Of a DNA stretch of 64,000 nt, positions 1 to 64,000 are shown piece after piece. The notes beneath the pieces were generated by a model. That model saw nothing but the letters and a program-made list of their open reading frames with translations. It was not told where the DNA came from and searched no databases. The translations under genes were made by a program, and so were the position numbers. This DNA comes from Ignavibacteriales bacterium. Its GTDB lineage: Bacteria > Bacteroidota > Ignavibacteria > Ignavibacteriales > Melioribacteraceae. Every line of letters starts with the position of its first letter. The first letter of the stretch is position 1. The stretch is taken from positions 1,178,001 to 1,242,000 of the forward strand of contig JAPLFF010000007.1 in NCBI GenBank assembly GCA_026390775.1, written 5' to 3'.

Positions 1-323
1 CTCTGAAAATTTCTGATCCGTAGTGAAACCAATTTTTTTGTTGTGAAAGGATTAACCCACCAGAATCCGGAAACGCGGACCGTTCCAAGATACTTTCCGA
101 AAAGAACAAGCACTCTCGAATCGTTCGGTTGAACAACTAAGAATCCGCTGAAGGAAAGAAAAATTAATAATGTAAATGGAACAAAGATCCAGAGAACTTC
201 CGGTTTATCATTCATTATTCCCCTGATCAGAATTGTTACATCAACAAAAATTGCTATGATAACAAATACAAGCGCTACAAAGCCATTCATTTTTCTGGCT
301 GATTTTTCAGTTATTGCTTCCAT
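1..323 (-). CDS. SPFH/band-7 domain protein, N-terminal part (cut by window start)
   Basis: About 107 codons are visible; the C-terminus lies outside the window. The start ATG is at 321-323, with AGGAG a few bases upstream on the minus strand. Two hydrophobic segments (about residues 14-33 and 45-65) are followed by VVQPNDSRVLVLFGKYLGTV and a GFWWVNPF stretch, the usual beginning of the SPFH (stomatin/prohibitin/flotillin) domain after its membrane anchor. Proteins of this family assemble as oligomers on the membrane. The specific role cannot be told from this fragment. Confidence 0.7.
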   Translation of the reverse strand, partial: MEAITEKSARKMNGFVALVFVIIAIFVDVTILIRGIMNDKPEVLWIFVPFTLLIFLSFSGFLVVQPNDSRVLVLFGKYLGTVRVSGFWWVNPFTTKKLVSLRIRNFQ

Positions 324-518
324 TTAATACTCCTAATTATTGCTATCGTAATGATATCATATTGGTATTATAATGTCAAGAGGTAGATAAAATTAATTTT
401 TCAGTCCAAAATCAGAGAAAAGACAGTTAGATTTTAGCTAAAAATCAGAGATTATTATGGATGCAAGGAAGTTTAGCTTGGCAGAGAATTAAAAATTTTA
501 TTTGATCTTCTTTAAAAT

Positions 519-545
519 AAAAAACCCCCGGCTAGCGGGGGCTAA
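519..545 (-). terminator. Rho-independent terminator of the cold-shock gene
   Basis: A six-base-pair GC stem (CCCCCG pairing with CGGGGG) around a GCTAG loop is followed, in minus-strand reading, by TTTTTTATTTT. It lies 19 bases beyond the stop codon of the cold-shock gene. Confidence 0.8.
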
Positions 546-563
546 ATCTAAAACGAGTTACTA

Positions 564-776
564 TTAGCTGATCTTTTTAACTTCAGCAGCTTGAAGTCCT
601 TTCGGACCCTGAGTAACTGAAAATTCAACTTTATCGTTTTCGTTTAATGTTTTGTATCCATCGCCTACAATTGCTTGAAAATGTACAAATACATCTTCTC
701 CGCCTTCTTGTGAAATGAAACCAAAACCTTTGGTGCTGTTAAACCATTTAACAGATCCTTGTTTGCGCTCTGCCAT
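564..776 (-). CDS. Cold-shock protein (CspA family)
   Basis: The 70-residue product is a complete single cold-shock domain, a five-stranded OB fold that binds single-stranded RNA and acts as an RNA chaperone or antiterminator. Both nucleic-acid motifs are visible: KGFGFI (RNP1, about residues 16-21) and VFVHF (RNP2, about 29-33). The start is supported by AAAGGAG seven bases upstream of the ATG. The gene stands alone with its own strong terminator. A leader of perhaps 130 bases lies between an AT-rich promoter-like stretch near 915-925 and the start; long leaders are typical of csp genes, although cold regulation cannot be read directly. Family assignment is firm. Confidence 0.95.
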
Positions 777-1042
777 GACAGATGCTCCTTTGTTAATTTG
801 TTGATAATTGATTGTTTACGACAGGCTTTAAACAGGTGAGGCTTCGAAGATACTTCTACGTCTACATCTACATCTAAAGTTACTGCCTTTACGGGTGTAA
901 ACATACGGAAAGGATTATTATAAAACTAATTTAAAGAGAGCCGCTGTGCCGAGATAAAATTTAACTCGCCATTCTATTTATATTGAGATTAAGTGCTTCA
1001 TTGTTTGAAAATGGATGGAAGGATTTTGTAACGAGGAAGTAT

Positions 1043-1777
1043 TTATGATAGAAAAATAGGTGGTATAGATAAAATTTTATTTGATTTACTTAGATTACAC
1101 TTCATACAAAGTATTTTAACATTTGCAGCAGTTAAACTAGTCCCACCTTTTGAGAACGGAAGGTCATGATCGAAATGTAAGTTCATTTTAGAACCACACT
1201 TTACACATTCACCACGATCTCTATTCCACACTTCTATTTTCACGTTGGTCGGTATTAATCTAGTATGTGGAATTTCAATTTCTCTCTTAAAGGATTTTAA
1301 TTCTATCGGCATTAAATAAAATTTAAAAACATTTCGTGTTCCACTGTATTTTATTTCTGCATTTACTAGACTGAAAAACCCCTTGTAACACCAAATTCCA
1401 TTTTTGATCTTTTCATAAACTTTTATTTTGTGTGGCTCTTTTAGTAACCCCTCTTTAAAAGATTGAGCGGCAGTAAAGAATTTTCCGTTTTCAGTTAATG
1501 AGCCTTTTGGTGTAGTTAAAGGTTGATCAACCTTTTTAGGATCATCAGCCAAATTGCTTGGCACATCGTGTCCTTCATAAATAATTGCATTTGCCTTTTC
1601 ATTGTATACGTCAGCATAAGGAGCGTTTTTACGAACGGACATTAAAAAGACGGAATATTCCAGATTTACATTAAAGTTCATTCCCTTTTGTAAAGGTATT
1701 TTTTCGGTGGCAACTAATTCGGTATAAGATATTATATCGTCAACTTTAAAATTCTGTTTAATAAGAAAGGACTTCAT
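1043..1777 (-). CDS. HNH endonuclease with an SRA-like N-terminal domain
   Basis: The 244-residue protein ends in an HNH nuclease domain: CVKC at about residues 195-198, then FDHDLPFSKGG, an Asn in TAANVKILC and a CMKCN pair, giving two zinc-binding CxxC motifs plus the catalytic His. The N-terminal part (about residues 60-165) holds YEGHDVP, TENGKFF, IKVYEKIKNGIWCYKGFF and RNVFKFYL. This resembles the SRA-like domain of modification-dependent McrA-type enzymes such as ScoMcrA, which read modified cytosine. I infer a type IV-like restriction function; substrate specificity is unknown. It lies 68 bases downstream of the ORF6N gene on the same strand. Its start overlaps the stop (ATGA) of a very short upstream frame. 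Confidence 0.7.
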   Translation of the reverse strand: MKSFLIKQNFKVDDIISYTELVATEKIPLQKGMNFNVNLEYSVFLMSVRKNAPYADVYNEKANAIIYEGHDVPSNLADDPKKVDQPLTTPKGSLTENGKFFTAAQSFKEGLLKEPHKIKVYEKIKNGIWCYKGFFSLVNAEIKYSGTRNVFKFYLMPIELKSFKREIEIPHTRLIPTNVKIEVWNRDRGECVKCGSKMNLHFDHDLPFSKGGTSLTAANVKILCMKCNLSKSNKILSIPPIFLS

Positions 1778-1802
1778 TTTTCTTCGCTTAATATTACAAC
1801 CA

Positions 1803-1835
1803 CAACTTCCTCAACATATTTTTCAATATCAAGCA
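1803..1835. repeat. Direct repeat flanking the ORF6N gene, downstream copy
   Basis: This 33-base stretch matches 2448-2480 at 28 of 33 positions, including an identical 15-base TTTCAATATCAAGCA. The two copies bracket the ORF6N gene and its leader palindrome. Confidence 0.6.
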
Positions 1836-1845
1836 TTATAATAAT

Positions 1846-2394
1846 CTAAAACCCAATCTTCCTTTTCGGCTTTGCCTTTTCCAGCATCAATTCTTTTATC
1901 GCTTCAAATATAAACTTTATCTGTTCCTGCTGTTTTGCAAATTTCTTCTTTGTTTCCTTTTCAAGTTCGTTCAATTTCTTTGCAAGCACATCGCTGCTCT
2001 GCAGGAACATTCTCATCTGCACGAACGCACGCATAATTGCAATGTTAACCTGCACCGCTCTTTCGCTGTTCAAAACAGAAGACAACATAGCAACACCTTG
2101 TTCTGTGAAGGCAAGAGGTAAGTATCTTCTTCCGCCCCAGCCAGTCTTTTGTCCGGCTAAACTTGAGGTCACAATTTGTGACCTCAAGATTTTGTATTCC
2201 TCTGCCGTTAAACGAAACATAAAATCATTCGGGAATCTTTCGATGTTTCTCTTTACCGCTTGATTGAATTTCTTTACCTCGACCCCGTAAAGCTCAGCAA
2301 GGTCACGATCAATCAAAACTTTTTCATTGCGAAGCAGAAATATTTTGGAAGTAATTCTTTCAACCGGCAATAATGATTCTGTTCTTTTCCCCAT
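1846..2394 (-). CDS. ORF6N domain-containing protein (phage antirepressor-type)
   Basis: The product is 182 residues from the ATG at 2392-2394. This start is chosen because AAGGGGA lies just upstream. A longer in-frame reading from 2436 would translate the operator-like palindrome and has no ribosome binding site. An ORF6N domain (about residues 10-100) is recognisable by VLIDRDLAELYGVEVKKFNQ, RNIERFPNDFMFRLT and WGGRRYLPLAFTEQGVAML. The tail (about 135-182) is charged and probably coiled-coil. Such proteins are DNA-binding factors from phages and mobile DNA, also common beside restriction systems. A 27-base palindrome sits directly upstream and a near-copy lies inside the gene, which suggests autoregulation. 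Confidence 0.85.
   Translation of the reverse strand: MGKRTESLLPVERITSKIFLLRNEKVLIDRDLAELYGVEVKKFNQAVKRNIERFPNDFMFRLTAEEYKILRSQIVTSSLAGQKTGWGGRRYLPLAFTEQGVAMLSSVLNSERAVQVNIAIMRAFVQMRMFLQSSDVLAKKLNELEKETKKKFAKQQEQIKFIFEAIKELMLEKAKPKRKIGF
2162..2188. promoter_or_regulatory. Palindrome inside the ORF6N coding region
   Basis: A perfect 27-base palindrome with 13-base arms and half-site GAGGTCACAA around a central T. In frame it encodes LRSQIVTSS. The central 21 bases are identical to the palindrome at 2410-2436, so it may be a second operator or a looping partner. Confidence 0.6.
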
Positions 2395-2409
2395 AAGGTC
2401 CCCTTGGTT

Positions 2410-2436
2410 TTGGAGGTCACAATTTGTGACCTCCAA
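2410..2436. promoter_or_regulatory. Leader palindrome of the ORF6N gene, probable operator
   Basis: A perfect 27-base palindrome (13-base arms around a central T) that ends 16 bases before the chosen ORF6N start codon. It shares a 21-base core with the intragenic palindrome. Its position between promoter region and ribosome binding site fits an autoregulatory operator, or an mRNA hairpin. Confidence 0.6.
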
Positions 2437-2447
2437 TTATTTATTTG

Positions 2448-2480
2448 CAACTTGCTCAACTTCGATTTCAATATCAAGCA
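2448..2480. repeat. Direct repeat flanking the ORF6N gene, upstream copy
   Basis: Partner of 1803-1835 (28 of 33 identical). On the minus strand it reads LLDIEIEVEQVANK followed by a stop, like the tail of a lost gene. The other copy reads LDIEKYVEEV in the same style. Confidence 0.6.
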
Positions 2481-2502
2481 GTAATATTTGTTATGTTAAT
2501 TT

Positions 2503-2529
2503 TAGAGACGTATAGCCATGCGTCTCTAC
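2503..2529. repeat. GTAGAGACG-type inverted repeat, copy 1
   Basis: TAGAGACG and CGTCTCTA form an inverted repeat around ten bases. Further copies lie at 35731-35757, 38546-38573 and 49715-49742. This copy is 60 bases before the TrpF-like gene. Confidence 0.7.
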
Positions 2530-2588
2530 GTTAAGGTATTTGGAGGGGATTATTCTTCGGACTATTTTTAATAAAACAAAAAGACATT

Positions 2589-3266
2589 ATGAAAGATATA
2601 ATTCAAATAGCCGGAGTGATTGATAAAGAAGAAGCAACAATGCTGATGAACGCGGGCGTTGATTATCTCGGCTTTCCGCTTAGACTGCCCGTGCATAAAG
2701 AAGATCTAACCGAAGATGAAGCAGTTGAAGTGATCAAAACAATTTCTTCTCCGCACAGAGCCGTACTTATAACTTATCTTGATAATGCCGACGAGATAAT
2801 AAAACTCTGCACAAAACTGAACGTTAAAATCGTTCAGCTTCACGGAAAGATTTCCAGAGAAGAATTGGAAAGAACAAAATTACTGCGACCCGATCTTGAA
2901 ATAATTAAAAGTCTTGTTGTCGCAGAGAACAACTATACGGAACTTGAAAGAACAATTGAAACGCATTCAGCTTTTGTTGATGCATTCATCACGGATACTT
3001 TCGATCCGGCAACTGGTGCTGAAGGCGCAACCGGAAAAACTCATGATTGGAGTATCAGCAGAAAATTAGTTAAGATCTCTCCCAAGCCGGTTATCATTGC
3101 CGGCGGACTTAATCACACGAATGTTAAAAAAGCAATTTTAGAAATTCATCCCGCCGGAGTTGATGTACATACTGGAGTGGAATCCAAAGATGGAAGAAAA
3201 AATTACGACATGGTTAAAAGGTTTGTGGAAAAATCCAAAGAAGGATTTGCGCTTATCAATTCTTAG
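2589..3266 (+). CDS. TrpF-like (phosphoribosylanthranilate isomerase fold) protein lacking the catalytic Cys
   Basis: The 225-residue protein aligns with TrpF along its whole length: AGVDYLGF (beta-2), IVQLHG, the GATGKTHDW loop, VIIAGGLNHTNVKKAI and GVDVHTGVE phosphate-binding motifs, and an Asp in TDTFD where the catalytic acid sits. The general-base Cys of the conserved KICG motif is replaced by Ala (QIAGV, residues 6-10), and the Arg-containing loop after beta-2 is altered (RLPVHK). Automatic annotation would call it tryptophan biosynthesis, but no trp gene is nearby and the missing Cys makes normal isomerase activity doubtful. A related isomerase or binding role is possible. The upstream sequence has only a weak ribosome binding site. 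Confidence 0.75.
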   Translation: MKDIIQIAGVIDKEEATMLMNAGVDYLGFPLRLPVHKEDLTEDEAVEVIKTISSPHRAVLITYLDNADEIIKLCTKLNVKIVQLHGKISREELERTKLLRPDLEIIKSLVVAENNYTELERTIETHSAFVDAFITDTFDPATGAEGATGKTHDWSISRKLVKISPKPVIIAGGLNHTNVKKAILEIHPAGVDVHTGVESKDGRKNYDMVKRFVEKSKEGFALINS

Positions 3267-3276
3267 AAACGGAAAA

Positions 3277-3399
3277 TTACTCTTCAATAATTTTTATTTT
3301 ACTTCGCCTATAGATCTTGCTCGATTCTTTTACCTTCTCTCGCTGCTTCGGCAAAGGAATGCGGATTTTCTTCTTCTTTATTTTGATATTTCTTTTCAT
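3277..3399 (-). CDS. Possible small basic protein (40 residues)
   Basis: A minus-strand frame from ATG 3397-3399 encodes a Lys/Arg-rich peptide starting MKRNIKIKKKKIRIPLPKQ and ending in KSSKIYRRSKIKIIEE. The IPLPKQ motif followed by basic residues looks conserved rather than random. The frame stays open for another 17 codons upstream (KLGQFASAETQRQ). There is no clear ribosome binding site. It is the only coding candidate I see in the 330-base gap between the TrpF-like gene and the next gene. Confidence 0.35.
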   Translation of the reverse strand: MKRNIKIKKKKIRIPLPKQREKVKESSKIYRRSKIKIIEE

Positions 3400-3597
3400 T
3401 TGTCGCTGAGTTTCTGCAGACGCAAATTGCCCAAGTTTGTTTTTAATATCAAGAGGCGGGATTTAAAGCCGATCTATAAATAGAAAGCAAAAATTTTCAC
3501 TATTCCATGTTTCTTTTCTAATTTTGCTTAAACAAAAACTTACTATAAATTCGGAAGTAATTATAACTGCAGTTTACAAATTTTGAAGGGAATTACA

Positions 3598-4020
3598 ATG
3601 ACAAAATATTTTTCATTATTCAAAATATTTTTATTTGCAGCGATTATTTATTTATCCGTTCTTAATGGTTATTCGCTCGCGCAGGAAAACACTGATAAAT
3701 TATTTATAGGCAAATGGGTAACGGGACCAAATCGCGAGAATACGTTAGACATTGACGGCAACCTGTATAGAATTTCTTTTAGTATTGAAGATGTTGGAGG
3801 AATACTAGTAACCAGAATGGAAAGTCCCGATGCGGATGTTTTTAATCTTACTGCCGCAGAAACAATAGTTGATGGTTATAAGGTCAAGATATATTTCAAG
3901 GAAATTGATTCGTTATTTAAAGGAGAACTTAGCTCAAGAAAAATCGAATTAAATGGAACTTTCGTTATGGGAAGAAAATATATTTCAATCAGTTTTAGAA
4001 AAATTAGGACAGAAGATTAA
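3598..4020 (+). CDS. Small secreted protein, stand-alone relative of a hydrolase N-terminal domain
   Basis: The product is 140 residues from the ATG at 3598, which has GAAGGGA ten bases upstream; a TTG five codons earlier is less likely. Residues 1-30 form a signal peptide ending SLAQ. The mature part has the beta-rich pattern GKWVTGPNR, SPDADVFNL, VKIYFKEIDSLFKGEL and ELNGTFVMGRKYISISFRKI. The same pattern (WEGKL, SPDQSV, KYIGAAVKDSMIIRGNF) occurs in the N-terminal domain of the alpha/beta hydrolase at 7102, so both probably share a small beta-barrel-like domain. It lacks any catalytic domain. Function unknown. Confidence 0.7.
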   Translation: MTKYFSLFKIFLFAAIIYLSVLNGYSLAQENTDKLFIGKWVTGPNRENTLDIDGNLYRISFSIEDVGGILVTRMESPDADVFNLTAAETIVDGYKVKIYFKEIDSLFKGELSSRKIELNGTFVMGRKYISISFRKIRTED

Positions 4021-4249
4021 CGCAATTTTTTTTGCAAACTTCCGATAGATCGTTTTGTCAAAATGGTAAACATTTTCAAATTCTAATCTTGTTGTTACGA
4101 TTCGGGAAAATGTTCATCCTTGTCAAAGGCAATCTTTTATTAAGCCATACAATGTTTTAGCGCGCCTAATCTTGCATTAATTCTTTCGTTCTATTATTCA
4201 GCGGAAATATATATTTTTTATCCAATCATAATTCATCAAAGGTGAAAGC

Positions 4250-5614
4250 ATGAGAAAAACTCTTGTTCTACTAATTACTTTGTGCACGGTTTTATCTGCA
4301 CAGGGTCAGATCAAAATTCCTTATACACGCCACGTTCTTTCAAACGGATTAAATGTATTACTGCATGAAGATCACTCAACTCCAACGGTTACGGTTAACA
4401 CATGGTTTCATGTCGGCTCGGGTTATGAAAAACCGGGACGCACAGGATTTGCACATTTGTTCGAGCACTTAATGTTTATGGGATCCGGACATGTTGCTGA
4501 TGGCGAATTTGATAAATTGCTTGAAGCAGCAGGCGCAGAAAATAACGGATCAACAACCGAAGACAGAACAAATTATTATGAAGACCTTCCTTCTAACGCA
4601 CTTGAACTTGCGTTATATCTTGATTCTGATAGAATGGGATTTCTTGTTGATGCGATGACACCTCAAAGTGTAGATGCACAAAGAGCGGTTGTAAAAAATG
4701 AAAGACGTCAGAGCTATGAGAACCGCCCATACGGATTATCTGAAGAAACAATTTTAAAAAATCTTTATCCGCCGACTCATCCTTACAGCTGGCCGGTCAT
4801 CGGCTCTATGACTGACTTAAGTGCTGCTACATATAGCGACGTTGTTGAGTTCTTCAAAACATATTACGTACCGAACAATGCATCAATCGCTATTGCGGGA
4901 GATATAAATCCGCAAGAGACTTTGAAACTTGTTGAGAAATGGTTCGGCGAAATTCCGGCAGGAAAACCTGTAGAACCTCAAAATCCTGCAGCGGTAAGAT
5001 TGAACGAAGAAAAAATTTTAGTTATGGAAGACCATGTTCAGCTTCCACGCTTGTATATGACCTGGATTACCCCGCAGAGATTCGCACCGGGAGATGCGGA
5101 GCTTGATGTTCTTGCAAATATATTATCTAGAGGAAAAAATTCACGGCTGTATCAAAAATTAGTTTACGAACTTCAGATCGCGCAAGATGTACGTGCATCT
5201 CAAGGTTCAAGCAAACTTTCTTCACAGTTCCAAATAGTTGCAACAGCACGCTCCGGTCATACTCTCGAAGAATTGAAAAAAGTAATTCAGCAGGAGATAG
5301 ATAAAATAAAAAACGAAGCACCAAAGCAAAGAGAATTACAACGTAGTGTCAATCAATATGAAGCCACGTTTTTAGATGCGTTAGAAAAGCCGGGCGGATT
5401 CGGCGGAAAAGCAAATCAACTAAATGACTATTTTTATTATGCAGGAAATCCCGATTATGCTAACGAAGATCTTTCACGCTACAAAGCGTTAAGTGTAGAC
5501 GATATTCAAACCGCCGCACAAACTTATTTGCCCGATAACGGACGGGTAATTCTAAGCATTGTCCCTAAAGGCAAAACAGATTTAGCAGTTCAACCTAAAG
5601 CGGAGGGTAAATAA
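4250..5614 (+). CDS. M16 family zinc protease, catalytic subunit
   Basis: The 454-residue protein has a signal peptide (residues 1-19, ending SAQG) and the inverted zinc motif HLFEH at residues 69-73, followed by VVKNERRQ, which supplies the third zinc ligand (Glu near 151). The C-terminal half is the second M16 domain with the usual insert (PQNPAAVRLNEEKILVMEDHVQLPRLYMTW). It is a pitrilysin/processing-peptidase type metallopeptidase exported to the periplasm. The start has AAGGTGAAAG upstream. One base separates its stop from the ATG of the paired M16 gene, so the two are translated together and very probably form a heterodimer. Confidence 0.92.
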   Translation: MRKTLVLLITLCTVLSAQGQIKIPYTRHVLSNGLNVLLHEDHSTPTVTVNTWFHVGSGYEKPGRTGFAHLFEHLMFMGSGHVADGEFDKLLEAAGAENNGSTTEDRTNYYEDLPSNALELALYLDSDRMGFLVDAMTPQSVDAQRAVVKNERRQSYENRPYGLSEETILKNLYPPTHPYSWPVIGSMTDLSAATYSDVVEFFKTYYVPNNASIAIAGDINPQETLKLVEKWFGEIPAGKPVEPQNPAAVRLNEEKILVMEDHVQLPRLYMTWITPQRFAPGDAELDVLANILSRGKNSRLYQKLVYELQIAQDVRASQGSSKLSSQFQIVATARSGHTLEELKKVIQQEIDKIKNEAPKQRELQRSVNQYEATFLDALEKPGGFGGKANQLNDYFYYAGNPDYANEDLSRYKALSVDDIQTAAQTYLPDNGRVILSIVPKGKTDLAVQPKAEGK

Positions 5615-5615
5615 T

Positions 5616-7067
5616 ATGAAAAAGATATTTTTAGTTTCGATAAGATTAATTGTTGTTTCCGCTTTTTGTTTTTCTCTTTATGCACAGACTCCGGATAGAA
5701 CAAAACCGCCATTGCTGCCTGCACCTCAAAAATTAAATCTGACGTCAATTCAGCAATTTGCACTTTCAAACGGATTAAAAGTTGTGTTGATGGAAAAACA
5801 CGAAGTCCCGTTAGTTCAACTGAATGTTATTATTAAAATGGGAAGCGTTAACGATCTGGAAAATAAAACTGGATTAGCCGGATTAACGATGAGTATGTTA
5901 ACCGAAGGTGCCTCAGGGAAAACTTCTCTTGAACTTGCAGATGCAATAGATTTTTTAGGCGCAAGGATTTCTGCAAATGCAGGCGCACATTCATCAGGAA
6001 TATATCTTCATACACCGCTATCAAAGTTTGATGAAGCTTTGAAAATCATGAGCGATATCCTTTTGCGTCCGGATTTTCCTAAGAAAGAATTGGAGAGAAA
6101 AAAGAAAGACCGCTTAACATCGTTAATGCAAATGCATGATCAACCGACGGCAATTGCAGCCGCGGCATTTAATAAAATTCTTTTCGGAAAAGATCATCCT
6201 TACGGAAGAATGACAAGCGAGAATGAGATCAATGGTTTTTCTGTTGATGATATGAAGAGTTTTTATAAAAAATACTCTACGGCAAATAATTCTTTTGTTA
6301 TCGTTGTTGGAGATGTCAAGAAAGATGAACTGAAGAAAAAATTAGAAAATATTTTTGGTAAATGGAAAAAGGGTGATGTTAAGCAGGTTAAAATAAATGA
6401 ACCGGCTCAAGTTGCTAACCGCATTGTTTATTTGATTGATAAACCGGGGGCTGCTCAATCTGTAATTAATATTGGAAGGATCGGTACATCGCGGCTATCA
6501 CCGGATTACAATCCCGTCGTTGTAATGAACACACTTCTCGGCGGATCTTTTACCTCGCGCTTAAATCAAAACTTGAGAGAGAAACACGGTTACACTTACG
6601 GCGCTTCATCAAGATTTATGTTCAGACCGGCACCGGGAAGTTTCATTGCATCTTCTTCTGTTCAAACGGAAGTTACAGATAAAGCATTAACAGAATTTTT
6701 TAACGAGCTTAACGGAATCCGCGAACCATTGACAGATGCAGATTTAAACCGTGCGAAGAATTTAGTTGCTCTCAGTTATCCCGGAAATTTTCAATCTGTT
6801 TCAGAAATAGCGGGACAGCTTGAAGAAATGGTATCATATAATCTGCCTTCAAATTATTTCGGTGAATTTGTTTCGAAGATTTTAAATGTAAATGATAAAG
6901 AAGTAAACGGTGCCGCTAAAAAATATATTGTACCGGATCAGATGATAGTTGTTGTTGTGGGAGACAAAGCAAAGATCGAAGAAGGAATCAAAAATTTGAA
7001 TCTCGGAGAATTAAAGAATCTTTCGATCGAAGGTGTTTTAGGCAAAGTACCGCAGCTTAGCAAATGA
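5616..7067 (+). CDS. M16 family protease-like partner subunit (zinc site absent)
   Basis: The 483-residue secreted protein (signal peptide about residues 1-24, ending SLYAQ) has two M16 domains. The HxxEH motif is missing: the equivalent helix reads TGLAGLTMSMLTEGA. The C-terminal HGYTYGASSRF motif (R/Y pair that binds substrate) is intact. This is the common arrangement in which one subunit carries zinc and the other supplies the substrate-binding Arg and Tyr, as in processing peptidases. GGAGGG overlaps the end of the upstream gene and serves as the ribosome binding site. The alpha/beta hydrolase gene follows 34 bases later. Confidence 0.92.
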   Translation: MKKIFLVSIRLIVVSAFCFSLYAQTPDRTKPPLLPAPQKLNLTSIQQFALSNGLKVVLMEKHEVPLVQLNVIIKMGSVNDLENKTGLAGLTMSMLTEGASGKTSLELADAIDFLGARISANAGAHSSGIYLHTPLSKFDEALKIMSDILLRPDFPKKELERKKKDRLTSLMQMHDQPTAIAAAAFNKILFGKDHPYGRMTSENEINGFSVDDMKSFYKKYSTANNSFVIVVGDVKKDELKKKLENIFGKWKKGDVKQVKINEPAQVANRIVYLIDKPGAAQSVINIGRIGTSRLSPDYNPVVVMNTLLGGSFTSRLNQNLREKHGYTYGASSRFMFRPAPGSFIASSSVQTEVTDKALTEFFNELNGIREPLTDADLNRAKNLVALSYPGNFQSVSEIAGQLEEMVSYNLPSNYFGEFVSKILNVNDKEVNGAAKKYIVPDQMIVVVVGDKAKIEEGIKNLNLGELKNLSIEGVLGKVPQLSK

Positions 7068-7101
7068 ACAAAATAATTATTATCAACAACCGAGGAATAA
7101 A

Positions 7102-8547
7102 ATGAAACGTTTAGTAAAGTATATTGCTTTATTTTCAATTCTGTTCTATTCCGGAGCGAATAATTTCTTATTCGCACAGGAAAATCAAAAGAAAGAAGAA
7201 AAGAAATTCACAAGCTTGTGGGAAGGGAAACTGAAATTTGGTGCGGTTGCTTTACGAATTGTGATAAAGACTTTTAAAAATGATGACGGTTCTAACGGTG
7301 CTTTTATGGATAGTCCCGATCAAAGCGTAAATAATATTCCGGTAGAAAATGTTTTGTTTACCGAAGACAGTTTGAAATTCGAATCCAAAACAATAGGCGC
7401 GAAATATATTGGTGCAGCAGTGAAAGACAGTATGATCATTCGCGGAAATTTCACCCAAAGAGGAATGACCTTACCGCTTGAACTAAAAAAGATTGATAAA
7501 CTTGTTGAGATAAAACGCCCGCAGAATCCACAGAAACCATATCCGTATAATGATGAAGAAGTAACTTTTGAAAATAAATCTGCGAATATTACTCTTGCTG
7601 GTTCGTTCACTTATCCCAAGGGCAACGGAAAATTTCATGCTGTTGTTTTAGTTACCGGCTCGGGTCCCCAGGATAGAGACGAATCATTAATGAATCACAA
7701 ACCATTTTTGGTGATCTCTGATTACTTAACCCGAAATGGAATTGCTGTTTTACGATTTGATGACCGCGGTATTGGGAAATCGAAAGGTAATTTTGCAATT
7801 GCAACCTCAGAAGATTTTGCTACTGATGCGCTTGCCGCAGTAGAATACTTAAAGACAAGGAAAGAAGTAGATCCTAAAAAAATTGGAATTGCAGGTCACA
7901 GCGAAGGCGGATTAATTGCACCAATGTGTGCCGTTAATTCTAGCGATGTTCATTTCATTGTAATGATAGCAGGACCTGGCGTTTCCGGTAGAGAGATTCT
8001 TCTTCTTCAAGCAAAATTAATAAATCAAGCTAGCGGAGAGAGCGAGGAAAAAATTATTAAAGGAAATCAACTTTCAGAAAAAATTTATGACATTGTTTTA
8101 AATGAATCCGATAATGATAAAGCTGAGAAAAAAATAAGAGCATTGTATGATGAAATATATCCGACTCTAACTGATGCAGAGAAGAAAGAAGAGGATACAC
8201 AAAAACCGATGATGGATCAGCAAATAAAACAAATACTTTCCCCATGGTTTAGATTTTTCTTAAAGTATGATCCCCGCCCAACTTTAGAAAACGTAACCGT
8301 TCCCGTTCTTGCAATAAATGGCGGGAAGGATTTTCAAGTAGATCCAAAACAGAACTTACCCGAAATTGAGAAAGCTCTTAAAGCCGGAGGAAATAAAAAT
8401 TTTAAAATAGTTGAAATGCCCGGACTTAATCATTTATTTCAAAAATGTAAAACTTGTACAATTACAGAGTACGGAGAGCTTGAAGAAACTTTTTCTGAAG
8501 ATGCTTTGAAGATTATGAAAGATTGGATTTTACTGGTAACAAAGTAA
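7102..8547 (+). CDS. Secreted alpha/beta hydrolase with N-terminal beta domain
   Basis: The 481-residue protein has a signal peptide (residues 1-25, SLFAQ-type end), a beta-rich N-terminal domain (about 30-135), and a C-terminal alpha/beta hydrolase (about 150-480). The nucleophile is in GHSEGG, the acid in INGGKDFQVDP and the His in PGLNHLF. The oxyanion-region motifs VTGSGPQDRDES and RFDDRGIGKS are typical of this esterase or acylaminoacyl-peptidase-like group. It is the third gene of a run with the two M16 subunits (RBS GAGGAATAA), so a role in peptide breakdown outside the cytoplasm is plausible but inferred. It is followed by an inverted repeat. Confidence 0.88.
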   Translation: MKRLVKYIALFSILFYSGANNFLFAQENQKKEEKKFTSLWEGKLKFGAVALRIVIKTFKNDDGSNGAFMDSPDQSVNNIPVENVLFTEDSLKFESKTIGAKYIGAAVKDSMIIRGNFTQRGMTLPLELKKIDKLVEIKRPQNPQKPYPYNDEEVTFENKSANITLAGSFTYPKGNGKFHAVVLVTGSGPQDRDESLMNHKPFLVISDYLTRNGIAVLRFDDRGIGKSKGNFAIATSEDFATDALAAVEYLKTRKEVDPKKIGIAGHSEGGLIAPMCAVNSSDVHFIVMIAGPGVSGREILLLQAKLINQASGESEEKIIKGNQLSEKIYDIVLNESDNDKAEKKIRALYDEIYPTLTDAEKKEEDTQKPMMDQQIKQILSPWFRFFLKYDPRPTLENVTVPVLAINGGKDFQVDPKQNLPEIEKALKAGGNKNFKIVEMPGLNHLFQKCKTCTITEYGELEETFSEDALKIMKDWILLVTK

Positions 8548-8553
8548 TTAATT

Positions 8554-8619
8554 TGTCACACTGAGCGAAGCGAAGTGTCTCGATGAAATTAGCGATTCTT
8601 CACTTCGTTCAGAATGACA
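8554..8619. repeat. Interspersed palindromic repeat, TGTCATTCTGA family, copy 1
   Basis: The ends TGTCACACTGAGCGAAG and TTCGTTCAGAATGACA are imperfect inverted repeats. It lies between two convergent genes, where it could also act as a terminator hairpin. Related elements lie at 44151-44241 and 62607-62692. Confidence 0.65.
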
Positions 8620-8627
8620 TTTATCCA

Positions 8628-9611
8628 TTATTGTTTAGGGGTAAACTTCACTACGGCATTCTTAATCGGTATAACAGTTCTCAAGAATTCATAAATAGCA
8701 CCAAGATCTTCATTTGTCATTCCCGAGTACATAGTCCACGGCATAGCAGTATTGAAATCATTCATTTCGGTTTGCATCGGCGGATATTTTTGGGGATCCA
8801 TGGATTTAAATCTTGCAACAAATACATCTTTAGTCCATGCACCAATACCGGAAACAGGTTCGGGTGTAATATTTGTCGAACGAACAATACCGCCCGGAAA
8901 ATAAAATTCGAATCCACCTGCAAATGCTTTCTCCATTACATAATCGCCTTTAACCATTTGTGTGTGGCAGTCAAAACATCCGGCAACAGAAACAAGATAT
9001 TTTCCATATTCAGTCGGGTTGTTTTTATTCGGTTCCGGCGAAGGTTTATAAGATTTTGGCGGAATTGTTTTTACAATTAAGTTCAACGGAAAATTAAGAG
9101 AACTCTCAGGCACATCATTTTTTATCGGTTCAAGAGAACGAATGTATGCAACAATTGAATACAAATCTTCTTTTGTAAGATTATTATATCCAATGTAGGG
9201 CATCAAAGTAAAAAGTGCTTTTCCCTCTTTTGTTACGCCATTTGTAATTACCCGCATCAACTCGCCGTCTGTGTATTTGCTTATTCCAGCAGGTGTAATA
9301 TTTCCAGCATAAAGAACACCGGGAACTCCGGCGGTAGCTTCGTCAAATTTATCTCCGCCTTTGCCAAGAGTGCCGGGTGTTATTGGTCCGGAAAGTTTAG
9401 ACCAATCACGAGTTGAATGGCAGTCCATACAAACAGTAACATGATGAGCTAGATACTCCCCGCGTTCTAATCGCGCTGGATTAATCTCAACTTTTTCGTT
9501 AGACGGTGGATCTACTTTTGGAAAAGAAGAATTGAAATAAATTAAGAAAGCAATTACTAAGACAATTACTCCCCCAAGTATATATGCTGCAATTTTTAAG
9601 AACTTCTTCAT
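8628..9611 (-). CDS. Membrane-anchored di-heme cytochrome c
   Basis: The 327-residue protein has one N-terminal membrane helix (about residues 7-27) and two c-type heme sites, CMDCH (about 61-65) and CFDCH (about 212-216). Each is followed by a Met-containing loop that can give the sixth iron ligand: LMPYIGYNNLTKEDL and AMPWTMYSGMTNEDL. Two cytochrome c domains face the periplasm, as in gluconate dehydrogenase or alcohol dehydrogenase cytochrome subunits. No dehydrogenase gene is next to it, so the electron donor is unknown. AAAGGAT precedes the ATG. Confidence 0.92.
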   Translation of the reverse strand: MKKFLKIAAYILGGVIVLVIAFLIYFNSSFPKVDPPSNEKVEINPARLERGEYLAHHVTVCMDCHSTRDWSKLSGPITPGTLGKGGDKFDEATAGVPGVLYAGNITPAGISKYTDGELMRVITNGVTKEGKALFTLMPYIGYNNLTKEDLYSIVAYIRSLEPIKNDVPESSLNFPLNLIVKTIPPKSYKPSPEPNKNNPTEYGKYLVSVAGCFDCHTQMVKGDYVMEKAFAGGFEFYFPGGIVRSTNITPEPVSGIGAWTKDVFVARFKSMDPQKYPPMQTEMNDFNTAMPWTMYSGMTNEDLGAIYEFLRTVIPIKNAVVKFTPKQ

Positions 9612-9734
9612 TTAATCCTTTCTTTTTGGTTAGACAATAATAATTTAATTAAAAAAGAGAAAATGTCCACATTTTTTGTACCGGTTGACGTATGCTTTGT
9701 TTTATAGTTTTAAGAAGAGAAAACAAATTAAGCG

Positions 9735-10607
9735 CTAGTTTTGTTCAGCACGGCGATGTTTATACAACTCCCACGAGATATAAATATTTTGTATAAACAC
9801 ATAGAAGACCGGACCAAGCACCGCCAAAGGATTAATGAATGTAAGCGAGATCCAAATTGTGAAGGCGTTATTTTTTTGTCCTAAAGATTGGCTCGCCTCG
9901 GAAGAATATTCTTTTCCACCGATAAACCATCCAAGAGTAAAAAATAAAATACACAAAGCAGCGGATGTAGCCGCTATTAGAAAAACAATTTCTAAACTGT
10001 TGGTAAGCTCCGATTTTATATAGTAAGAAGCTTCGGATGTGGCTATATAAATATTTATTACTAAAATGTAGAAAGAAGAATCTTTCCAGTTAATTAAGAG
10101 CCGCCAAATTTTTGGTGAGATAAATTTTATTAACTGCGCTACCGCCAAAGGAATTGAAAGAGTTATAATAACTGGAAGCAAAACTTTTCCGACAGAAATA
10201 TCGGAACTGCTGTTCATTAACAGCGGGAGAAGAAAAGGAAGCAGAAGAGCAATAGATACATTATTCAACAAGAGCGAGAATGTAACAAACTCTACTTTTT
10301 CTTTCTTTAGACTTATTATTACAGGAGCGGCTATAGCTGTGGGTGCAATAGCCGTTACGAATGCTGTCTCGGCAAGTATTTGACTAAACGGTTTTAAGAG
10401 AAAATAAATTATGACAGAAGTAAATATGATAGTGCCGAGAATAACGAAATGACTTTTTCTGATAATTTTCTTGTCTATCTTCACATCAAGGAATGAAAAG
10501 AAGAGCATCAGCATTAAAAAGTAGCGGATTAAAAAAGTGTATTCATGTCCGTAGGGAAAGAATACGCCGAGTGCAATTGCAAAAAGAAGAAGAAGGGTTT
10601 TCATCAT
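9735..10607 (-). CDS. SBF/ACR3-type membrane transporter (bile acid:sodium symporter superfamily)
   Basis: The 290-residue protein is almost entirely hydrophobic with eight to ten predicted helices. Helix four (ETAFVTAIAPTAIAAPVIISLKKEKVEFVTFSLLL in fragments) carries the Ala/Pro-rich APTAIAAPV crossover typical of this fold, and SLGQKNNAFTIWISL in the second half matches the paired crossover. The superfamily includes bile acid, pantoate and arsenite transporters; the substrate here cannot be assigned. The first two codons are both ATG, and no clear ribosome binding site is seen. Confidence 0.75.
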   Translation of the reverse strand: MMKTLLLLFAIALGVFFPYGHEYTFLIRYFLMLMLFFSFLDVKIDKKIIRKSHFVILGTIIFTSVIIYFLLKPFSQILAETAFVTAIAPTAIAAPVIISLKKEKVEFVTFSLLLNNVSIALLLPFLLPLLMNSSSDISVGKVLLPVIITLSIPLAVAQLIKFISPKIWRLLINWKDSSFYILVINIYIATSEASYYIKSELTNSLEIVFLIAATSAALCILFFTLGWFIGGKEYSSEASQSLGQKNNAFTIWISLTFINPLAVLGPVFYVFIQNIYISWELYKHRRAEQN

Positions 10608-10986
10608 ACATAAAATTGTTGCGTAAACTTAATAAGGCTGAGATTTCAATACAAATTATTGAGTTTATAAATTATAGATTCTTAACAAAAATTAACTGAG
10701 AAAGTAAAAATCTTATTCTTATTTTTACCGGCAAAACAGAAAACAATCAAACTTAGAGCATAATAATATATGAACAGTAAAATGATAATTAAGTTTATAG
10801 TTTAAAACTACACAATTTTTCACAGCGTCTGTTTTTGGAATCATTTTACATTTTGGTTTATTACAATTCAAATCCTTGAATGAGAAAACAAAATTTTTTA
10901 TACTTCTTTTTTAAGTTGAGAATTATTAATAATAATTTTTTTGCTTTGGTTTTATTTAATAAAAGTGAGTTAAAATAGGAACTGAA
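10608..10986. other. Intergenic region between SBF transporter and RND operon
   Basis: This AT-rich stretch separates two divergent genes, so it must hold both promoters. No convincing operator, RNA or gene was seen. A 33-codon Phe-rich frame starting near 10880 is not credible as a gene. Confidence 0.4.
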
Positions 10987-12093
10987 ATGCATCTTTCAAA
11001 AAAATCGTACATAATTGTAGGCAGTGCAATTTTTATTCTTCTGCTTATTTTTATTATCAAAATTGCCAGTGGGGATTCCTTAAAACGACAAACACCGAAA
11101 CCAGTTGTTGTAATTGGTAAATTAATCAAGGGGGATATTCAAAGCACCGAATCATTGACGGGAGACATACTTCCAATTCAACAAGCTAGTATTTTTTCAA
11201 AAGTAAACGGTACTATTGAAAAAAACTATGTCGATATTGGAACTCGAGTTTCAAATAATCAGATACTTGCTTTAATTGATACAACCATTTATTCTCAGAA
11301 TGCAAAACAAGCAAAAGCAAATTACATGCAAGCCATGGCAAACAATCTAAATTCAAAACTAAATTATGAAAGAAATAAAAAACTTCTTGAACAAAAATTA
11401 GTTGCTCAACAGGATTTGGATAATGCAAAAGCTGCCTCCGATATCGCGCTTGCTCAGCTAGAAGCAGCGGAAGCCGTCTATAATAACGCAGCAACTCAAT
11501 TAAGTTATTGTAAAATAACGGCACCGTTTCAAGGAACTATTACCAAAAGAAATTTCGATCCCGGTTCTTATATTACAGCGACAACAAATGCTCAAGGTTC
11601 AGTTTTATTTATGTTGATGAATATTGATCGTTTGAAAACAATTGTAAATGTTCCCGAAAGAAATGTTTCTTATTTATCGAGCGTTAAAGAAGTAATTGTA
11701 ACTGTCGATGCCATACCTAACAAAAAATTTGGTGCAAAAATAAGTAAGATTAGTCAGGCAATTGACCTTGCAAGCCGGACAATGGCAGTAGAAATAGAAA
11801 TAGTGAATTCTGGTTCTCTGTTAAAGCCCGGTATGTTTGCAACCGTTCAATTTGTAACAGAAAAAAAATCCAACTCAAATATTATTCCCAATCAAATTGT
11901 TTTGAATGACGAAAAAGGTGATTTTGTTTATGCTCTTAATTCTGATACCTCCGTTTCTAAAAGGTATATTAAAATTGGAATCAGAACGGATGATAAACTG
12001 GAGATACTTTCCGGATTAGATGAAACCGATCGAATTGTTTTTGTTGGTCAGACGTTAATTAAAGATAAAATGAAAGTTAAAATAGCAAAGTAA
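10987..12093 (+). CDS. RND efflux periplasmic adaptor (membrane fusion protein)
   Basis: The 368-residue protein has an N-terminal anchor (residues 8-27), a lipoyl-like half (IFSKVNGTIEKNYVDIGTRV), a coiled-coil hairpin (about 95-155), the second lipoyl half (KITAPFQGTITKRNFDPGSYI) and beta-barrel and membrane-proximal domains to the end. It bridges the inner-membrane pump and the TolC channel. It starts an operon with only four bases between its stop and the pump gene. AGGA lies nine bases before the ATG. No regulator gene is adjacent. Confidence 0.93.
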   Translation: MHLSKKSYIIVGSAIFILLLIFIIKIASGDSLKRQTPKPVVVIGKLIKGDIQSTESLTGDILPIQQASIFSKVNGTIEKNYVDIGTRVSNNQILALIDTTIYSQNAKQAKANYMQAMANNLNSKLNYERNKKLLEQKLVAQQDLDNAKAASDIALAQLEAAEAVYNNAATQLSYCKITAPFQGTITKRNFDPGSYITATTNAQGSVLFMLMNIDRLKTIVNVPERNVSYLSSVKEVIVTVDAIPNKKFGAKISKISQAIDLASRTMAVEIEIVNSGSLLKPGMFATVQFVTEKKSNSNIIPNQIVLNDEKGDFVYALNSDTSVSKRYIKIGIRTDDKLEILSGLDETDRIVFVGQTLIKDKMKVKIAK

Positions 12094-12097
12094 AAAT

Positions 12098-15000
12098 ATG
12101 TGGCTTACCCGATTTGCTCTTAAATATCCTATTACAACTTTCATGGTGGCTATTGCCGTCTTTGTATTAGGATTTGTTTCTCTTAACCAGCTACCTATAG
12201 ACATGCTTCCAAATATTCAGATTCCAGTTGTTAGTGTAATAACTTATAACAACGGCGCCGGTCCAACCGACATGGAACAGACTGTCACAGTTCCAATTGA
12301 AAGAGTTGTTAGTTCGACAAATAACGTGAACTATGTGCAGTCATCAACACGGGAAGGACAATCAAGTATTCGAGTTTATTTTAATTGGGATGCAAGTACG
12401 GATGTTGGTTTAATCGATGTTATACAGAAGGTTAATAGAATTCTAAACTTTCTTCCATCTGCGGCATCACAACCGCTTGTGCTCAGGTTTGATATTACAA
12501 ATATTCCTGTCTGCACAATTGCTTTAAACGGCGATTTAGATCAAAGAGCGCTTTACGATTTAGCTTACAACGTTATTGAACCTCAATTAGAACATATTCC
12601 AGGTGTTGCTTTTGCTCAAGTAACCGGCGGCAAGATTCGTGAAATTCATATTAAGGTTGACAGAAATAGAATTGACGCTCTTAACCTTTCACTTCAGCAA
12701 GTCTTGGAAGCTATGTCTGCATCGAATCTAATTGTTCCATCCGGCGATTTGAAAACAGGAGTTTTTGATTATTCGCTGAAAACAGAAAGTGAATTCAATG
12801 TTGTTGAGCCAATGGGTAATGTTGTTGTAAAAACCCAGAACAGTATTTCGGTCAGGATAAGAGATGTAGCTTATGTTGAAGATTCATATCAAGAACAGAC
12901 GGAAGTTATTAGAAATAATGGTAAGGAAGGTGTTGTTCTTCGTATTCAAAAAACTTCCGGTGCTAATACTGTTCAAGTTGTAAACGCAATTGTTAAAGCA
13001 CTTACCCAACTAAGAGATGTGCCTCCATCTGTAAAAGCATCGCTGGGTACAGATCAAAGTTTATACATTAAACAATCAATTAGCGGATTATTCCAGGAAG
13101 CAATTTTAGGAGCTCTTTTAGCAACGCTTGTAATTTTAATTTTTCTTAGAAACTCTAAAAGTGCTGTAATTATCTTTTTAGCCATTCCGCTTTCAATTTT
13201 TGTTACGTTTATCTTTTTTAGGTTCAGCGGAACAACTTTGAACATTATGACATTCGGTGGTTTAGCTTTAGGAATAGGGAGATTGGTAGATGACTCGATT
13301 GTGGAACTGGAAGTAATAACCCGTCATTACAAAACCATGAAAGCTGATGGCAAAGTGAAAATGCAAGCCACGCTTGATGCAGCGCTCGAAGTTGCCTCCC
13401 CAATTTTCATTTCTACTCTCACTACGGTTATTGTATTTCTTCCGGTTATATTTTTGACGGGCATTGCCAAACTTCTTTTTCTTCCTTTGGTAATTACAAT
13501 AACCGTTGCATTGTTTTCTTCGTTCTTTGTTTCTCGAACCGTTACCCCGTTAATGTGTTACAATTATCTTCATGCGGAACGAGAAGTGGATCTGAATTCT
13601 AAAAAACTTTCGCATCGAATTCAGAATTACTTCAAAAATTTACTAGACAAGATTGATACTTTTTATCAGAATACACTGACAAAATCATTGAAGCACAAAC
13701 GTTTTGTAATTTTTGGGGTTATTGGTTTTGCAATTTTTTCTTTTCTTTTATTCAAGTTTGTTGGAACAGAATTTTTCCCGGATACAGACGAAAGCCAATT
13801 TTCTATATCAGTTAAATTACCAGTTGGGACCAGAATAGAAGAAACCGAAAAATTCATAGAACGCATTGAAAGTATAATTCGTAGTAATGTTCCAGAAGCA
13901 AAGACTGTTATTTCTGACATAGGTGTTCCGTCAGCAAAAAGCGGATCTTCATTTGGTGGAAATTCTGGTGGTCATGCTGCCAATATAAGCGTTTCACTTA
14001 TTGCCCCCGGTGAAAGAGACAGAACTGTATTCGATGTTGTTAAAGCCATTCGTCCAAAACTAATGAATCTTCCTGGGGCTCAAATCTTTATTACTACTGG
14101 CGGTTTTTTGAAATTCCTTTTGAACTTCGGTTCATCGGCACCAATTGATGTAATTATCAGCGGTCAAGATTTCGATCAGGCAAACAAACTCAGCCAGCAG
14201 ATTTACGATATCGTAAAATCTACAAACGGTGCAACAGATGTTCAGATATCTCGTGAATTAAATTTACCTGAATTAAATGTTTCGATCGACCGTGATAAAG
14301 CCGGCGCTCTTGGTGTTAGTGTTTCTCAAATTTCAAATACAATTACAACTGCAATCAGCGGTTCTGTTGCTTCTGTGTTCACCGATCCTGCCACCGGCAA
14401 TCAATATAATATTTTGGTGAGGCTATCGGAGGATTACAGAAATAAAATTGATGACATAAAAGAGTTAAGCGTGCAAAGTACTCAGGGACAATTGATAAAG
14501 TTGTCGAACCTTGTGAAAGTTGTTCTTGTCAAATCTCCAATTCAAATTGATAGAAAATACCAGGAAAGAATTGTTGAGATTACCGGAAACGTAACCGGAC
14601 GCGATCTTGGAAGTGTTTCTAAAGACATAAATGATAAATTAGCCAATGTTCAAATTCCGTCCGGATTTGTGGTGACCGTGAGCGGAAATGTTGAACAGCA
14701 AAACAAAACGTTCGGCGATCTTGGATTGGCATTAATACTTGCAATCATTCTTGTTTATATGGTAATGGCTTCTCAATTTCAATCTCTTGTTGATCCTTTC
14801 ATAATTATGTTTACGGTTCCTCTGGGTATGATCGGAGTTGTCTGGGCATTATTCTTAACTGATACAACACTTTCAGTTACATCTTTTGAAGGTGTGATTG
14901 TAATGATAGGAATTGTTGTATCCAACGGAATATTATTAGTTGATTACACAAACAAGTTGCGCAAAACCGGAATGGGATTGCACGAAGCTGTGATTAAAGG

Positions 15001-15241
15001 CGGTAGAACAAGACTCCGCCCGATTCTTATGACAACATTGGCAACCGTTTTAGGCTTGATACCTCTTGCTTTAGGTATGGGTGGAGAAAAATCTCAATCA
15101 CCACTTGCCATTGCAGTTATTGGTGGTCTAACTGTCTCTACAATTTTAACATTATTATTTGTTCCAACTCTTTATACAATCTTTGAAGAGAGATTTAGCA
15201 AAAAAAAGAAAAATATAAATGAAGAATACTCAATTGAATAA
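12098..15241 (+). CDS. RND efflux pump permease (HAE1/AcrB type)
   Basis: At 1047 residues this is the full length of a hydrophobe/amphiphile RND pump. It opens with WLTRFALKYPITTFMVAIAVF (first helix in part), has two large periplasmic loops (about 35-335 and 560-855) and twelve helices in the pattern 1+5, 1+5. The proton-relay acid pair is present in helix four (LVDDSIVELE, about residues 402-411). It is the motor of the tripartite efflux system encoded with the adaptor and TolC genes. The TolC gene begins 23 bases before its stop codon. Substrate cannot be read from sequence. Confidence 0.95.
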   Translation: MWLTRFALKYPITTFMVAIAVFVLGFVSLNQLPIDMLPNIQIPVVSVITYNNGAGPTDMEQTVTVPIERVVSSTNNVNYVQSSTREGQSSIRVYFNWDASTDVGLIDVIQKVNRILNFLPSAASQPLVLRFDITNIPVCTIALNGDLDQRALYDLAYNVIEPQLEHIPGVAFAQVTGGKIREIHIKVDRNRIDALNLSLQQVLEAMSASNLIVPSGDLKTGVFDYSLKTESEFNVVEPMGNVVVKTQNSISVRIRDVAYVEDSYQEQTEVIRNNGKEGVVLRIQKTSGANTVQVVNAIVKALTQLRDVPPSVKASLGTDQSLYIKQSISGLFQEAILGALLATLVILIFLRNSKSAVIIFLAIPLSIFVTFIFFRFSGTTLNIMTFGGLALGIGRLVDDSIVELEVITRHYKTMKADGKVKMQATLDAALEVASPIFISTLTTVIVFLPVIFLTGIAKLLFLPLVITITVALFSSFFVSRTVTPLMCYNYLHAEREVDLNSKKLSHRIQNYFKNLLDKIDTFYQNTLTKSLKHKRFVIFGVIGFAIFSFLLFKFVGTEFFPDTDESQFSISVKLPVGTRIEETEKFIERIESIIRSNVPEAKTVISDIGVPSAKSGSSFGGNSGGHAANISVSLIAPGERDRTVFDVVKAIRPKLMNLPGAQIFITTGGFLKFLLNFGSSAPIDVIISGQDFDQANKLSQQIYDIVKSTNGATDVQISRELNLPELNVSIDRDKAGALGVSVSQISNTITTAISGSVASVFTDPATGNQYNILVRLSEDYRNKIDDIKELSVQSTQGQLIKLSNLVKVVLVKSPIQIDRKYQERIVEITGNVTGRDLGSVSKDINDKLANVQIPSGFVVTVSGNVEQQNKTFGDLGLALILAIILVYMVMASQFQSLVDPFIIMFTVPLGMIGVVWALFLTDTTLSVTSFEGVIVMIGIVVSNGILLVDYTNKLRKTGMGLHEAVIKGGRTRLRPILMTTLATVLGLIPLALGMGGEKSQSPLAIAVIGGLTVSTILTLLFVPTLYTIFEERFSKKKKNINEEYSIE

Positions 15242-16508
15242 ATACTATTTATTGCCAGTTACCTTTTTATTTATTACTAACATTGCTGTTGCACAGCAGG
15301 ATACATTAACAATTGAAAAGTGCATTGACCTTGCTTTAAAAAATAATCCACAGATAAAGATTGCAGAAAGTAATTATGAACTTTCCTCTGCGAATTTGAC
15401 GCTTACAAGATCAACATTATTTCCACAGGTATCTTTTAACACGGGATGGAATAGAAACGGCGGTAATTTTTTCCAAGGACCAACAGCAAGAGAGGCTACG
15501 TATGAAAATTATTCTTACGGTTTTCAATTGCAGCAGCTTGTTTTCGATTTCGACAAATCGTATTCGCGTGTTTCAGGAACTTCGGATTTAAAAAGCGCTT
15601 CCGAACAGGATTTATTTTCGTCAAAACAAACCCTCATTTTAAATACTTACATTGCTTACTTTACTTATTTACAAGCTGATAGAATAAATAATGTTAGTCT
15701 GGAATCTTTGAGGCAAGCCCAAGAGCATCTTAGGCAAGCGCAAAGTTTTTATGATGTTGGGAAGAAACCCCAATTTGATGTGCTTAAAGCTAAAACCGAT
15801 GAAGCTAATGCAAAGGTTAACCTGATAACATCACAGAACAATATTATAGTAAGCGGACTTCAATTAGAAAATATACTTAATACAAAATTCGGTAATAATG
15901 TTCATCTAAAAGATAATTTGGGAATTACAAAAGACACAGTTAAAATTCAGAGTGCGCTTGCTTTGGCATGGGAAAATCGTCCTGAATTTATCGGTGCAAA
16001 GCTTAGAGTTGATGCTAATAAATCATTCTTAACTTCAGCATGGACAGCAAATCTTCCTTCAATTAATCTTACAGGCGGTTATAACTGGAGAACATTTTCT
16101 TTAGATCAGAATTTTTTAAATTCATGGAATCTCGGCGTTACTTTATCATTACCTCTTTTCCAGGGCTTTGCTTTGGATGCAGGAATTGATCAAGCAAGGG
16201 CAAATTTTAAAAATGCGGAAGCAACATTCGATTTTATTCAACAGAATATTAACCTCGATGTTCAACAGCAATACACAAATTTAAGGCTTGCAGTTGCTAA
16301 AATTGACGCGACGAAATCATTAGTAAGCCAAGCGGAAGAAACACTTAAAATTGCCGAAGGAAGATACAAGGAAGAAGTAGGCAACCCGATAGAAATAACA
16401 GATGCACGCGTTACATTGCTCAATGCACAGATTCTGTATATACAGGCTTTGTACGACTACCAGGTTTCTTACGTTCGCTTGCAAAAAGCAATCGGAATAC
16501 TTAAATAA
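15219..16508 (+). CDS. TolC family outer-membrane efflux channel
   Basis: The 429-residue protein has a signal peptide (about residues 1-25, ending AVAQQ) and two TolC repeats: LTIEKCIDLALKNNPQIKIAE opens the first, and VQSALALAWENRPEF-type sequence opens the second near residue 245. Long amphipathic helices (for example 310-420) and short strands make the outer-membrane channel. The ATG lies inside the end of the pump gene (23-base overlap), so translation is coupled and no separate ribosome binding site is needed. It completes the RND operon. Confidence 0.93.
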   Translation: MKNTQLNKYYLLPVTFLFITNIAVAQQDTLTIEKCIDLALKNNPQIKIAESNYELSSANLTLTRSTLFPQVSFNTGWNRNGGNFFQGPTAREATYENYSYGFQLQQLVFDFDKSYSRVSGTSDLKSASEQDLFSSKQTLILNTYIAYFTYLQADRINNVSLESLRQAQEHLRQAQSFYDVGKKPQFDVLKAKTDEANAKVNLITSQNNIIVSGLQLENILNTKFGNNVHLKDNLGITKDTVKIQSALALAWENRPEFIGAKLRVDANKSFLTSAWTANLPSINLTGGYNWRTFSLDQNFLNSWNLGVTLSLPLFQGFALDAGIDQARANFKNAEATFDFIQQNINLDVQQQYTNLRLAVAKIDATKSLVSQAEETLKIAEGRYKEEVGNPIEITDARVTLLNAQILYIQALYDYQVSYVRLQKAIGILK

Positions 16509-16557
16509 AAAATTTTGAATCACCCTATTTTGCCGCCAATATATGAGATGATAAATA

Positions 16558-16818
16558 TTGTTCGGATTCGAAATGATCTTAAATTTAGAAGAAGAGAATG
16601 TTTCGGTTGCAAAAGAAAATCTTGATCTTGCATTTGAGGAATTAAAAATCGGTACCTTTTCCCCGCTTGAATTCCGCGAAGTACAAAAGAGTTACACTGC
16701 AGCACAAAGCAGACTTTCAACCGCTCGTTACGCCGCGAAGATGAATGAAAAAAATTTGCTGTTGAAGAAAGTTTGTCAGGCCCATGTTGTGCGTTCGTGC
16801 TTCTTTTTAGCTAATTAG
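16558..16818 (+). pseudogene. Remnant of a second TolC family gene (C-terminal part)
   Basis: The reading frame after an ill-defined start gives ILNLEEENVSVAKENLDLAF, EELKIGTFSPLEFREVQKSY and LSTARYAAKMNEKNLLLKK. This is the last two helices of a TolC family protein, of a different type from the intact TolC just upstream. The N-terminal four fifths are absent: only 49 bases separate it from the intact gene. After LLLKK the sequence turns into a non-homologous Cys-containing tail. It therefore looks like a decayed duplicate or a scar of a replaced efflux gene. Confidence 0.7.
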
Positions 16819-16861
16819 CAGGTACTTGTCTACTAAATTTATTGTTATTTTCATCCATTTT

Positions 16862-17737
16862 TTATTCCAGCTCGTATTCTTTTTTGATCAGGCTTATCAG
16901 CTCTGTTGCTTTTTCTTTAACCGCTACCTGCAAGTCCATGTCAAGCCTTACCAAATATTGAAAAGTTCTTAAGCTATTCAGGAATTCATCTAAATATTGC
17001 TCATTCAGTTTTATTACAGCAGATGGAGATGCAGGTTTCTTATAATAAGTAGTATCGGCATAAATTTTTAACAGCGCTCTGCCATCAAATAATTTCTGCA
17101 GAATAGTATTATTATCAAAAGAAAAATTGGTTTCATAGAGATCCCGCAACGCTATACGTTTAGTTTGCTGATCATAGGATTCGATGGATTCAACTACATT
17201 TCTATGACTTATCAATCGCAAGCCGCCGGAGCTTTTTAACTGATCGAGTGTCCCACTGGTTTGAAAAAAACCGAAATGACCAAAAAGCTTTATGGCTAAC
17301 GTATATCCATGAGCAGGAACCGGCCCGGTAGTATGGTTAACAAAGAAAATAATTAATGAATCCATTGTACGTAATTTGTCAAGCCGGTACATCCTTATTC
17401 TCGAAAATTGAGCGGTGTCCGATTGAAGGTCTTTTACAAGAGATACCATAAATTCTTTTCCCCGCTTTCCCTCTACATAATGCTCTCTTTGGTTTTCTGC
17501 CAAAAACCCTGCAAACACTGCAAAGAACAGCATTAGAAATTCATAGAAGTAATGCCAGAAGTTTTGTCCTGGGGCATTATGCAGGTGATGGGCGTGTGTT
17601 TCCATATTTTCACTTTCTTTTTTTGGAGTTAATGTGTCAGGCTCTTTAGAAGAAATATTTTTGTCAGAAGTATTAACCGATTCGATATTTATTGGATCTT
17701 CTAAAGTTTCGTCTCCTGTATCTGTATTTTCTGCCAT
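16862..17737 (-). CDS. Bacteroidota-type uncharacterised membrane protein (METHAHHLH motif)
   Basis: The 291-residue protein starts with an acidic, Ser/Thr-rich leader (residues 1-43). Then comes METHAHHLHNAPGQNFWHY, a single hydrophobic helix FLMLFFAVFAGFLAENQRE, and a helical C-terminal domain with SLVKDLQSDTAQFSRI. This arrangement is frequent in Bacteroidota genomes, usually unannotated. The His cluster before the membrane helix could bind metal, but no function is known. It is the last gene of a minus-strand series of small membrane and secreted proteins. Confidence 0.7.
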   Translation of the reverse strand: MAENTDTGDETLEDPINIESVNTSDKNISSKEPDTLTPKKESENMETHAHHLHNAPGQNFWHYFYEFLMLFFAVFAGFLAENQREHYVEGKRGKEFMVSLVKDLQSDTAQFSRIRMYRLDKLRTMDSLIIFFVNHTTGPVPAHGYTLAIKLFGHFGFFQTSGTLDQLKSSGGLRLISHRNVVESIESYDQQTKRIALRDLYETNFSFDNNTILQKLFDGRALLKIYADTTYYKKPASPSAVIKLNEQYLDEFLNSLRTFQYLVRLDMDLQVAVKEKATELISLIKKEYELE

Positions 17738-17779
17738 TTGTATTTTTTGTTAACCGTTTAATTTTTATTAAAAGAATAA

Positions 17780-18241
17780 TCACTTGCTCATAATTATGAG
17801 CATTGTTTTTTCACCTTTTTGAGATAACATAACTAAATATCCTTCTATTCCCTTCCACGTTATCATTGTTAATCCAAGCATACTATTTTCAGAATAATTA
17901 TTCCCATATTTTTTTGTGAGGGCTACTTTTGATATGTCAAATAATTTTTGTGCGTCGTCTTCTTTTTCTTTCCCAGTCGTGATGACTTTCTCATTTTGTT
18001 TATCATCTTTTGTAAACATATAACCGACTTTTATTGATATCGGTTCTAGCCAATCGTAATACATCAACGCTTTGTAATTCATAATTTCTTTTTCTTCAAT
18101 TTTTTTATCAACAAGTTTTTCTCTAATAGTGGTGGTTGTTTGATCAAAAGGATCATTCAAGAAGATTTCTATCGAAAATTATGCGAGTAGTTTTGTGAAA
18201 AAAACGAGCATTAAAACCATAAATATTTTCAATAATTTCAT
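17780..18241 (-). pseudogene. Small secreted protein gene interrupted by an in-frame stop after its signal peptide
   Basis: Starting from the ATG at 18239-18241 (GGAGATCAA upstream), the frame encodes a 20-residue signal peptide MKLLKIFMVLMLVFFTKLLA, then a TAA. The same frame continues FSIEIFLNDPFDQTTTTIREK for 133 more codons to a natural stop at 17780. The downstream part alone could only start at a TTG without a ribosome binding site. The mature region (KALMYYDWLEPISIKVGYMF, TMITWKGIEGYLVMLSQKGE) is not recognised. The gene is best described as disrupted by a single nonsense codon. A sequencing error or stop readthrough are alternatives. Confidence 0.7.
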
Positions 18242-18269
18242 TTGATCTCCTTTGTTCAAGACAGCTAAC

Positions 18270-18326
18270 GACGTTGCAACTAAAGCGCCGCCCATAGCAG
18301 CAATGCCAGTTTGAAAAACCAACGTC
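18270..18326 (-). other. attC-like hairpin site (C) upstream of the interrupted secreted-protein gene
   Basis: A 57-base element with perfect 7-base terminal inverted repeats (GACGTTG and CAACGTC) and an internal GCGCCGCCC block. It closely resembles the element at 18738-18790 in length, ends and centre. It lies about 30 bases upstream of a gene start carrying AACAAAGGAG. Confidence 0.5.
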
Positions 18327-18379
18327 AATAATTATTTATAAAAATGATTTCGGTACATCGTTTTAATTGCGTAACTATT

Positions 18380-18688
18380 TTATTTACATCTCTCAAGTGC
18401 TTTAACTGACGCGCCAATAATAATTCCGACAAACATCATTCCGACGATTGCCAAGACTATTGCAGTAACTCTTCCCAGTGTTCCGCTCGGCGTCATATCG
18501 CCATAGCCGATAGTAAAGGAAGTAGTAAAAGCAGTGTAGAGGCAATCGCCAAAAGAGCCGTTACTGTTTTTTAATCCCTCAATATGAAAAACGAAGGCCC
18601 CGCCGCATATTAGTATTAAATAAAAGATAAGAAGATTCCATGCGGCAGAAAGAAGTGAAAAAAATTCTTTTGGAAATGATCTTTTCAT
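18380..18688 (-). CDS. Two-helix potassium channel
   Basis: The 102-residue protein has one membrane helix (about 12-34), a pore helix, the K+ selectivity filter TIGYGD (about residues 60-65) and a second helix (about 73-95). This is the minimal KcsA-like channel, which forms tetramers in the inner membrane. No regulatory RCK domain is attached and none is encoded next to it. GGAGAAATAAC precedes the ATG. It sits alone between two attC-like sites, as a cassette gene would. Confidence 0.92.
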   Translation of the reverse strand: MKRSFPKEFFSLLSAAWNLLIFYLILICGGAFVFHIEGLKNSNGSFGDCLYTAFTTSFTIGYGDMTPSGTLGRVTAIVLAIVGMMFVGIIIGASVKALERCK

Positions 18689-18737
18689 ATTTGTTATTTC
18701 TCCTTTGTTTAATTTTAAGATAGAGCAGATTTATAGC

Positions 18738-18790
18738 GGTGTTGCGCCTAACGCGCCGCCCAAAACAACAATGACGGTTTTGCCAACGCC
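18738..18790 (-). other. attC-like hairpin site (B) upstream of the K+ channel gene
   Basis: A 53-base element with near-perfect terminal inverted repeats (GGTGTTG and CAACGCC). It shares GCGCCGCCC, CAATG and CCAACG blocks with the element at 18270-18326. Read on the minus strand it contains GCGTTAGGC, the consensus 3' end of integron attC sites. The rest of the 272-base gap down to 18960 holds nothing else I recognise. Confidence 0.5.
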
Positions 18791-18960
18791 ACTTTATATT
18801 CAACTTAAACTTTAAAACTTACTTTATCAATAAAGGAAAAATCATATAGATTCCGGATAACTCCCGATAAACCGGGACTTTCTGGAATGACAATTGAATA
18901 TCTAAGCAAGATCAAGAGTCTTGACTAAACACTCTCAAATTATTTTTGTTTAAAGAAGTA

Positions 18961-19326
18961 TTATGTACTTTTTGTGGAGCGCAACGAAACAAAAGTCCAT
19001 GTTGCAGCAACTGCATCAATAGCTGCAAATAACAATATCGCCGAACCCACTTTGCCCAGCACAAACATTAACAGCATGAAACAAGCTGCGTAATATCGAA
19101 GCGGAACCGTCCACTTGATGAATCCTTCGATCTTTTTTCGTACGGCAATAATATAGTAGGCACCAATAATTGAAGCTAGCATTCCTACCATACGAATCCA
19201 TATATCGTCTCCGGCGCTCAGCCCGAATATGCTCAGAATAAAGTGAGGCATAATCATGAAACCGAGCCCGACTAAGAAAACCAGATACAAACCGAAAACG
19301 AAAACACTCAAACCAGCTTTACTCAT
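18961..19326 (-). CDS. Small four-helix membrane protein, unknown function
   Basis: The 121-residue protein has four hydrophobic helices (about 5-28, 41-60, 74-94, 97-115) and a conserved-looking GDDIWIRMVGMLASIIGAYY segment between the first two. No catalytic or transport motif is seen. GAGGAGAAC lies five bases upstream of the ATG. It shares the cassette-like boundary sequence with the two genes downstream of it. Confidence 0.7.
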   Translation of the reverse strand: MSKAGLSVFVFGLYLVFLVGLGFMIMPHFILSIFGLSAGDDIWIRMVGMLASIIGAYYIIAVRKKIEGFIKWTVPLRYYAACFMLLMFVLGKVGSAILLFAAIDAVAATWTFVSLRSTKST

Positions 19327-19364
19327 TGTAGTTCTCCTCTTTTGTTAAACAATACGCGGGCGTG

Positions 19365-19385
19365 TAACGGAGTTGCGTCTAACGC
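19365..19385 (-). other. attC-like half site (A) upstream of the four-helix membrane protein gene
   Basis: The 21-base block TAACG-NN-GTTGC-NN-CTAACGC also occurs, with two and three changes, at 18734-18754 and 18266-18286. Unlike those, it is not followed by the hairpin arm, so only one side of the element is present here. Confidence 0.45.
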
Positions 19386-19488
19386 TTAGTGCTCAATTAA
19401 GTAAGATGGTGAATACTAAAGCACTTTGTGATTTATCTATATAACATAAAGCTTCTAATGAAGTGATTGTAAAAAGGTAATGATGCTG

Positions 19489-21738
19489 TCATGCCTCCGG
19501 CAAAGTAAATGTAAGCTTTGTTCCTTTTTCTAATTCACTTTCAACCCAAATTTTACCGCCATGCATTTCAACAAAATCTCTACATAAAGGCAACCCTAAT
19601 CCCGTTCCCTTCTCTCCAGCAGTTCCTTTAGTAGGATGTGATTTATCAATATGGAAAAGTTTTCCTATAATTTCCGGACTAATTCCTATACCATTATCTT
19701 GAACAGAGACTTCAACGAAAGGATCTTTAGTAACTGAGGAAACACTTATTTTTCCTCCCGGATTTGTAAACTTGATACTATTAATGATAAGATTTCGAAT
19801 AATTGTATGAAGGATATTGATATCAGCATGCACAAATGTATTATCCTTTACATGATTTGAAATACTAATATTTTTCTTAAGAGCTTCTTCCCGTACGTCT
19901 TCGAATGTTTTGTTAACAACCTTCGATAAATCAATATTTGATGGCTCGTATTCCATTTTACCCATCTGATTTAAAGACCAATTGAGAAGATTTTCCAAAA
20001 GTTTATAAATATTTTTTACACTGGAGTTAATTGGCTGGAGGAACTCTTTAATTTCTTCTTTTGAGAGAGTCTCAAATTCATTGAGAAGAATTTCCGATGC
20101 ATTAATTAATCCATTAAATGGACTTCTCAAATCGTGTGCAATAATCGAGAAAAATTTATCTTTGTTTGCATTCAGTTCTTCTAAGTGGAGATTGATTTTT
20201 TGAATTTCTTTTTTCGTTGCTTTAAGTTCATTTATGTTCTTTTCCAGCTCCGCATTAATTTGTTGAACATTGTAGAATAACTGTGCAGTATGCACGGCGC
20301 CTGCTGCTTGTCCCGCAAAGATAGTTAATAGACGTAAATCGTCTTGAGTAAACTTGCGTGTTGTCTCGCGGAATTCCTCTACCACGAGTACTCCTAACAA
20401 CTCACTGCGATAAAGCATGGGCACTTCGATGACGGCAGTGATAGGTGCGCCTTCATATATCGGTAAGTGGTGGGGCCAAGTGCGATAATCGTCGACAATC
20501 ATCGGCTGGTGGGTAAGTGCAACTCGGCCAGCCATGCCTTCCCCGAGTTGAACCCGCGTGCCAACTGGCTTCAAAGGATTTGTTGCTACTGCAACGACCA
20601 AATCGCCATGTTCTTTGTCATACAAATAAATTCCTCCGTCGGTTCTGATGAGAAGCGCAACGGCACGTTTCACAATATTCAGTAATAGGCTGGTTAAATC
20701 TTCCGGCAGGATAGCTAAATCTCGGGTTGTTTCGTACAGACTTGCAATTTCGTTAGCACGGCGTTGGACTTCTGCTTCGGTCCGTTTGCGCTCGGTAACA
20801 TCTTCAACGGTACCGTCGTAATATAAGATTTTGCCGGTTTGATCCCGTACCACTTGAGCGTTTTCTCGAACATAAATGAGCGTGTTGTCACTTTTGTGCC
20901 AAATTGCTTCAAGTCCGGTAATGTAACCGTCGCGTTCCAGTTGTTCTTTGAAAGCACTGCGAGAGAATGAGGTATCTGGTTCTTTTTCCAAATTACGGTC
21001 GGCATAATCCTCGAATGATGAATAACCTAACATACGAGTAATAGCTGGGTTGGAGGCGAGGATGCGCCCATCCGGTGTGGTTCGATATATGCCGATGGGC
21101 GAGTTTTCAAACAATTGGCGAAAGCGCTCTTCACTTTCGTAAAGATCTTTCTCTATTTGTTTGCGCTCGGTAATATCGCGGGAAATGCCGAGAACAGAAA
21201 CTACATTCCTTTTATCTGATGAATAAATTGGCGCTAAAGAAGTCTGAAGCCATATGCTCCTTTCGTTGAATACGAATTCCCTTTCGTCATAGTGAGATAT
21301 GCCCGCGCTAAATGCTTTGGAAACATTTGCTTTCATCATTTCAAGTTGTGTGGGAGGGAATAGCTCGTTTATGTTTTTCCCAACCAAATAATTTGGAGAG
21401 GCACTGAAAAATTTGGCGGCTGATTCATTTACATAATCAAGGACAAAATTTTGATTAATAATAAAAATATGCTCTGATGCGGATTCCGCAAGCGTGCTGT
21501 ATTTGATTTCGGACTCGGTCAGCTTGTTTGTTCTTTCTTTAAGTAATCTTTCTAAACTATCCCCCGATGCTTCGATTTCTTCAGCAAGCATGTTCAAGCC
21601 GACCATTATTGCATCAATCTCGTCATTCTTTTCTGATGGAATTAATCTTGTTCCGTAATTGCCCGCTGCAACTTCCATAATAGCATTCAAAATTTTAGAA
21701 ATTTTCTCATCACTCGAAACATTTAGATTCTTATTCAT
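19489..21738 (-). CDS. Soluble PAS-PAS-GAF sensor histidine kinase
   Basis: Domains of the 749-residue protein in order: a HAMP-like helical start without membrane segments (1-75), PAS (about 78-190), PAS (about 203-318), GAF (about 335-485), a coiled coil, HisKA with phospho-accepting His535 in AHDLRSP, and an ATPase domain (N-box NLIINSIKF near 649-657, DNGIGI near 681-686, GTGLGL further on). It is a cytosolic two-component sensor; no response regulator gene is adjacent. Its ATG overlaps the stop of the STAS-like gene by four bases, so the two are coupled. PAS2 and GAF are encoded by visibly more GC-rich DNA than the rest. Confidence 0.93.
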   Translation of the reverse strand: MNKNLNVSSDEKISKILNAIMEVAAGNYGTRLIPSEKNDEIDAIMVGLNMLAEEIEASGDSLERLLKERTNKLTESEIKYSTLAESASEHIFIINQNFVLDYVNESAAKFFSASPNYLVGKNINELFPPTQLEMMKANVSKAFSAGISHYDEREFVFNERSIWLQTSLAPIYSSDKRNVVSVLGISRDITERKQIEKDLYESEERFRQLFENSPIGIYRTTPDGRILASNPAITRMLGYSSFEDYADRNLEKEPDTSFSRSAFKEQLERDGYITGLEAIWHKSDNTLIYVRENAQVVRDQTGKILYYDGTVEDVTERKRTEAEVQRRANEIASLYETTRDLAILPEDLTSLLLNIVKRAVALLIRTDGGIYLYDKEHGDLVVAVATNPLKPVGTRVQLGEGMAGRVALTHQPMIVDDYRTWPHHLPIYEGAPITAVIEVPMLYRSELLGVLVVEEFRETTRKFTQDDLRLLTIFAGQAAGAVHTAQLFYNVQQINAELEKNINELKATKKEIQKINLHLEELNANKDKFFSIIAHDLRSPFNGLINASEILLNEFETLSKEEIKEFLQPINSSVKNIYKLLENLLNWSLNQMGKMEYEPSNIDLSKVVNKTFEDVREEALKKNISISNHVKDNTFVHADINILHTIIRNLIINSIKFTNPGGKISVSSVTKDPFVEVSVQDNGIGISPEIIGKLFHIDKSHPTKGTAGEKGTGLGLPLCRDFVEMHGGKIWVESELEKGTKLTFTLPEA

Positions 21739-22115
21739 TTCAAAAAACCCTTAAGCCATTCAATAGCTTCATCTTCGTTTGTAAATAATTTGGTTGGGTA
21801 CGGAGGTTTATTCAAACCAAGAAAGAAATTTGCGAGCACTTTTGATGTTGTGGACTCAACGAGAAAAGCGAGGGCTGTGACATTATCTGTGACTTCTTTA
21901 CTTGAGTAGAAATGTCTAGCTTCCCTTGAGATTGATTTTTGCTGTCTAACATCTACAAGTAATGGAAATTTTTTACTACCGGTATATTTTTTTGCTGCCT
22001 CTAAGGCTTCTTTAGCTTTATTCAGGGTCTCATCCTGAGTAAAAGGAATGTCCTTTATAATCCCGATGTCAAGAAAGAAAATTTTATGGGATGACGTAGT
22101 AATTTCATTTCTCAT
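21735..22115 (-). CDS. STAS/SpoIIAA-like protein
   Basis: The 126-residue protein has the alternating strand-helix pattern of a STAS or SpoIIAA-like fold. FPLLVDVRQQKSISREAR forms the central strand and following helix, and VESTTSKVLANFFLGLNKPP plus PTKLFTNEDEAIEWLKGFLK form the C-terminal part. The latter motif is typical of a family in which short STAS-like proteins are coded next to PAS/GAF histidine kinases. The gene overlaps the kinase start (ATGA), so the protein probably modulates the kinase; this is inference. GGGAGG is seen before the ATG. Confidence 0.75.
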   Translation of the reverse strand: MRNEITTSSHKIFFLDIGIIKDIPFTQDETLNKAKEALEAAKKYTGSKKFPLLVDVRQQKSISREARHFYSSKEVTDNVTALAFLVESTTSKVLANFFLGLNKPPYPTKLFTNEDEAIEWLKGFLK

Positions 22116-22489
22116 AATACCTCCCTTCTTAGTGCAAGTATTTTCACTAATTTGCGAACCAAACAGAAAAGCATGGCTAAAGGAACATTATCCTTCCATG
22201 ACAATTCTAGAATAGAGGAGATAATTTATAACGAATTAAGTTATGTCAGAATGCCTCATGATCAGAGCCAAAATGGATTCAGTGGAAAGAAACTGAGAAT
22301 CGAATCCACACATATAAGCGATCCGATTGATATTAAGTTAAAAGAAATAAGGTAATTGTGCAATTGAATTATCCGGGCGGTTCAGAGCTGGGTCTCAGTA
22401 TTTTTTATTTTGTTAAGTGCCGTTACTCCGGAGTGACAACCCTAAAACCGGCAACCAACCACCGTTCTAAAATTATTTTTATTATGCTT
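22116..22489. other. Intergenic region without a recognised gene
   Basis: A plus-strand frame (22152-22355) is open but its product shows no domain, signal or coding-like pattern and no good ribosome binding site. The region must carry the promoter of the STAS-kinase pair. No repeat or RNA was recognised. Confidence 0.4.
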
Positions 22490-22885
22490 TTAAAATAACC
22501 AGAGCTTAGTATTTATTTGTTCTTTTTTCGTTTTGAAAAACGCATATATGAACAAAACGCCAAAGAGAAGATCTATAATTGCAGTACTGAGAATCATAAT
22601 CGGAGTGCGCTGCTGAGAGAAAAGTATTATAACCGCAATACCAAACGAGAATTTTTCTATTATAGCTGGAATCATCATAAGTTTATAACGAAGAGGATTG
22701 GTTGCAATCAGGAAAAACAAAATTTGCCAAGCGATGCCTAAACCTATAAATCCGTAAAAATATTCCGGGTGAGTTATTGCGGGCGGAAAGTCAACATTAA
22801 ATCTAGATTCGGAAAAGTACATCGGCAGCAAAACAATTAATCCGTAAACTCCGGCCACAATAAAAATATATTTTACTGATTTCAT
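22490..22885 (-). CDS. Small four-helix membrane protein, unknown function
   Basis: The product is 131 residues from the ATG at 22883-22885, chosen for TAGGAGAATTT just upstream; an earlier ATG at 22909 lacks this. Four hydrophobic helices are visible (about 5-24, 40-60, 71-90, 96-120), with RYKLMMIPAIIEKFSFGIAV in the middle. It resembles in size and layout the membrane protein at 18961-19326 but without obvious sequence identity. Function unknown. Confidence 0.7.
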   Translation of the reverse strand: MKSVKYIFIVAGVYGLIVLLPMYFSESRFNVDFPPAITHPEYFYGFIGLGIAWQILFFLIATNPLRYKLMMIPAIIEKFSFGIAVIILFSQQRTPIMILSTAIIDLLFGVLFIYAFFKTKKEQINTKLWLF

Positions 22886-22954
22886 AAATTCTCCTAGAAT
22901 TATTTTCATGGAAAATTAAGCCGGCTCTGAATTTAAATCAACAAGAATCAATCC

Positions 22955-25573
22955 CTAACGCTTAACAAACTCAAGTTTCCCCGCTCCGGGATAACGAATT
23001 ACAATTGTGTCTCCCGATTCAAATTTGTTCATTAGCAATTCTGCAGAGAGCGGATTGATGATATACTTTTGCACAGTGCGTTTCAAAGGTCGAGCACCAT
23101 ATGTTAGATCATATCCGTGCTGAAGCAGAAAATCTTTTACATCTTCATCAACGTCTATCATGATATTCTTTTCGGCGAGCATCTTTCCTACTTTCTGCAA
23201 TTGTATATCAATAATTTGTTTCAGTTCACTTTTTAATAACGGTTTGAAAAATACTATTTCATCAATACGGTTTAAGAACTCGGGGCGGATGGTTCTTCGT
23301 AAAAGTTCAGAGAGCGAAACACGAAGTTCACCGATTATGTTTTCGAAATTGGTTTCATTTATCTCAGAAAGTTTATCCTGAATCAAATGTGAGCCGAGAT
23401 TAGATGTCATTATAATAATTGTGTTTTTAAAATCAACCGTTCTGCCTTGATTGTCTGTTAATCTGCCGTCATCTAAAACTTGAAGAAGTATATTAAAAAC
23501 ATCCGGATGGGCTTTTTCAATTTCATCAAGAAGAACAACTGAATAAGGTCTTCGGCGAACCGCTTCCGTTAATTGTCCGCCTTCATCATAACCAACATAT
23601 CCGGGAGGTGCACCAATCAACCGCGACACGGAAAATTTTTCCATGTATTCGCTCATGTCTATTCTTATCATAGCGTGTTCGTCATCGAACAGAAATTCTG
23701 CCAGAGAACGCGCGAGTTCTGTCTTTCCCACTCCCGTTGTTCCAATAAAGATGAATGAACCGATCGGACGGTTGGAATCCTGCAATCCCGCACGCGATCT
23801 TCTAATTGCATTTGCAACAGCAGCAACAGCATCGTCCTGCCCTATAACTCTTTTATGCAATTCGTCTTCCAATCGTAAAAGTTTTGCGCGTTCGCTTTCA
23901 AGCATTCTGCTTACCGGAATGCCGGTCCACTTTGCAACCACTTCAGCAACATCTTCAGCATCAACTTCTTCTTTAAGCATTTTGTTGTTCTTTTGAATGA
24001 CAGCAAGTTCTTCGGTTTCTTTTTTTAGGTTACGTTCTAATTCATTTATAATACCATAACGTAGCTCAGCAACTTTACCAAGATTTCCTTCGCGTTCAAA
24101 ACGATCTGCATCAACTTTTGCTTTTTCAATCTCACTTTTCATAGAACGAATTCTCTGGATCTTTTCTTTTTCCAACTGCCAGTGCCCTTTTAATTTGTTT
24201 CGTTCTTCATGAAGTTCACTAAGCTCTTTTTGCAGTTCGCCAAGACGTGATGCAGAATCCGAATCTTTTTCTCTTTTTAACGCTTCTCTTTCGATCTCAA
24301 GCTGTTTTACTTTTCGTTCAACAACATCAAGCTCTTCCGGCATAGAATCAATTTCGATTCTAAGCTTTGATGCGGATTCATCTATAATATCAATAGCTTT
24401 ATCAGGAAGAAAGCGGTCAGTGATATAACGGTTGGAAAGTTGAACAGCAGCAACGATTGCCCCGTCGGTTATTCTTACACCGTGATGGATTTCATAACGT
24501 TCTTTTAGTCCGCGTAAAATTGAAATTGAATCTTCTTCATTTGGTTCAGATACAAGTATAGGCTGAAATCTTCTTTCAAGCGCCGCATCTTTTTCAATGT
24601 ACTTTCTAAATTCATCAAGAGTTGTAGCACCAATTGCGTGAAGCTCTCCGCGAGCGAGCGCCGGCTTCAAAATATTTGCCGCATCCATTGATCCGTCTGT
24701 TCTGCCCGCACCAACAAGTAAGTGCAATTCATCAATGAATAAAATTATTTCACCCTCGGCTTCCTGAACTTCTTTAATAACAGCTTTGAGACGTTCTTCA
24801 AATTGTCCACGAAACTGTGTCCCTGCTACGAGAGCGCCCATATCTAACGCAACAATTCTTTTTGTTTTGAGAGTCTCCGGCACATCCCCGGATACAATTC
24901 GATGAGCAATGCCCTCAGCAATAGCAGTTTTACCAACACCGGGTTCGCCGATTAACACCGGATTATTTTTTGTTCTTCGCGAAAGTACTTGCAAAACACG
25001 TCTGATCTCTTCATCGCGCCCGATCACTGGATCAAGTTTATTAGAACGTGCAAGATCGTTCAGGTCACGCCCGTACTTTTGCAAAGATTGATATGTGTCT
25101 TCTGGATTTTGTGAAGTTACTCTTTGATTTCCTCGGATATCTTTAAGCGCCAAGTAAATTATTTTTTTATTGATTCCCGTTTCATTTAATATTTTTCCGG
25201 CGGGACTTTTATCTTCACTTAGTGCAAGAAGAATGTGTTCATTCGAAACATATTCGTCTTTTAACAATTTTGTTTCTTCGGAGGCGATATCAAACAATTT
25301 TGCAGAGTTTATCGAAAGTTGTTGGTTCCCTATTCCGCTTCCGGAAATTTTTGGTAGCCGCTCTAATAACTCTCCAATCTTTATTCTTATATGATTGATG
25401 TTAGCGCCGGATTTTTGAATAATTGAAACAGCAAGATTTGATTGATCTTGAAGCATAGCAGCAAGAAGATGTTCAGGTTCAACAATTTGATTGTTATAGT
25501 TTTGGGCAATCTCTATTGCACTTTGAACAGTTTCTTGAGCCTTGACCGTAAACTTATTTAAATTAAAAGCCAT
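22955..25573 (-). CDS. clpB: ATP-dependent chaperone ClpB (disaggregase)
   Basis: The product is 872 residues from the ATG at 25573 ([14 protein letters not shown], the usual ClpB start); upstream in-frame ATGs add 2 or 17 residues without support. Domains: Clp N-domain repeats (1-150), AAA1 with GEPGVGKT and LFIDELHLL, a long coiled-coil middle domain (about 405-525) that separates ClpB from ClpA/ClpC, AAA2 with [24 protein letters not shown] and LLDEIEKAH, and a C-terminal D2-small domain. It lacks the ClpP-binding loop of ClpA/X. It rescues aggregated proteins together with DnaK. No CIRCE-type heat-shock operator was seen upstream. Confidence 0.97.
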
Positions 25574-25797
25574 TGTCATAACCCAAATAATTTTTAATAC
25601 TAATTTACCGCTCATACAAATCATTTACTAAAATAGTTTCGAGTTCGTAATAAATCATTACGAATTAGTAAATATTGAATTAGTAATAAAATTCTACTGT
25701 CAGTTATTTCATAATCAGTTTATTGAGTGTAATTGCTAATTGTTTTAATTTAGTGCCCCCGTTTCTCAAACTCTTTAATAAATTATTCCGGAACGAA

Positions 25798-27153
25798 ATG
25801 AATTTTGAAGATGATACAATAGTAGCTTTAGCAACACCGGCCGGAGTTGGCGCTATTTCGGTAATACGAGTTAGCGGCCCAGTTAGCATTTCTTCAGTTG
25901 ATAAAATCTTTGAGGGGAAACATAAATTATCTAGTAGTTCAACACATACAATTCATTACGGAAAGATTTTTGATGAAAATAAAGAATTGATAGATGACGT
26001 ACTAATTTCAATTTTCAAAAAACCAAATTCTTACACCGGAGAGGAATCTGTAGAAATCAACACTCATGGAAGTTCTCTCATAACACAGAAAATAATCCAA
26101 ACACTTTTGAAATTGAATATTCGTACGGCTGATCCTGGGGAGTTTACAAAAAGAGCATTCTTGAATGGAAGAATAGATCTGGCTCAAGCTGAAGCCGTTG
26201 CTGATTTAATAAATTCAAGAACTGAAGCTTCGTTTCGAGGAGCGCGAAATCAGCTTGATGGACTACTTTCCCAAAAAGTTGAGGATTTAAGAAATAAATT
26301 AGTAACGGCATCATCGCTTATAGAATTAGAGTTGGATTTTGCAGAAGAAGATCTAGAATTCGTTTCAAAGACTGAGGTAATTAAATTAATTGATGAAATA
26401 ATTCTTGAAATTGATCAACTATTAAAAACATATAAATTTGGCAAAGTTATAAGAGATGGAGTGAATGTTGTGATAGTTGGCAAACCGAATGTGGGGAAAT
26501 CATCTTTGCTAAATTATATTTTAAAAGAATCTCGCGCAATCGTAAGCGATATTCCCGGGACTACACGAGATGTAATTCGCGAAGAAGTTTCAATTGATGG
26601 AATTTTATTTCGTTTGTTTGATACGGCCGGAATCAGAAGTTCGTATAATGAAATTGAAAAAGAGGGAATATCTCGCAGTCAAAAAGCAGTGAAAGATGCG
26701 GATATTGTAATTTTTTTAAATGATGTAACTGAGAGTTTTTCTATGGACTTATATAATCAATTATTACAACTTACATCCAAAGAAAGAATATTAACAGTAT
26801 TGAATAAAATTGATCTAAAACCTGGGGAATCTTATTTTGGAGATATTAAAATATCAGCATTGAATGGTATAGGCATTAAAGATTTATTCAATTTATTGAA
26901 GGAAAAAGCAGTAGGCTCTAGCAACTATACAGAGAAATCGGCCATTATTTCATCAGTCCGTCATTATGAAGCACTTGTTAATGCAACCGGACAACTAAGA
27001 AATGCTAGAAAATCAGCCGAGAATAAAATGAGCGGCGAATTTATATCCACAGATCTGAGAAGTGCAGAAGAGTCCCTTGGAGAAATAATAGGGATTGTGT
27101 CTTCTGATGACATATTGAACAATATTTTCGCAAAATTCTGCATTGGAAAATAA
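25798..27153 (+). CDS. mnmE: tRNA modification GTPase MnmE
   Basis: The product is 451 residues from the ATG at 25798 (MNFEDDTIVALATPAGVGAI matches the family start); the frame is open 25 codons further upstream. The N-terminal domain binds the folate one-carbon donor. A helical domain is interrupted by the G domain: GKPNVGKSS (G1), GTTRD (G2), DTAG (G3) and NKID (G4). The protein ends in CIGK, with the conserved catalytic-region Cys. With MnmG it makes the xm5U34 modification on tRNA. mnmG follows after a 73-base gap holding two parS-like palindromes. Confidence 0.97.
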   Translation: MNFEDDTIVALATPAGVGAISVIRVSGPVSISSVDKIFEGKHKLSSSSTHTIHYGKIFDENKELIDDVLISIFKKPNSYTGEESVEINTHGSSLITQKIIQTLLKLNIRTADPGEFTKRAFLNGRIDLAQAEAVADLINSRTEASFRGARNQLDGLLSQKVEDLRNKLVTASSLIELELDFAEEDLEFVSKTEVIKLIDEIILEIDQLLKTYKFGKVIRDGVNVVIVGKPNVGKSSLLNYILKESRAIVSDIPGTTRDVIREEVSIDGILFRLFDTAGIRSSYNEIEKEGISRSQKAVKDADIVIFLNDVTESFSMDLYNQLLQLTSKERILTVLNKIDLKPGESYFGDIKISALNGIGIKDLFNLLKEKAVGSSNYTEKSAIISSVRHYEALVNATGQLRNARKSAENKMSGEFISTDLRSAEESLGEIIGIVSSDDILNNIFAKFCIGK

Positions 27154-27156
27154 TTA

Positions 27157-27170
27157 GTTTCACGGGAAAC
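27157..27170. promoter_or_regulatory. parS-like palindrome, site 1 (between mnmE and mnmG)
   Basis: GTTTCACGGGAAAC matches the chromosome-segregation site core GTTTCACGTGAAAC at 13 of 14 positions. It lies just after the mnmE stop codon. Confidence 0.5.
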
Positions 27171-27200
27171 GGATGATATCAAATCTTAATAAATAAAATC

Positions 27201-27214
27201 GTTCCATGTGAAAC
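27201..27214. promoter_or_regulatory. parS-like palindrome, site 2 (between mnmE and mnmG)
   Basis: GTTCCATGTGAAAC matches the GTTTCACGTGAAAC core at 12 of 14 positions; both changes are in the left arm. It lies 44 bases from site 1 and just upstream of mnmG. Confidence 0.45.
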
Positions 27215-27226
27215 AGAAAGCTTTTA

Positions 27227-29104
27227 ATGAGAAATTTTGATATTATAATTATCGGTGGAGGTCACGCTGGGATTGAGGCTTCCATTTCAGCTGCTCAAAT
27301 GGGCTGTTCAGTTGGACTTGTAACTATGGATAAAAATGCTATTGGTAGAATGTCGTGTAATCCAGCGATCGGAGGTAGTGCTAAAGGGCATTTAGTTCAT
27401 GAAATTGATGCACTTGGTGGATTTATGGGTATTCTTGCTGATAAAACTGGAATACAGTTTCGTGTACTAAATAAATCAAAGGGTCCGGCTGTATGGGCGG
27501 GTAGGTGTCAATCAGATAGAAAGTTATATTCGCTAGAGGCTGTAAATTTAATAACTTCATTTAATAATCTTGAAATTATTGAAGATTCAGTTCTTGAAAT
27601 TTATGAGGAAAATAAGAAAATTTCGTATGTAAAAACTATTTCAGGGAATGAATTAAAATGTAAAGCACTAATAATTTGTTCTGGGACTTTCTTGAACGGA
27701 TTAATGCACACGGGTTTAATTTCATTGAAGGGCGGACGATATGGTGAAAAATCGGCATTAGGATTAACTGAATCGCTAATAAATTTAGGTTTTTCATCAG
27801 GTAGGTTGAAAACTGGAACTCCACCACGATTAAAGAAAGATTCAATCAACTGGGAAATTTTAGAAGAGCAAAAGGGAGACGAAAATCCTAAGCCTTTTTC
27901 GCTTCGAACATCTAAAAATCAATTCCCATTTCTTCCACAAGTAAGCTGCCACATTACCTATACTGATAGAGTAGTACACAGTATTCTTGAAAGGGGATTT
28001 GATAAATCACCTATATTCACTGGGTTAATTGAGGGTGTTGGTCCTCGATATTGTCCATCAATAGAAGATAAAATTGTTAGGTTTTCGGATAAACTTCGAC
28101 ATCAGCTTTTTTTAGAGCCTGAAGGTTTAGACTCAGATCAGATTTACCTTAATGGTTTTTCAACTTCATTGCCAGCAGAGATACAATATGAAGCAATACA
28201 AAAAATTAGAGGACTCGAAAATGCGGAAATAGTCCGCCCTGGATATGCAGTTGAATATGATTATTTTCCACCTTATCAAGTTGATCTTACTCTAGAAACT
28301 AAGTTAATAAAAGGACTTTATTTTGCAGGACAAATTAATGGAACTTCCGGATATGAAGAAGCTGCTGGACAAGGAATTATAGCAGGAATTAATGCAGCTC
28401 TACAAATACAAAAGAGATCTGAATTTATTTTAAAAAGAAGTGAAGCTTATATTGGGGTTTTAATAGATGATTTGGTTTCGAAGTCCACTAGTGAACCTTA
28501 TAGAATGTTTACTTCTCGAGCTGAACATAGACTTCTTCTACGGCAAGACAATGTAGACAGAAGACTTCTAAAATATGGATATGAATTTGGACTAATATCT
28601 AAAGAATTATTTAATGAAACGAGAGAAAGAGAAGTCTTAATAACTATAGGTAAAGATTTGTTGTCGAAAACGAAAATACTGCCTAATCAAATAAATATTT
28701 TACTAGAGACAAAAAATCTTTCCGAGATTGATAACTCCGAAACAATTGAAAAGTTAGTAAAAAGACCAGAACTGTCATTAAAAGAGATATTAAATTTGTT
28801 AAGATTAGAAGATTCAGTAGTATATAGTAATTTGATTAATAAAGAAGAATTATTAGAGCAACTAGAGATTGAAATAAAATATGAGGGATATATTAAGAGG
28901 CAAGAAGAACTAGTTGTAAAAACAGAAAAATTAGAAAAAATGTTAATACCATTAAATTTAAATTATAATAATTTAAAGACTATTTCTACTGAAGGAAGAG
29001 AAAAATTAGCTAAAATCAAGCCACATTCGATAGGTCAGGCCTCTAGAATCTCTGGAGTCACACCTTCAGATATTTCCGTTTTATTAGTATATTTAAAAAG
29101 TTAA
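27227..29104 (+). CDS. mnmG: tRNA uridine-5-carboxymethylaminomethyl modification enzyme MnmG
   Basis: The 625-residue FAD protein has the dinucleotide motif [12 protein letters not shown] at residues 5-16, the family signatures [14 protein letters not shown] and TGTPPRLKK, the [16 protein letters not shown] motif near 370, and a helical C-terminal domain (about 500-620) that binds MnmE. It forms the MnmEG complex. The DNA of its C-terminal half is especially AT-rich. The ATG follows CAGAAAGC; the ribosome binding site is weak. rsmG begins 11 bases after its stop. Confidence 0.97.
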
Positions 29105-29115
29105 TTCAGAGGGTT

Positions 29116-29799
29116 TTGTTGGATCTTCAAGAGCAGTACTTACGGGAACTAAAAAAGCTTTTTTGGGAAAATAGTCTTAATCCAGATGAATATCAGTTAG
29201 AAAGATTAGCACACTTTGCACATCTTGTTACACAAAAAAACACAAAACTTAACTTAATCTCTCGACGTGATGTTTTACAAATAATCGAAAACCATATTTT
29301 TATTTCTTCTTATATAGCAGAATATCTTCCGAGTAAAATTTCTAAATTTTTAGATATTGGCACAGGAGGAGGGTTCCCGGGAATTCCGTTGGCAATTACT
29401 TGCCCTGCGATGCGAGGCGTTCTTGTAGATTCAACTGCAAAAAAAATTGAAGCAGTAAAAGAATTTATTAATAAACTTAAACTGAATAATATCGTAGCAG
29501 AAAATTCCAGAGTTGAAAGCGAAGAGTTTAAACAAAAATATTCCGATTCTTTTGATTTAGTATTAAGCCGCGCAACAGTTCCATTAATTATTCTCCTTCG
29601 TTATTCGCTGCCTTTAATTAAAGAGAAAGCTTACATTGCTACAATTAAAGGGGGGGATTTGATTGATGAATTTAAAACAGCAGAATTGAAATACAAAGCA
29701 CACATTAAAAAGTCCACTGTTTTCGAATTGTCATACAAACCCACCAATGCAAGAAATGAAAAAGGGAAGAAGTTGATTTTATTGGAGATCAACAAGTAA
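29116..29799 (+). CDS. rsmG: 16S rRNA m7G527 methyltransferase RsmG
   Basis: The 227-residue protein starts at a TTG (29116 or the next codon, 29119). No ATG or GTG lies in the region that must encode the N-terminal helix, and CAGAGGG sits just upstream. A class I methyltransferase fold is clear: LDIGTGGGFPGIPLAI (SAM loop), VLVDSTAKKIEAVKEF, and LVLSRATVPL (motif IV). KLNLISRRD before the SAM loop is the RsmG signature. It modifies G527 of 16S rRNA. mnmE-mnmG-rsmG is a widespread gene order, often near the replication origin, though parAB do not follow here. Confidence 0.95.
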   Translation: MLDLQEQYLRELKKLFWENSLNPDEYQLERLAHFAHLVTQKNTKLNLISRRDVLQIIENHIFISSYIAEYLPSKISKFLDIGTGGGFPGIPLAITCPAMRGVLVDSTAKKIEAVKEFINKLKLNNIVAENSRVESEEFKQKYSDSFDLVLSRATVPLIILLRYSLPLIKEKAYIATIKGGDLIDEFKTAELKYKAHIKKSTVFELSYKPTNARNEKGKKLILLEINK

Positions 29800-29952
29800 A
29801 CTTTTTCGACCAAAGAATACCCTCCTCTTTTTAAGTGAACAGTTTCAAGAATAAAGCTATATTTGTTCGTCGGAATTATTTGATAATGATTTAACTTATT
29901 TAATCCTTTATTTCGCCCTTATAAAATAAAGCTGAAATAGCTATCTGATAAA

Positions 29953-31071
29953 ATGAATCTTACAGAAAAATTTTTAAGATATTCTGCAAATAGAGATGTC
30001 GTTTTTGTTCTAGGCGCAGGAGCTTCTCACGCCGATGGAGTTCCGTTGCAGAGAGATATGTTGCCGATGATCATTTCAGGTAGAATAAACGAGATTGAAA
30101 ATTCAGAGATTGGGAAAATTGTAACGGAGTTTATTAAAGATAATTTTGAATTCAATCCGACTACAAATCAATACCCGCAGTTAGAAGCAGTGTTTGGGTT
30201 CATAGATTATTTTATTCAACAGAATGAAAGCCTTAATTCTAAATATACAAATGAAAAAATTAGAGACATTAAAGAATATCTAATTAAGTTAATTCACTAC
30301 GTTGTTAATATTCAAACTGATAAACGAAGTCATTTCTATCATCTATTTTGGAAAGCAATACAAAAAAATAATTCAAACACTTCAATCATTACACTAAACT
30401 ATGATACCTTGCTTGAACAAGCATTTGATTTTTTGTTTAAGAATCACGGGTACATTGATTATTGTATTCATTTAATGAATTACGAGCGCTTACCAGAATT
30501 ACGGGATTTTAATTTTTGGATTAATCCGCGAGAACCTGTATCGGTAGATAAAGAGGATAATCCAATTCCTTTTAAAATTATAAAATTACATGGAAGCTTA
30601 AACTGGAAATATTGTAAGTGTTGCAACCAAACTTTGCTTACTCCCTGGGATAGAATGATAGATTTAAATAAGGGAAAATTTTTGGGTTATACTTATCCCG
30701 AGAATAAAGAATACGAGGTTCTATGTCCCATAGACGGGACAGAATTTCAAACACTTATAATGCCGCCAACGTATCTCAAAACAATCCATCATCCATTAAT
30801 TTCGCAATTAATGGCGGAAGCTTCCCGCGAAATTAGAGCGACAAAAAAAATTGTGTTCATCGGTTATTCGCTTTCTAACTCAGACGTACATATTAAAGCA
30901 TTATTTAAAAAACAAATGACTCTGGAAAAAGAAATAATAGTTATAAACCCCAAACACAAAGAATCTTTAGAACTTAACTACAAATCACTCACTCCCAATG
31001 TACGTTTCATTTATTCTTCCTTCGAAGAATTCGTTAATGACGAAAATGAAATAAATTCAATCTTTTCTTAG
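29953..31071 (+). CDS. SIR2-like domain protein
   Basis: The 372-residue protein has an N-terminal SIR2-like NAD-binding domain: VFVLGAGASHADGVPLQ at about residues 17-33, then ITLNYDTLLEQAF (about 146-158), KLHGSLNW (about 216) and IVFIGYSLSNSDVHIKALF near the C-terminus. A CKCC pair with a later Cys (LCPIDG) could bind zinc. SIR2-like proteins of this group are NADases or deacetylase relatives, and several anti-phage systems use such a domain as the killing effector. No partner gene of a known system (Thoeris, Gabija, argonaute, AVAST) is adjacent. Defence is therefore possible but unproven. Confidence 0.85.
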   Translation: MNLTEKFLRYSANRDVVFVLGAGASHADGVPLQRDMLPMIISGRINEIENSEIGKIVTEFIKDNFEFNPTTNQYPQLEAVFGFIDYFIQQNESLNSKYTNEKIRDIKEYLIKLIHYVVNIQTDKRSHFYHLFWKAIQKNNSNTSIITLNYDTLLEQAFDFLFKNHGYIDYCIHLMNYERLPELRDFNFWINPREPVSVDKEDNPIPFKIIKLHGSLNWKYCKCCNQTLLTPWDRMIDLNKGKFLGYTYPENKEYEVLCPIDGTEFQTLIMPPTYLKTIHHPLISQLMAEASREIRATKKIVFIGYSLSNSDVHIKALFKKQMTLEKEIIVINPKHKESLELNYKSLTPNVRFIYSSFEEFVNDENEINSIFS

Positions 31072-31078
31072 AAATTTA

Positions 31079-31107
31079 TTGACACAATCAAAATCTCGCT
31101 CTATTTT
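31079..31107 (+). promoter_or_regulatory. Sigma70-type promoter of the PadR gene
   Basis: TTGACA (31079-31084) and TATTTT (31102-31107) are separated by exactly 17 bases. It lies 35 bases upstream of the PadR start codon and overlaps the end of the SIR2-like gene's downstream region. Confidence 0.6.
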
Positions 31108-31109
31108 AA

Positions 31110-31130
31110 CACTACTTCATTAAAGTAGTG
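31110..31130. promoter_or_regulatory. Operator-like inverted repeat at the PadR transcription start
   Basis: CACTACTT and AAGTAGTG form perfect 8-base arms around CATTA. The repeat begins three bases after the -10 element, so bound protein would cover the transcription start. The encoded PadR protein is the obvious candidate. Confidence 0.65.
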
Positions 31131-31141
31131 GAATTATCACA

Positions 31142-31723
31142 ATGTTATCAAAATTAGCAACGTTAATATTAGGCGTTTTGTCCGAAAGAGAGCATAATCC
31201 TTACGAGATTACAAAAATGCTTGAAAGATTAAATACACGCAAATGGCTGCCGCTGGCAGATTCGACAGTATATGCGACAATTAATAATTTGAAAAAAAAC
31301 GGACTCATTTTAGGACGACAAGAGAGAAATGGAAATCTTCCTGAGAAAACAATTTACAATATCACGCCTGAAGGTGAATTTGAATTACATTCTTCGATAA
31401 CAAGTTTTTTAGAAGATGATTCAACCGGGCCATCAAATTTTGATATAGGAATTCTATTAATGTACAATCTTAGCAAACCCGAAATTATGATGAAGCTTAA
31501 AAAAAAATTAGAGCGGCTTGAAAATTTTTCTTATAACATCAGAAAACAAATTTTGAATTTCGAAATGGATCCTTCTAAAGTTGCATATACTAGTTTGGCT
31601 ATGCTGAAACATAGGATGCATTTAACAGAAGCTGAAATGAAAACAATTCGTGAGTTGATCAAAGAATTAAATGTTAGATATACTATTTCTGATATATCAC
31701 CTTTCGATATGAGAATGATGTAA
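31142..31723 (+). CDS. PadR family transcriptional regulator
   Basis: The 193-residue protein has a winged-helix domain at 1-80: LILGVLSEREHNPYEITKML, then the recognition region STVYATINNLKKNGLILGRQ, and a wing in KTIYNITPEGEFEL. The C-terminal part (about 95-185) is a helical dimerisation domain, as in the longer PadR subfamily. PadR proteins are usually repressors that release DNA on binding a small molecule. The promoter and palindrome directly upstream indicate autorepression. No transporter or decarboxylase target gene is adjacent. Confidence 0.9.
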   Translation: MLSKLATLILGVLSEREHNPYEITKMLERLNTRKWLPLADSTVYATINNLKKNGLILGRQERNGNLPEKTIYNITPEGEFELHSSITSFLEDDSTGPSNFDIGILLMYNLSKPEIMMKLKKKLERLENFSYNIRKQILNFEMDPSKVAYTSLAMLKHRMHLTEAEMKTIRELIKELNVRYTISDISPFDMRMM

Positions 31724-31809
31724 GACTTACCGAGAAGAATAATTTTAATTAGCAGTTATCGAAACAGTGCGGCCCTCCTAAAACACGTTCTCTACCAAAT
31801 CAAAATTTC

Positions 31810-32241
31810 TTACCGTTTAATTATTAGATCAACATTGTATTCATCTAACTTTGTTGAGCTTGCAGATTTTGGATAAGGATTTAATGATTTAAGAATTATT
31901 CGGTAGCCGTTATAATGAATTTCTCTTGGGAATAATGCAGTGTGAAGAAATGTATGTAATTGTTCTCTTCCATTAGAGAGTATTAAACTAACCCCGCCGT
32001 CACCAGCCCAAACACATATTACATCCATGGGGCAACGTGAATCGCCAACACCATCAAATTTGATTGTAATATTATTCTCAATTGATGCTTCCTGACCATA
32101 ATTTATCTGTACTAAAACAGAATCAATTATTTTATTTATAACAACAGCCGGTGTATTCGGCGAAGTTAAGTCTACATTTTCTTTACAGCCAATGCCACCT
32201 ATAACGAAAAGAATAGCGGAGAGAAGTCTGATTTTTGTCAA
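31810..32241 (-). CDS. Small lipoprotein, conserved in Bacteroidota, unknown function
   Basis: The 143-residue product has a short signal sequence ending in a lipobox-like GGIGC (Cys19), then a beta-rich domain with FDGVGDSRCPMDVICVWAGD and a C-terminal YRIILKSLNPYPKS strand pair. The SRCP...CVWAG motif is recurrent in uncharacterised secreted proteins of this phylum; its two Cys may form a disulfide. The start must be a TTG (32241), since no ATG fits before the signal peptide, and the ribosome binding site is poor. Confidence 0.65.
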   Translation of the reverse strand: MTKIRLLSAILFVIGGIGCKENVDLTSPNTPAVVINKIIDSVLVQINYGQEASIENNITIKFDGVGDSRCPMDVICVWAGDGGVSLILSNGREQLHTFLHTALFPREIHYNGYRIILKSLNPYPKSASSTKLDEYNVDLIIKR

Positions 32242-32393
32242 GTAGAACTCATTTTATTAACAAGATTAATCTTATAAAAACGATTGAGAAAATAAAGGAA
32301 AAAAATATTTGTTACTCTGCATTAAACCATTAGCATAGACATACCTGTCTATGGTTTGTAAGCAAAATATTTTTTATTTAGATGGAATATACA

Positions 32394-32708
32394 ATGAAAA
32401 GGATATTCGCAATATTAATAATTCTCAGTGTAAGCTATACAGCCATTTCCGCACAAACTGTTACACCCAAAATAGACAAAACTCAAAAAAACCAGCAACT
32501 AAGAATTCATCAGGGAATAAAAAGCGGAGAACTTACGCGAGGCGAAGTTCGGAAATTAGAAAATCAACAAAAGGCAATTCAACGTGATAAGCGAATTGCA
32601 AAAGCCGATGGCGCTCTAACTCCCGGCGAGCGCAGACATATTCGAAACGAACAAAATAGAGCGAGTAAAAATATTTACATAAAGAAGCATAATAGAATTA
32701 AACAATAG
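32394..32708 (+). CDS. Small secreted charged helical protein
   Basis: The product is 104 residues from the ATG at 32394. A signal peptide (1-20, ending ISAQ) is followed by a highly charged region with two similar segments: QGIKSGELTRGEVRKLE and ADGALTPGERRHIRNEQNRA, both in the style of EF-hand-like GELT/GxLTxxE repeats, and an end NIYIKKHNRIKQ. This pattern is widespread in secreted proteins of unknown function. A strong terminator follows. Confidence 0.7.
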   Translation: MKRIFAILIILSVSYTAISAQTVTPKIDKTQKNQQLRIHQGIKSGELTRGEVRKLENQQKAIQRDKRIAKADGALTPGERRHIRNEQNRASKNIYIKKHNRIKQ

Positions 32709-32743
32709 TCTTCCCCCGCACAAGTGGCTCATACATACTCCCT

Positions 32744-32782
32744 AAAATCCGCTCTATGAAGTTTAGTAGAGCGGATTTTTTA
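32744..32782 (+). terminator. Rho-independent terminator
   Basis: A 13-base-pair perfect stem (AAAATCCGCTCTA with its complement) around a ten-base loop is followed by T residues. It ends the transcript of the small secreted protein gene. Confidence 0.85.
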
Positions 32783-32957
32783 ATAATAATTCAGAGATCG
32801 AATTTCAGTTTTTAGTGATAGTGTTATTTATTTTCATTTTATTTAAAGAAACCGAACCTTATCTTGCATCGAATAAAAATATATGGACAAAATAAAAAAG
32901 AAGAGTCGCAACCCTTTTCAAAAACATTAAAGGATATTTTAAATTAAAAACAATTAT

Positions 32958-33437
32958 ATGAACCGTTCTGAAAAATTATCTGTTGAATTACACAACTCAG
33001 TTTTCGGCGATCCATGGCACGGCGCATGTCTAAAAGATGTTCTTGAAAACATTTCTTTTAAGCAAGCAAACAAAAGATCAATTCCATCTGCACATAACAT
33101 TATTGAACTAACATCGCATCTTAATTCGTGGACAGAAGAAATCTTAAAACGATTTAACGGGGGCCAACCTTCTTTACCCACAATGGGGGACTGGCCAACT
33201 CCTAAGTATAAAACCGAAGAATATTGGCAAGCAGTAAAACAAAAACTATTTGCAGATACAAATAAATTGATTGCTGTAATCAAAAAATTTCCGGAAGATA
33301 AACTTGATGAAATTGTTGGTGGAGAACGAAACGCTACACTTGGAACGGGTTTTTCTTTTGAAGGATTTATAATCGGGTTGGTTCAACATAACGCATATCA
33401 CTCCGGCCAAATAGCGTTATTAAAAAAAATGGTTTGA
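32958..33437 (+). CDS. DinB family protein (four-helix bundle, metal-binding)
   Basis: The 159-residue protein has the DinB-like layout of four helices, with the metal His residues in AHNIIELTSHLNSW (first site) and HNAYHSGQIALLKK at the C-terminus (second and third). Members include thiol transferases of bacillithiol or mycothiol type, but many are uncharacterised. The gene stands alone, with AAAAACAATTAT before its ATG and therefore a weak ribosome binding site. Confidence 0.88.
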   Translation: MNRSEKLSVELHNSVFGDPWHGACLKDVLENISFKQANKRSIPSAHNIIELTSHLNSWTEEILKRFNGGQPSLPTMGDWPTPKYKTEEYWQAVKQKLFADTNKLIAVIKKFPEDKLDEIVGGERNATLGTGFSFEGFIIGLVQHNAYHSGQIALLKKMV

Positions 33438-33566
33438 TACGGTAACAATATTGTTTAATAAACGTCTATTTAATAGTTGAATACAATAATTTCTACTGAA
33501 TAACGTTTACAGTCTTAGAAACACTTAATTGTCTTTATCATTCATCCACTAACCTTAGGGGTTAAG

Positions 33567-34856
33567 ATGGTTTCTAAAGTTGCATCTCTTTTATTAACAT
33601 TTCTATTTCTCTACGCATCAACATCATATTCGCAGGAAGACCGATCATTAACTAAAGAAGGCGCTCCCAACGTTTTTATTGATTGCAATTATTGCGACAT
33701 TAACTTTATCAAAGAGCAAATACCAATTGTTAATTACGTGCGTGATCGGAAAGACGCGGATATTCATGTTCTTTACACTTCACAAAGCACTGGATCTGGA
33801 GGAAGTGATTACACTTTACTTTTTATTGGACAGAATAAATTTGCTAATATGAACGATACGGTAAAGTACACTACGAATAAAGGCGATTCGGATGATCAAT
33901 CAAGAATAAAAATGGTAAAAGCGCTTAAGCTTGGATTGATCCGATACATTTCTAAATCACCTGTTGCAGATCAAATGAATATTTCATTTTCTAAAAGCAG
34001 CAAGGTGGAACAGCCAAAAGATGACTGGGACTATTGGGTTTTTAAGTTAAGCACCAACGGAAATTTTAGCGGTGAAAAAAATTACAACTACAAATATATT
34101 TATAGCTCGATCTCTGCAAACAGAACAACTGAAGAACTAAAACTTAATTTTTCTCTATCTAATGATTATAGTGAAAGTAATTATTTATATGAAACTTCAA
34201 CCGGAACCGAAAAAATAACGAACATTACACGAAGCCAATATGCGAATGCGTCGCTTATTAAAGCTATAAATAGTAATTGGTCATGGGGAATTTGGGGTAA
34301 TGGATATACCTCAACTTATGATAACATTGATTTTAGTTTTTCATTTGCACCCGGAATCGAGTATAATATTTTTCCATATTCAGAATCGAACGTACACCAG
34401 CTAAGAATTTATTATAAAATTTATAATACTTTTAACAAATACGTTGACGAGACATTCTATTTCAAGAAAAAAGAGAACTTATGGCAACATTCACTTGACG
34501 GGTCACTATCGCTGATTGAACCGTGGGGAAGTCTTAGCCTTGGAGGTGAGATACAAAACTATTTAGATGATTTTACCAATTTTGGTTATAGAATTTACAG
34601 CTCTGCAAGTCTAAGATTGTTTAAAGGGTTTTCTCTCGACTTTTACATCAATTATAATAAAGTTGGTAAACAGATAACATTACCGCTTGCAGGCGCATCC
34701 CTTGAGGAAGTTTTACTAAGAAGAAGGCAACTTGAGACAAGTTATAATTATTATGCATTTTTCGGAATATCGTACTCATTCGGCTCTATCTTTAATAATT
34801 TTGTAAATCCCCGTTTTGGCGGTGGCGGCGGTTCGACAATTACTATTAGCAATTAA
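33567..34856 (+). CDS. Secreted or outer-membrane protein, N-terminal FIDCNYCD domain plus C-terminal beta-barrel
   Basis: The 429-residue protein has a signal peptide (1-22, ending SYSQ). A small N-terminal domain reads VFIDCNYCDINFIKEQIPIV, NYVRDRKDADIHVLYTSQST and SRIKMVKALKLGLIRYI. From about residue 155 to the end, alternating aromatic-rich strands (WVFKLSTNGNFSGEK through FFGISYSFGSIFNNFVNPRF) look like an outer-membrane beta-barrel. The NYVRDRKDAD motif recurs in uncharacterised proteins of this phylum. The ATG follows AGGGGTTAAG. Function unknown. Confidence 0.75.
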   Translation: MVSKVASLLLTFLFLYASTSYSQEDRSLTKEGAPNVFIDCNYCDINFIKEQIPIVNYVRDRKDADIHVLYTSQSTGSGGSDYTLLFIGQNKFANMNDTVKYTTNKGDSDDQSRIKMVKALKLGLIRYISKSPVADQMNISFSKSSKVEQPKDDWDYWVFKLSTNGNFSGEKNYNYKYIYSSISANRTTEELKLNFSLSNDYSESNYLYETSTGTEKITNITRSQYANASLIKAINSNWSWGIWGNGYTSTYDNIDFSFSFAPGIEYNIFPYSESNVHQLRIYYKIYNTFNKYVDETFYFKKKENLWQHSLDGSLSLIEPWGSLSLGGEIQNYLDDFTNFGYRIYSSASLRLFKGFSLDFYINYNKVGKQITLPLAGASLEEVLLRRRQLETSYNYYAFFGISYSFGSIFNNFVNPRFGGGGGSTITISN

Positions 34857-35050
34857 AAAAATATGAGGTATTATTAAAACGCCGCATTTGATTACTTCGT
34901 AATTTTAGTTCTCATATGTTCTGAGAAAACGAAGCTGGAAATATTTTGAGCACGCTTTCGCTGGCTAAAGAAAAGCTAATTTCTTTTGATCTATTCCCAC
35001 CCGTTCCATACGATGTATTTAGTAGACTATTTTCATAAATTGGATTTGAT

Positions 35051-35728
35051 ATGACAACCGGTCAAATAATTTCAGAACTAAAAAAACATTACAATCCGCG
35101 CAACCTTGAGGGAATGGCTCGTTACGGAATAAATGTTGAAAAAGCATTTGGGCTGAATGTTCCGTTCATGCGTGCGTTTGCAAAGAAGATCGGCAAAAAT
35201 CACGAGCTTGCTCTTGAGCTGTGGGAAAGCGATTATCACGAAGCACGGCACATTGCATCAATGATAGACGATCCGAAACTTGTTACAAGATCTCAGATGA
35301 ATAAATGGGTAAAAGATTTCAGCTCGTGGGATATCTGCGACGGTACGTGCAGTAATCTTTTTAGAAAAACTCCGTATGCATTCGAAAAAATTTTTGAATG
35401 GTGCGAAAGGAAGGAAGAGTTTATCCGCCGTGCGGGATTTTCTTTAATGTGTTATGTTGCTGTTCACGATAAGAAAAGGGACGATAAAGATTTTCTACGG
35501 TTTTTTCCGCTTATCAAAAAATATTCTATTGATGAAAGAAATTTTGTGAAGAAAGCTGTTAACTGGTCTTTACGGCAAATCGGTAAACGAAGTAAATTCT
35601 TAAACAAAGAATCCCTCAAACTTGCAAAAGAGATTCAAGCGCTCAATTCCAAATCAGCGAAGTGGATTGCAAACGATGCAATTCGCGAATTGATAGATCC
35701 TAAAATCTTAACGAGAATCAAAAAATAA
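35051..35728 (+). CDS. AlkD-type DNA alkylation repair protein
   Basis: The 225-residue all-helical HEAT-repeat protein carries the catalytic-cleft residues of AlkD: Trp and Asp in FSSWDICDGTC and the later Trp in FVKKAVNWSLRQIGKR. AlkD glycosylases excise alkylated bases such as 3- and 7-alkylpurines without flipping them. Arg and Lys residues along the helices fit DNA binding. The gene stands alone; the upstream 190 bases contain no other gene. Confidence 0.9.
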   Translation: MTTGQIISELKKHYNPRNLEGMARYGINVEKAFGLNVPFMRAFAKKIGKNHELALELWESDYHEARHIASMIDDPKLVTRSQMNKWVKDFSSWDICDGTCSNLFRKTPYAFEKIFEWCERKEEFIRRAGFSLMCYVAVHDKKRDDKDFLRFFPLIKKYSIDERNFVKKAVNWSLRQIGKRSKFLNKESLKLAKEIQALNSKSAKWIANDAIRELIDPKILTRIKK

Positions 35729-35730
35729 AT

Positions 35731-35757
35731 GTAGAGACGGCCAGCTCGGTCGTCTCA
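35731..35757. repeat. GTAGAGACG-type inverted repeat, copy 2
   Basis: GTAGAGACG and CGTCTC arms surround eleven bases. It lies between the AlkD stop codon and the truncated HTH gene, at the place where the HTH gene should begin. Confidence 0.65.
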
Positions 35758-35785
35758 GATAAACAAAATAATAGCGAAAAGAAAA

Positions 35786-35956
35786 ATGTCTCTAACAGAA
35801 CTAGCCGAAAAAGTTGGTTTGACCATGTCGAATCTTTCCGTGCTCAAAACAGAAAAGGCGCGTGCTATACGCTTCTCCACTCTCGAAGCAATCTGTAAAG
35901 TTCTAGAGTGCCAGCCCGGAGATATTTTGGAATACATTCACAATAAGCAGAATTAA
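35786..35956 (+). CDS. Small Xre/Cro-type HTH regulator, probably truncated at its start
   Basis: The 56 residues from ATG 35786 read MSLTELAEKVGLTMSNLSVL, then RFSTLEAICKVLECQPGDILEYI. This is a complete helix-turn-helix of the YozG/HTH_26 type. The family normally starts some 10-14 residues earlier, at a strand leading into LAKRKMSLTELA. Here the frame reads IIAKRK immediately before the ATG and then runs into the GTAGAGACG repeat and a stop, without an upstream start codon or ribosome binding site. It is either expressed from the internal ATG in shortened form or is a pseudogene. Confidence 0.7.
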   Translation: MSLTELAEKVGLTMSNLSVLKTEKARAIRFSTLEAICKVLECQPGDILEYIHNKQN

Positions 35957-36115
35957 TAGATTGCAATTTATTTGTAAAAGATTGATTATTGAATCGTAAA
36001 AATCGCATGTATATGTAATAATTTAAGTTTTTTTTACTTGAAAGGATGGTACGCTGCTGATTACATAGTTGTTTTAAATAAATGAAATCCTTAAAAATAA
36101 TTCATGGGGGCGAAC

Positions 36116-38527
36116 GTGAAGCTCAAATCCGCAATCTTTTTGCTTTCCTTTATATTATCTAATTTTTTATTCGCTCAACAATCATCAGAAAATTTTAAGC
36201 TGATCGGTTCTGTAGTAGATCTGATGACGAGCAAACCTCTTACAGGCACTTCGGTTGTTATTTTTTCCAAATCCTCCGGTAAAGAACTTAAAGGAATTGC
36301 AGCAGACGAAAAAGGCAATTTCACAATTGAGAGCATTCCGGAAAGTAAAGTCCGCGCAAAATTTTCTATGGTAGGATATCAAACTCAAATAATAGATTCC
36401 GTTGATCTTGACAAATCACCTAGAATTGGATTGATACGGTTGATGCCGACCGCAATTGAAATGCCTGAGATGGTTGTTAAATCCATGAAGCCGATGATTG
36501 AATTTCATGCGGATAAACAAGTGATAAACATGGATCGTCTTCCCGGCAACTCAGGTTCTGTTACGGAAGCACTAAAAAATTCCGGACTTGTGGAAGTTGA
36601 CCCGGCAACAAATAAAATTACTGTGCGCGGGCAAGGTTTAAAAATCCAAATGGACGGACATGAATACAGTATGCCTGTTGAAATGTTAGCTCAACTGCCT
36701 GCCACAATGATTGATCAAGTGGAAGTTATACTTGCACCGGGCGCAAAGGAAAGTGCTGAAGGCGGAACATATATTTTAAATCTCATCACCAAGAAAGAAG
36801 CATTTAGTAATTTCAGCGGAATGTTCAGCTTAAGTTCCTCTTCTAATAAAAATTCTTTTGGCGGAAGCTACTTTAACTACAAAGCAGATAAACTAAATTT
36901 ATTTGGACAAGCTTACGGAAGCTATTTTACAAGCAATAACTTAAATGAATCCGAAAGATATGTTTACAGCAGCCCGAGCATGTATTATCAAAAAACTTCC
37001 GGTGAAGGAAAGAACAATTACTACGGCGGGTATTTTAAATTCGGCTTTGATTATGATTTTGATGCAAACAATTCAGTTACATTCTTTATAAATTATAACG
37101 GATACAAATACAATTCAGATAATACCGGAAATTCTTTTGTAAATAATTCGAACAATATTTTTCAATACAGCTACAACAGAATAAACAACAACGAAGGAGC
37201 AAACAACAATCTTTCCTTTTACGGATTTTACAAGAAAAAATTTGAAACCAAAGGAAATGAATTAACCTTGGATGCGATGTATACTCTTTACACAAACCCG
37301 ACAAATGCAAAAATGAATTTAGATTACAGTAATAGAATCGGCAGACCGCAGCTGCAGAACAGCAACACGGGCGTAACTGCCAAAACTCTAATTCTTAAAA
37401 CCGATTACGTTTTGCCGATCGATCAAAATAAATTGGAAGCCGGCTATAGTTTTACTTACAGAACCAGAAATAACGATTACAACGTTCTGGATTTTTCATA
37501 TCTAATAGGTACTTGGAGAGACAGCTTGCAGTTAAGCAATCTTTTCAAATATAACGAGAGTATTCATGCACTCTACTTAACCTATGCACATAAACTTGGA
37601 GATTTTGATATTAAGTTCGGATTGAGAGCCGAAAATCTTTCTACCGAAGGAAATCAAATTACTCAGAATATAGATTTTACAGAAAACTTTTTGAGCTTCT
37701 TCCCAAATCTTAATATCTCATATAAACTTAGCGATATGTTTCAACTTGGGTTCAATGCTTTCAGAAGAGTAACATATCCGCAGGTCTACTACGTAAATCC
37801 CTTCCGTCAATACCAAGGACCGAACTCTTTCTCTGCCGGTAATCCTAAAATAAAACCGAACTATGTAAATTCATTTGCGGTAAACCTATCCCAGTATATA
37901 AGTGTGTTCTATACATATACGACCGGAAATATTACATACGCAACGACAACCGAAAATGACAGCGTACTGATTTCAAGTTTTATTAATCTTAACAATCAAG
38001 ACACTTACGGATTTTCATTTACAATGCCGTATAATAATTCTCCGATGATGCCTTTTCATCTGCCTGATTTTATAAGTTCGTGGTACATTTCTTTCAATTA
38101 CAGATATTCAAAACAATCGGGGCAATATTTAACGGAAGACTTATCATTAACCGATAAAAGCTACACGCTCAACACCTATCTGGGTTTAAAGTTATGGTTT
38201 GATATTGACGCCAACGTTTCATTGTACTATGTGCCGAGAATAGAAAACCGGCGCGGGGTTAGAAGCGAAATGAAATATTTATCGCTCTATTTCAGTAAGA
38301 CAATGATGGATCGTAAATTAAGAATTTACATTACCGTGAATGATCTTCTTAATGCTCAACGAGGCAGCAACGAAACACTTGGCGGTAATTATTATACAAG
38401 AAGTTCTTACGAAATGCTTAACAGCCGGGCAATCGGAATAGGCATTTCGTATATGTTCAACGATTACAAAGATAGACGCGATAGAAATATTGACGACGGA
38501 AGAGATGCCGGCAACAGAGGGTTTTGA
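36116..38527 (+). CDS. TonB-dependent receptor-like outer-membrane beta-barrel protein
   Basis: The product is about 803 residues from GTG 36116, chosen because GGGGGCGA lies just upstream and MKLKSAIFLLSFILSNFLFA then makes a normal signal peptide; an ATG four codons earlier (36104) is the alternative. Domains: a carboxypeptidase-regulatory-like beta-sandwich (about 28-115: GSVVDLMTSKPLTGTSVVIF), a plug domain (about 120-225: VTEALKNSGLVEVDP, QVEVILAPGAKES), then a barrel of about twenty strands to the end. It belongs to the OMP_b-brl_3-like group. No TonB-box or SusD partner gene is adjacent, so its substrate is open. Confidence 0.88.
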   Translation: MKLKSAIFLLSFILSNFLFAQQSSENFKLIGSVVDLMTSKPLTGTSVVIFSKSSGKELKGIAADEKGNFTIESIPESKVRAKFSMVGYQTQIIDSVDLDKSPRIGLIRLMPTAIEMPEMVVKSMKPMIEFHADKQVINMDRLPGNSGSVTEALKNSGLVEVDPATNKITVRGQGLKIQMDGHEYSMPVEMLAQLPATMIDQVEVILAPGAKESAEGGTYILNLITKKEAFSNFSGMFSLSSSSNKNSFGGSYFNYKADKLNLFGQAYGSYFTSNNLNESERYVYSSPSMYYQKTSGEGKNNYYGGYFKFGFDYDFDANNSVTFFINYNGYKYNSDNTGNSFVNNSNNIFQYSYNRINNNEGANNNLSFYGFYKKKFETKGNELTLDAMYTLYTNPTNAKMNLDYSNRIGRPQLQNSNTGVTAKTLILKTDYVLPIDQNKLEAGYSFTYRTRNNDYNVLDFSYLIGTWRDSLQLSNLFKYNESIHALYLTYAHKLGDFDIKFGLRAENLSTEGNQITQNIDFTENFLSFFPNLNISYKLSDMFQLGFNAFRRVTYPQVYYVNPFRQYQGPNSFSAGNPKIKPNYVNSFAVNLSQYISVFYTYTTGNITYATTTENDSVLISSFINLNNQDTYGFSFTMPYNNSPMMPFHLPDFISSWYISFNYRYSKQSGQYLTEDLSLTDKSYTLNTYLGLKLWFDIDANVSLYYVPRIENRRGVRSEMKYLSLYFSKTMMDRKLRIYITVNDLLNAQRGSNETLGGNYYTRSSYEMLNSRAIGIGISYMFNDYKDRRDRNIDDGRDAGNRGF

Positions 38528-38545
38528 AATTATATTTGTTTAACT

Positions 38546-38573
38546 GTAGAGACGCCATATATTGCGTTTTTAC
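38546..38573. repeat. GTAGAGACG-type inverted repeat, copy 3 (degenerate)
   Basis: GTAGAGACG is followed after nine bases by GCGTTTTTAC, a decayed form of the CGTCTCTAC arm. It lies 18 bases after the stop of the barrel protein gene. Confidence 0.5.
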
Positions 38574-38690
38574 AGAAACAATTTATTCTCTAATTCAACT
38601 CAACGGGAAACTATTTACAAAATTTTTTCTCGTTATTTTTTTATTTTGTTCCGCAATAAATTCACAACTAAAATTCAGTAAGATTCTTTT

Positions 38691-39053
38691 ATGATAAATT
38701 GTGTTCAAAATCTTCCGGTGATTGTCCGCACTTCTTTTTTACTTATTCTTTCCAACATGTTCATGACTTTTGCATGGTATGGTCACTTAAAAAACTTGTC
38801 TGATAAAAAATGGTACATTGCCGCAATTATAAGCTGGGGAATTGCACTGTTCGAATATCTGCTACAAGTACCGGCAAATAGAATAGGTTACTCTGAACTA
38901 AATCTTTCCCAATTAAAAATTCTGCAAGAGGTAATTACTCTTTCCTTATTTGTTCCATTTGCAGTGTTCTATATGCGTCAGCCGTTTAAGATGAATTATA
39001 TCTGGGCCGGTTTGTGTCTAATTGGTGCGGCTTATTTTATTTTTCGTTCATAA
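38691..39053 (+). CDS. DUF486 (DMT superfamily) small membrane protein
   Basis: The 120-residue protein has four hydrophobic helices and the DUF486 pattern: LSNMFMTFAWYGHLK, then WGIALFEYLLQVPANRIGY and LKILQEVITLSLFVPFAVFYM. It is a short relative of drug/metabolite transporters that may act as a homodimer. Substrate unknown. It stands alone between unrelated genes. Confidence 0.9.
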   Translation: MINCVQNLPVIVRTSFLLILSNMFMTFAWYGHLKNLSDKKWYIAAIISWGIALFEYLLQVPANRIGYSELNLSQLKILQEVITLSLFVPFAVFYMRQPFKMNYIWAGLCLIGAAYFIFRS

Positions 39054-39127
39054 ATCTTTGTTAGTCTGTGTAACTTTAGAGGTATGTCAAGTATCTAAAT
39101 GAGCATCAATCATAAAGGGAAAAGAAG

Positions 39128-40858
39128 ATGAAAAAATTAACGATAATAATTTTGCTTATTCTGTCCGGTTTCTCTCAATCATTTCTTCTGGGACAATCCA
39201 AATCAGAAAAAATTGATCAGTTAATTTCAAAATATAATGAATATCATTTTTTCAACGGCAGCGCCCTTGTTGCAGAAAACTTTGAAGTTGTTTTCAAAAA
39301 AGGTTACGGCTTTGCAAATATGGAATGGAATATTCCGAACTCACCGGATACAAAACACCGGCTCGGTTCAATCACAAAACAATTCACCTCAATGTTGATA
39401 ATGCAGCTTGTTGAAAAAGGAAAGATCAAACTCGATGGCAAGCTGACGGATTATTTACCTTACTACCGCAAAGACGCCGGTGATAAAATAACAATTGAAA
39501 TGCTGCTAACACATTCGTCGGGAATTCCTAGCTATACCAATAAAGAAGATTTTTTAGAAAAGGTAAGCAGAAAATTTTACAAGCCGGATGATTTCGTTAA
39601 AGAACAATGCAGCGGTGATCTTGAGTTTGAACCTGGAAAACAATTTGTTTACAGCAACTCAGGCTATTTTATACTTGGAGCCATAATAGAAAAAATTACG
39701 GGAAAGACTTATGAAGAAAATCTTAAAGAAAATATTTTCATACCGCTTGGGATGAAAAATTCCGGATATGACTTAGCGGAACCGATTTTACTAAAGCGTG
39801 CGGCTGGTTATGAAAAGACATTTACAGGCTACAAGAATGCTGAATTTCTGGATATGTCATTGCCTTATGCGGCGGGCTCTATTTACTCTACTGTAGAAGA
39901 TCTTTTAAGTTGGGATAAAGCGCTTCAGACAGAAAAACTTCTTCCGAAGAAATTTATGGATGAAATATTTAAACCAAGAATAGATGCATTTGGCGGTAAG
40001 TATGGATTTGGGTGGTCGTTGTTCAAAAAGAAAATAGGCGGCGAAGAATTTGATGTTATTGCGCATGGAGGAGGAATCAACGGATTTAATACAATCAATT
40101 ATTTTATTCCGAAGAAAGGACAAGTTGTTATTTTGTTTAGTAACGCAGGCGGAGCGCCGCTAAATGAAATGACTGAAAAAATAATTGATATACTTAATGG
40201 CAATGAAGCAAAGATGCCGGCTCAATCGCTTGCCGAACACCTTTATGATGTAATTAAAGAAGACGGTATTGAAACTGCTGTAAGTCAATTCAAACAAATG
40301 AAAGAAGAAAAAGATGCTTTTGTACTCAAGCCAACGGAGATGAACCAGCTTGGTTATTACTTGATGAATGAGAACAAACTTGATGAAGCGATTGCGGTGT
40401 TCAAGTTAACTGTTGATGAATTTCCGAAATCTTCAAATGCTTATGACAGTTACGCCGAAGCTCTTCTAAAAAAAGGAAAAAAAGAAGAAGCTATTGTGAA
40501 TTATAAAAAATCTTTAAAATTAGATTCAAGAAATACCAATGCAGTGAAAGTATTAAAAGATTTGGGCGTTGAGATAGAAGAACAAAAAGAAGTAAAAATA
40601 TCACCGGAAGCGTTGATGAAGTATGTGGGTAAATATCAGCTCGCTCCAAATTTTATTCTGACTATTTCCGTTAAGGGTGAACAGATTTTTGCCCAGGCAT
40701 CGGGTCAGCCGCAAATTGAAATATTTCCATCTGCAGACAACAAATTTTATATGAAAGTAGTTGACGCACAGATCCAGTTTGTAAAAGAAGATGGGAAAAT
40801 TGCAAGCTTATTTCTTTCACAGAATGGAAGAGAAATACCGGCAAAGAAAATTGAATAA
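39128..40858 (+). CDS. Secreted serine hydrolase (class C beta-lactamase/PBP fold) with TPR segment
   Basis: The 576-residue protein has a signal peptide (1-22), then a class C beta-lactamase-like domain (about 30-355). The catalytic motifs are SITK (SxxK, about residues 83-86), YSNSGY (YxN) and HGGGINGF (HxG replacing KTG). Next come two TPR-like helix pairs (about 395-470: LDEAIAVFKLTVDEFPKSSN, KKEEAIVNYKKSLKLD). A C-terminal beta domain (about 490-575) is of the kind often found after such hydrolases. Likely an esterase or peptidase acting on D-amino-acid or peptide substrates; antibiotic resistance is not implied. A terminator follows. Confidence 0.9.
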   Translation: MKKLTIIILLILSGFSQSFLLGQSKSEKIDQLISKYNEYHFFNGSALVAENFEVVFKKGYGFANMEWNIPNSPDTKHRLGSITKQFTSMLIMQLVEKGKIKLDGKLTDYLPYYRKDAGDKITIEMLLTHSSGIPSYTNKEDFLEKVSRKFYKPDDFVKEQCSGDLEFEPGKQFVYSNSGYFILGAIIEKITGKTYEENLKENIFIPLGMKNSGYDLAEPILLKRAAGYEKTFTGYKNAEFLDMSLPYAAGSIYSTVEDLLSWDKALQTEKLLPKKFMDEIFKPRIDAFGGKYGFGWSLFKKKIGGEEFDVIAHGGGINGFNTINYFIPKKGQVVILFSNAGGAPLNEMTEKIIDILNGNEAKMPAQSLAEHLYDVIKEDGIETAVSQFKQMKEEKDAFVLKPTEMNQLGYYLMNENKLDEAIAVFKLTVDEFPKSSNAYDSYAEALLKKGKKEEAIVNYKKSLKLDSRNTNAVKVLKDLGVEIEEQKEVKISPEALMKYVGKYQLAPNFILTISVKGEQIFAQASGQPQIEIFPSADNKFYMKVVDAQIQFVKEDGKIASLFLSQNGREIPAKKIE

Positions 40859-40882
40859 TGCAATCCCAAATATTTTTTTAAT

Positions 40883-40912
40883 AGACCCGGTTTCAATTGA
40901 GCCGGGTTTTTT
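40883..40912 (+). terminator. Rho-independent terminator
   Basis: ACCCGG and CCGGGT form a stem that continues with weaker pairs; it is followed by TTTTTTAT. It separates the serine hydrolase from the arginine operon. Confidence 0.8.
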
Positions 40913-41008
40913 ATTTCATCTTATTCTTGATCATAATCCAAATCTGCTTTAACGATAAAATGAGAACTAATTTATTAACTTAACCGACTGAAAACAACAT
41001 TTTATTAT

Positions 41009-41041
41009 TGCATAATTATGCATAATCTTGTATAATTATAC
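41009..41041 (+). promoter_or_regulatory. Tandem ARG boxes upstream of argC
   Basis: Two perfect palindromes, TGCATAATTATGCA (41009-41022) and GTATAATTATAC (41030-41041), have centres 20 bases apart. Adjacent ArgR half-hexamer sites normally have this spacing of about two helical turns. They end 23 bases before the argC start codon, so bound ArgR would block the promoter. Confidence 0.8.
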
Positions 41042-41064
41042 CCCAATTAATAAAGATTTGTAAA

Positions 41065-42111
41065 ATGATAAATATCGGCATAGTAGGTGCAGCAGGTTAT
41101 TCCGGCGCTGAATTAATAAAACTTCTTCTTAATCACGACGAAGTAATTATTACAAAACTATTCGGTAATTCTTCCGCCGGAAGTTTAATAGAAGAAACTT
41201 ATCCATCTTTACGCGGAATGATCTCACTTCAAGTTGAGCAATTCAAAAAGGAAGAACTTGAAGAAGTAGATCTGCTGTTTGTTGCTATGCCTTCGGGACA
41301 GTCAATGCAAGTTGTTAAAGAAGCGGTTAATGCAAATACCAAAGTGATAGATATCGGCGGAGATTTTAGATTAAAGGATGCTGTAGTTTATACAAAATAT
41401 TATAATCACGAACACACGGAGACAGAGCTTTTAAGCAGCGCTGTATATGGTTTAAGCGAGTGGAATGAAGAAGCGGTATCAAACGCAAAACTGGTTGCAA
41501 ATCCCGGCTGTTACCCAACCAGCATTCTATTGGCACTTCTTCCATTGTTAAAAGAAAATTTAATTGAATCAAAGAATATTGGAATTACTTCTTACAGCGG
41601 AACATCCGGTGCCGGTAAATCCGTTACCGCAAATATGATATTCAGCGAAGTGAATGAAAGTGTGCGGGCATACAAAGTCGGAAATCACCAGCACATTCCG
41701 GAGATAAAACTATACTTGGAATATTTTAGCGGTGTTGAAACAAATTTTTCCTTTGTTCCGCATCTTCTTCCCGTTACTCGCGGAATATATACAACAATAC
41801 ACGTCTCATTGAAAAGCAGCATAACCGAAAAAGAAGTGATAAATGCGTTTAAGCATAATTATTCATCAACTCCGTTTATACGGTTTATAGGAACGGAGAT
41901 ACCGGAAATGAAAAATGTGGTTAACACAAATTTTTGTGATATCGGATTTAGAATTTATGAGAACGGCACGCTGGTTCTTTTTTCTACTATTGATAATCTA
42001 GTGAAAGGCGCCGCGGGACAAGCAATTCAAAACATGAACATCATGTTCGGTTTTCAACAAACAGAGGGATTACTAAGATGCAGCAAGAAGCAATCGTTGC
42101 AGATAAAATAA
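41065..42111 (+). CDS. argC: N-acetyl-gamma-glutamyl-phosphate reductase ArgC
   Basis: The 348-residue enzyme reduces N-acetylglutamyl phosphate to the semialdehyde with NADPH (third step of arginine synthesis). GIVGAAGYSGAELIKLL (residues 4-20) is the cofactor loop and VANPGCYPTSILLALLPLL contains the catalytic Cys. HQHIPEI and GAAGQAIQNMNIMFGF are family signatures. First gene of the arginine operon. The last 34 bases overlap the start of argJ, so the C-terminal tail (LLRCSKKQSLQIK) is read in another frame from argJ's first codons. Confidence 0.97.
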   Translation: MINIGIVGAAGYSGAELIKLLLNHDEVIITKLFGNSSAGSLIEETYPSLRGMISLQVEQFKKEELEEVDLLFVAMPSGQSMQVVKEAVNANTKVIDIGGDFRLKDAVVYTKYYNHEHTETELLSSAVYGLSEWNEEAVSNAKLVANPGCYPTSILLALLPLLKENLIESKNIGITSYSGTSGAGKSVTANMIFSEVNESVRAYKVGNHQHIPEIKLYLEYFSGVETNFSFVPHLLPVTRGIYTTIHVSLKSSITEKEVINAFKHNYSSTPFIRFIGTEIPEMKNVVNTNFCDIGFRIYENGTLVLFSTIDNLVKGAAGQAIQNMNIMFGFQQTEGLLRCSKKQSLQIK

Positions 42112-43298
42112 ATGAGGGAATAACCACGCCCAAAGGATTTCGCTCAGCAGGAATCCATTGCGGAATAAAAAAATCTAGAAAAGATCTAGCGTTAATTGTT
42201 TCAGATCTTCCTGCTACTGCAGCAGCCGTGTTTACACTTAATAAAGTTCAAGCGGCGCCGGTGCTTATTTCTAAAAAGCATCTAACAGAAAGCGAAACTT
42301 TTAAAGCAATAATAATTAACAGCGGGAACGCAAATGCATGTACTGGAGAACGCGGTTACCAAGATGCTGTTACAATGGCAAATGAAACGGCGAAAATACT
42401 TGGTGTTAGTCCAAAAGAAATTTTTGTTTCATCAACCGGTGTTATTGGAGAACCGCTTCCAATCGTGAAAATAATTAACGGCATTCATCAGATTTCAAAA
42501 CAAGTTGATAAAAGCGAGTACATAAGCACAGCCGAAGCAATTTTGACAACGGATACTTTTGCAAAATCAACTTCATCAACATTTATAATAGATGGAAAAG
42601 AAGTAAGCATTGGCGGAATAGCAAAAGGATCCGGAATGATTCACCCTAACATGGCGACAATGCTTGCGTTTATTACAACAGATGCAGCAATTGAAAAGAA
42701 CATTTTTCAAAGTCTATTAAAAACTGTAGCGGATAAAACTTTTAATAGAATAGTTGTTGATGGAGACACAAGCACAAACGATATGGTTATTGCGCTTGCG
42801 AATGGTGCGTCCGGTGTTTCAATTGAGACTCAAAAAGATTCGTACAAAATTTTTGAAGAACACTTATATGAAGTACTAAAAAAATTATCTATAGATATTG
42901 TAATTGACGGCGAAGGCGCTACAAAATTGATTGAGATAACTGTTGAGGGTGCATTAAGTGACGAAGATGCAACGAAAGCTGCACGAATAATTGCCCTTTC
43001 TCCACTCGTTAAAACTGCTATTCACGGAGAAGATGCAAACTGGGGAAGAATTATTGCGGCCGTCGGATATTCCGGAATTGAATTCAATCCAGATAAGTTT
43101 GAGATCATAATCAATGATGTTCCTATTCTTACAAAAAATTATTTTGTTACACTTCCAATCGCCGAAGCTAACAAGACGTTACAATCAAGAAACATAAATC
43201 TAAAGATTAAATTAAATATGGGAAGCGGAACTTCCACTGTTTGGACGTGTGATTTATCCGAAGAGTATGTAAAAATTAACGGGAGCTACCGCACGTGA
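42078..43298 (+). CDS. argJ: Glutamate N-acetyltransferase ArgJ (ornithine acetyltransferase)
   Basis: The 406-residue protein transfers acetyl from N-acetylornithine to glutamate, closing the acetyl cycle; many homologues also use acetyl-CoA. It is a self-cleaving enzyme: the site is the Ala-Thr bond in KGSGMIHPNMATMLAF, with Thr becoming the nucleophile of the beta chain. INSGNANACTGERG and VVDGDTSTNDMV are also conserved. It overlaps argC by 34 bases and argB by four. argA was not seen in the window. Confidence 0.96.
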   Translation: MQQEAIVADKINEGITTPKGFRSAGIHCGIKKSRKDLALIVSDLPATAAAVFTLNKVQAAPVLISKKHLTESETFKAIIINSGNANACTGERGYQDAVTMANETAKILGVSPKEIFVSSTGVIGEPLPIVKIINGIHQISKQVDKSEYISTAEAILTTDTFAKSTSSTFIIDGKEVSIGGIAKGSGMIHPNMATMLAFITTDAAIEKNIFQSLLKTVADKTFNRIVVDGDTSTNDMVIALANGASGVSIETQKDSYKIFEEHLYEVLKKLSIDIVIDGEGATKLIEITVEGALSDEDATKAARIIALSPLVKTAIHGEDANWGRIIAAVGYSGIEFNPDKFEIIINDVPILTKNYFVTLPIAEANKTLQSRNINLKIKLNMGSGTSTVWTCDLSEEYVKINGSYRT

Positions 43299-44143
43299 CG
43301 AATCCTGTTTTTAGAAAAGAAGATGTTTTGATTGAAGCGCTTCCGTACATTCAGCAATTCGAACGGAAAACTTTTGTTATAAAATACGGCGGTGCCGTTA
43401 TGGAAGAGGAACAGCTTAAATCTATGGTAGCACAAGATGTTACTCTGCTTCGCAAAATTGGAATTGATGTAGTTGTAGTTCACGGCGGAGGAAAAGAAAT
43501 TACAGCGCTTTCACAAAAACTTAATATTGAGACAAAATTTGTGAACGGTCAACGCTATACAAATGAAGAAACACGCGATGTTGTTCAAATGGTTCTTGCG
43601 GGATCTATCAATAAAGATATTGTTCGGCGTATAAATATTCACGGCGGTCGGGCAGTAGGTATAAGCGGGATTGATGCGGGATTGATCTCGGTAAAAAAAT
43701 ATGAACAAGATGATTTAGGATTAGTCGGTGAAGTAATAGATGTGAATACTACTTTAATAAAAAATTTATTGAGAGACGGATATTTACCTGTAATTGCGCC
43801 AATAGGTGTTGATGAAGGCGGAACCGTATATAATGTGAACGCAGATATTGCTGCCGGTTCCATTGCAGGTGCACTTGAAGCGGCAAAGCTTGTTTATATG
43901 ACCGACGTTGAAGGAGTAAAAGCGAATGATGATTTGATGCCACATCTTACTAAAGAGGATGCTGAAAGATTTATCAAGGATGAAATAATAAAAGGCGGAA
44001 TGATTCCGAAAGTTGAATCTGCTCTTGATGCGATTGATAAAGGAGTTCAAAAAGTTCATATAGTTGATGGAAGAATTCCTCATGCTTTGCTGTTGGAAAT
44101 ATTTACTAAAGAAGGAGTAGGAACAGAGATAGTGGGCGAATAA
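43295..44143 (+). CDS. argB: Acetylglutamate kinase ArgB
   Basis: The 282-residue amino-acid kinase has VIKYGGAVME (residues 28-37), VVVHGGGKEIT, VNADIAAGSIAGALEAAKLVY and GGMIPKVESA, the ATP- and substrate-binding motifs. It phosphorylates N-acetylglutamate in step two. The start is a GTG at 43295 that overlaps the argJ stop (GTGA), a translationally coupled junction. The N-terminal region includes the mobile helix found in hexameric, arginine-inhibited ArgB enzymes, so feedback inhibition is plausible. A palindromic repeat separates it from argR. Confidence 0.97.
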   Translation: MTNPVFRKEDVLIEALPYIQQFERKTFVIKYGGAVMEEEQLKSMVAQDVTLLRKIGIDVVVVHGGGKEITALSQKLNIETKFVNGQRYTNEETRDVVQMVLAGSINKDIVRRINIHGGRAVGISGIDAGLISVKKYEQDDLGLVGEVIDVNTTLIKNLLRDGYLPVIAPIGVDEGGTVYNVNADIAAGSIAGALEAAKLVYMTDVEGVKANDDLMPHLTKEDAERFIKDEIIKGGMIPKVESALDAIDKGVQKVHIVDGRIPHALLLEIFTKEGVGTEIVGE

Positions 44144-44150
44144 TTTTTTT

Positions 44151-44241
44151 TGTCATTCTGAAGCCGACTTAAGCCGGATGAAGAAACTAAACAATTTTGA
44201 ATATGGGATTCCTCTCCCGACAGGTCGGGATCGGAATGACA
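44151..44241. repeat. Interspersed palindromic repeat, TGTCATTCTGA family, copy 2 (inside the arg operon)
   Basis: TGTCATTCTG at one end and CGGAATGACA at the other are inverted repeats, with inner CCCGACAGGTCGGGA forming an extra hairpin. It fills the argB-argR gap and could attenuate or stabilise the operon mRNA. Confidence 0.65.
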
Positions 44242-44266
44242 ATGATTATAAAAAGGGAGAAAAATC

Positions 44267-44728
44267 ATGACTAAAAAATTAGAAGAAATTCAGAAACGGC
44301 ACGCGTTGATTAAGTCATTAATTACTTCACAAGAAATTTTCAATCAAACACAACTTGTGAAAGTGCTAAAACAAAAAGGGATCAAAGCAACACAGGCAAC
44401 TCTTTCCCGTGACTTAAATGAACTTGGTGTTGTGCGAATTCCAACAACAAACGGATTGGTTTATAAACTCAGCACTGCTGGAGATGAGAACACTCTTCAA
44501 AATAGAATTGCAGAAGAGATTCTTTTTGTAAAAGGAAATGAAAATATAGTTATTGTAAAAACATATCCTGGACGCGCACAGGGTGTTGCTGTATTTCTTG
44601 ATCGGAAAAGTGATCTGGAAATTCTCGGCACTATCGCCGGTGATGATACGATTATTGTGATTCCGCAATCAGTAAAAAAAATCAAAAAGATAATTGAGCA
44701 AATAAAAATAATATTAGGAATAAAGTAA
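44267..44728 (+). CDS. argR: Arginine repressor ArgR
   Basis: The 153-residue protein has an N-terminal winged helix (about 1-70) with [20 protein letters not shown] and [19 protein letters not shown], the recognition region of ArgR. The C-terminal oligomerisation and arginine-binding domain (about 80-150) contains [15 protein letters not shown] and [12 protein letters not shown]. ArgR hexamers with arginine bind ARG boxes; two such boxes lie before argC, so the operon carries its own repressor. GGGAG lies eight bases before the ATG. Its stop overlaps the argG start (TAATG). Confidence 0.96.
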
Positions 44729-45954
44729 TGAGCAAGAATAAAATTGTTGTTGCGTATTCCGGCGGATTAGATACATCCGTAATGGTTAAATGGCTTAAAG
44801 ATAATTACGATGCAGAGATAATTACATTTACCGGAAATCTTGGACAGACAAAAGAATTAATCGGTCTCGAAGAAAAAGCATATAATTCCGGCGCAACAAA
44901 ATCCTATATAGTAGATTTAACAAAAGAATTTTTGGAGGAATATGCATTCCCGGCATTAAGGGCAGGTGCAATGTATGAGGAAGCTTATCCTATGGCTTGT
45001 TCGTTGGGAAGACCTTTGCTTGCAAAAACTCTTGTGGAAGTTGCGCGTAAAGAAGGAGCGAATATGGTTGCACACGGTTGTACAGGAAAAGGGAATGATC
45101 AAGTTCGTTTTGAAGTTGCAGTTGGTGCTTTGGCTCCGGATTTAATCAGCATAGCGCCGTTGAGAACTTGGGAATTTAAAAGCCGCGAAGAGGAAATTGA
45201 TTATGCAAAAGTCAACAACATTCCTGTTGCCGCAACGAAAGATAGTCCATATTCGATAGATGAAAATATTTGGGGAACTGCAATAGAGTGCGGCATTCTT
45301 GAAGATCCGATGGTCGAACCACCGGAAGATGCATTTCAACATACAGTTTCTCCGGAAAATGCACCGGATCAACCTGAATATGTAATTATAGAATTTGAAA
45401 AAGGAATTCCGGTTAGTGTGAATGGAAAAGAAATGGATAGTGTTTCTCTTGTTAGAGAGTTAAATAAAATCGGCGGACGAAATGCTGTTGGAAGAATTGA
45501 TATGATTGAAAACAGGTTGGTTGGAATTAAATCGCGCGAAGTTTATGAAGCCCCGGCCGGAATAATTCTTCACAATGCACATAAAGAATTGGAAAGAATT
45601 ACACTTGAAAAATTTGTTGCACATTATAAAACCTTGATCGCACAAGAGTATTCAAATTTGATTTACAACGGCTTGTGGTTCTCTCCGCTTCGCGAAGCTA
45701 TTCAGGCGTTTGTTGATAAGACTCAAGAAAAAGTAACCGGTATGGTAAAGTTGAAACTTTACAAAGGAAACATTATTGTTTCGGGTAGAACTTCTCCGTA
45801 TTCGTTATACGATCCGGAATTGGCAACATACACAGCGGCGGATCAATTCGATCATAAAGCATCGGAAGGATTTATTAAGATTTACGGATTGCCTTACAAA
45901 ACAATTAATCGCGTAATGCAAAAAGCTGAAGCAGAAAATAATCAACCGGCATAA
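44728..45954 (+). CDS. argG: Argininosuccinate synthase ArgG
   Basis: The 408-residue enzyme joins citrulline and aspartate using [19 protein letters not shown] (residues 8-23) is the PP-loop, [14 protein letters not shown] the citrulline- and aspartate-binding motif, and [18 protein letters not shown] the usual core signature. It is type 1 length and starts with the overlap TAATG after argR. The argininosuccinate lyase gene follows after four bases, so the last two steps of arginine synthesis are made from one stretch of mRNA. Confidence 0.97.
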
Positions 45955-45958
45955 ATAA

Positions 45959-47329
45959 ATGGCACTTTGGGATAGCAGATTTAAAAAATCACTTTCGGAG
46001 GTTGCGCTAAAATTTTCTTCATCAATTAATATTGACGGAAAACTTTTCAATGAAGATATTGACGGAAGCAAAGCACACGTCAAAATGCTTATGAAGCAAA
46101 AAATAATTTTAGTGAGCGAAGGTAAATTAATTTTAAAAGCTTTAGAAAAAATACGAAGAGAAATTTCTTCAGGCAAAATAAAATTTAATTGGTGGAATGA
46201 AGATATACATTCTCTAATTGAAGATCGGCTTGTAGGAAAAATAGGAGAGACAGGGAAAAAACTTCACACCGCCAGAAGCCGAAATGATCAAGTAGCTCTG
46301 GATGAACAATTATATATGCGGGAAGAAATTGCTCAACTAATTAAACTTACACAAGCTCTTCAAAGAACTTTTCTAAAAAAAGCCGAACAAAATAAAAGCA
46401 TAATAATGCCCGGCTATACACATTTACAGCGCGCACAACCCATTTTGTTCGCTCATCATTTACTTGCGTATGTTTCAATGCTTGGACGCGATATAGAAAG
46501 ATTGAATGATTGTATGAAGCGCGCTAACAAATCACCACTAGGCGCTGCCGCGCTTGCCGGAACAACCTTGCCGATCGATCGGGAATATTCAGCAAAACTT
46601 CTTGGTATGAATGGAGTCGTAGAAAATTCTCTCGATGCTGTCAGCAGCCGCGATGTAATGATAGAACTTATCAGTTCATGTTCGATTACAATGATGCACC
46701 TCAGTCGTTTGAGCGAAGAACTTGTACTGTGGAACTCGCAAGAATTTTCGTTTGCAGTATTTGATGATTCATTTTCAACGGGCAGTAGTTTAATGCCTCA
46801 GAAAAAAAATCCCGACATTGCTGAACTGATACGCGGAAAAGTTGGTAGAGTTTATGGTTCATTGTTCGGACTGCTTACGATAATGAAAGCATTACCGCTT
46901 GCATATAACCGCGATATGCAGGAAGATAAAGTTCATCTCTTTGAAGCAGTAGACACGACTAAAGATTGTCTGCATCTTACTTCTGAATTATTAAAACATA
47001 CGCGGTTCAATAAAAACCGTTTTGAAAAAGAACTCAATGGTGATCTGATTCTTTCAACGGACTTAGTTGATTATCTTGTTCGTAAAAATGTTCCTTTCAG
47101 AAAAGCACATAATATAGTAGGAAAGATTGTTGGTGCATGTGTAGATCAAAATAAAAAGTTAAATCAACTCTCAATCGCCGAATACAAAAAAGTCTCACCG
47201 AAATTTGAAAAGGACATTTTCAAACTTCTCACAGCGCATGCAAGCGTTAAGAACAAAAAATCTAAAGGAAGTACTTCGCCAAAGGAAGTTAAGAAGCAAA
47301 TAAATCAATGGAAAAAAAATTTAGAATAA
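45959..47329 (+). CDS. argH: Argininosuccinate lyase ArgH
   Basis: The 456-residue member of the fumarase/aspartase superfamily splits argininosuccinate to arginine and fumarate. The signature GSSLMPQKKNPD (near 280) holds the catalytic Ser loop. HTARSRNDQVALDEQLY and MPGYTHLQRAQPILFAHHLL contain substrate-binding and catalytic-region residues. The C-terminal KKSKGSTSPKEVKKQI is the usual swivel helix region. It is the last gene of the arginine operon. argD and argF are not in the window. Confidence 0.97.
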   Translation: MALWDSRFKKSLSEVALKFSSSINIDGKLFNEDIDGSKAHVKMLMKQKIILVSEGKLILKALEKIRREISSGKIKFNWWNEDIHSLIEDRLVGKIGETGKKLHTARSRNDQVALDEQLYMREEIAQLIKLTQALQRTFLKKAEQNKSIIMPGYTHLQRAQPILFAHHLLAYVSMLGRDIERLNDCMKRANKSPLGAAALAGTTLPIDREYSAKLLGMNGVVENSLDAVSSRDVMIELISSCSITMMHLSRLSEELVLWNSQEFSFAVFDDSFSTGSSLMPQKKNPDIAELIRGKVGRVYGSLFGLLTIMKALPLAYNRDMQEDKVHLFEAVDTTKDCLHLTSELLKHTRFNKNRFEKELNGDLILSTDLVDYLVRKNVPFRKAHNIVGKIVGACVDQNKKLNQLSIAEYKKVSPKFEKDIFKLLTAHASVKNKKSKGSTSPKEVKKQINQWKKNLE

Positions 47330-47451
47330 TTTTAATTTTTTTCTACACACCGTAATTAACAAAACAATTCATTTTATTCGTCGTCTAAATTGAACAATAA
47401 AAGAAGGATTAATAATTAATCGAATTCTTGCTCTTTCTCTTAATCTTATTC

Positions 47452-47459
47452 TATATTTG
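47452..47459 (+). promoter_or_regulatory. Possible Bacteroidota-type -7 element (TATATTTG)
   Basis: TATATTTG matches the TANNTTTG -7 consensus of this phylum and lies 32 bases before the start codon of the ABC transporter gene. A matching -33 TTTG at the usual distance is not clear. Confidence 0.35.
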
Positions 47460-47491
47460 CTCAACAAAAATCTAACAAACAAGGGGAATTA

Positions 47492-48445
47492 ATGTACGCA
47501 CTGGAAGTAAAAAATCTAACTAAGACTTTCGATAAGGTAGTTGCAGTTGATAATGCCTCGTTCGAAGTTCCTGAAGGTTCGATCTTCGGACTTATAGGAA
47601 GAAACGGAGCGGGCAAAACAACAACTATTAGAATGATGATGGGAATATATCTACCCGATAATGGCGAAGTTGTTTTGCGCGGTGTTAAAGTTGGGCAGGA
47701 GTTTAAAAACCAAGTTGGTTACTTGCCTGAAGAACGTGGGCTATACAAAAAAATGAAAGTTCTTGAAACTCTTCTTTATTTTGCCGAGTTGAAAGGGAAA
47801 TCGGGAAGAGAAGTACAAAAGAAAGCTGAAGAATATTTGAAGCGCTTTGAATTGTATGATCGCCGTCTTTCAAAAATGGAAGATCTCTCAAAAGGGAATC
47901 AGCAAAAAATTCAATTTCTTACCACCATCCTGCACGATCCCGAATTCATAATTCTTGATGAACCATACTCCGGACTCGATCCCATCAATACAAATCTATT
48001 AAGAGAAATTATAATTGAAATGAAACAAAAAGGAAAAGTAATAATCTTTTCAACGCACTTAATGGATTTTGCCGAGAAAATGTGCGATCATATTGTAATG
48101 ATAGATCACGGAAAAATTATTCTTAAAGGTTCGATGAAAGAAATTAAATCAAAGTACTCACAGAAAAATGTAAGCTTAACCTACGATGGAGATATTTCGT
48201 TCTTAAAATCTAATCCTATAGTTGATAACATTTCTGATTACGGTAATACAACCGGTATTAAATTGAAAGATGCAAATCAAGCTCAGCAGTTATTAAGAAT
48301 GCTTTTAGATAGAAACGTAACAGTCAAAAAGTTTGATGCAAACGATATTTCATTGCAAGAAATATTTATTGAGCTTGCCGGTCACGAAGATAACGGAACA
48401 ACTGGCTTGCTTGCTGAAGGCAGGAAGGAGGCGCGCAATGTTTAA
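47492..48445 (+). CDS. ABC transporter ATP-binding protein (ABC-2/NatA type)
   Basis: The 317-residue ATPase has GLIGRNGAGKTTTIRMMMG (Walker A), LSKGNQQKIQFLTTILHDP (signature, with KGNQQK instead of SGGQ) and FIILDEPYSGLDP (Walker B), followed by STH as the switch His. A C-terminal extension of about 80 residues is the DUF4162-like domain of such exporters. It energises the permease encoded next, whose ATG lies eight bases before this gene's stop codon. GGGG precedes the ATG. Confidence 0.95.
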   Translation: MYALEVKNLTKTFDKVVAVDNASFEVPEGSIFGLIGRNGAGKTTTIRMMMGIYLPDNGEVVLRGVKVGQEFKNQVGYLPEERGLYKKMKVLETLLYFAELKGKSGREVQKKAEEYLKRFELYDRRLSKMEDLSKGNQQKIQFLTTILHDPEFIILDEPYSGLDPINTNLLREIIIEMKQKGKVIIFSTHLMDFAEKMCDHIVMIDHGKIILKGSMKEIKSKYSQKNVSLTYDGDISFLKSNPIVDNISDYGNTTGIKLKDANQAQQLLRMLLDRNVTVKKFDANDISLQEIFIELAGHEDNGTTGLLAEGRKEARNV

Positions 48446-49703
48446 CTATAGAGTATTAGCAGTGGTTAAAAGAGAGCTTCGCGAAAAATTATTTTCAAAA
48501 GCATTTATTTTTATGACTCTTCTTGTTCCCGGGTTTATGATTTTAATACTCGGTATCCAAGCGCTTCTTTATACAAGCGAAACGAAAAATTTGAAAATTG
48601 ATATCATTTCTGAAACTTCCAGTATGACCAGCGCTTTTCAGAATGAAATGTCGTCAACAAATTTGGTTAAAAGCGGCAATTATATTTTTAACTATTTGAC
48701 AATGTCCCGAGATGAAGTAAAGAATTATCTTGACGGGAAAAAGCAAATGTTGCTTGATGAAAAGATCGGTGGAATTGTTTATATCCCCGTCTCAGCAATG
48801 AAAGATAAAAAAGTTGAGTACTACTCAAAGAGTTCTCAAAACATAACTTTGTTCAGAGATCTTGGCGGGTCCATAAACAACACTTTGATTAATTTTTACT
48901 TTAATAACAAATCACTTTCAAAAGACGATCTTGATTTTGCAAGAATCAATGTAGACTTCACAGGATTCAAAGTATCTAAAGAAGAGGGGATAAAAGAAGA
49001 AGGATACGGAAACCTTGTGCTCGCATATCTTTTCACCTTCTTATTATATATAAGCATGATTATGATCGGCCAGATGACAATGCAATCGGTAATAGAAGAG
49101 AAAGGAAATAGAATTGTCGAAGTCATTCTCTCTTCAGTTAGTCCTACAGAATTGATGACAGGCAAAATACTTGGTGCATCTCTTACCGGAGTTATACAGA
49201 TGGCTATTTGGCTTTCTCCTATAATTCTTGTTATGTCTACTTCAATTTTTATGCTTCCTAAAGAGTTTGTTTTCAGCATTAGTTCTACTGTAATTATTTA
49301 TATGCTGATAAACTTTTTCATCGGGCTTTTAACATTTATAGGCCTATATGCAATGCTTGGAGCCATTTTTGATAACGCTCAGGATGCGGCAAGCGGAGCG
49401 ATGCCGATTCTGATGTTAATTATGATTCCGTTTTTCATCGCTATGTCTATGATGGAAAATCCGAACAGACCGATAGCAGAAATAGCTTCTTTGTTTCCGT
49501 TTGCATCTATTATAGTAATGCCTGCAAGGATGACTTTGGTTGGTGTTCCGATTTGGCATCTTGGATTGGCAATACTTATTAATATTTTAACATTCATGGC
49601 TATTTTCCCCGTTGCAGGAAAAATTTATCGAATTGGAATTTTACGAACTGGTAAAAAACCAAAATGGTCTGAAGTTGTAAAGTGGTTGAAGTATAAGTAT
49701 TAA
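48438..49703 (+). CDS. ABC-2 family permease (NatB type)
   Basis: The product is 421 residues from ATG 48438, preceded by GGAGGCGCG; the open frame starts earlier but inside the ATPase gene. One helix near the N-terminus (about 25-45), a large outside domain (about 50-210), then five helices from about residue 215, with MQSVIEEKGNRIVEVILSS before the second, as is typical of the NatB/CcmB-like group. Exported substrate unknown; Na+ is a common assignment but not shown here. Confidence 0.92.
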   Translation: MFNYRVLAVVKRELREKLFSKAFIFMTLLVPGFMILILGIQALLYTSETKNLKIDIISETSSMTSAFQNEMSSTNLVKSGNYIFNYLTMSRDEVKNYLDGKKQMLLDEKIGGIVYIPVSAMKDKKVEYYSKSSQNITLFRDLGGSINNTLINFYFNNKSLSKDDLDFARINVDFTGFKVSKEEGIKEEGYGNLVLAYLFTFLLYISMIMIGQMTMQSVIEEKGNRIVEVILSSVSPTELMTGKILGASLTGVIQMAIWLSPIILVMSTSIFMLPKEFVFSISSTVIIYMLINFFIGLLTFIGLYAMLGAIFDNAQDAASGAMPILMLIMIPFFIAMSMMENPNRPIAEIASLFPFASIIVMPARMTLVGVPIWHLGLAILINILTFMAIFPVAGKIYRIGILRTGKKPKWSEVVKWLKYKY

Positions 49704-49714
49704 ACAATTTAACA

Positions 49715-49742
49715 GTAGAGACGCAGGGCTCTGCGTCTCTAC
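49715..49742. repeat. GTAGAGACG-type inverted repeat, copy 4 (best conserved)
   Basis: Perfect 12-base arms GTAGAGACGCAG and CTGCGTCTCTAC surround GGCT. It lies between the permease stop and, seven bases later, the start codon of the next gene. Confidence 0.75.
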
Positions 49743-49749
49743 GTGGTTT

Positions 49750-50070
49750 ATGAACGAAAACGAATTATACCCATCGCTTGTTGAAAAACTCCACAAAGAT
49801 TTTTCTTTAGCGAAAGAATCTTTACTCGCAGTTAATGATCTCGTAGGCATCCGCGAACATTTGATAAAGAAAGTAAGCGAATTAATGTCTAAAGATTATG
49901 AGCGATTTCTTAACAGTATGTATATGATTGACGTGAGCGAAACAAAAGTTAGCAAAATACTTCACTCAAAGGATCGAACAACTATACCGGAACGTTTTGC
50001 AGATCTAATAATTGAACGCCAACTGCTTCGAATCAAAACTCAGATGCTTTACCGCGACGGAAAACTTTAA
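49750..50070 (+). CDS. Conserved hypothetical helical protein
   Basis: The 106-residue product is entirely helical by pattern. KDYERFLNSMYMIDVSETKV near residue 50 and ADLIIERQLLRIKTQM at the end resemble a small family seen in Bacteroidota genomes; function unknown. No signal or membrane segment is visible. The start codon lies seven bases after a GTAGAGACG repeat, so there is no normal ribosome binding site. Expression may depend on the hairpin or on the upstream operon. Confidence 0.7.
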   Translation: MNENELYPSLVEKLHKDFSLAKESLLAVNDLVGIREHLIKKVSELMSKDYERFLNSMYMIDVSETKVSKILHSKDRTTIPERFADLIIERQLLRIKTQMLYRDGKL

Positions 50071-50161
50071 TTACATCTTCCTTTCAAGCTGCAACAATTC
50101 TGTTTATTTTATAATAGAATTTTAAAAGAAGAATATTTTTTTCATAAAAGATAAATATTAA

Positions 50162-51160
50162 ATGAACGCACAAAACAATTACTTAAAACCGGAAGAAATC
50201 CGCTCGCTTGCAAATTCATTTCAGCAGAGCAGAATTCTTTTGACTGCAGTTGAGCTGGATCTTTTTACCGTACTTGATAAACATATGTTGTCCTCAAAAG
50301 AAGTTGCAGTGAAGATCATTGCAGAAGAACGTGCAACTGATCGTTTGATGAATGCACTTGTTGCATTGGGATTCTTACGCAAAGTTCATGGAAAATTTTA
50401 CAACTGTGAGAATGCATCTAATTATTTAGTAAAAGGCAAACCGGAATTTATGGGCGGACTTTTTCATTCACTTGGTTTGTGGGATACGTGGAGTTCATTA
50501 ACTGAATCTGTAAAAGCGGGGACATCAGTTGCAGAACGTAAAAAATCAAACAGTAAAATAAATTGGTCTGAAGCTTTTATTGCGGCAATGCATTATCGTG
50601 GAGTTAAAGAGGCAAAAATTATTTCTTTGATGCTCACACTTTCAAACGTAAACCGCATGCTTGATATAGGAGGAGGATCGGCAGCATTTTCAATGGAGTT
50701 TATAAAACAAAATCCAAAGATGCACGCTGTTGTTTTCGATCAGCCGCATATTATTCCAATTACAAAAAAATATGTTGATGATGAAAAGCTGAACGATAAG
50801 ATCGAACTATTTGAAGGAGATTACCATACTGATAATTTCGGGAAAGGTTATGACTTGATTCTTCTTTCAGCAATAGTTCACATAAACAGTTTTGAAGAAA
50901 ACAAAATGCTGATAAAAAAATGTTATAACTCGCTAAACACTAACGGTCAAATTGTAATTAAAGATTGGATTATGAATGAGGAAAGAACAGAGCCGGCGGG
51001 CGGCGCATTCTTTGCATTGAACATGCTTGTTGGAACAGAGAAAGGAGACACTTATACAGAATCAGAGATGAAAGATTGGTTTTTCAGTGCGGGAATTAAA
51101 AAGATCGAAAGAAAAGATACAAGTTTCGGATCATCGTTAATGGTCGGTTATAATGAGTAA
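50162..51160 (+). CDS. SAM-dependent O-methyltransferase (class I, with N-terminal dimerisation domain)
   Basis: The 332-residue protein has a winged-helix-like dimerisation domain (about 10-95: FQQSRILLTAVELDLFTVLD, LMNALVALGFLRKVHGKFYN). A class I methyltransferase domain follows, with LDIGGGSAAFSMEFI (SAM loop, about residue 168), VFDQPHIIP (acidic loop after beta-2) and YDLILLSAIVHINSFEENKML. This is the hydroxyindole/acetylserotonin O-methyltransferase-like family that methylates small phenolic or carboxylic substrates. A radical SAM gene follows after 162 bases on the same strand. Confidence 0.88.
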   Translation: MNAQNNYLKPEEIRSLANSFQQSRILLTAVELDLFTVLDKHMLSSKEVAVKIIAEERATDRLMNALVALGFLRKVHGKFYNCENASNYLVKGKPEFMGGLFHSLGLWDTWSSLTESVKAGTSVAERKKSNSKINWSEAFIAAMHYRGVKEAKIISLMLTLSNVNRMLDIGGGSAAFSMEFIKQNPKMHAVVFDQPHIIPITKKYVDDEKLNDKIELFEGDYHTDNFGKGYDLILLSAIVHINSFEENKMLIKKCYNSLNTNGQIVIKDWIMNEERTEPAGGAFFALNMLVGTEKGDTYTESEMKDWFFSAGIKKIERKDTSFGSSLMVGYNE

Positions 51161-51322
51161 TTAAAATGAAAAAATTATTATCGCTTTAGCAACTCTTTTT
51201 ATTAAATTCATACGTAAACTTCACCATCGTTAAGGTTATCTAATAAATTTCGTCTGTATAATAGTTTAATATAAATTCCTCTAGAAGTTTTAATTGTCAT
51301 TCATTATTAACGAGGGTGAAAC

Positions 51323-52531
51323 ATGTCCGCTAAATTAATTGATCATCTAAAACTTTATCGGTTTCCTTGGAACTTATCTGACAACGCAATTTCTTGGCTC
51401 GAGCCAACCTCAATGTGCAATCTTGCATGCGATGGATGTTACAGGGAAAATCAGAAAGATGGGCACAAAACGTTCGAACAAGTCAAACACGAGCTGGATA
51501 TTTTTCAGCAGAAACGAAATTCAGACTGTATTTCAATTGCCGGAGGAGATCCGCTCCTTCATCCGCAAATTATCGAAATCGTTCGCGATATAAAATCACG
51601 CGGCTTAAAACCGATCATTAATACAAACGGTCACGCACTAGATAAAAATTTTCTTGTTGAGTTAAAAAGAGCGGGGGTATTTGGATTTACTTTTCATGTT
51701 GATAGCAAACAAGGGCGCGGGGGAAAATGGAAAGGCATGAATGAAATCGAGTTGAATGAACTGCGTTTTCAATATGCTAAAATGCTAGCCGATGTTGGAG
51801 GAATTGCTTGCTCATTTAATTCAACCGTTTATGAAGACACTATGCAGTACATACCCGGATTGATTGACTGGGCTCACAAAAATATTGATATAGTTAACAC
51901 AATGGTATTTATTGCGTTTAGATATATTGTTCCAACAATGCCGTTCGATTGGTACGCCGGCGGACAGAAAGTAGATTGGCAAAGCATAGCTTATCATACA
52001 GAAAAAAATCGCAGAGTAGATATTCTTTCCACTGATATGCTCGTAAAAGTTCGAGAGCATCTTCCGAATTTTGCCCCATGTGCATACTTAAACGGAACAG
52101 AAAAAGTAGATTCATTTAAATGGTTATTAACCGAGAGAATTGGAACGCAGAAAAAAATATATGGTTATCTTGGCCCGAAGTTCATAGAACTTATGATGGC
52201 AACTTATCACCTCATTACCGGAAAATATCTCTCTTATGTTTCTACGTCAAACTCGAAAATGGGAAGAGCGGCACTGCTTTTACTTTGGCCATTTGATAAA
52301 GGAGTACGCAAAGCGGCAAAAGAAATGCTGAAAAATCCATTGCGTTTATTGAAACGAACATTTCTTCAGTCAATCATTTTTATTCAGCCGGTAGATTTTA
52401 TGCAAGACGGTAGACAAAGTATGTGCGATGGTTGTCCCGATATTACGGTTTGGAATGATGAACTTGTCTGGTCATGCCGGCTTGAAGAAGTAAAAAGTTT
52501 TGGGTCGTTTTTAAGATCGGTGCAAAAATAA
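51323..52531 (+). CDS. Radical SAM enzyme with C-terminal Cys cluster
   Basis: The 402-residue protein has CNLACDGC at residues 32-39 (CxxxCxxC, the [4Fe-4S] site that cleaves SAM), then SIAGGDPLLHP (GGE-like motif with Asp) and PIINTNGHAL. It also has a Cys in FAPCAYLNG, and near the end CDGCPDITVWNDELVWSCRLEE, a likely auxiliary iron-sulfur site. Substrate unknown. GAGGG and the ATG are well placed. The only close neighbour on the same strand is the O-methyltransferase, so a small SAM-dependent biosynthetic pair is possible. Confidence 0.9.
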   Translation: MSAKLIDHLKLYRFPWNLSDNAISWLEPTSMCNLACDGCYRENQKDGHKTFEQVKHELDIFQQKRNSDCISIAGGDPLLHPQIIEIVRDIKSRGLKPIINTNGHALDKNFLVELKRAGVFGFTFHVDSKQGRGGKWKGMNEIELNELRFQYAKMLADVGGIACSFNSTVYEDTMQYIPGLIDWAHKNIDIVNTMVFIAFRYIVPTMPFDWYAGGQKVDWQSIAYHTEKNRRVDILSTDMLVKVREHLPNFAPCAYLNGTEKVDSFKWLLTERIGTQKKIYGYLGPKFIELMMATYHLITGKYLSYVSTSNSKMGRAALLLLWPFDKGVRKAAKEMLKNPLRLLKRTFLQSIIFIQPVDFMQDGRQSMCDGCPDITVWNDELVWSCRLEEVKSFGSFLRSVQK

Positions 52532-52551
52532 AAAATATTTATTAATAATGC

Positions 52552-52572
52552 GCGGGCACTATATGTGCCCGC
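52552..52572. terminator. Hairpin between convergent genes (probable bidirectional terminator)
   Basis: GCGGGCAC and GTGCCCGC make a perfect 8-base-pair stem around TATAT. A strong T tract is missing on both sides, so termination strength is uncertain. Confidence 0.5.
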
Positions 52573-52582
52573 AGGGTATAAC

Positions 52583-53101
52583 TTAATTCTTCAACTCCTT
52601 TTCAATAAGCCGAATCATCTTTTCAAATTCTTTTTTGTTAAATCCAACTGTTGCCATTTTTACTTTTCCGTCTTTACCGATTACAAAATTTCTAGGAATG
52701 TATTTGCTTGCGAATAATTTATAAACTTTTGTCTCCTTATCCAGATATACCGGAAAAGTATAATTAAACTTGTTAATAAACTTTTTAACTGTATCGGTTG
52801 CCTCGCCCCTTGATATCGCAAGGACAACGAAGTTTTTGTTATTTATTTTTTCATAAATATTTTTCTGTAGAAGAGGAAGTTCAGCTTTACATGGCGGACA
52901 CCACGTTGCCCAAAAGTTAATAAGTACAACTTTTCCTTTCAGCTCATCAGATAAAAATGTTTTACCGGAAAGTGATTGAGTTGTAAAAGTCGGCATATTA
53001 TTCCCGACTTTCAAAAGTGCTGTTGATTCTAAATCATCCTGAGCAAATGTAATTGTTGAAAATAAAAACAATAATAGAATAATAGCAGTATTTGATTTCA
53101 T
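52583..53101 (-). CDS. TlpA-like periplasmic thioredoxin
   Basis: The 172-residue protein has a signal peptide (1-20, ending TFAQ) and a TlpA/ResA-type thioredoxin fold: PTFTTQSLSGKTFLSDELKG, then the redox site WATWCPPCKAELPLL (WCPPC), and FVIGKDGKVKMATVGF at the end. Such proteins reduce disulfides in the periplasm, for example in cytochrome c maturation. The ATG has AGGAATAG upstream, 27 bases after the stop of the kinase gene, so they may be co-transcribed. Confidence 0.92.
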   Translation of the reverse strand: MKSNTAIILLLFLFSTITFAQDDLESTALLKVGNNMPTFTTQSLSGKTFLSDELKGKVVLINFWATWCPPCKAELPLLQKNIYEKINNKNFVVLAISRGEATDTVKKFINKFNYTFPVYLDKETKVYKLFASKYIPRNFVIGKDGKVKMATVGFNKKEFEKMIRLIEKELKN

Positions 53102-53128
53102 ACTATTCCTAATCTAAAAAGTTAAAGT

Positions 53129-55696
53129 TTATTCGTGATTTGGGAAGGTTACTCTGAATGTTGTCCCTTTTCCTTTAATGCTTGATACTTTAATCTCCGC
53201 CCCATTAAGCTCACAATATTTTTTTGCAAGGGCAAGACCAAGTCCATTCCCTTCAAAATTTCTTGTATATCCTTGTTCTTCTCGAGAGAATGGTGTAAAA
53301 AGCATTGGAAGATATTCTTCTGCAATTCCTATTCCGGTATCGGCAACATCAACATATAAATTGTTTCGCGGGTTGCGGTCGATTGTTATTTCAACTTTAC
53401 CTTTATGAGTGTATTTAAGAGCATTATCAATTAGATGATGAAAAATTTGATTGGTAGAATATTCATCCGCCTCAATTATTGTATTTACACCGGGATTATT
53501 GATATTGAAAACTATTTTTTTCTTTTCAGCAATCGGTTGGAAATTCTTGAACTGTTTCTGAATAATATCATGAAGAAGATCAAAATGTTTTGCGCGGTAG
53601 GAATATGATCCGGTTTGAAGCTCGGACATATTCAAGATTAATTCAACCGTACGCATTATTCTTTTGCCTTCTTCATTAATAACGTCGAAACCCTTTGCAA
53701 GCTCTTCATCAACCTTATCTTGAAGTTCGTCTTTCATCATTCCGGTAAAACTTAAGATAACATTAAGAGGTGTTCGAATTTCGTGAGACATCTGAGCTAG
53801 AAATTCAGATTTAAGACGATCTGATTGTTCTGCGTGCTCTTTTGCTTCTATCAACGCTTCTTCGGTAAGTTTTTTGTTGGTAATATCTTCTATTGTTCCT
53901 TCATAATAAAGATCGCGTCCGTCGTTATCTTTAACAGCTCGAGCGCTCTCGCGAATATAAATTACAGTTCCGTCTTTCTTTCTCCACTTGGATTCAAAAC
54001 CGAAAATTTTTCCGTTCTTTTCGATCTCGTTTTTAAAAATTTCTCGTGTTACAGGATCTGCATAAGTATTCTTTGCATTAAGATTCATAAATTCATCCAT
54101 AGAATCATAACCGGCAATTTTAATAAGCGTTGGATTTGCAAGTAAGATCTTACCTTTAGGTGTAGAACGATAAATTCCTATTGTAGCATTTTCATATAGT
54201 CCTCTAAATCTGAGTTCACTTTCTTTTAAGGATTCATCTGCTTTTTTACGCTCTGTTATATCCTGCTTGATTGCAATAAAATTTGTTATTTCTCCTCTGG
54301 GATTTTTAATTGGGGTTATTTGCATTTCTTCCCAATAATTGGTTCCGTCCTTTCTTTTATTTACAATTTCACCTCGCCATGTTTCGCCAACGTTTATCTT
54401 ACCCCACATATATGCATAATAATTATCATCATGAACACCGGATTTGAAGATGCTTGTTTTTTTGCCGAGGACTTCATTTACCGAATAACCGGTTAAACTA
54501 GTGAAGGCAGTATTAGCCCAGATTATCGTTCCGTCTTTATCGCAAATAACAATTCCATTCGCCGCTGCTTCAAGAGCATTGCTCTGAAGTGAAAGTTGTT
54601 CTTCAACTGTTTTCTGTTCCGTTATATCTGTTATGAATCCTTCAAGGGCCAAAAGTTCATCTTCTAAATCGGAGAAAATACCAACGCCCTGTTCCCAAAC
54701 CCATTTTTCGTAACCGACTGCGGTATTAATTCTATAAACAAGTTGATATGGTTTTTTCTCTTCAACCGCTTTATGAATTTGTTCAATCACTTTTTTGCGG
54801 TCTTCTTTGTGAATAAGTTCATCATAGTAGGAAATTATTTTATTTCCGATCAACTCTTCTTCTTTATAGCCCGTAATTTGAAAACATTTTGGACTTACAT
54901 AATCTAATTCCCATACTTGTCCTAATTTGCAGCGGTAAACCATTCCGGGCAGGTTTTGGACAAGAGTATTTAATTTTCGCTGACTTTCATTTAGAGCTTC
55001 TTGAACTTTTGTTGTTCGATGTGATTTTTTTTGAAGGTCAAGACTTGCACCCTCCAGTTTTTTTGTGTAAAGGTTACGTTGTCTTTCCGACCTATAAATA
55101 ATTATTATAGTAACTAAACAAAGGATCAAACTTAAGGAGGCAAGACCAAATTGGGTTATACGGAAGACTTTCACAAAGGAACCAAGAACATTTCTTACTT
55201 CTTTTTCAACTTTGTTGCTTTGGACTTCCACATTAGAATAAAGAGATTCCCACTCTTGATGAATATTAACTTTTGATTGTGTAGAATCTTTCGATGCAAC
55301 TTGACTTGATAGTCCGCGATAATTAAGCAATAGTGCTTGTAATTTTTGTACTTCCTCGGAAAGTGCAACCTTATCAATCGGGATTGAGATTATATTGAAA
55401 CGTTCTTTTTCTTCAAGCAAAGATCTCGCATTAAGTTCTGCGACATCAAGATATTCCATTGCTAGTCTAAAAGTTGCTGGCGTTTGGACTCCGGACTCTT
55501 TCAAAAATTCGGAACGAGCTTTAGCAACATTGCTTTTTATTTCCAGCGAAGAATCAAGAAGAGATGTGTAAATAAAATTTATTCTTAGACCGATAAATAA
55601 ACCGTAGATAACCGCGAGCGACATAAACAACCCTGCGGTTAATATCAAATAATATACCGTCCTATTTGAAGATGCTATTTTTTCTTTGTGGCCCAT
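53129..55696 (-). CDS. Membrane-bound multi-PAS sensor histidine kinase
   Basis: The 855-residue protein has TM1 (about 14-37), an extracytoplasmic helical domain (38-180), TM2 (about 180-202), a coiled coil, PAS1 (about 240-360), PAS2 (about 368-485), PAS3 (about 495-612), and HisKA with His638 in QMSHEIRTPL. The ATPase domain has N-box QIFHHLIDNALKY, then DTGIGI and GNGLGLALAKKY. PAS3 is similar to PAS2 of the soluble kinase at 19489 (ATIGIYRSTPKGKILLANP versus SPIGIYRTTPDGRILASNP). No response regulator is adjacent. Confidence 0.94.
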   Translation of the reverse strand: MGHKEKIASSNRTVYYLILTAGLFMSLAVIYGLFIGLRINFIYTSLLDSSLEIKSNVAKARSEFLKESGVQTPATFRLAMEYLDVAELNARSLLEEKERFNIISIPIDKVALSEEVQKLQALLLNYRGLSSQVASKDSTQSKVNIHQEWESLYSNVEVQSNKVEKEVRNVLGSFVKVFRITQFGLASLSLILCLVTIIIIYRSERQRNLYTKKLEGASLDLQKKSHRTTKVQEALNESQRKLNTLVQNLPGMVYRCKLGQVWELDYVSPKCFQITGYKEEELIGNKIISYYDELIHKEDRKKVIEQIHKAVEEKKPYQLVYRINTAVGYEKWVWEQGVGIFSDLEDELLALEGFITDITEQKTVEEQLSLQSNALEAAANGIVICDKDGTIIWANTAFTSLTGYSVNEVLGKKTSIFKSGVHDDNYYAYMWGKINVGETWRGEIVNKRKDGTNYWEEMQITPIKNPRGEITNFIAIKQDITERKKADESLKESELRFRGLYENATIGIYRSTPKGKILLANPTLIKIAGYDSMDEFMNLNAKNTYADPVTREIFKNEIEKNGKIFGFESKWRKKDGTVIYIRESARAVKDNDGRDLYYEGTIEDITNKKLTEEALIEAKEHAEQSDRLKSEFLAQMSHEIRTPLNVILSFTGMMKDELQDKVDEELAKGFDVINEEGKRIMRTVELILNMSELQTGSYSYRAKHFDLLHDIIQKQFKNFQPIAEKKKIVFNINNPGVNTIIEADEYSTNQIFHHLIDNALKYTHKGKVEITIDRNPRNNLYVDVADTGIGIAEEYLPMLFTPFSREEQGYTRNFEGNGLGLALAKKYCELNGAEIKVSSIKGKGTTFRVTFPNHE

Positions 55697-55736
55697 CGTT
55701 CAAAACATTTTTTAAAAATTATTTTTCCGCGACCAT

Positions 55737-57125
55737 TTATTTAATAAATACCCGATAACCCCATGGCTCAAGAGTTAATTGATATTGATTATTTAGTAAT
55801 TCAGAACTATTTGTAAAAAGATTTTTATAAGTGCCCTCAAGTTTTGAACTTGTTATTGTAACTTGTTTCTTCTCTTTAGACAGATTAAATATTGAAATTA
55901 CTTTGCTGTTATCCTGTTCTCTTATAAATGCAAAAACATTTCCGTCATTAACAGATAGCTTTTGCAGCTCGCTGCCCTCAGCGCCGTTCCATAAAGCTTT
56001 ATTTTCTTTTTTTGCATTAAAAAGTAACGTGTAATAATTACGCATTACACTGTCATCCCAATTTATTAAATCTTTTTCAAAAAAATTAAGACGTTTATTC
56101 AAACCTGCTTCCTGCCCGCTATAAACAAGAGGCATTCCGGGGACAAGACAGGTAAGAACGGCAAATGTTTCTGCAGCGTCTCCAAATCTTTCCCGGTCAG
56201 TACCATGCCATGAGTTTTCATCATGGTTAGAAGTAAAAACCATCCGGTAAGAATATGTCGGATATTCACTTTTTTCTTTCATAAAATATTCATAAAAATC
56301 GTTTGCGGATTTATTCCCCTTGGCACAATCAACGAACAAATCTTTTAACTGCCAATTGTATGTCATATCAAAAGCTTGATGAAGTTCGGGTAAATTTCCT
56401 TCAGCCAACATGAAGACGGGTTTTATAGCATCAAGCTGAGGGCGAACCCACTTCCAAAATTCAAGCGGAACCATTTCTGCAACATCACATCGGAATCCGT
56501 CTATGCCGCACTCTTCGATCCAGAACTTCATAGCATCACGCATGTAATTCCACAAATCTTTATTATCATAGTTTAGATCAATAACATCAGTCCAATCTGC
56601 TACGGGAGGGAAAAATTTTCCGTTTCGGTCTTTAGAAAAAAAATCGGGATGAGTTTTCGTCCAAACATTATCCCATGCCGTATGATTTGCAACCCAATCA
56701 ATTATAACATGCATTCCGAGATCATGAGCTTGTTTAACCACAGATTTAAAATCTTCAAGAGTGCCAAACTCCGGATTGACCGCTGTATAATCTTGAACAG
56801 AATAGTAGCTTCCTAAAGACCCCTTTCTATTTAATAGACCGATCGGATTGATCGGCATAAACCAAAGAATTCCCGTACCCATTTCTTTTAATTTAGGCAA
56901 GCTCGAAGAAAACGCTTTGAAAGTTCCTTCCGGTGTGTATTGCCTTACATTCACTTCATAAATAGTTGCGCTAACACTCCAAGAAGGATGTGTAACTATA
57001 TTTCCCTCTTTAAGATTTTGTGAGGTGATATTGCTGCTTAGACATTGTGTAAAAAGAGGGAGCGTAAACAACACAAAAACGAGAATAAACAATTTATCTT
57101 TACTAATAGAAAGACGTTCAAACAT
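55737..57125 (-). CDS. Secreted GH13 family alpha-amylase-like protein
   Basis: The 462-residue protein has a signal sequence with a possible lipobox (LFTQC, Cys28). A (beta/alpha)8 GH13 domain follows: ATIYEVNVRQYTPEGTF, HVIIDWVANHTAWDN (region I), GFRCDVAEMVP with the nucleophile Asp (region II), FMLAEGN with the acid Glu (region III) and FTSNHDENSW (region IV). A short C-terminal beta domain ends it. It cleaves or transfers alpha-glucans; the exact specificity is open. The kinase gene starts 40 bases after its stop on the same strand. Confidence 0.92.
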   Translation of the reverse strand: MFERLSISKDKLFILVFVLFTLPLFTQCLSSNITSQNLKEGNIVTHPSWSVSATIYEVNVRQYTPEGTFKAFSSSLPKLKEMGTGILWFMPINPIGLLNRKGSLGSYYSVQDYTAVNPEFGTLEDFKSVVKQAHDLGMHVIIDWVANHTAWDNVWTKTHPDFFSKDRNGKFFPPVADWTDVIDLNYDNKDLWNYMRDAMKFWIEECGIDGFRCDVAEMVPLEFWKWVRPQLDAIKPVFMLAEGNLPELHQAFDMTYNWQLKDLFVDCAKGNKSANDFYEYFMKEKSEYPTYSYRMVFTSNHDENSWHGTDRERFGDAAETFAVLTCLVPGMPLVYSGQEAGLNKRLNFFEKDLINWDDSVMRNYYTLLFNAKKENKALWNGAEGSELQKLSVNDGNVFAFIREQDNSKVISIFNLSKEKKQVTITSSKLEGTYKNLFTNSSELLNNQYQLTLEPWGYRVFIK

Positions 57126-57239
57126 TAATCTATCTCCTTAATAAGAGGTCAGGAAGCGTAAAACGAATTTACCAAAAATAAACGTTATATAAATTCATTT
57201 TTTGGTATTTTTATTTAACTAAATAATAACATTTTAGAA

Positions 57240-58379
57240 ATGAAAAAACCCTTAAACGACCCGACAGTTAAATTTTTTATAACTATTCTGGGATTGTTTA
57301 TAATCTTTTTTGTCCTTAAAGAATTACAGCACATTTTTATTCCGCTTGTAATTGCATATATCATGTTTTTCTTTTTCGAGCCGCTGAATAATTTCATCGA
57401 GTCTAAAAAAATACCTATACCCATTGTAATTTTTATTGATCTCTTTTTAACCGTATCTATGTTTTACGGTATATCGAAAGGTATTGTTGATAGGTTTGTT
57501 TCCTTCAGCGTAAAACTGCCGATGTACGAAGCGAAGCTTAATCATATTATAAGCACCTCGGCAAATTCACTTGGCTTAAAGAACAGACTGTTAACACATT
57601 TCGATATATCGAAGATTATTCAATCGGTAGATATTGGTGTTTTGGCAAGTGGAGTTTTTTCTTCAACTCTGACAATTGCCGCATCCATTCTACTGATTCT
57701 TTTCTTTTTTATATTTATTAATACCGGTCACAATAAAATTTTTGAAGCGATAAGAATGCGTTACGTTGAACGGGAAGTAAAATCATCGCTCAAACAAATG
57801 AAGAAAGAACTTAAGTCATCTAAAGAAAAAAATCCCGAAAGCACAAGAGAAGAAGCGATTGAAACACTTACAATTCAACGCGAATTAAAACTCCAGAAAA
57901 CATTTAAGGACATTACCGAACAAGTACAAAGATATATTGTTACAAAATTCTTGATAAGTTTATCAGTCGGTTTATTAGTAGGAATTATTTTGTGGTTGTT
58001 CAAAATTGAGTTCTTTATTATATGGGCGGCATTTGCCATTCTGCTTAACTTCATCCCTAATGTTGGTTCTGTCTTTGCGGTGATTATGCCTACACTTATG
58101 GCGCTTGTTCAATATGAATCATTCGGGTATGCCGCAGTAGTAGCGGCAGTATTAATTGTTGCACAGAACATAATCGGAAATATTATTGAACCTAAAATTT
58201 TCGGTGATCGATTGGGACTTAATCCGTTGGTAATTTTACTATCGTTATTACTTTGGGGCTACATCTGGGGAATTGTAGGAATGTTTTTAGCTGTTCCTTT
58301 AACTGCAATCGGGAAGATCATTCTATCAAACTCATCATCAAAGAATTTGAGATTTATTACCAATTTGATGAGCAACTAA
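57240..58379 (+). CDS. AI-2E family transporter (PurR-regulated permease PerM-like)
   Basis: The 379-residue membrane protein has about eight helices, with the family pattern FIPLVIAYIMFFFFEPLNNF early, FLISLSVGLLVGIILWLF and FIPNVGSVFAVIMPTLMALV in the middle, and EPKIFGDRLGLNPLVILLSLLLWGYIWG near the end. An unusual charged stretch of about 60 residues (SLKQMKKELKSSKEKNPEST and on) lies in the cytoplasmic middle loop. Family members export autoinducer-2 or act as Na+/H+ antiporters; the name does not prove AI-2 export. It is divergent from the amylase gene, with 114 bases between. Confidence 0.9.
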   Translation: MKKPLNDPTVKFFITILGLFIIFFVLKELQHIFIPLVIAYIMFFFFEPLNNFIESKKIPIPIVIFIDLFLTVSMFYGISKGIVDRFVSFSVKLPMYEAKLNHIISTSANSLGLKNRLLTHFDISKIIQSVDIGVLASGVFSSTLTIAASILLILFFFIFINTGHNKIFEAIRMRYVEREVKSSLKQMKKELKSSKEKNPESTREEAIETLTIQRELKLQKTFKDITEQVQRYIVTKFLISLSVGLLVGIILWLFKIEFFIIWAAFAILLNFIPNVGSVFAVIMPTLMALVQYESFGYAAVVAAVLIVAQNIIGNIIEPKIFGDRLGLNPLVILLSLLLWGYIWGIVGMFLAVPLTAIGKIILSNSSSKNLRFITNLMSN

Positions 58380-58469
58380 GACTATTCGTCTTTAGTCGTG
58401 TATATTTTTTTGCATCGATTTACTTAACTTAGAGCGTTAGCTTACAATAGATTATCAGCGGGGTGGTTT

Positions 58470-59540
58470 ATGGCACTCACAAAAATTATTTTCACAATTT
58501 TTATAATAACTTTATTATTTACCACAAAATCTTTTTCGCAAAGTTTTTATTCAATAGAAGGAAAAGTTACAGACGCCAAAACAAATGAACCGTTGGCAGT
58601 TGTTAGTGTTTATTTATCTCAAACAACAATCGGTACTTTAACAGATAAAAACGGTAATTACAAAATCAACAAAGTTTCTCCAGGTAAATACACGCTAGTA
58701 ATTTCCCAGATTGGATATGAACCTTTTCTTCAAATAATAGAGATTAAGCCCGAAACAAATACTCAACGAAATTTCTTACTTAAAAGTAAACCTATCGAAA
58801 TGCACGCGATTGACATTGTCGAACAATCGGACGAATACGCCGCTTATCTAAAAGAACAAAAAGATTACCGGGAAATCTTTAAGAAATATTTTCTTGGGCT
58901 AACTGATTTTAGTAAAGAGTGTGCTATTGAAAATATTGAAGACATTGTTTTCACAAAGAGAAATGATCTGTATATCGAGGCAAAATGTTCAAAACCAATA
59001 ATGGTTATAAACAAAGCACTCGGTTTTAAAATTGAATGTGAATTGATCCATTTTCAGTATAACGAACAAAAGGAGGGGTCTATCTTTTATGAATTTTATC
59101 CAAAATTTTCTGACCTTGATCCCGAAAATGATAACCAGATAAAACAATGGGAACAAAACAGAAAATCTGCATACCAAAGTTCGCTTAGAAGATTCTTGTT
59201 GGCCGTTATCAATTCTGGGACTTATGTGAATGGATACATACTCGAAATTTCAAGAGGGAATCTAGTTTATAATAAGATTGAATCCGGCACGTACTTTAAG
59301 AAAACAAACATTGTACAATATGATAGTACATCTGGATTAAACTATCTCAAGTTTGATGGATATTTAATGATTAGAAATTCTACAACAGAAGAGCAATCAG
59401 AAATATTTTTACCTTACAGAACAGCATATATAGGTTCCGATGGTTACCCTGTTGATACTATGTCCGTACTGGTTTTTGATACATTTGCTCGTCAAGGAGT
59501 AGCCAATTTATTGCCAATTGATTTGCAGATGACAGAGTGA
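58470..59540 (+). CDS. Secreted protein with carboxypeptidase-regulatory-like domain
   Basis: The 356-residue protein has a signal peptide (1-23, ending SFSQ). A beta-sandwich domain (about 27-115) begins EGKVTDAKTNEPLAVVSVYL, with GTLTDKNGNYKI and PGKYTLVISQIGYEPF, the CarboxypepD_reg pattern also seen in TonB receptors. Residues 120-356 form an uncharacterised domain (KDYREIFKKYFLGLTDFSKE, LGFKIECELIHFQY). No barrel or plug follows, so it is a periplasmic or surface protein and not a receptor. The ATG follows GCGGGGTGG. Function unknown. Confidence 0.8.
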   Translation: MALTKIIFTIFIITLLFTTKSFSQSFYSIEGKVTDAKTNEPLAVVSVYLSQTTIGTLTDKNGNYKINKVSPGKYTLVISQIGYEPFLQIIEIKPETNTQRNFLLKSKPIEMHAIDIVEQSDEYAAYLKEQKDYREIFKKYFLGLTDFSKECAIENIEDIVFTKRNDLYIEAKCSKPIMVINKALGFKIECELIHFQYNEQKEGSIFYEFYPKFSDLDPENDNQIKQWEQNRKSAYQSSLRRFLLAVINSGTYVNGYILEISRGNLVYNKIESGTYFKKTNIVQYDSTSGLNYLKFDGYLMIRNSTTEEQSEIFLPYRTAYIGSDGYPVDTMSVLVFDTFARQGVANLLPIDLQMTE

Positions 59541-59686
59541 AATATATCGTTCTAATTATTTAATCATTTTTGGCTAAGTAATAATTCCCCCTCTCTTTTG
59601 CTAATGCTTACTCATCTCTTTTTTGTTATATTTATCTCAAGTGAAAAAATAATTTATTAATAAATAAAAGAAGTAGAAGAACAGTT

Positions 59687-60092
59687 AATGATTCGTGTTG
59701 AGCAGTTGCCCCCGATTATTTTCGGGGGAGGAAAGTCCGAACTCCGCAGAACGAAGTGCCGGGTAACTCCCGGGGTGCTGATTTATTCGGTACACGGAAA
59801 GTGCCACAGAAAAAATACTTCCTGTTGATGGCGGGTTACGCCCACCTTCGGCAGGTAAAGGTGAAAAGGCAGGGTAAGAGCCTACCGCTTCAATAGTAAT
59901 ATTGAAGGCAGGGCAAACCCCACTTGGTGCAAGGTCAAGCAGAAGGTTTCCCGAGTTTTTCTCGGGACAAGGTTGTTCGCCTTGAACTCCTTCGGGTAGA
60001 CCGCTGGATCCCGAAAGTAATTTCGGGACAAGATAAATGACTGCTGCCCGGCTTTACCGGGAACAGAATTCGGCTTATAGACACGAATCATT
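59687..60092 (+). ncRNA. rnpB: RNase P RNA (bacterial type A)
   Basis: All the universal elements are present in order: GAGGAAAGTCCGAACTCC near 59731, the GGCAGGGTAAGAGCCTACCG region, CAAACCCCACTTGGTGCAAG, ATAAATGACTGC and the 3' ACAGAATTCGGCTTATAG. The P1 helix closes the molecule: AATGATTCGTGT at 59687-59698 pairs perfectly with ACACGAATCATT at 60081-60092. It is the catalytic part of the enzyme that trims tRNA 5' ends. The RecJ start codon lies 27 bases beyond P1 with no terminator between. Confidence 0.97.
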
Positions 60093-60118
60093 TGGTGTTC
60101 TCCTTCACGGAAGACGCC

Positions 60119-61849
60119 ATGCAAACAAAAAGCTGGAAGGTGAAAGAAGCGTCGGATGATAAATCCGCTCTTGCTCTTTCAGATAGTCTAAATGTCTCAA
60201 GTATAATTGCTCATCTGCTGCTGCTGCGCGGCATAACAAATTTCTTCGAAGCAAAAACTTTTTTCCGTCCTTCGCTTGAATCTCTTCGCGATCCTTTTTT
60301 AATGAATGGAATGCAGGAAGCCACGCAACGCGTTATTAAAGCTCTAACTACAAACGAAAAAATTTGTGTTTACGGAGATTACGATGTTGACGGAACATGC
60401 TCTGCTGCATTGATGTATTTATTCCTAAAAGAACTCGGCGCGAAGGTTGAAACATATATTCCTAACCGCATCACCGAAGGATATGGCGTTTCAATTACCA
60501 GCATAGATATTTTAAAAGAGCGCGGAATAAATCTTCTTATCACTGTTGATTGCGGAATAACCGCCGTTGAAGAAATTGCCCACGCAAAAAAACTCGGCAT
60601 AGAAACAATCGTTTGCGATCATCATAAGCCGAAAGATATTTTACCGGATGCATACGCCGTACTCGACCCTATCAAACCCGGGTGCACATATCCTTTCAAA
60701 CATTTATCTGGTGCAGGCGTTGCATTTAAACTCGCAGTTGCTGTGGGCGAAAGAATCGGCAAGAAAGACTTGGCGTTAAAATATCTTGATCTTGTTGCTC
60801 TTGCCGGTGCCGCAGATATTGTTCCGTTGATAGATGAAAACAGAATTCTTGTTAAAGAAGGGATTGATCTAATAAACACAAATCCGCGACCGGGAATATT
60901 GGCATTGATAAAAGGTGCTAGAATGGAACCGGGAAATTTGAGCGCGGGACAAATTGTTTTCACTATTGCACCACGTATTAATGCTGTAGGAAGATTGGGC
61001 GATGCGATCCGTGCAGTAGATCTTTTTACAACCGATAGTCCTAAAAAAGCTTTGGAGCTTGCACAAGTTCTGGAAGATGAAAATATTGAACGACGCAAAA
61101 TTGATGAAATGACTTTCTCTCATGCAATGCAGCTTGTTGATTCCGAGATAGATTTTGATGCTAACCTGGGAATTGTTTTGCATTATGAAGATTGGCACCC
61201 GGGTGTAATCGGAATTGTTGCTTCACGCCTTGTTGAAAAATTTCATCGCCCGGCAGTTATGTTAACAACAATTGACGGCGTTGCAAAAGGTTCTGCGAGA
61301 AGCGTTCCGGGATTTAATATTTATGAAGCACTTCAGAATTGCGATGATCTGTTGTTACAATTCGGAGGGCATGAAGCAGCAGCCGGTCTTGCCGTTGAAT
61401 TAGAAAAGCTTGATGAGTTCAAACTAAGATTTAATGCAGTGTTAAGACAAAGCATGACTTCAGAAAATATTATTCACGAAATTAATATTGATGCTAAACT
61501 TTCTTTTTCCGAAATATCTCCTAAATTTCTTAGAGTCTTGGATCAGTTTGCACCTTTTGGACCAGGTAATATGCGTCCGGTATTTTTAAGCGAAAATGTT
61601 AGTCTGGTTTATCAGCCAAGAATAGTCGGATCGAATCATATAGTAACAAGTTTGAAACAGAACGGGAACGACAAAGTTTTCGATGCAATTGGATTCAACC
61701 TTGGTGCGTTCGCTACTCATATTGATAAAGAAAAGAATTTGGTTGATATTGTATATACGATAGAATCAGTTCAAAAGGACGGAAAAACTTATCCGCAAAT
61801 TCGTCTGAAAGATATTCATGTTAAAGAAATTAATTTTGCAGAAAAATAG
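60119..61849 (+). CDS. recJ: Single-stranded-DNA exonuclease RecJ
   Basis: The product is 576 residues from the ATG at 60119 (GGAAGA upstream; the frame is open nine codons earlier into rnpB). DHH domain motifs: VYGDYDVDGTCSAALM (motif I), TVDCGITAVEE (II), VCDHHKPKD (III), LDLVALAGAADIVPL (IV). The DHHA1 domain contains GGHEAAAGLAV, and an OB-fold domain ends the protein. It degrades single-stranded DNA 5' to 3' in repair and recombination. It lies directly downstream of rnpB, then a yebC homologue follows after 25 bases. Confidence 0.96.
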   Translation: MQTKSWKVKEASDDKSALALSDSLNVSSIIAHLLLLRGITNFFEAKTFFRPSLESLRDPFLMNGMQEATQRVIKALTTNEKICVYGDYDVDGTCSAALMYLFLKELGAKVETYIPNRITEGYGVSITSIDILKERGINLLITVDCGITAVEEIAHAKKLGIETIVCDHHKPKDILPDAYAVLDPIKPGCTYPFKHLSGAGVAFKLAVAVGERIGKKDLALKYLDLVALAGAADIVPLIDENRILVKEGIDLINTNPRPGILALIKGARMEPGNLSAGQIVFTIAPRINAVGRLGDAIRAVDLFTTDSPKKALELAQVLEDENIERRKIDEMTFSHAMQLVDSEIDFDANLGIVLHYEDWHPGVIGIVASRLVEKFHRPAVMLTTIDGVAKGSARSVPGFNIYEALQNCDDLLLQFGGHEAAAGLAVELEKLDEFKLRFNAVLRQSMTSENIIHEINIDAKLSFSEISPKFLRVLDQFAPFGPGNMRPVFLSENVSLVYQPRIVGSNHIVTSLKQNGNDKVFDAIGFNLGAFATHIDKEKNLVDIVYTIESVQKDGKTYPQIRLKDIHVKEINFAEK

Positions 61850-61874
61850 TAACTAATAATAGACGGATAATTTT

Positions 61875-62600
61875 ATGTCAGGCCATTCTAAATGGGCAAC
61901 AATTAAAAGAAAGAAAGGCGCTCTAGATGCAAAACGAGGAAAAATATTTACAAGATTAATTAGAGAAATTACTATTGCAGCAAGACAGGGCGGAGGAGAT
62001 CCGGACGGAAACCCCAGATTACGTCTTGCAATTGATAATGCAAAAGCCGCCAACATGCCCGCAGATAATATTGAACGTGCAATAAAAAAAGCCACCGGTG
62101 AACTTGAAGGTTCACAAATCTCTGAATTAATCTATGAAGGATATGGACCCGGCGGTGTAGCTATTATTGTGGAAGTTGCAACAGATAATAAAAATAGAAC
62201 CGTTGCGGAGATTCGTCACATCTTTAGTAGAGGAAACGGTAATCTGGGCGAGACCGGATCTGTTGCGTGGATGTTTGAGAGAAAGGGAATTATAACAATC
62301 AAGCGCGATAGCAAATCAGAAGATGAAATGATGGAAATAATTCTTGATGCCGGAGCAGACGATCTTAGTACGGAGGAAGATTTTTTTGAAGTAACAACTG
62401 CTCTCGAAAAATTTGAGCATGTTAGAAAGATTTTGATTGATAAAAAGTTAACCATAGAAAATGCCGCGCTGCATTGGACCGCAAAGAATTTAACTCCAGT
62501 TAAAGGAGACGATGCTGAAAAGTTAATGAAATTGATCGAGGCAATTGAAGAAAGCGATGATCTTCAAAATGTTTTTACAAATGCTGATTTTATAGAATGA
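61875..62600 (+). CDS. yebC: YebC/PmpR family DNA-binding protein
   Basis: The 241-residue protein begins MSGHSKWATIKRKKGALDAK, the invariant start of the family, and has ARQGGGDPDGNPRLRLAIDNA, ATDNKNRTVAEIRHIFSRGNG and GNLGETGSVAWMFERKG. Members act as transcription regulators or, more recently, as ribosome-associated factors that relieve stalling. As in many bacteria it stands just upstream of ruvC. Confidence 0.96.
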   Translation: MSGHSKWATIKRKKGALDAKRGKIFTRLIREITIAARQGGGDPDGNPRLRLAIDNAKAANMPADNIERAIKKATGELEGSQISELIYEGYGPGGVAIIVEVATDNKNRTVAEIRHIFSRGNGNLGETGSVAWMFERKGIITIKRDSKSEDEMMEIILDAGADDLSTEEDFFEVTTALEKFEHVRKILIDKKLTIENAALHWTAKNLTPVKGDDAEKLMKLIEAIEESDDLQNVFTNADFIE

Positions 62601-62606
62601 CCTTAG

Positions 62607-62692
62607 GTCATTCCGAACAAACGAGCGGCTGCGAGTTTGATGAGGAATCTCCATAAAGAAGAGCTTGAGATCCCTCGCTTCGCTCAGGATAA
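62607..62692. repeat. Interspersed palindromic repeat, TGTCATTCTGA family, copy 3
   Basis: GTCATTCCGAACAAACGAG at one end faces CTCGCTTCGCTCAGGATAAC at the other, an imperfect inverted repeat. It fills the yebC-ruvC gap and ends four bases before the ruvC start codon, so its AGGA would have to serve as the ruvC ribosome binding site. Confidence 0.6.
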
Positions 62693-62696
62693 CTAA

Positions 62697-63236
62697 ATGA
62701 GAATACTCGGCGTTGACCCAGGTACAATTTTCACTGGCTATGGTATTATAGATTTTGAGAGTAACGAACTGAAATATGTCTCAGCGGGAATTATAAAAAT
62801 TCCAACCACTAAAGAAATGTCTCCCCGTCTTAAAATAATTTATAATGAATTGGATAAATTAATTAAACAATTCCGCCCGGATGAGTTTGCACTTGAAACA
62901 GCATTCTATGGTAAGAATGTTCAATCGGCATTAAAGATTGGTTATGCCCGCTGTGTTTCAATGCTGGCGGCGGTTCATAATGGCATTCCGATGAAAGAAT
63001 ATTCCCCGCGTGAAATTAAAAAATCAGTTGTGGGAAACGGAGCTTCATCAAAAGAACAAGTGCAGTATATGATAAAAAAACTTCTTGCAATCCGTAAAAT
63101 AAAAATGAAATTTGATGAAAGCGACGCGCTTGCAGTTGCTATCTGTCATGCGTTCAAAGTAAATTCATTCGCAAAGGGAAGCAAAAACTGGAAAGAGTTT
63201 ATTATAGAAAATCCGGATAGAGTTATTGGAGAATAA
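62697..63236 (+). CDS. ruvC: Holliday junction resolvase RuvC
   Basis: The 179-residue protein has RILGVDPGTIFTGYGII with catalytic Asp7, then FALETAFYGKNVQSALKIG (second acidic residue), YSPREIKKSVVGNGASSKEQV and DESDALAVAICHAF with the last two acids. It cuts Holliday junctions made during recombination as part of RuvABC. ruvA and ruvB are not in the window. The start follows directly on a palindromic repeat. Confidence 0.96.
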   Translation: MRILGVDPGTIFTGYGIIDFESNELKYVSAGIIKIPTTKEMSPRLKIIYNELDKLIKQFRPDEFALETAFYGKNVQSALKIGYARCVSMLAAVHNGIPMKEYSPREIKKSVVGNGASSKEQVQYMIKKLLAIRKIKMKFDESDALAVAICHAFKVNSFAKGSKNWKEFIIENPDRVIGE

Positions 63237-63324
63237 AATTTCTTCTTGCTGTTAAGATAAACTTGACCGAAGTTGCACTGGAAAAATTCCTCTAAATTAA
63301 TACTAACTAAATATCGAGGAAAAC

Positions 63325-64000
63325 ATGAAGCCATCAAAGTTATTACTCTTATTATTAGCAATTCTTACTACTAATTTTTCTCTTTTCGCACAAAACGATT
63401 CGGTGAGTTACAAAAGTCAGTTGCAGTTTCATTTGATTAATGGGTATTCTCTATCTTATCTAAATTTATTTTGTCCTTCATCTGGAATAAGATTTAAAAT
63501 TGATCTTCGTTTTAATGGTACTTCCGAGGACAGGGATAATATTCAAAATTCTTTTGATAACAATCCAAATAATCCTATTAGCGAAGAACAAAAGTTTAAG
63601 GACAATCAAGCAAATAGTTCTCAAAATTATAACCTAGCTGTTAATTACATGTGGATATCTAATATTGCGAAGGAAATAAATTTGTACTTAGGTATTGGCC
63701 CTTTGATTAGTTATTCTAGAAATCATGCCGTAGATAACGATGAAACAATTCCTTCAACCCAGAACAGTTATGTTAAATCATTTTATGAAGCAACGTCGTC
63801 TTCCTTTGGTTTAGGTATACAGGGAGTTATTGGTGTGGAATGTAATATAACAGAGAAAATTTCCATGCTTGCAGAATTTAATTTAAATGGCACTTATAGT
63901 TGGGACTATTGGAAATATAATTCTGAAAATCAATCTACTAGTCTTAGTAGAACAGAAAATACTGAAGACGGCAGTTCTTGGAATTATGGATTGGACAATA
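63325..64000 (+). CDS. Outer-membrane beta-barrel protein (cut by window end)
   Basis: From the ATG at 63325 (GAGGAAAAC upstream) the frame is open to the window end, giving 225 codons without a stop. Residues 1-22 form a signal peptide (LLLLLLAILTTNFSLFAQ). The rest is rich in Asn, Ser and aromatic residues with alternating strand patterns: NLAVNYMWISNIAKEINLYL, GIGPLISYSRN, SSSFGLGIQGVIGVECNI. It is a typical phylum-specific outer-membrane barrel. The C-terminus is missing. Confidence 0.8.
   Translation, partial: MKPSKLLLLLLAILTTNFSLFAQNDSVSYKSQLQFHLINGYSLSYLNLFCPSSGIRFKIDLRFNGTSEDRDNIQNSFDNNPNNPISEEQKFKDNQANSSQNYNLAVNYMWISNIAKEINLYLGIGPLISYSRNHAVDNDETIPSTQNSYVKSFYEATSSSFGLGIQGVIGVECNITEKISMLAEFNLNGTYSWDYWKYNSENQSTSLSRTENTEDGSSWNYGLDN

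Follow-up and report, generated by a model that had tools for sequence, protein, structure and literature searches.

A 21-base block recurs in front of three consecutive small genes within the stretch of DNA analysed here (64 kb, referred to throughout as the window), and the question raised by this locus is whether the genes make up a gene-cassette array with recombination sites between them, as was proposed in a preliminary description of the sequence. The recurrence upstream of the three genes is real: exactly three matches to TAACGNNGTTGCNNCTAACGC with at most three mismatches were found in the window, within a span of 1.1 kb and against an expectation of 0.03 (shuffle mean), and three copies were reached in none of 100 shuffles. 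The block copies are

19365–19385, 0 mismatches to TAACGNNGTTGCNNCTAACGC
18734–18754, 1 mismatch to TAACGNNGTTGCNNCTAACGC
18266–18286, 1 mismatch to TAACGNNGTTGCNNCTAACGC

and the genes are

18961–19326, minus strand, gene 1, a 121-aa multi-spanning membrane protein with no Pfam family
18380–18688, minus strand, gene 2, a 102-aa K+ channel-type protein (Ion_trans_2, 58.6 bits)
17780–18241, minus strand, gene 3, encoding a protein that is secreted or anchored in the membrane; counted from the ATG at 18241, codon 21 is an in-frame TAA

These had been presented as three single-gene units with similar ribosome-binding leaders, which is accurate except that the gene at 17780 is interrupted by the TAA. 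No Rfam match was obtained at the locus; a bacterial class A RNase P RNA (275 bits) is located at 59690–60093 of the window.

In two of the block copies the similarity extends further (77% identity over 47 bases, 18266–18312 versus 18734–18780). The length of this shared element had been given as 53–57 bases, but it is really ~85 bases, since similarity to attC sites elsewhere reaches 18818 in the copy at 18734 and ~18350 in the copy at 18266, and it constitutes the right-hand part of such a site. A genome search located the block elsewhere in the same genome, and in the 190 bases of upstream sequence read at the better copies a long element was recognized that starts with TAACAAGCGCCTCAAC and ends with GTTAGGCGCAACGCCGTTA. 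The 21-base block is the right-hand end (L'–R') of this dispersed family of ~190-base attC sites, and its earlier assignment to the end of integron attC sites was correct, as it matches the 3' ends of the intact copies.

An attC site is built from R'' (TAAC), L'' with one extra base, L' and R' (GTTA). In the intact copies of the own genome these are R'' (CTAAC or ATAAC), L'' plus the extra base (GCGCCTCAAC; L'' is read as GCGCCT[C]AAC in the intact element), a long central region, L' (GTTAGGCGC) and R' (GTTA). With a covariance model in which 13 full-length copies were aligned and the R and L arms paired, ~31 family copies (E < 1e-3) were found in the own genome, singly or in small groups of two or three and ~25 of them full-length, and copies were found in 43 of the 57 genomes searched. 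The AAC...GTT triplets are present in R''/R', with TAAC/GTTA in most family copies, and the extrahelical base of L'' (CT[C]AA versus TTAG) is present in nearly all. Some attC sites carry hairpin sequences of 15–20 bases (e.g. TCTGCCTACGGCAGACAAG) inserted at similar positions of the central region (L060, G000:C3:636008-636231; L072, G000:C7:179244-179470).

Covariation of the arms was analysed in 124 sites (116 distinct) from the own genome and its relatives, and complementary, covarying R''/R' and L''/L' boxes were found for the family. The 14 arm pairs were of a standard type in 88.8% of cells versus 77.6 ± 0.6 in shuffles (0 of 500), with 209 double-change cells, and the covariation score was 0.255 versus 0.097, with no shuffle reaching 0.255; the alignment is biased towards the structure of the model to which it was fitted, and the shuffles ignore relatedness. 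When the partner was slid by 1–3 columns the score was at most 0.071. A MAFFT alignment of 13 sites gave the same direction more weakly, the covariation being reached by 10 and the pair types by 2 of 500 shuffles. Unconstrained folding joined the arms in a minority of the intact sites only; the attC assignment was therefore based on covariation and context and not on folding energy.

Measured against these intact sites, the window contains the following features:

18734–18818, minus strand, attC remnant 1: retains the right-hand side, in which L' reads GTTAGGCGC and R' is degenerate (GCTATAA), and lacks the R''–L'' left arm
18265–18350, minus strand, attC remnant 2: retains the right-hand side, L' reading CTTTAGTTGC and R' reading GTTAGCT, and likewise lacks the left arm
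19362–19385, minus strand, attC 3'-end remnant: reduced to L'–R' (GCGTTAGACGCAACTCCGTTACAC); the ATG of gene 1 (18961–19326) follows 36 bases on
18847–18896, minus strand, palindromic TGTCATTCC...CCGGAATCTA (also given as TGTCATTCC...GGAATCTA): at the expected place of the left half of remnant 1; single copy in the window

Application of an attC covariance model to the region, as had been advised, gave significant scores for two of the three copies, remnant 1 (53.9 bits, E 9e-10, aligned over 18731–18896) and remnant 2 (37.3 bits, E 2e-6, aligned over 18263–18420), and 8.9 bits for the third, of which 24 bases are kept and only 19 are matched by BLAST. Most arm pairs of remnant 1 are non-standard and its left-arm pairs fail; 62 nt of it match an intact attC of a relative (L083 in G038) at 90% identity. 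Remnant 2, which directly adjoins the sequence 3' of the K+ channel gene, shares 83% identity over 78 nt with an attC in an array of G001 (L148). The left arm proposed for remnant 2 by the model was rejected: it is situated inside the K+ channel coding sequence, has neither TAAC nor the extra base, and as a complement does not exceed chance (27 of 300 shuffles were as good, in a single-site test of little power that fails to separate most intact sites from chance). A direct search of 17.7–19.5 kb retrieved no R''–L'' sequence, and the left arm is absent from three of three window copies. The terminal inverted repeats reported for the short element are not the functional arms: in the family the true arms are separated by ~190 bases, and in the window the left one is missing. 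Pieces of 76 bases folded without a consistent hairpin because they comprise only the right part of the site. The lack of attC-like folding, named beforehand as evidence against an integron, applies to the window copies but not to the family, with its strong arm covariation. The window sites are not intact, and recombination at them is unlikely.

The integron integrase IntI folds single-stranded attC, cuts between G and TT of the R' box and inserts or removes cassettes of one gene each. A cassette consists of the gene and the attC behind it, so that an attC comes to lie directly in front of the next gene. Matches to TIGR02249 (integrase_gron) over the curated cut-off were obtained in 25 of 57 genomes and, at that E-value, in 0 of 14 control genomes. 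No such match over the cut-off was obtained in the own genome, a draft assembly of eight contigs, whose recombinases comprise XerC/D-sized proteins and tyrosine recombinases of 347–372 aa. These are 22–35% identical to the IntI proteins of the relatives over long alignments, with short conserved-end pieces at up to 61%; the relatives' IntI proteins are mostly 58–86% identical to each other and carry the segment LPxALxxKYPNAxKEFGWQYxFP. No complete integron, with an IntI that has the additional domain, was found in the window or in the own draft assembly. The earlier statement that no integrase is visible in the window was right and extends to the assembly. Absence of an integrase from the genome had been put forward as an argument against the integron interpretation; it holds for this assembly, but the relatives have IntI beside the same sites, in arrays of the attC family:

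G055:C1, intI at 79834–80769, then attC at 81625, 83174, 84708, 86089 and 87727
G055:C16, G052:C111, G007:C92, G002:C158, G046:C141 and G005:C64, further intI-adjoining attC arrays

The arrays beside intI have about one gene per interval, with a median of 8 nt from stop codon to attC and 27 nt from attC to the next start (54 sites, ORFs chosen automatically), and the spacing of genes and attC sites in the relatives is that of textbook cassettes. The window genes begin 22, 36 and ~45 nt after their remnants. In most of the relatives examined (L143, L154, L144, L145, L146, L151 and L153) intI precedes the array and shares the strand of the cassettes, the layout described as a 'reverse integron' for Treponema; G018:C1 differs, with the array upstream of intI. 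In the own genome (G000) attC sites were found at contig ends (C2:113, C4:356, C4:89283 and C7:941), and further sites are clustered near them (C4:2557, C4:3635 and C4:88081). Given this clustering the breaks in the assembly may be due to a cassette array, and with eight contigs and attC sites at their ends an integrase may lie in an assembly gap.

The three blocks are interpreted, with a probability of about 0.87, as remnants of integron attC sites in a degraded former cassette region without an integrase. The locus is a decayed piece of an already known gene-capture system, because intact copies of its sites occur elsewhere in the genome and beside the integron integrases of relatives. A row of cassettes containing the three genes would once have stood here; the R''–L'' arms of all three sites would have been lost and the sites inactivated, gene 3 would have gained its in-frame stop, and intI is absent from the assembly. 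What would be left is a static row of three 'half attC–gene' units, presumably expressed as ordinary genes. Of the small cassette array with recombination sites originally proposed, the attC origin was upheld, and the array and its sites are historical only, since the window sites are truncated.

Conservation of gene order in relatives, the remaining argument raised against a cassette origin, was not observed, the three genes occurring together in 0 of 56 relatives searched. Relatives of gene 3 were found in 11 other genomes, and the homologue in G025 (56% identity) has an attC site ~20 nt after the matched end. The homologue of gene 1 (36% identity) occurs in only one other genome searched and has no attC. 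Proteins 96% identical to the K+ channel are encoded in two Melioribacter genomes (JAHEZQ010000038.1 and VEPI01000062.1), at loci in which no attC was found and which are not cassette loci. Its neighbours in both are a 483-aa protein that we take to be an SSS-like symporter and a 177-aa protein that is presumably a DUF1697 member; the DNA of these neighbour genes had no match in the own genome. Only gene 3 is therefore independently supported as a former cassette, as the K+ channel is a non-cassette gene in the relatives and gene 1 lacks an attC-linked homologue. A clean empty site was not found: relatives share the RND/TolC genes (window 13.8–16.5 kb) but not the other side of the locus. After the complete TolC-like gene at 15219–16508, the window has an 86-aa match to OEP (outer membrane efflux protein) at 16558–16818, which is probably a gene remnant.

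The K+ channel could alternatively be a resident gene in the course of acquiring attC, in which case the locus would be a snapshot of cassette genesis rather than only of decay. DNA homology to the Melioribacter loci begins 3 bases upstream of the ATG and runs on for ~55 bases beyond the stop codon (window 18691–18325), and its end overlaps the start of remnant 2 in an AT-rich stretch; the gene and part of its own 3' flank are thus joined via this stretch to a half attC, and another half site stands in front. Similarity of the 5' leader of the gene to those of the relatives was equalled in 271 of 1000 and 22 of 1000 shuffles. This reading is considered unlikely, and less likely than decay.

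Selection for the conserved 3' part as a promoter or translation leader, independent of any integron, would fit the position of all three copies 22–45 nt before a start codon and the retention of only the 3' part in the window; it appears distinctly improbable, as the intact sites are conserved across ~190 bases with covarying arms and the spacing is the same as that of cassettes. Very improbable, too, is a mobile CALIN in the window, with intact, active attC sites on which an integrase from elsewhere could work. The L'/R' boxes, the GTT cut site and the gene spacing are retained and the genome has ~25 full-length attC sites, against which stand the left arms missing in three of three window copies and the chance level of the complement to remnant 2 in the K+ channel coding sequence (27 of 300 shuffles, by the weak test noted above). 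A MITE-like dispersed repeat inserted before genes, as the ~30 copies scattered singly or in groups of two or three might suggest, is highly improbable in view of the IntI-adjoining arrays with about one gene per interval, the fixed orientation relative to the genes and the covarying arms with their extra base on L''.

As a degraded cassette region, the locus illustrates integron decay in Ignavibacteria: close relatives keep complete integrons, and this genome has scattered intact attC sites, one row of genes with half sites, and no detected integrase. The K+ channel occurs both in and out of an attC context and offers a comparison of one gene with attC sequence attached and without it; the way in which a gene first turns into a cassette has been named as an open question (PMC8618304).

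Among known systems, complete integrons have been noted in Chlorobi/Ignavibacteriae (PMC9024848). The sedentary chromosomal integrons of this broad group are matched by the relatives, with their IntI and arrays of long attC sites, whereas the window has neither IntI nor an intact attC. A CALIN as defined by IntegronFinder resembles the window in having attC-derived sites between consecutive genes and no integrase nearby or in the assembly, but at least two recognizable attC sites are needed for a call (PMC9024848); the window has two significant partial matches to the attC model within 0.5 kb, both truncated, and its one-armed sites are probably not callable. In Treponema phagedenis attC sites and cassettes remain after loss of intI and relatives keep complete integrons (PMC3607928). 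The window is likewise a case of attC sequence without intI whose relatives have complete integrons, with the difference that here the attC sites of the locus are themselves truncated and intact ones are found elsewhere in the genome.
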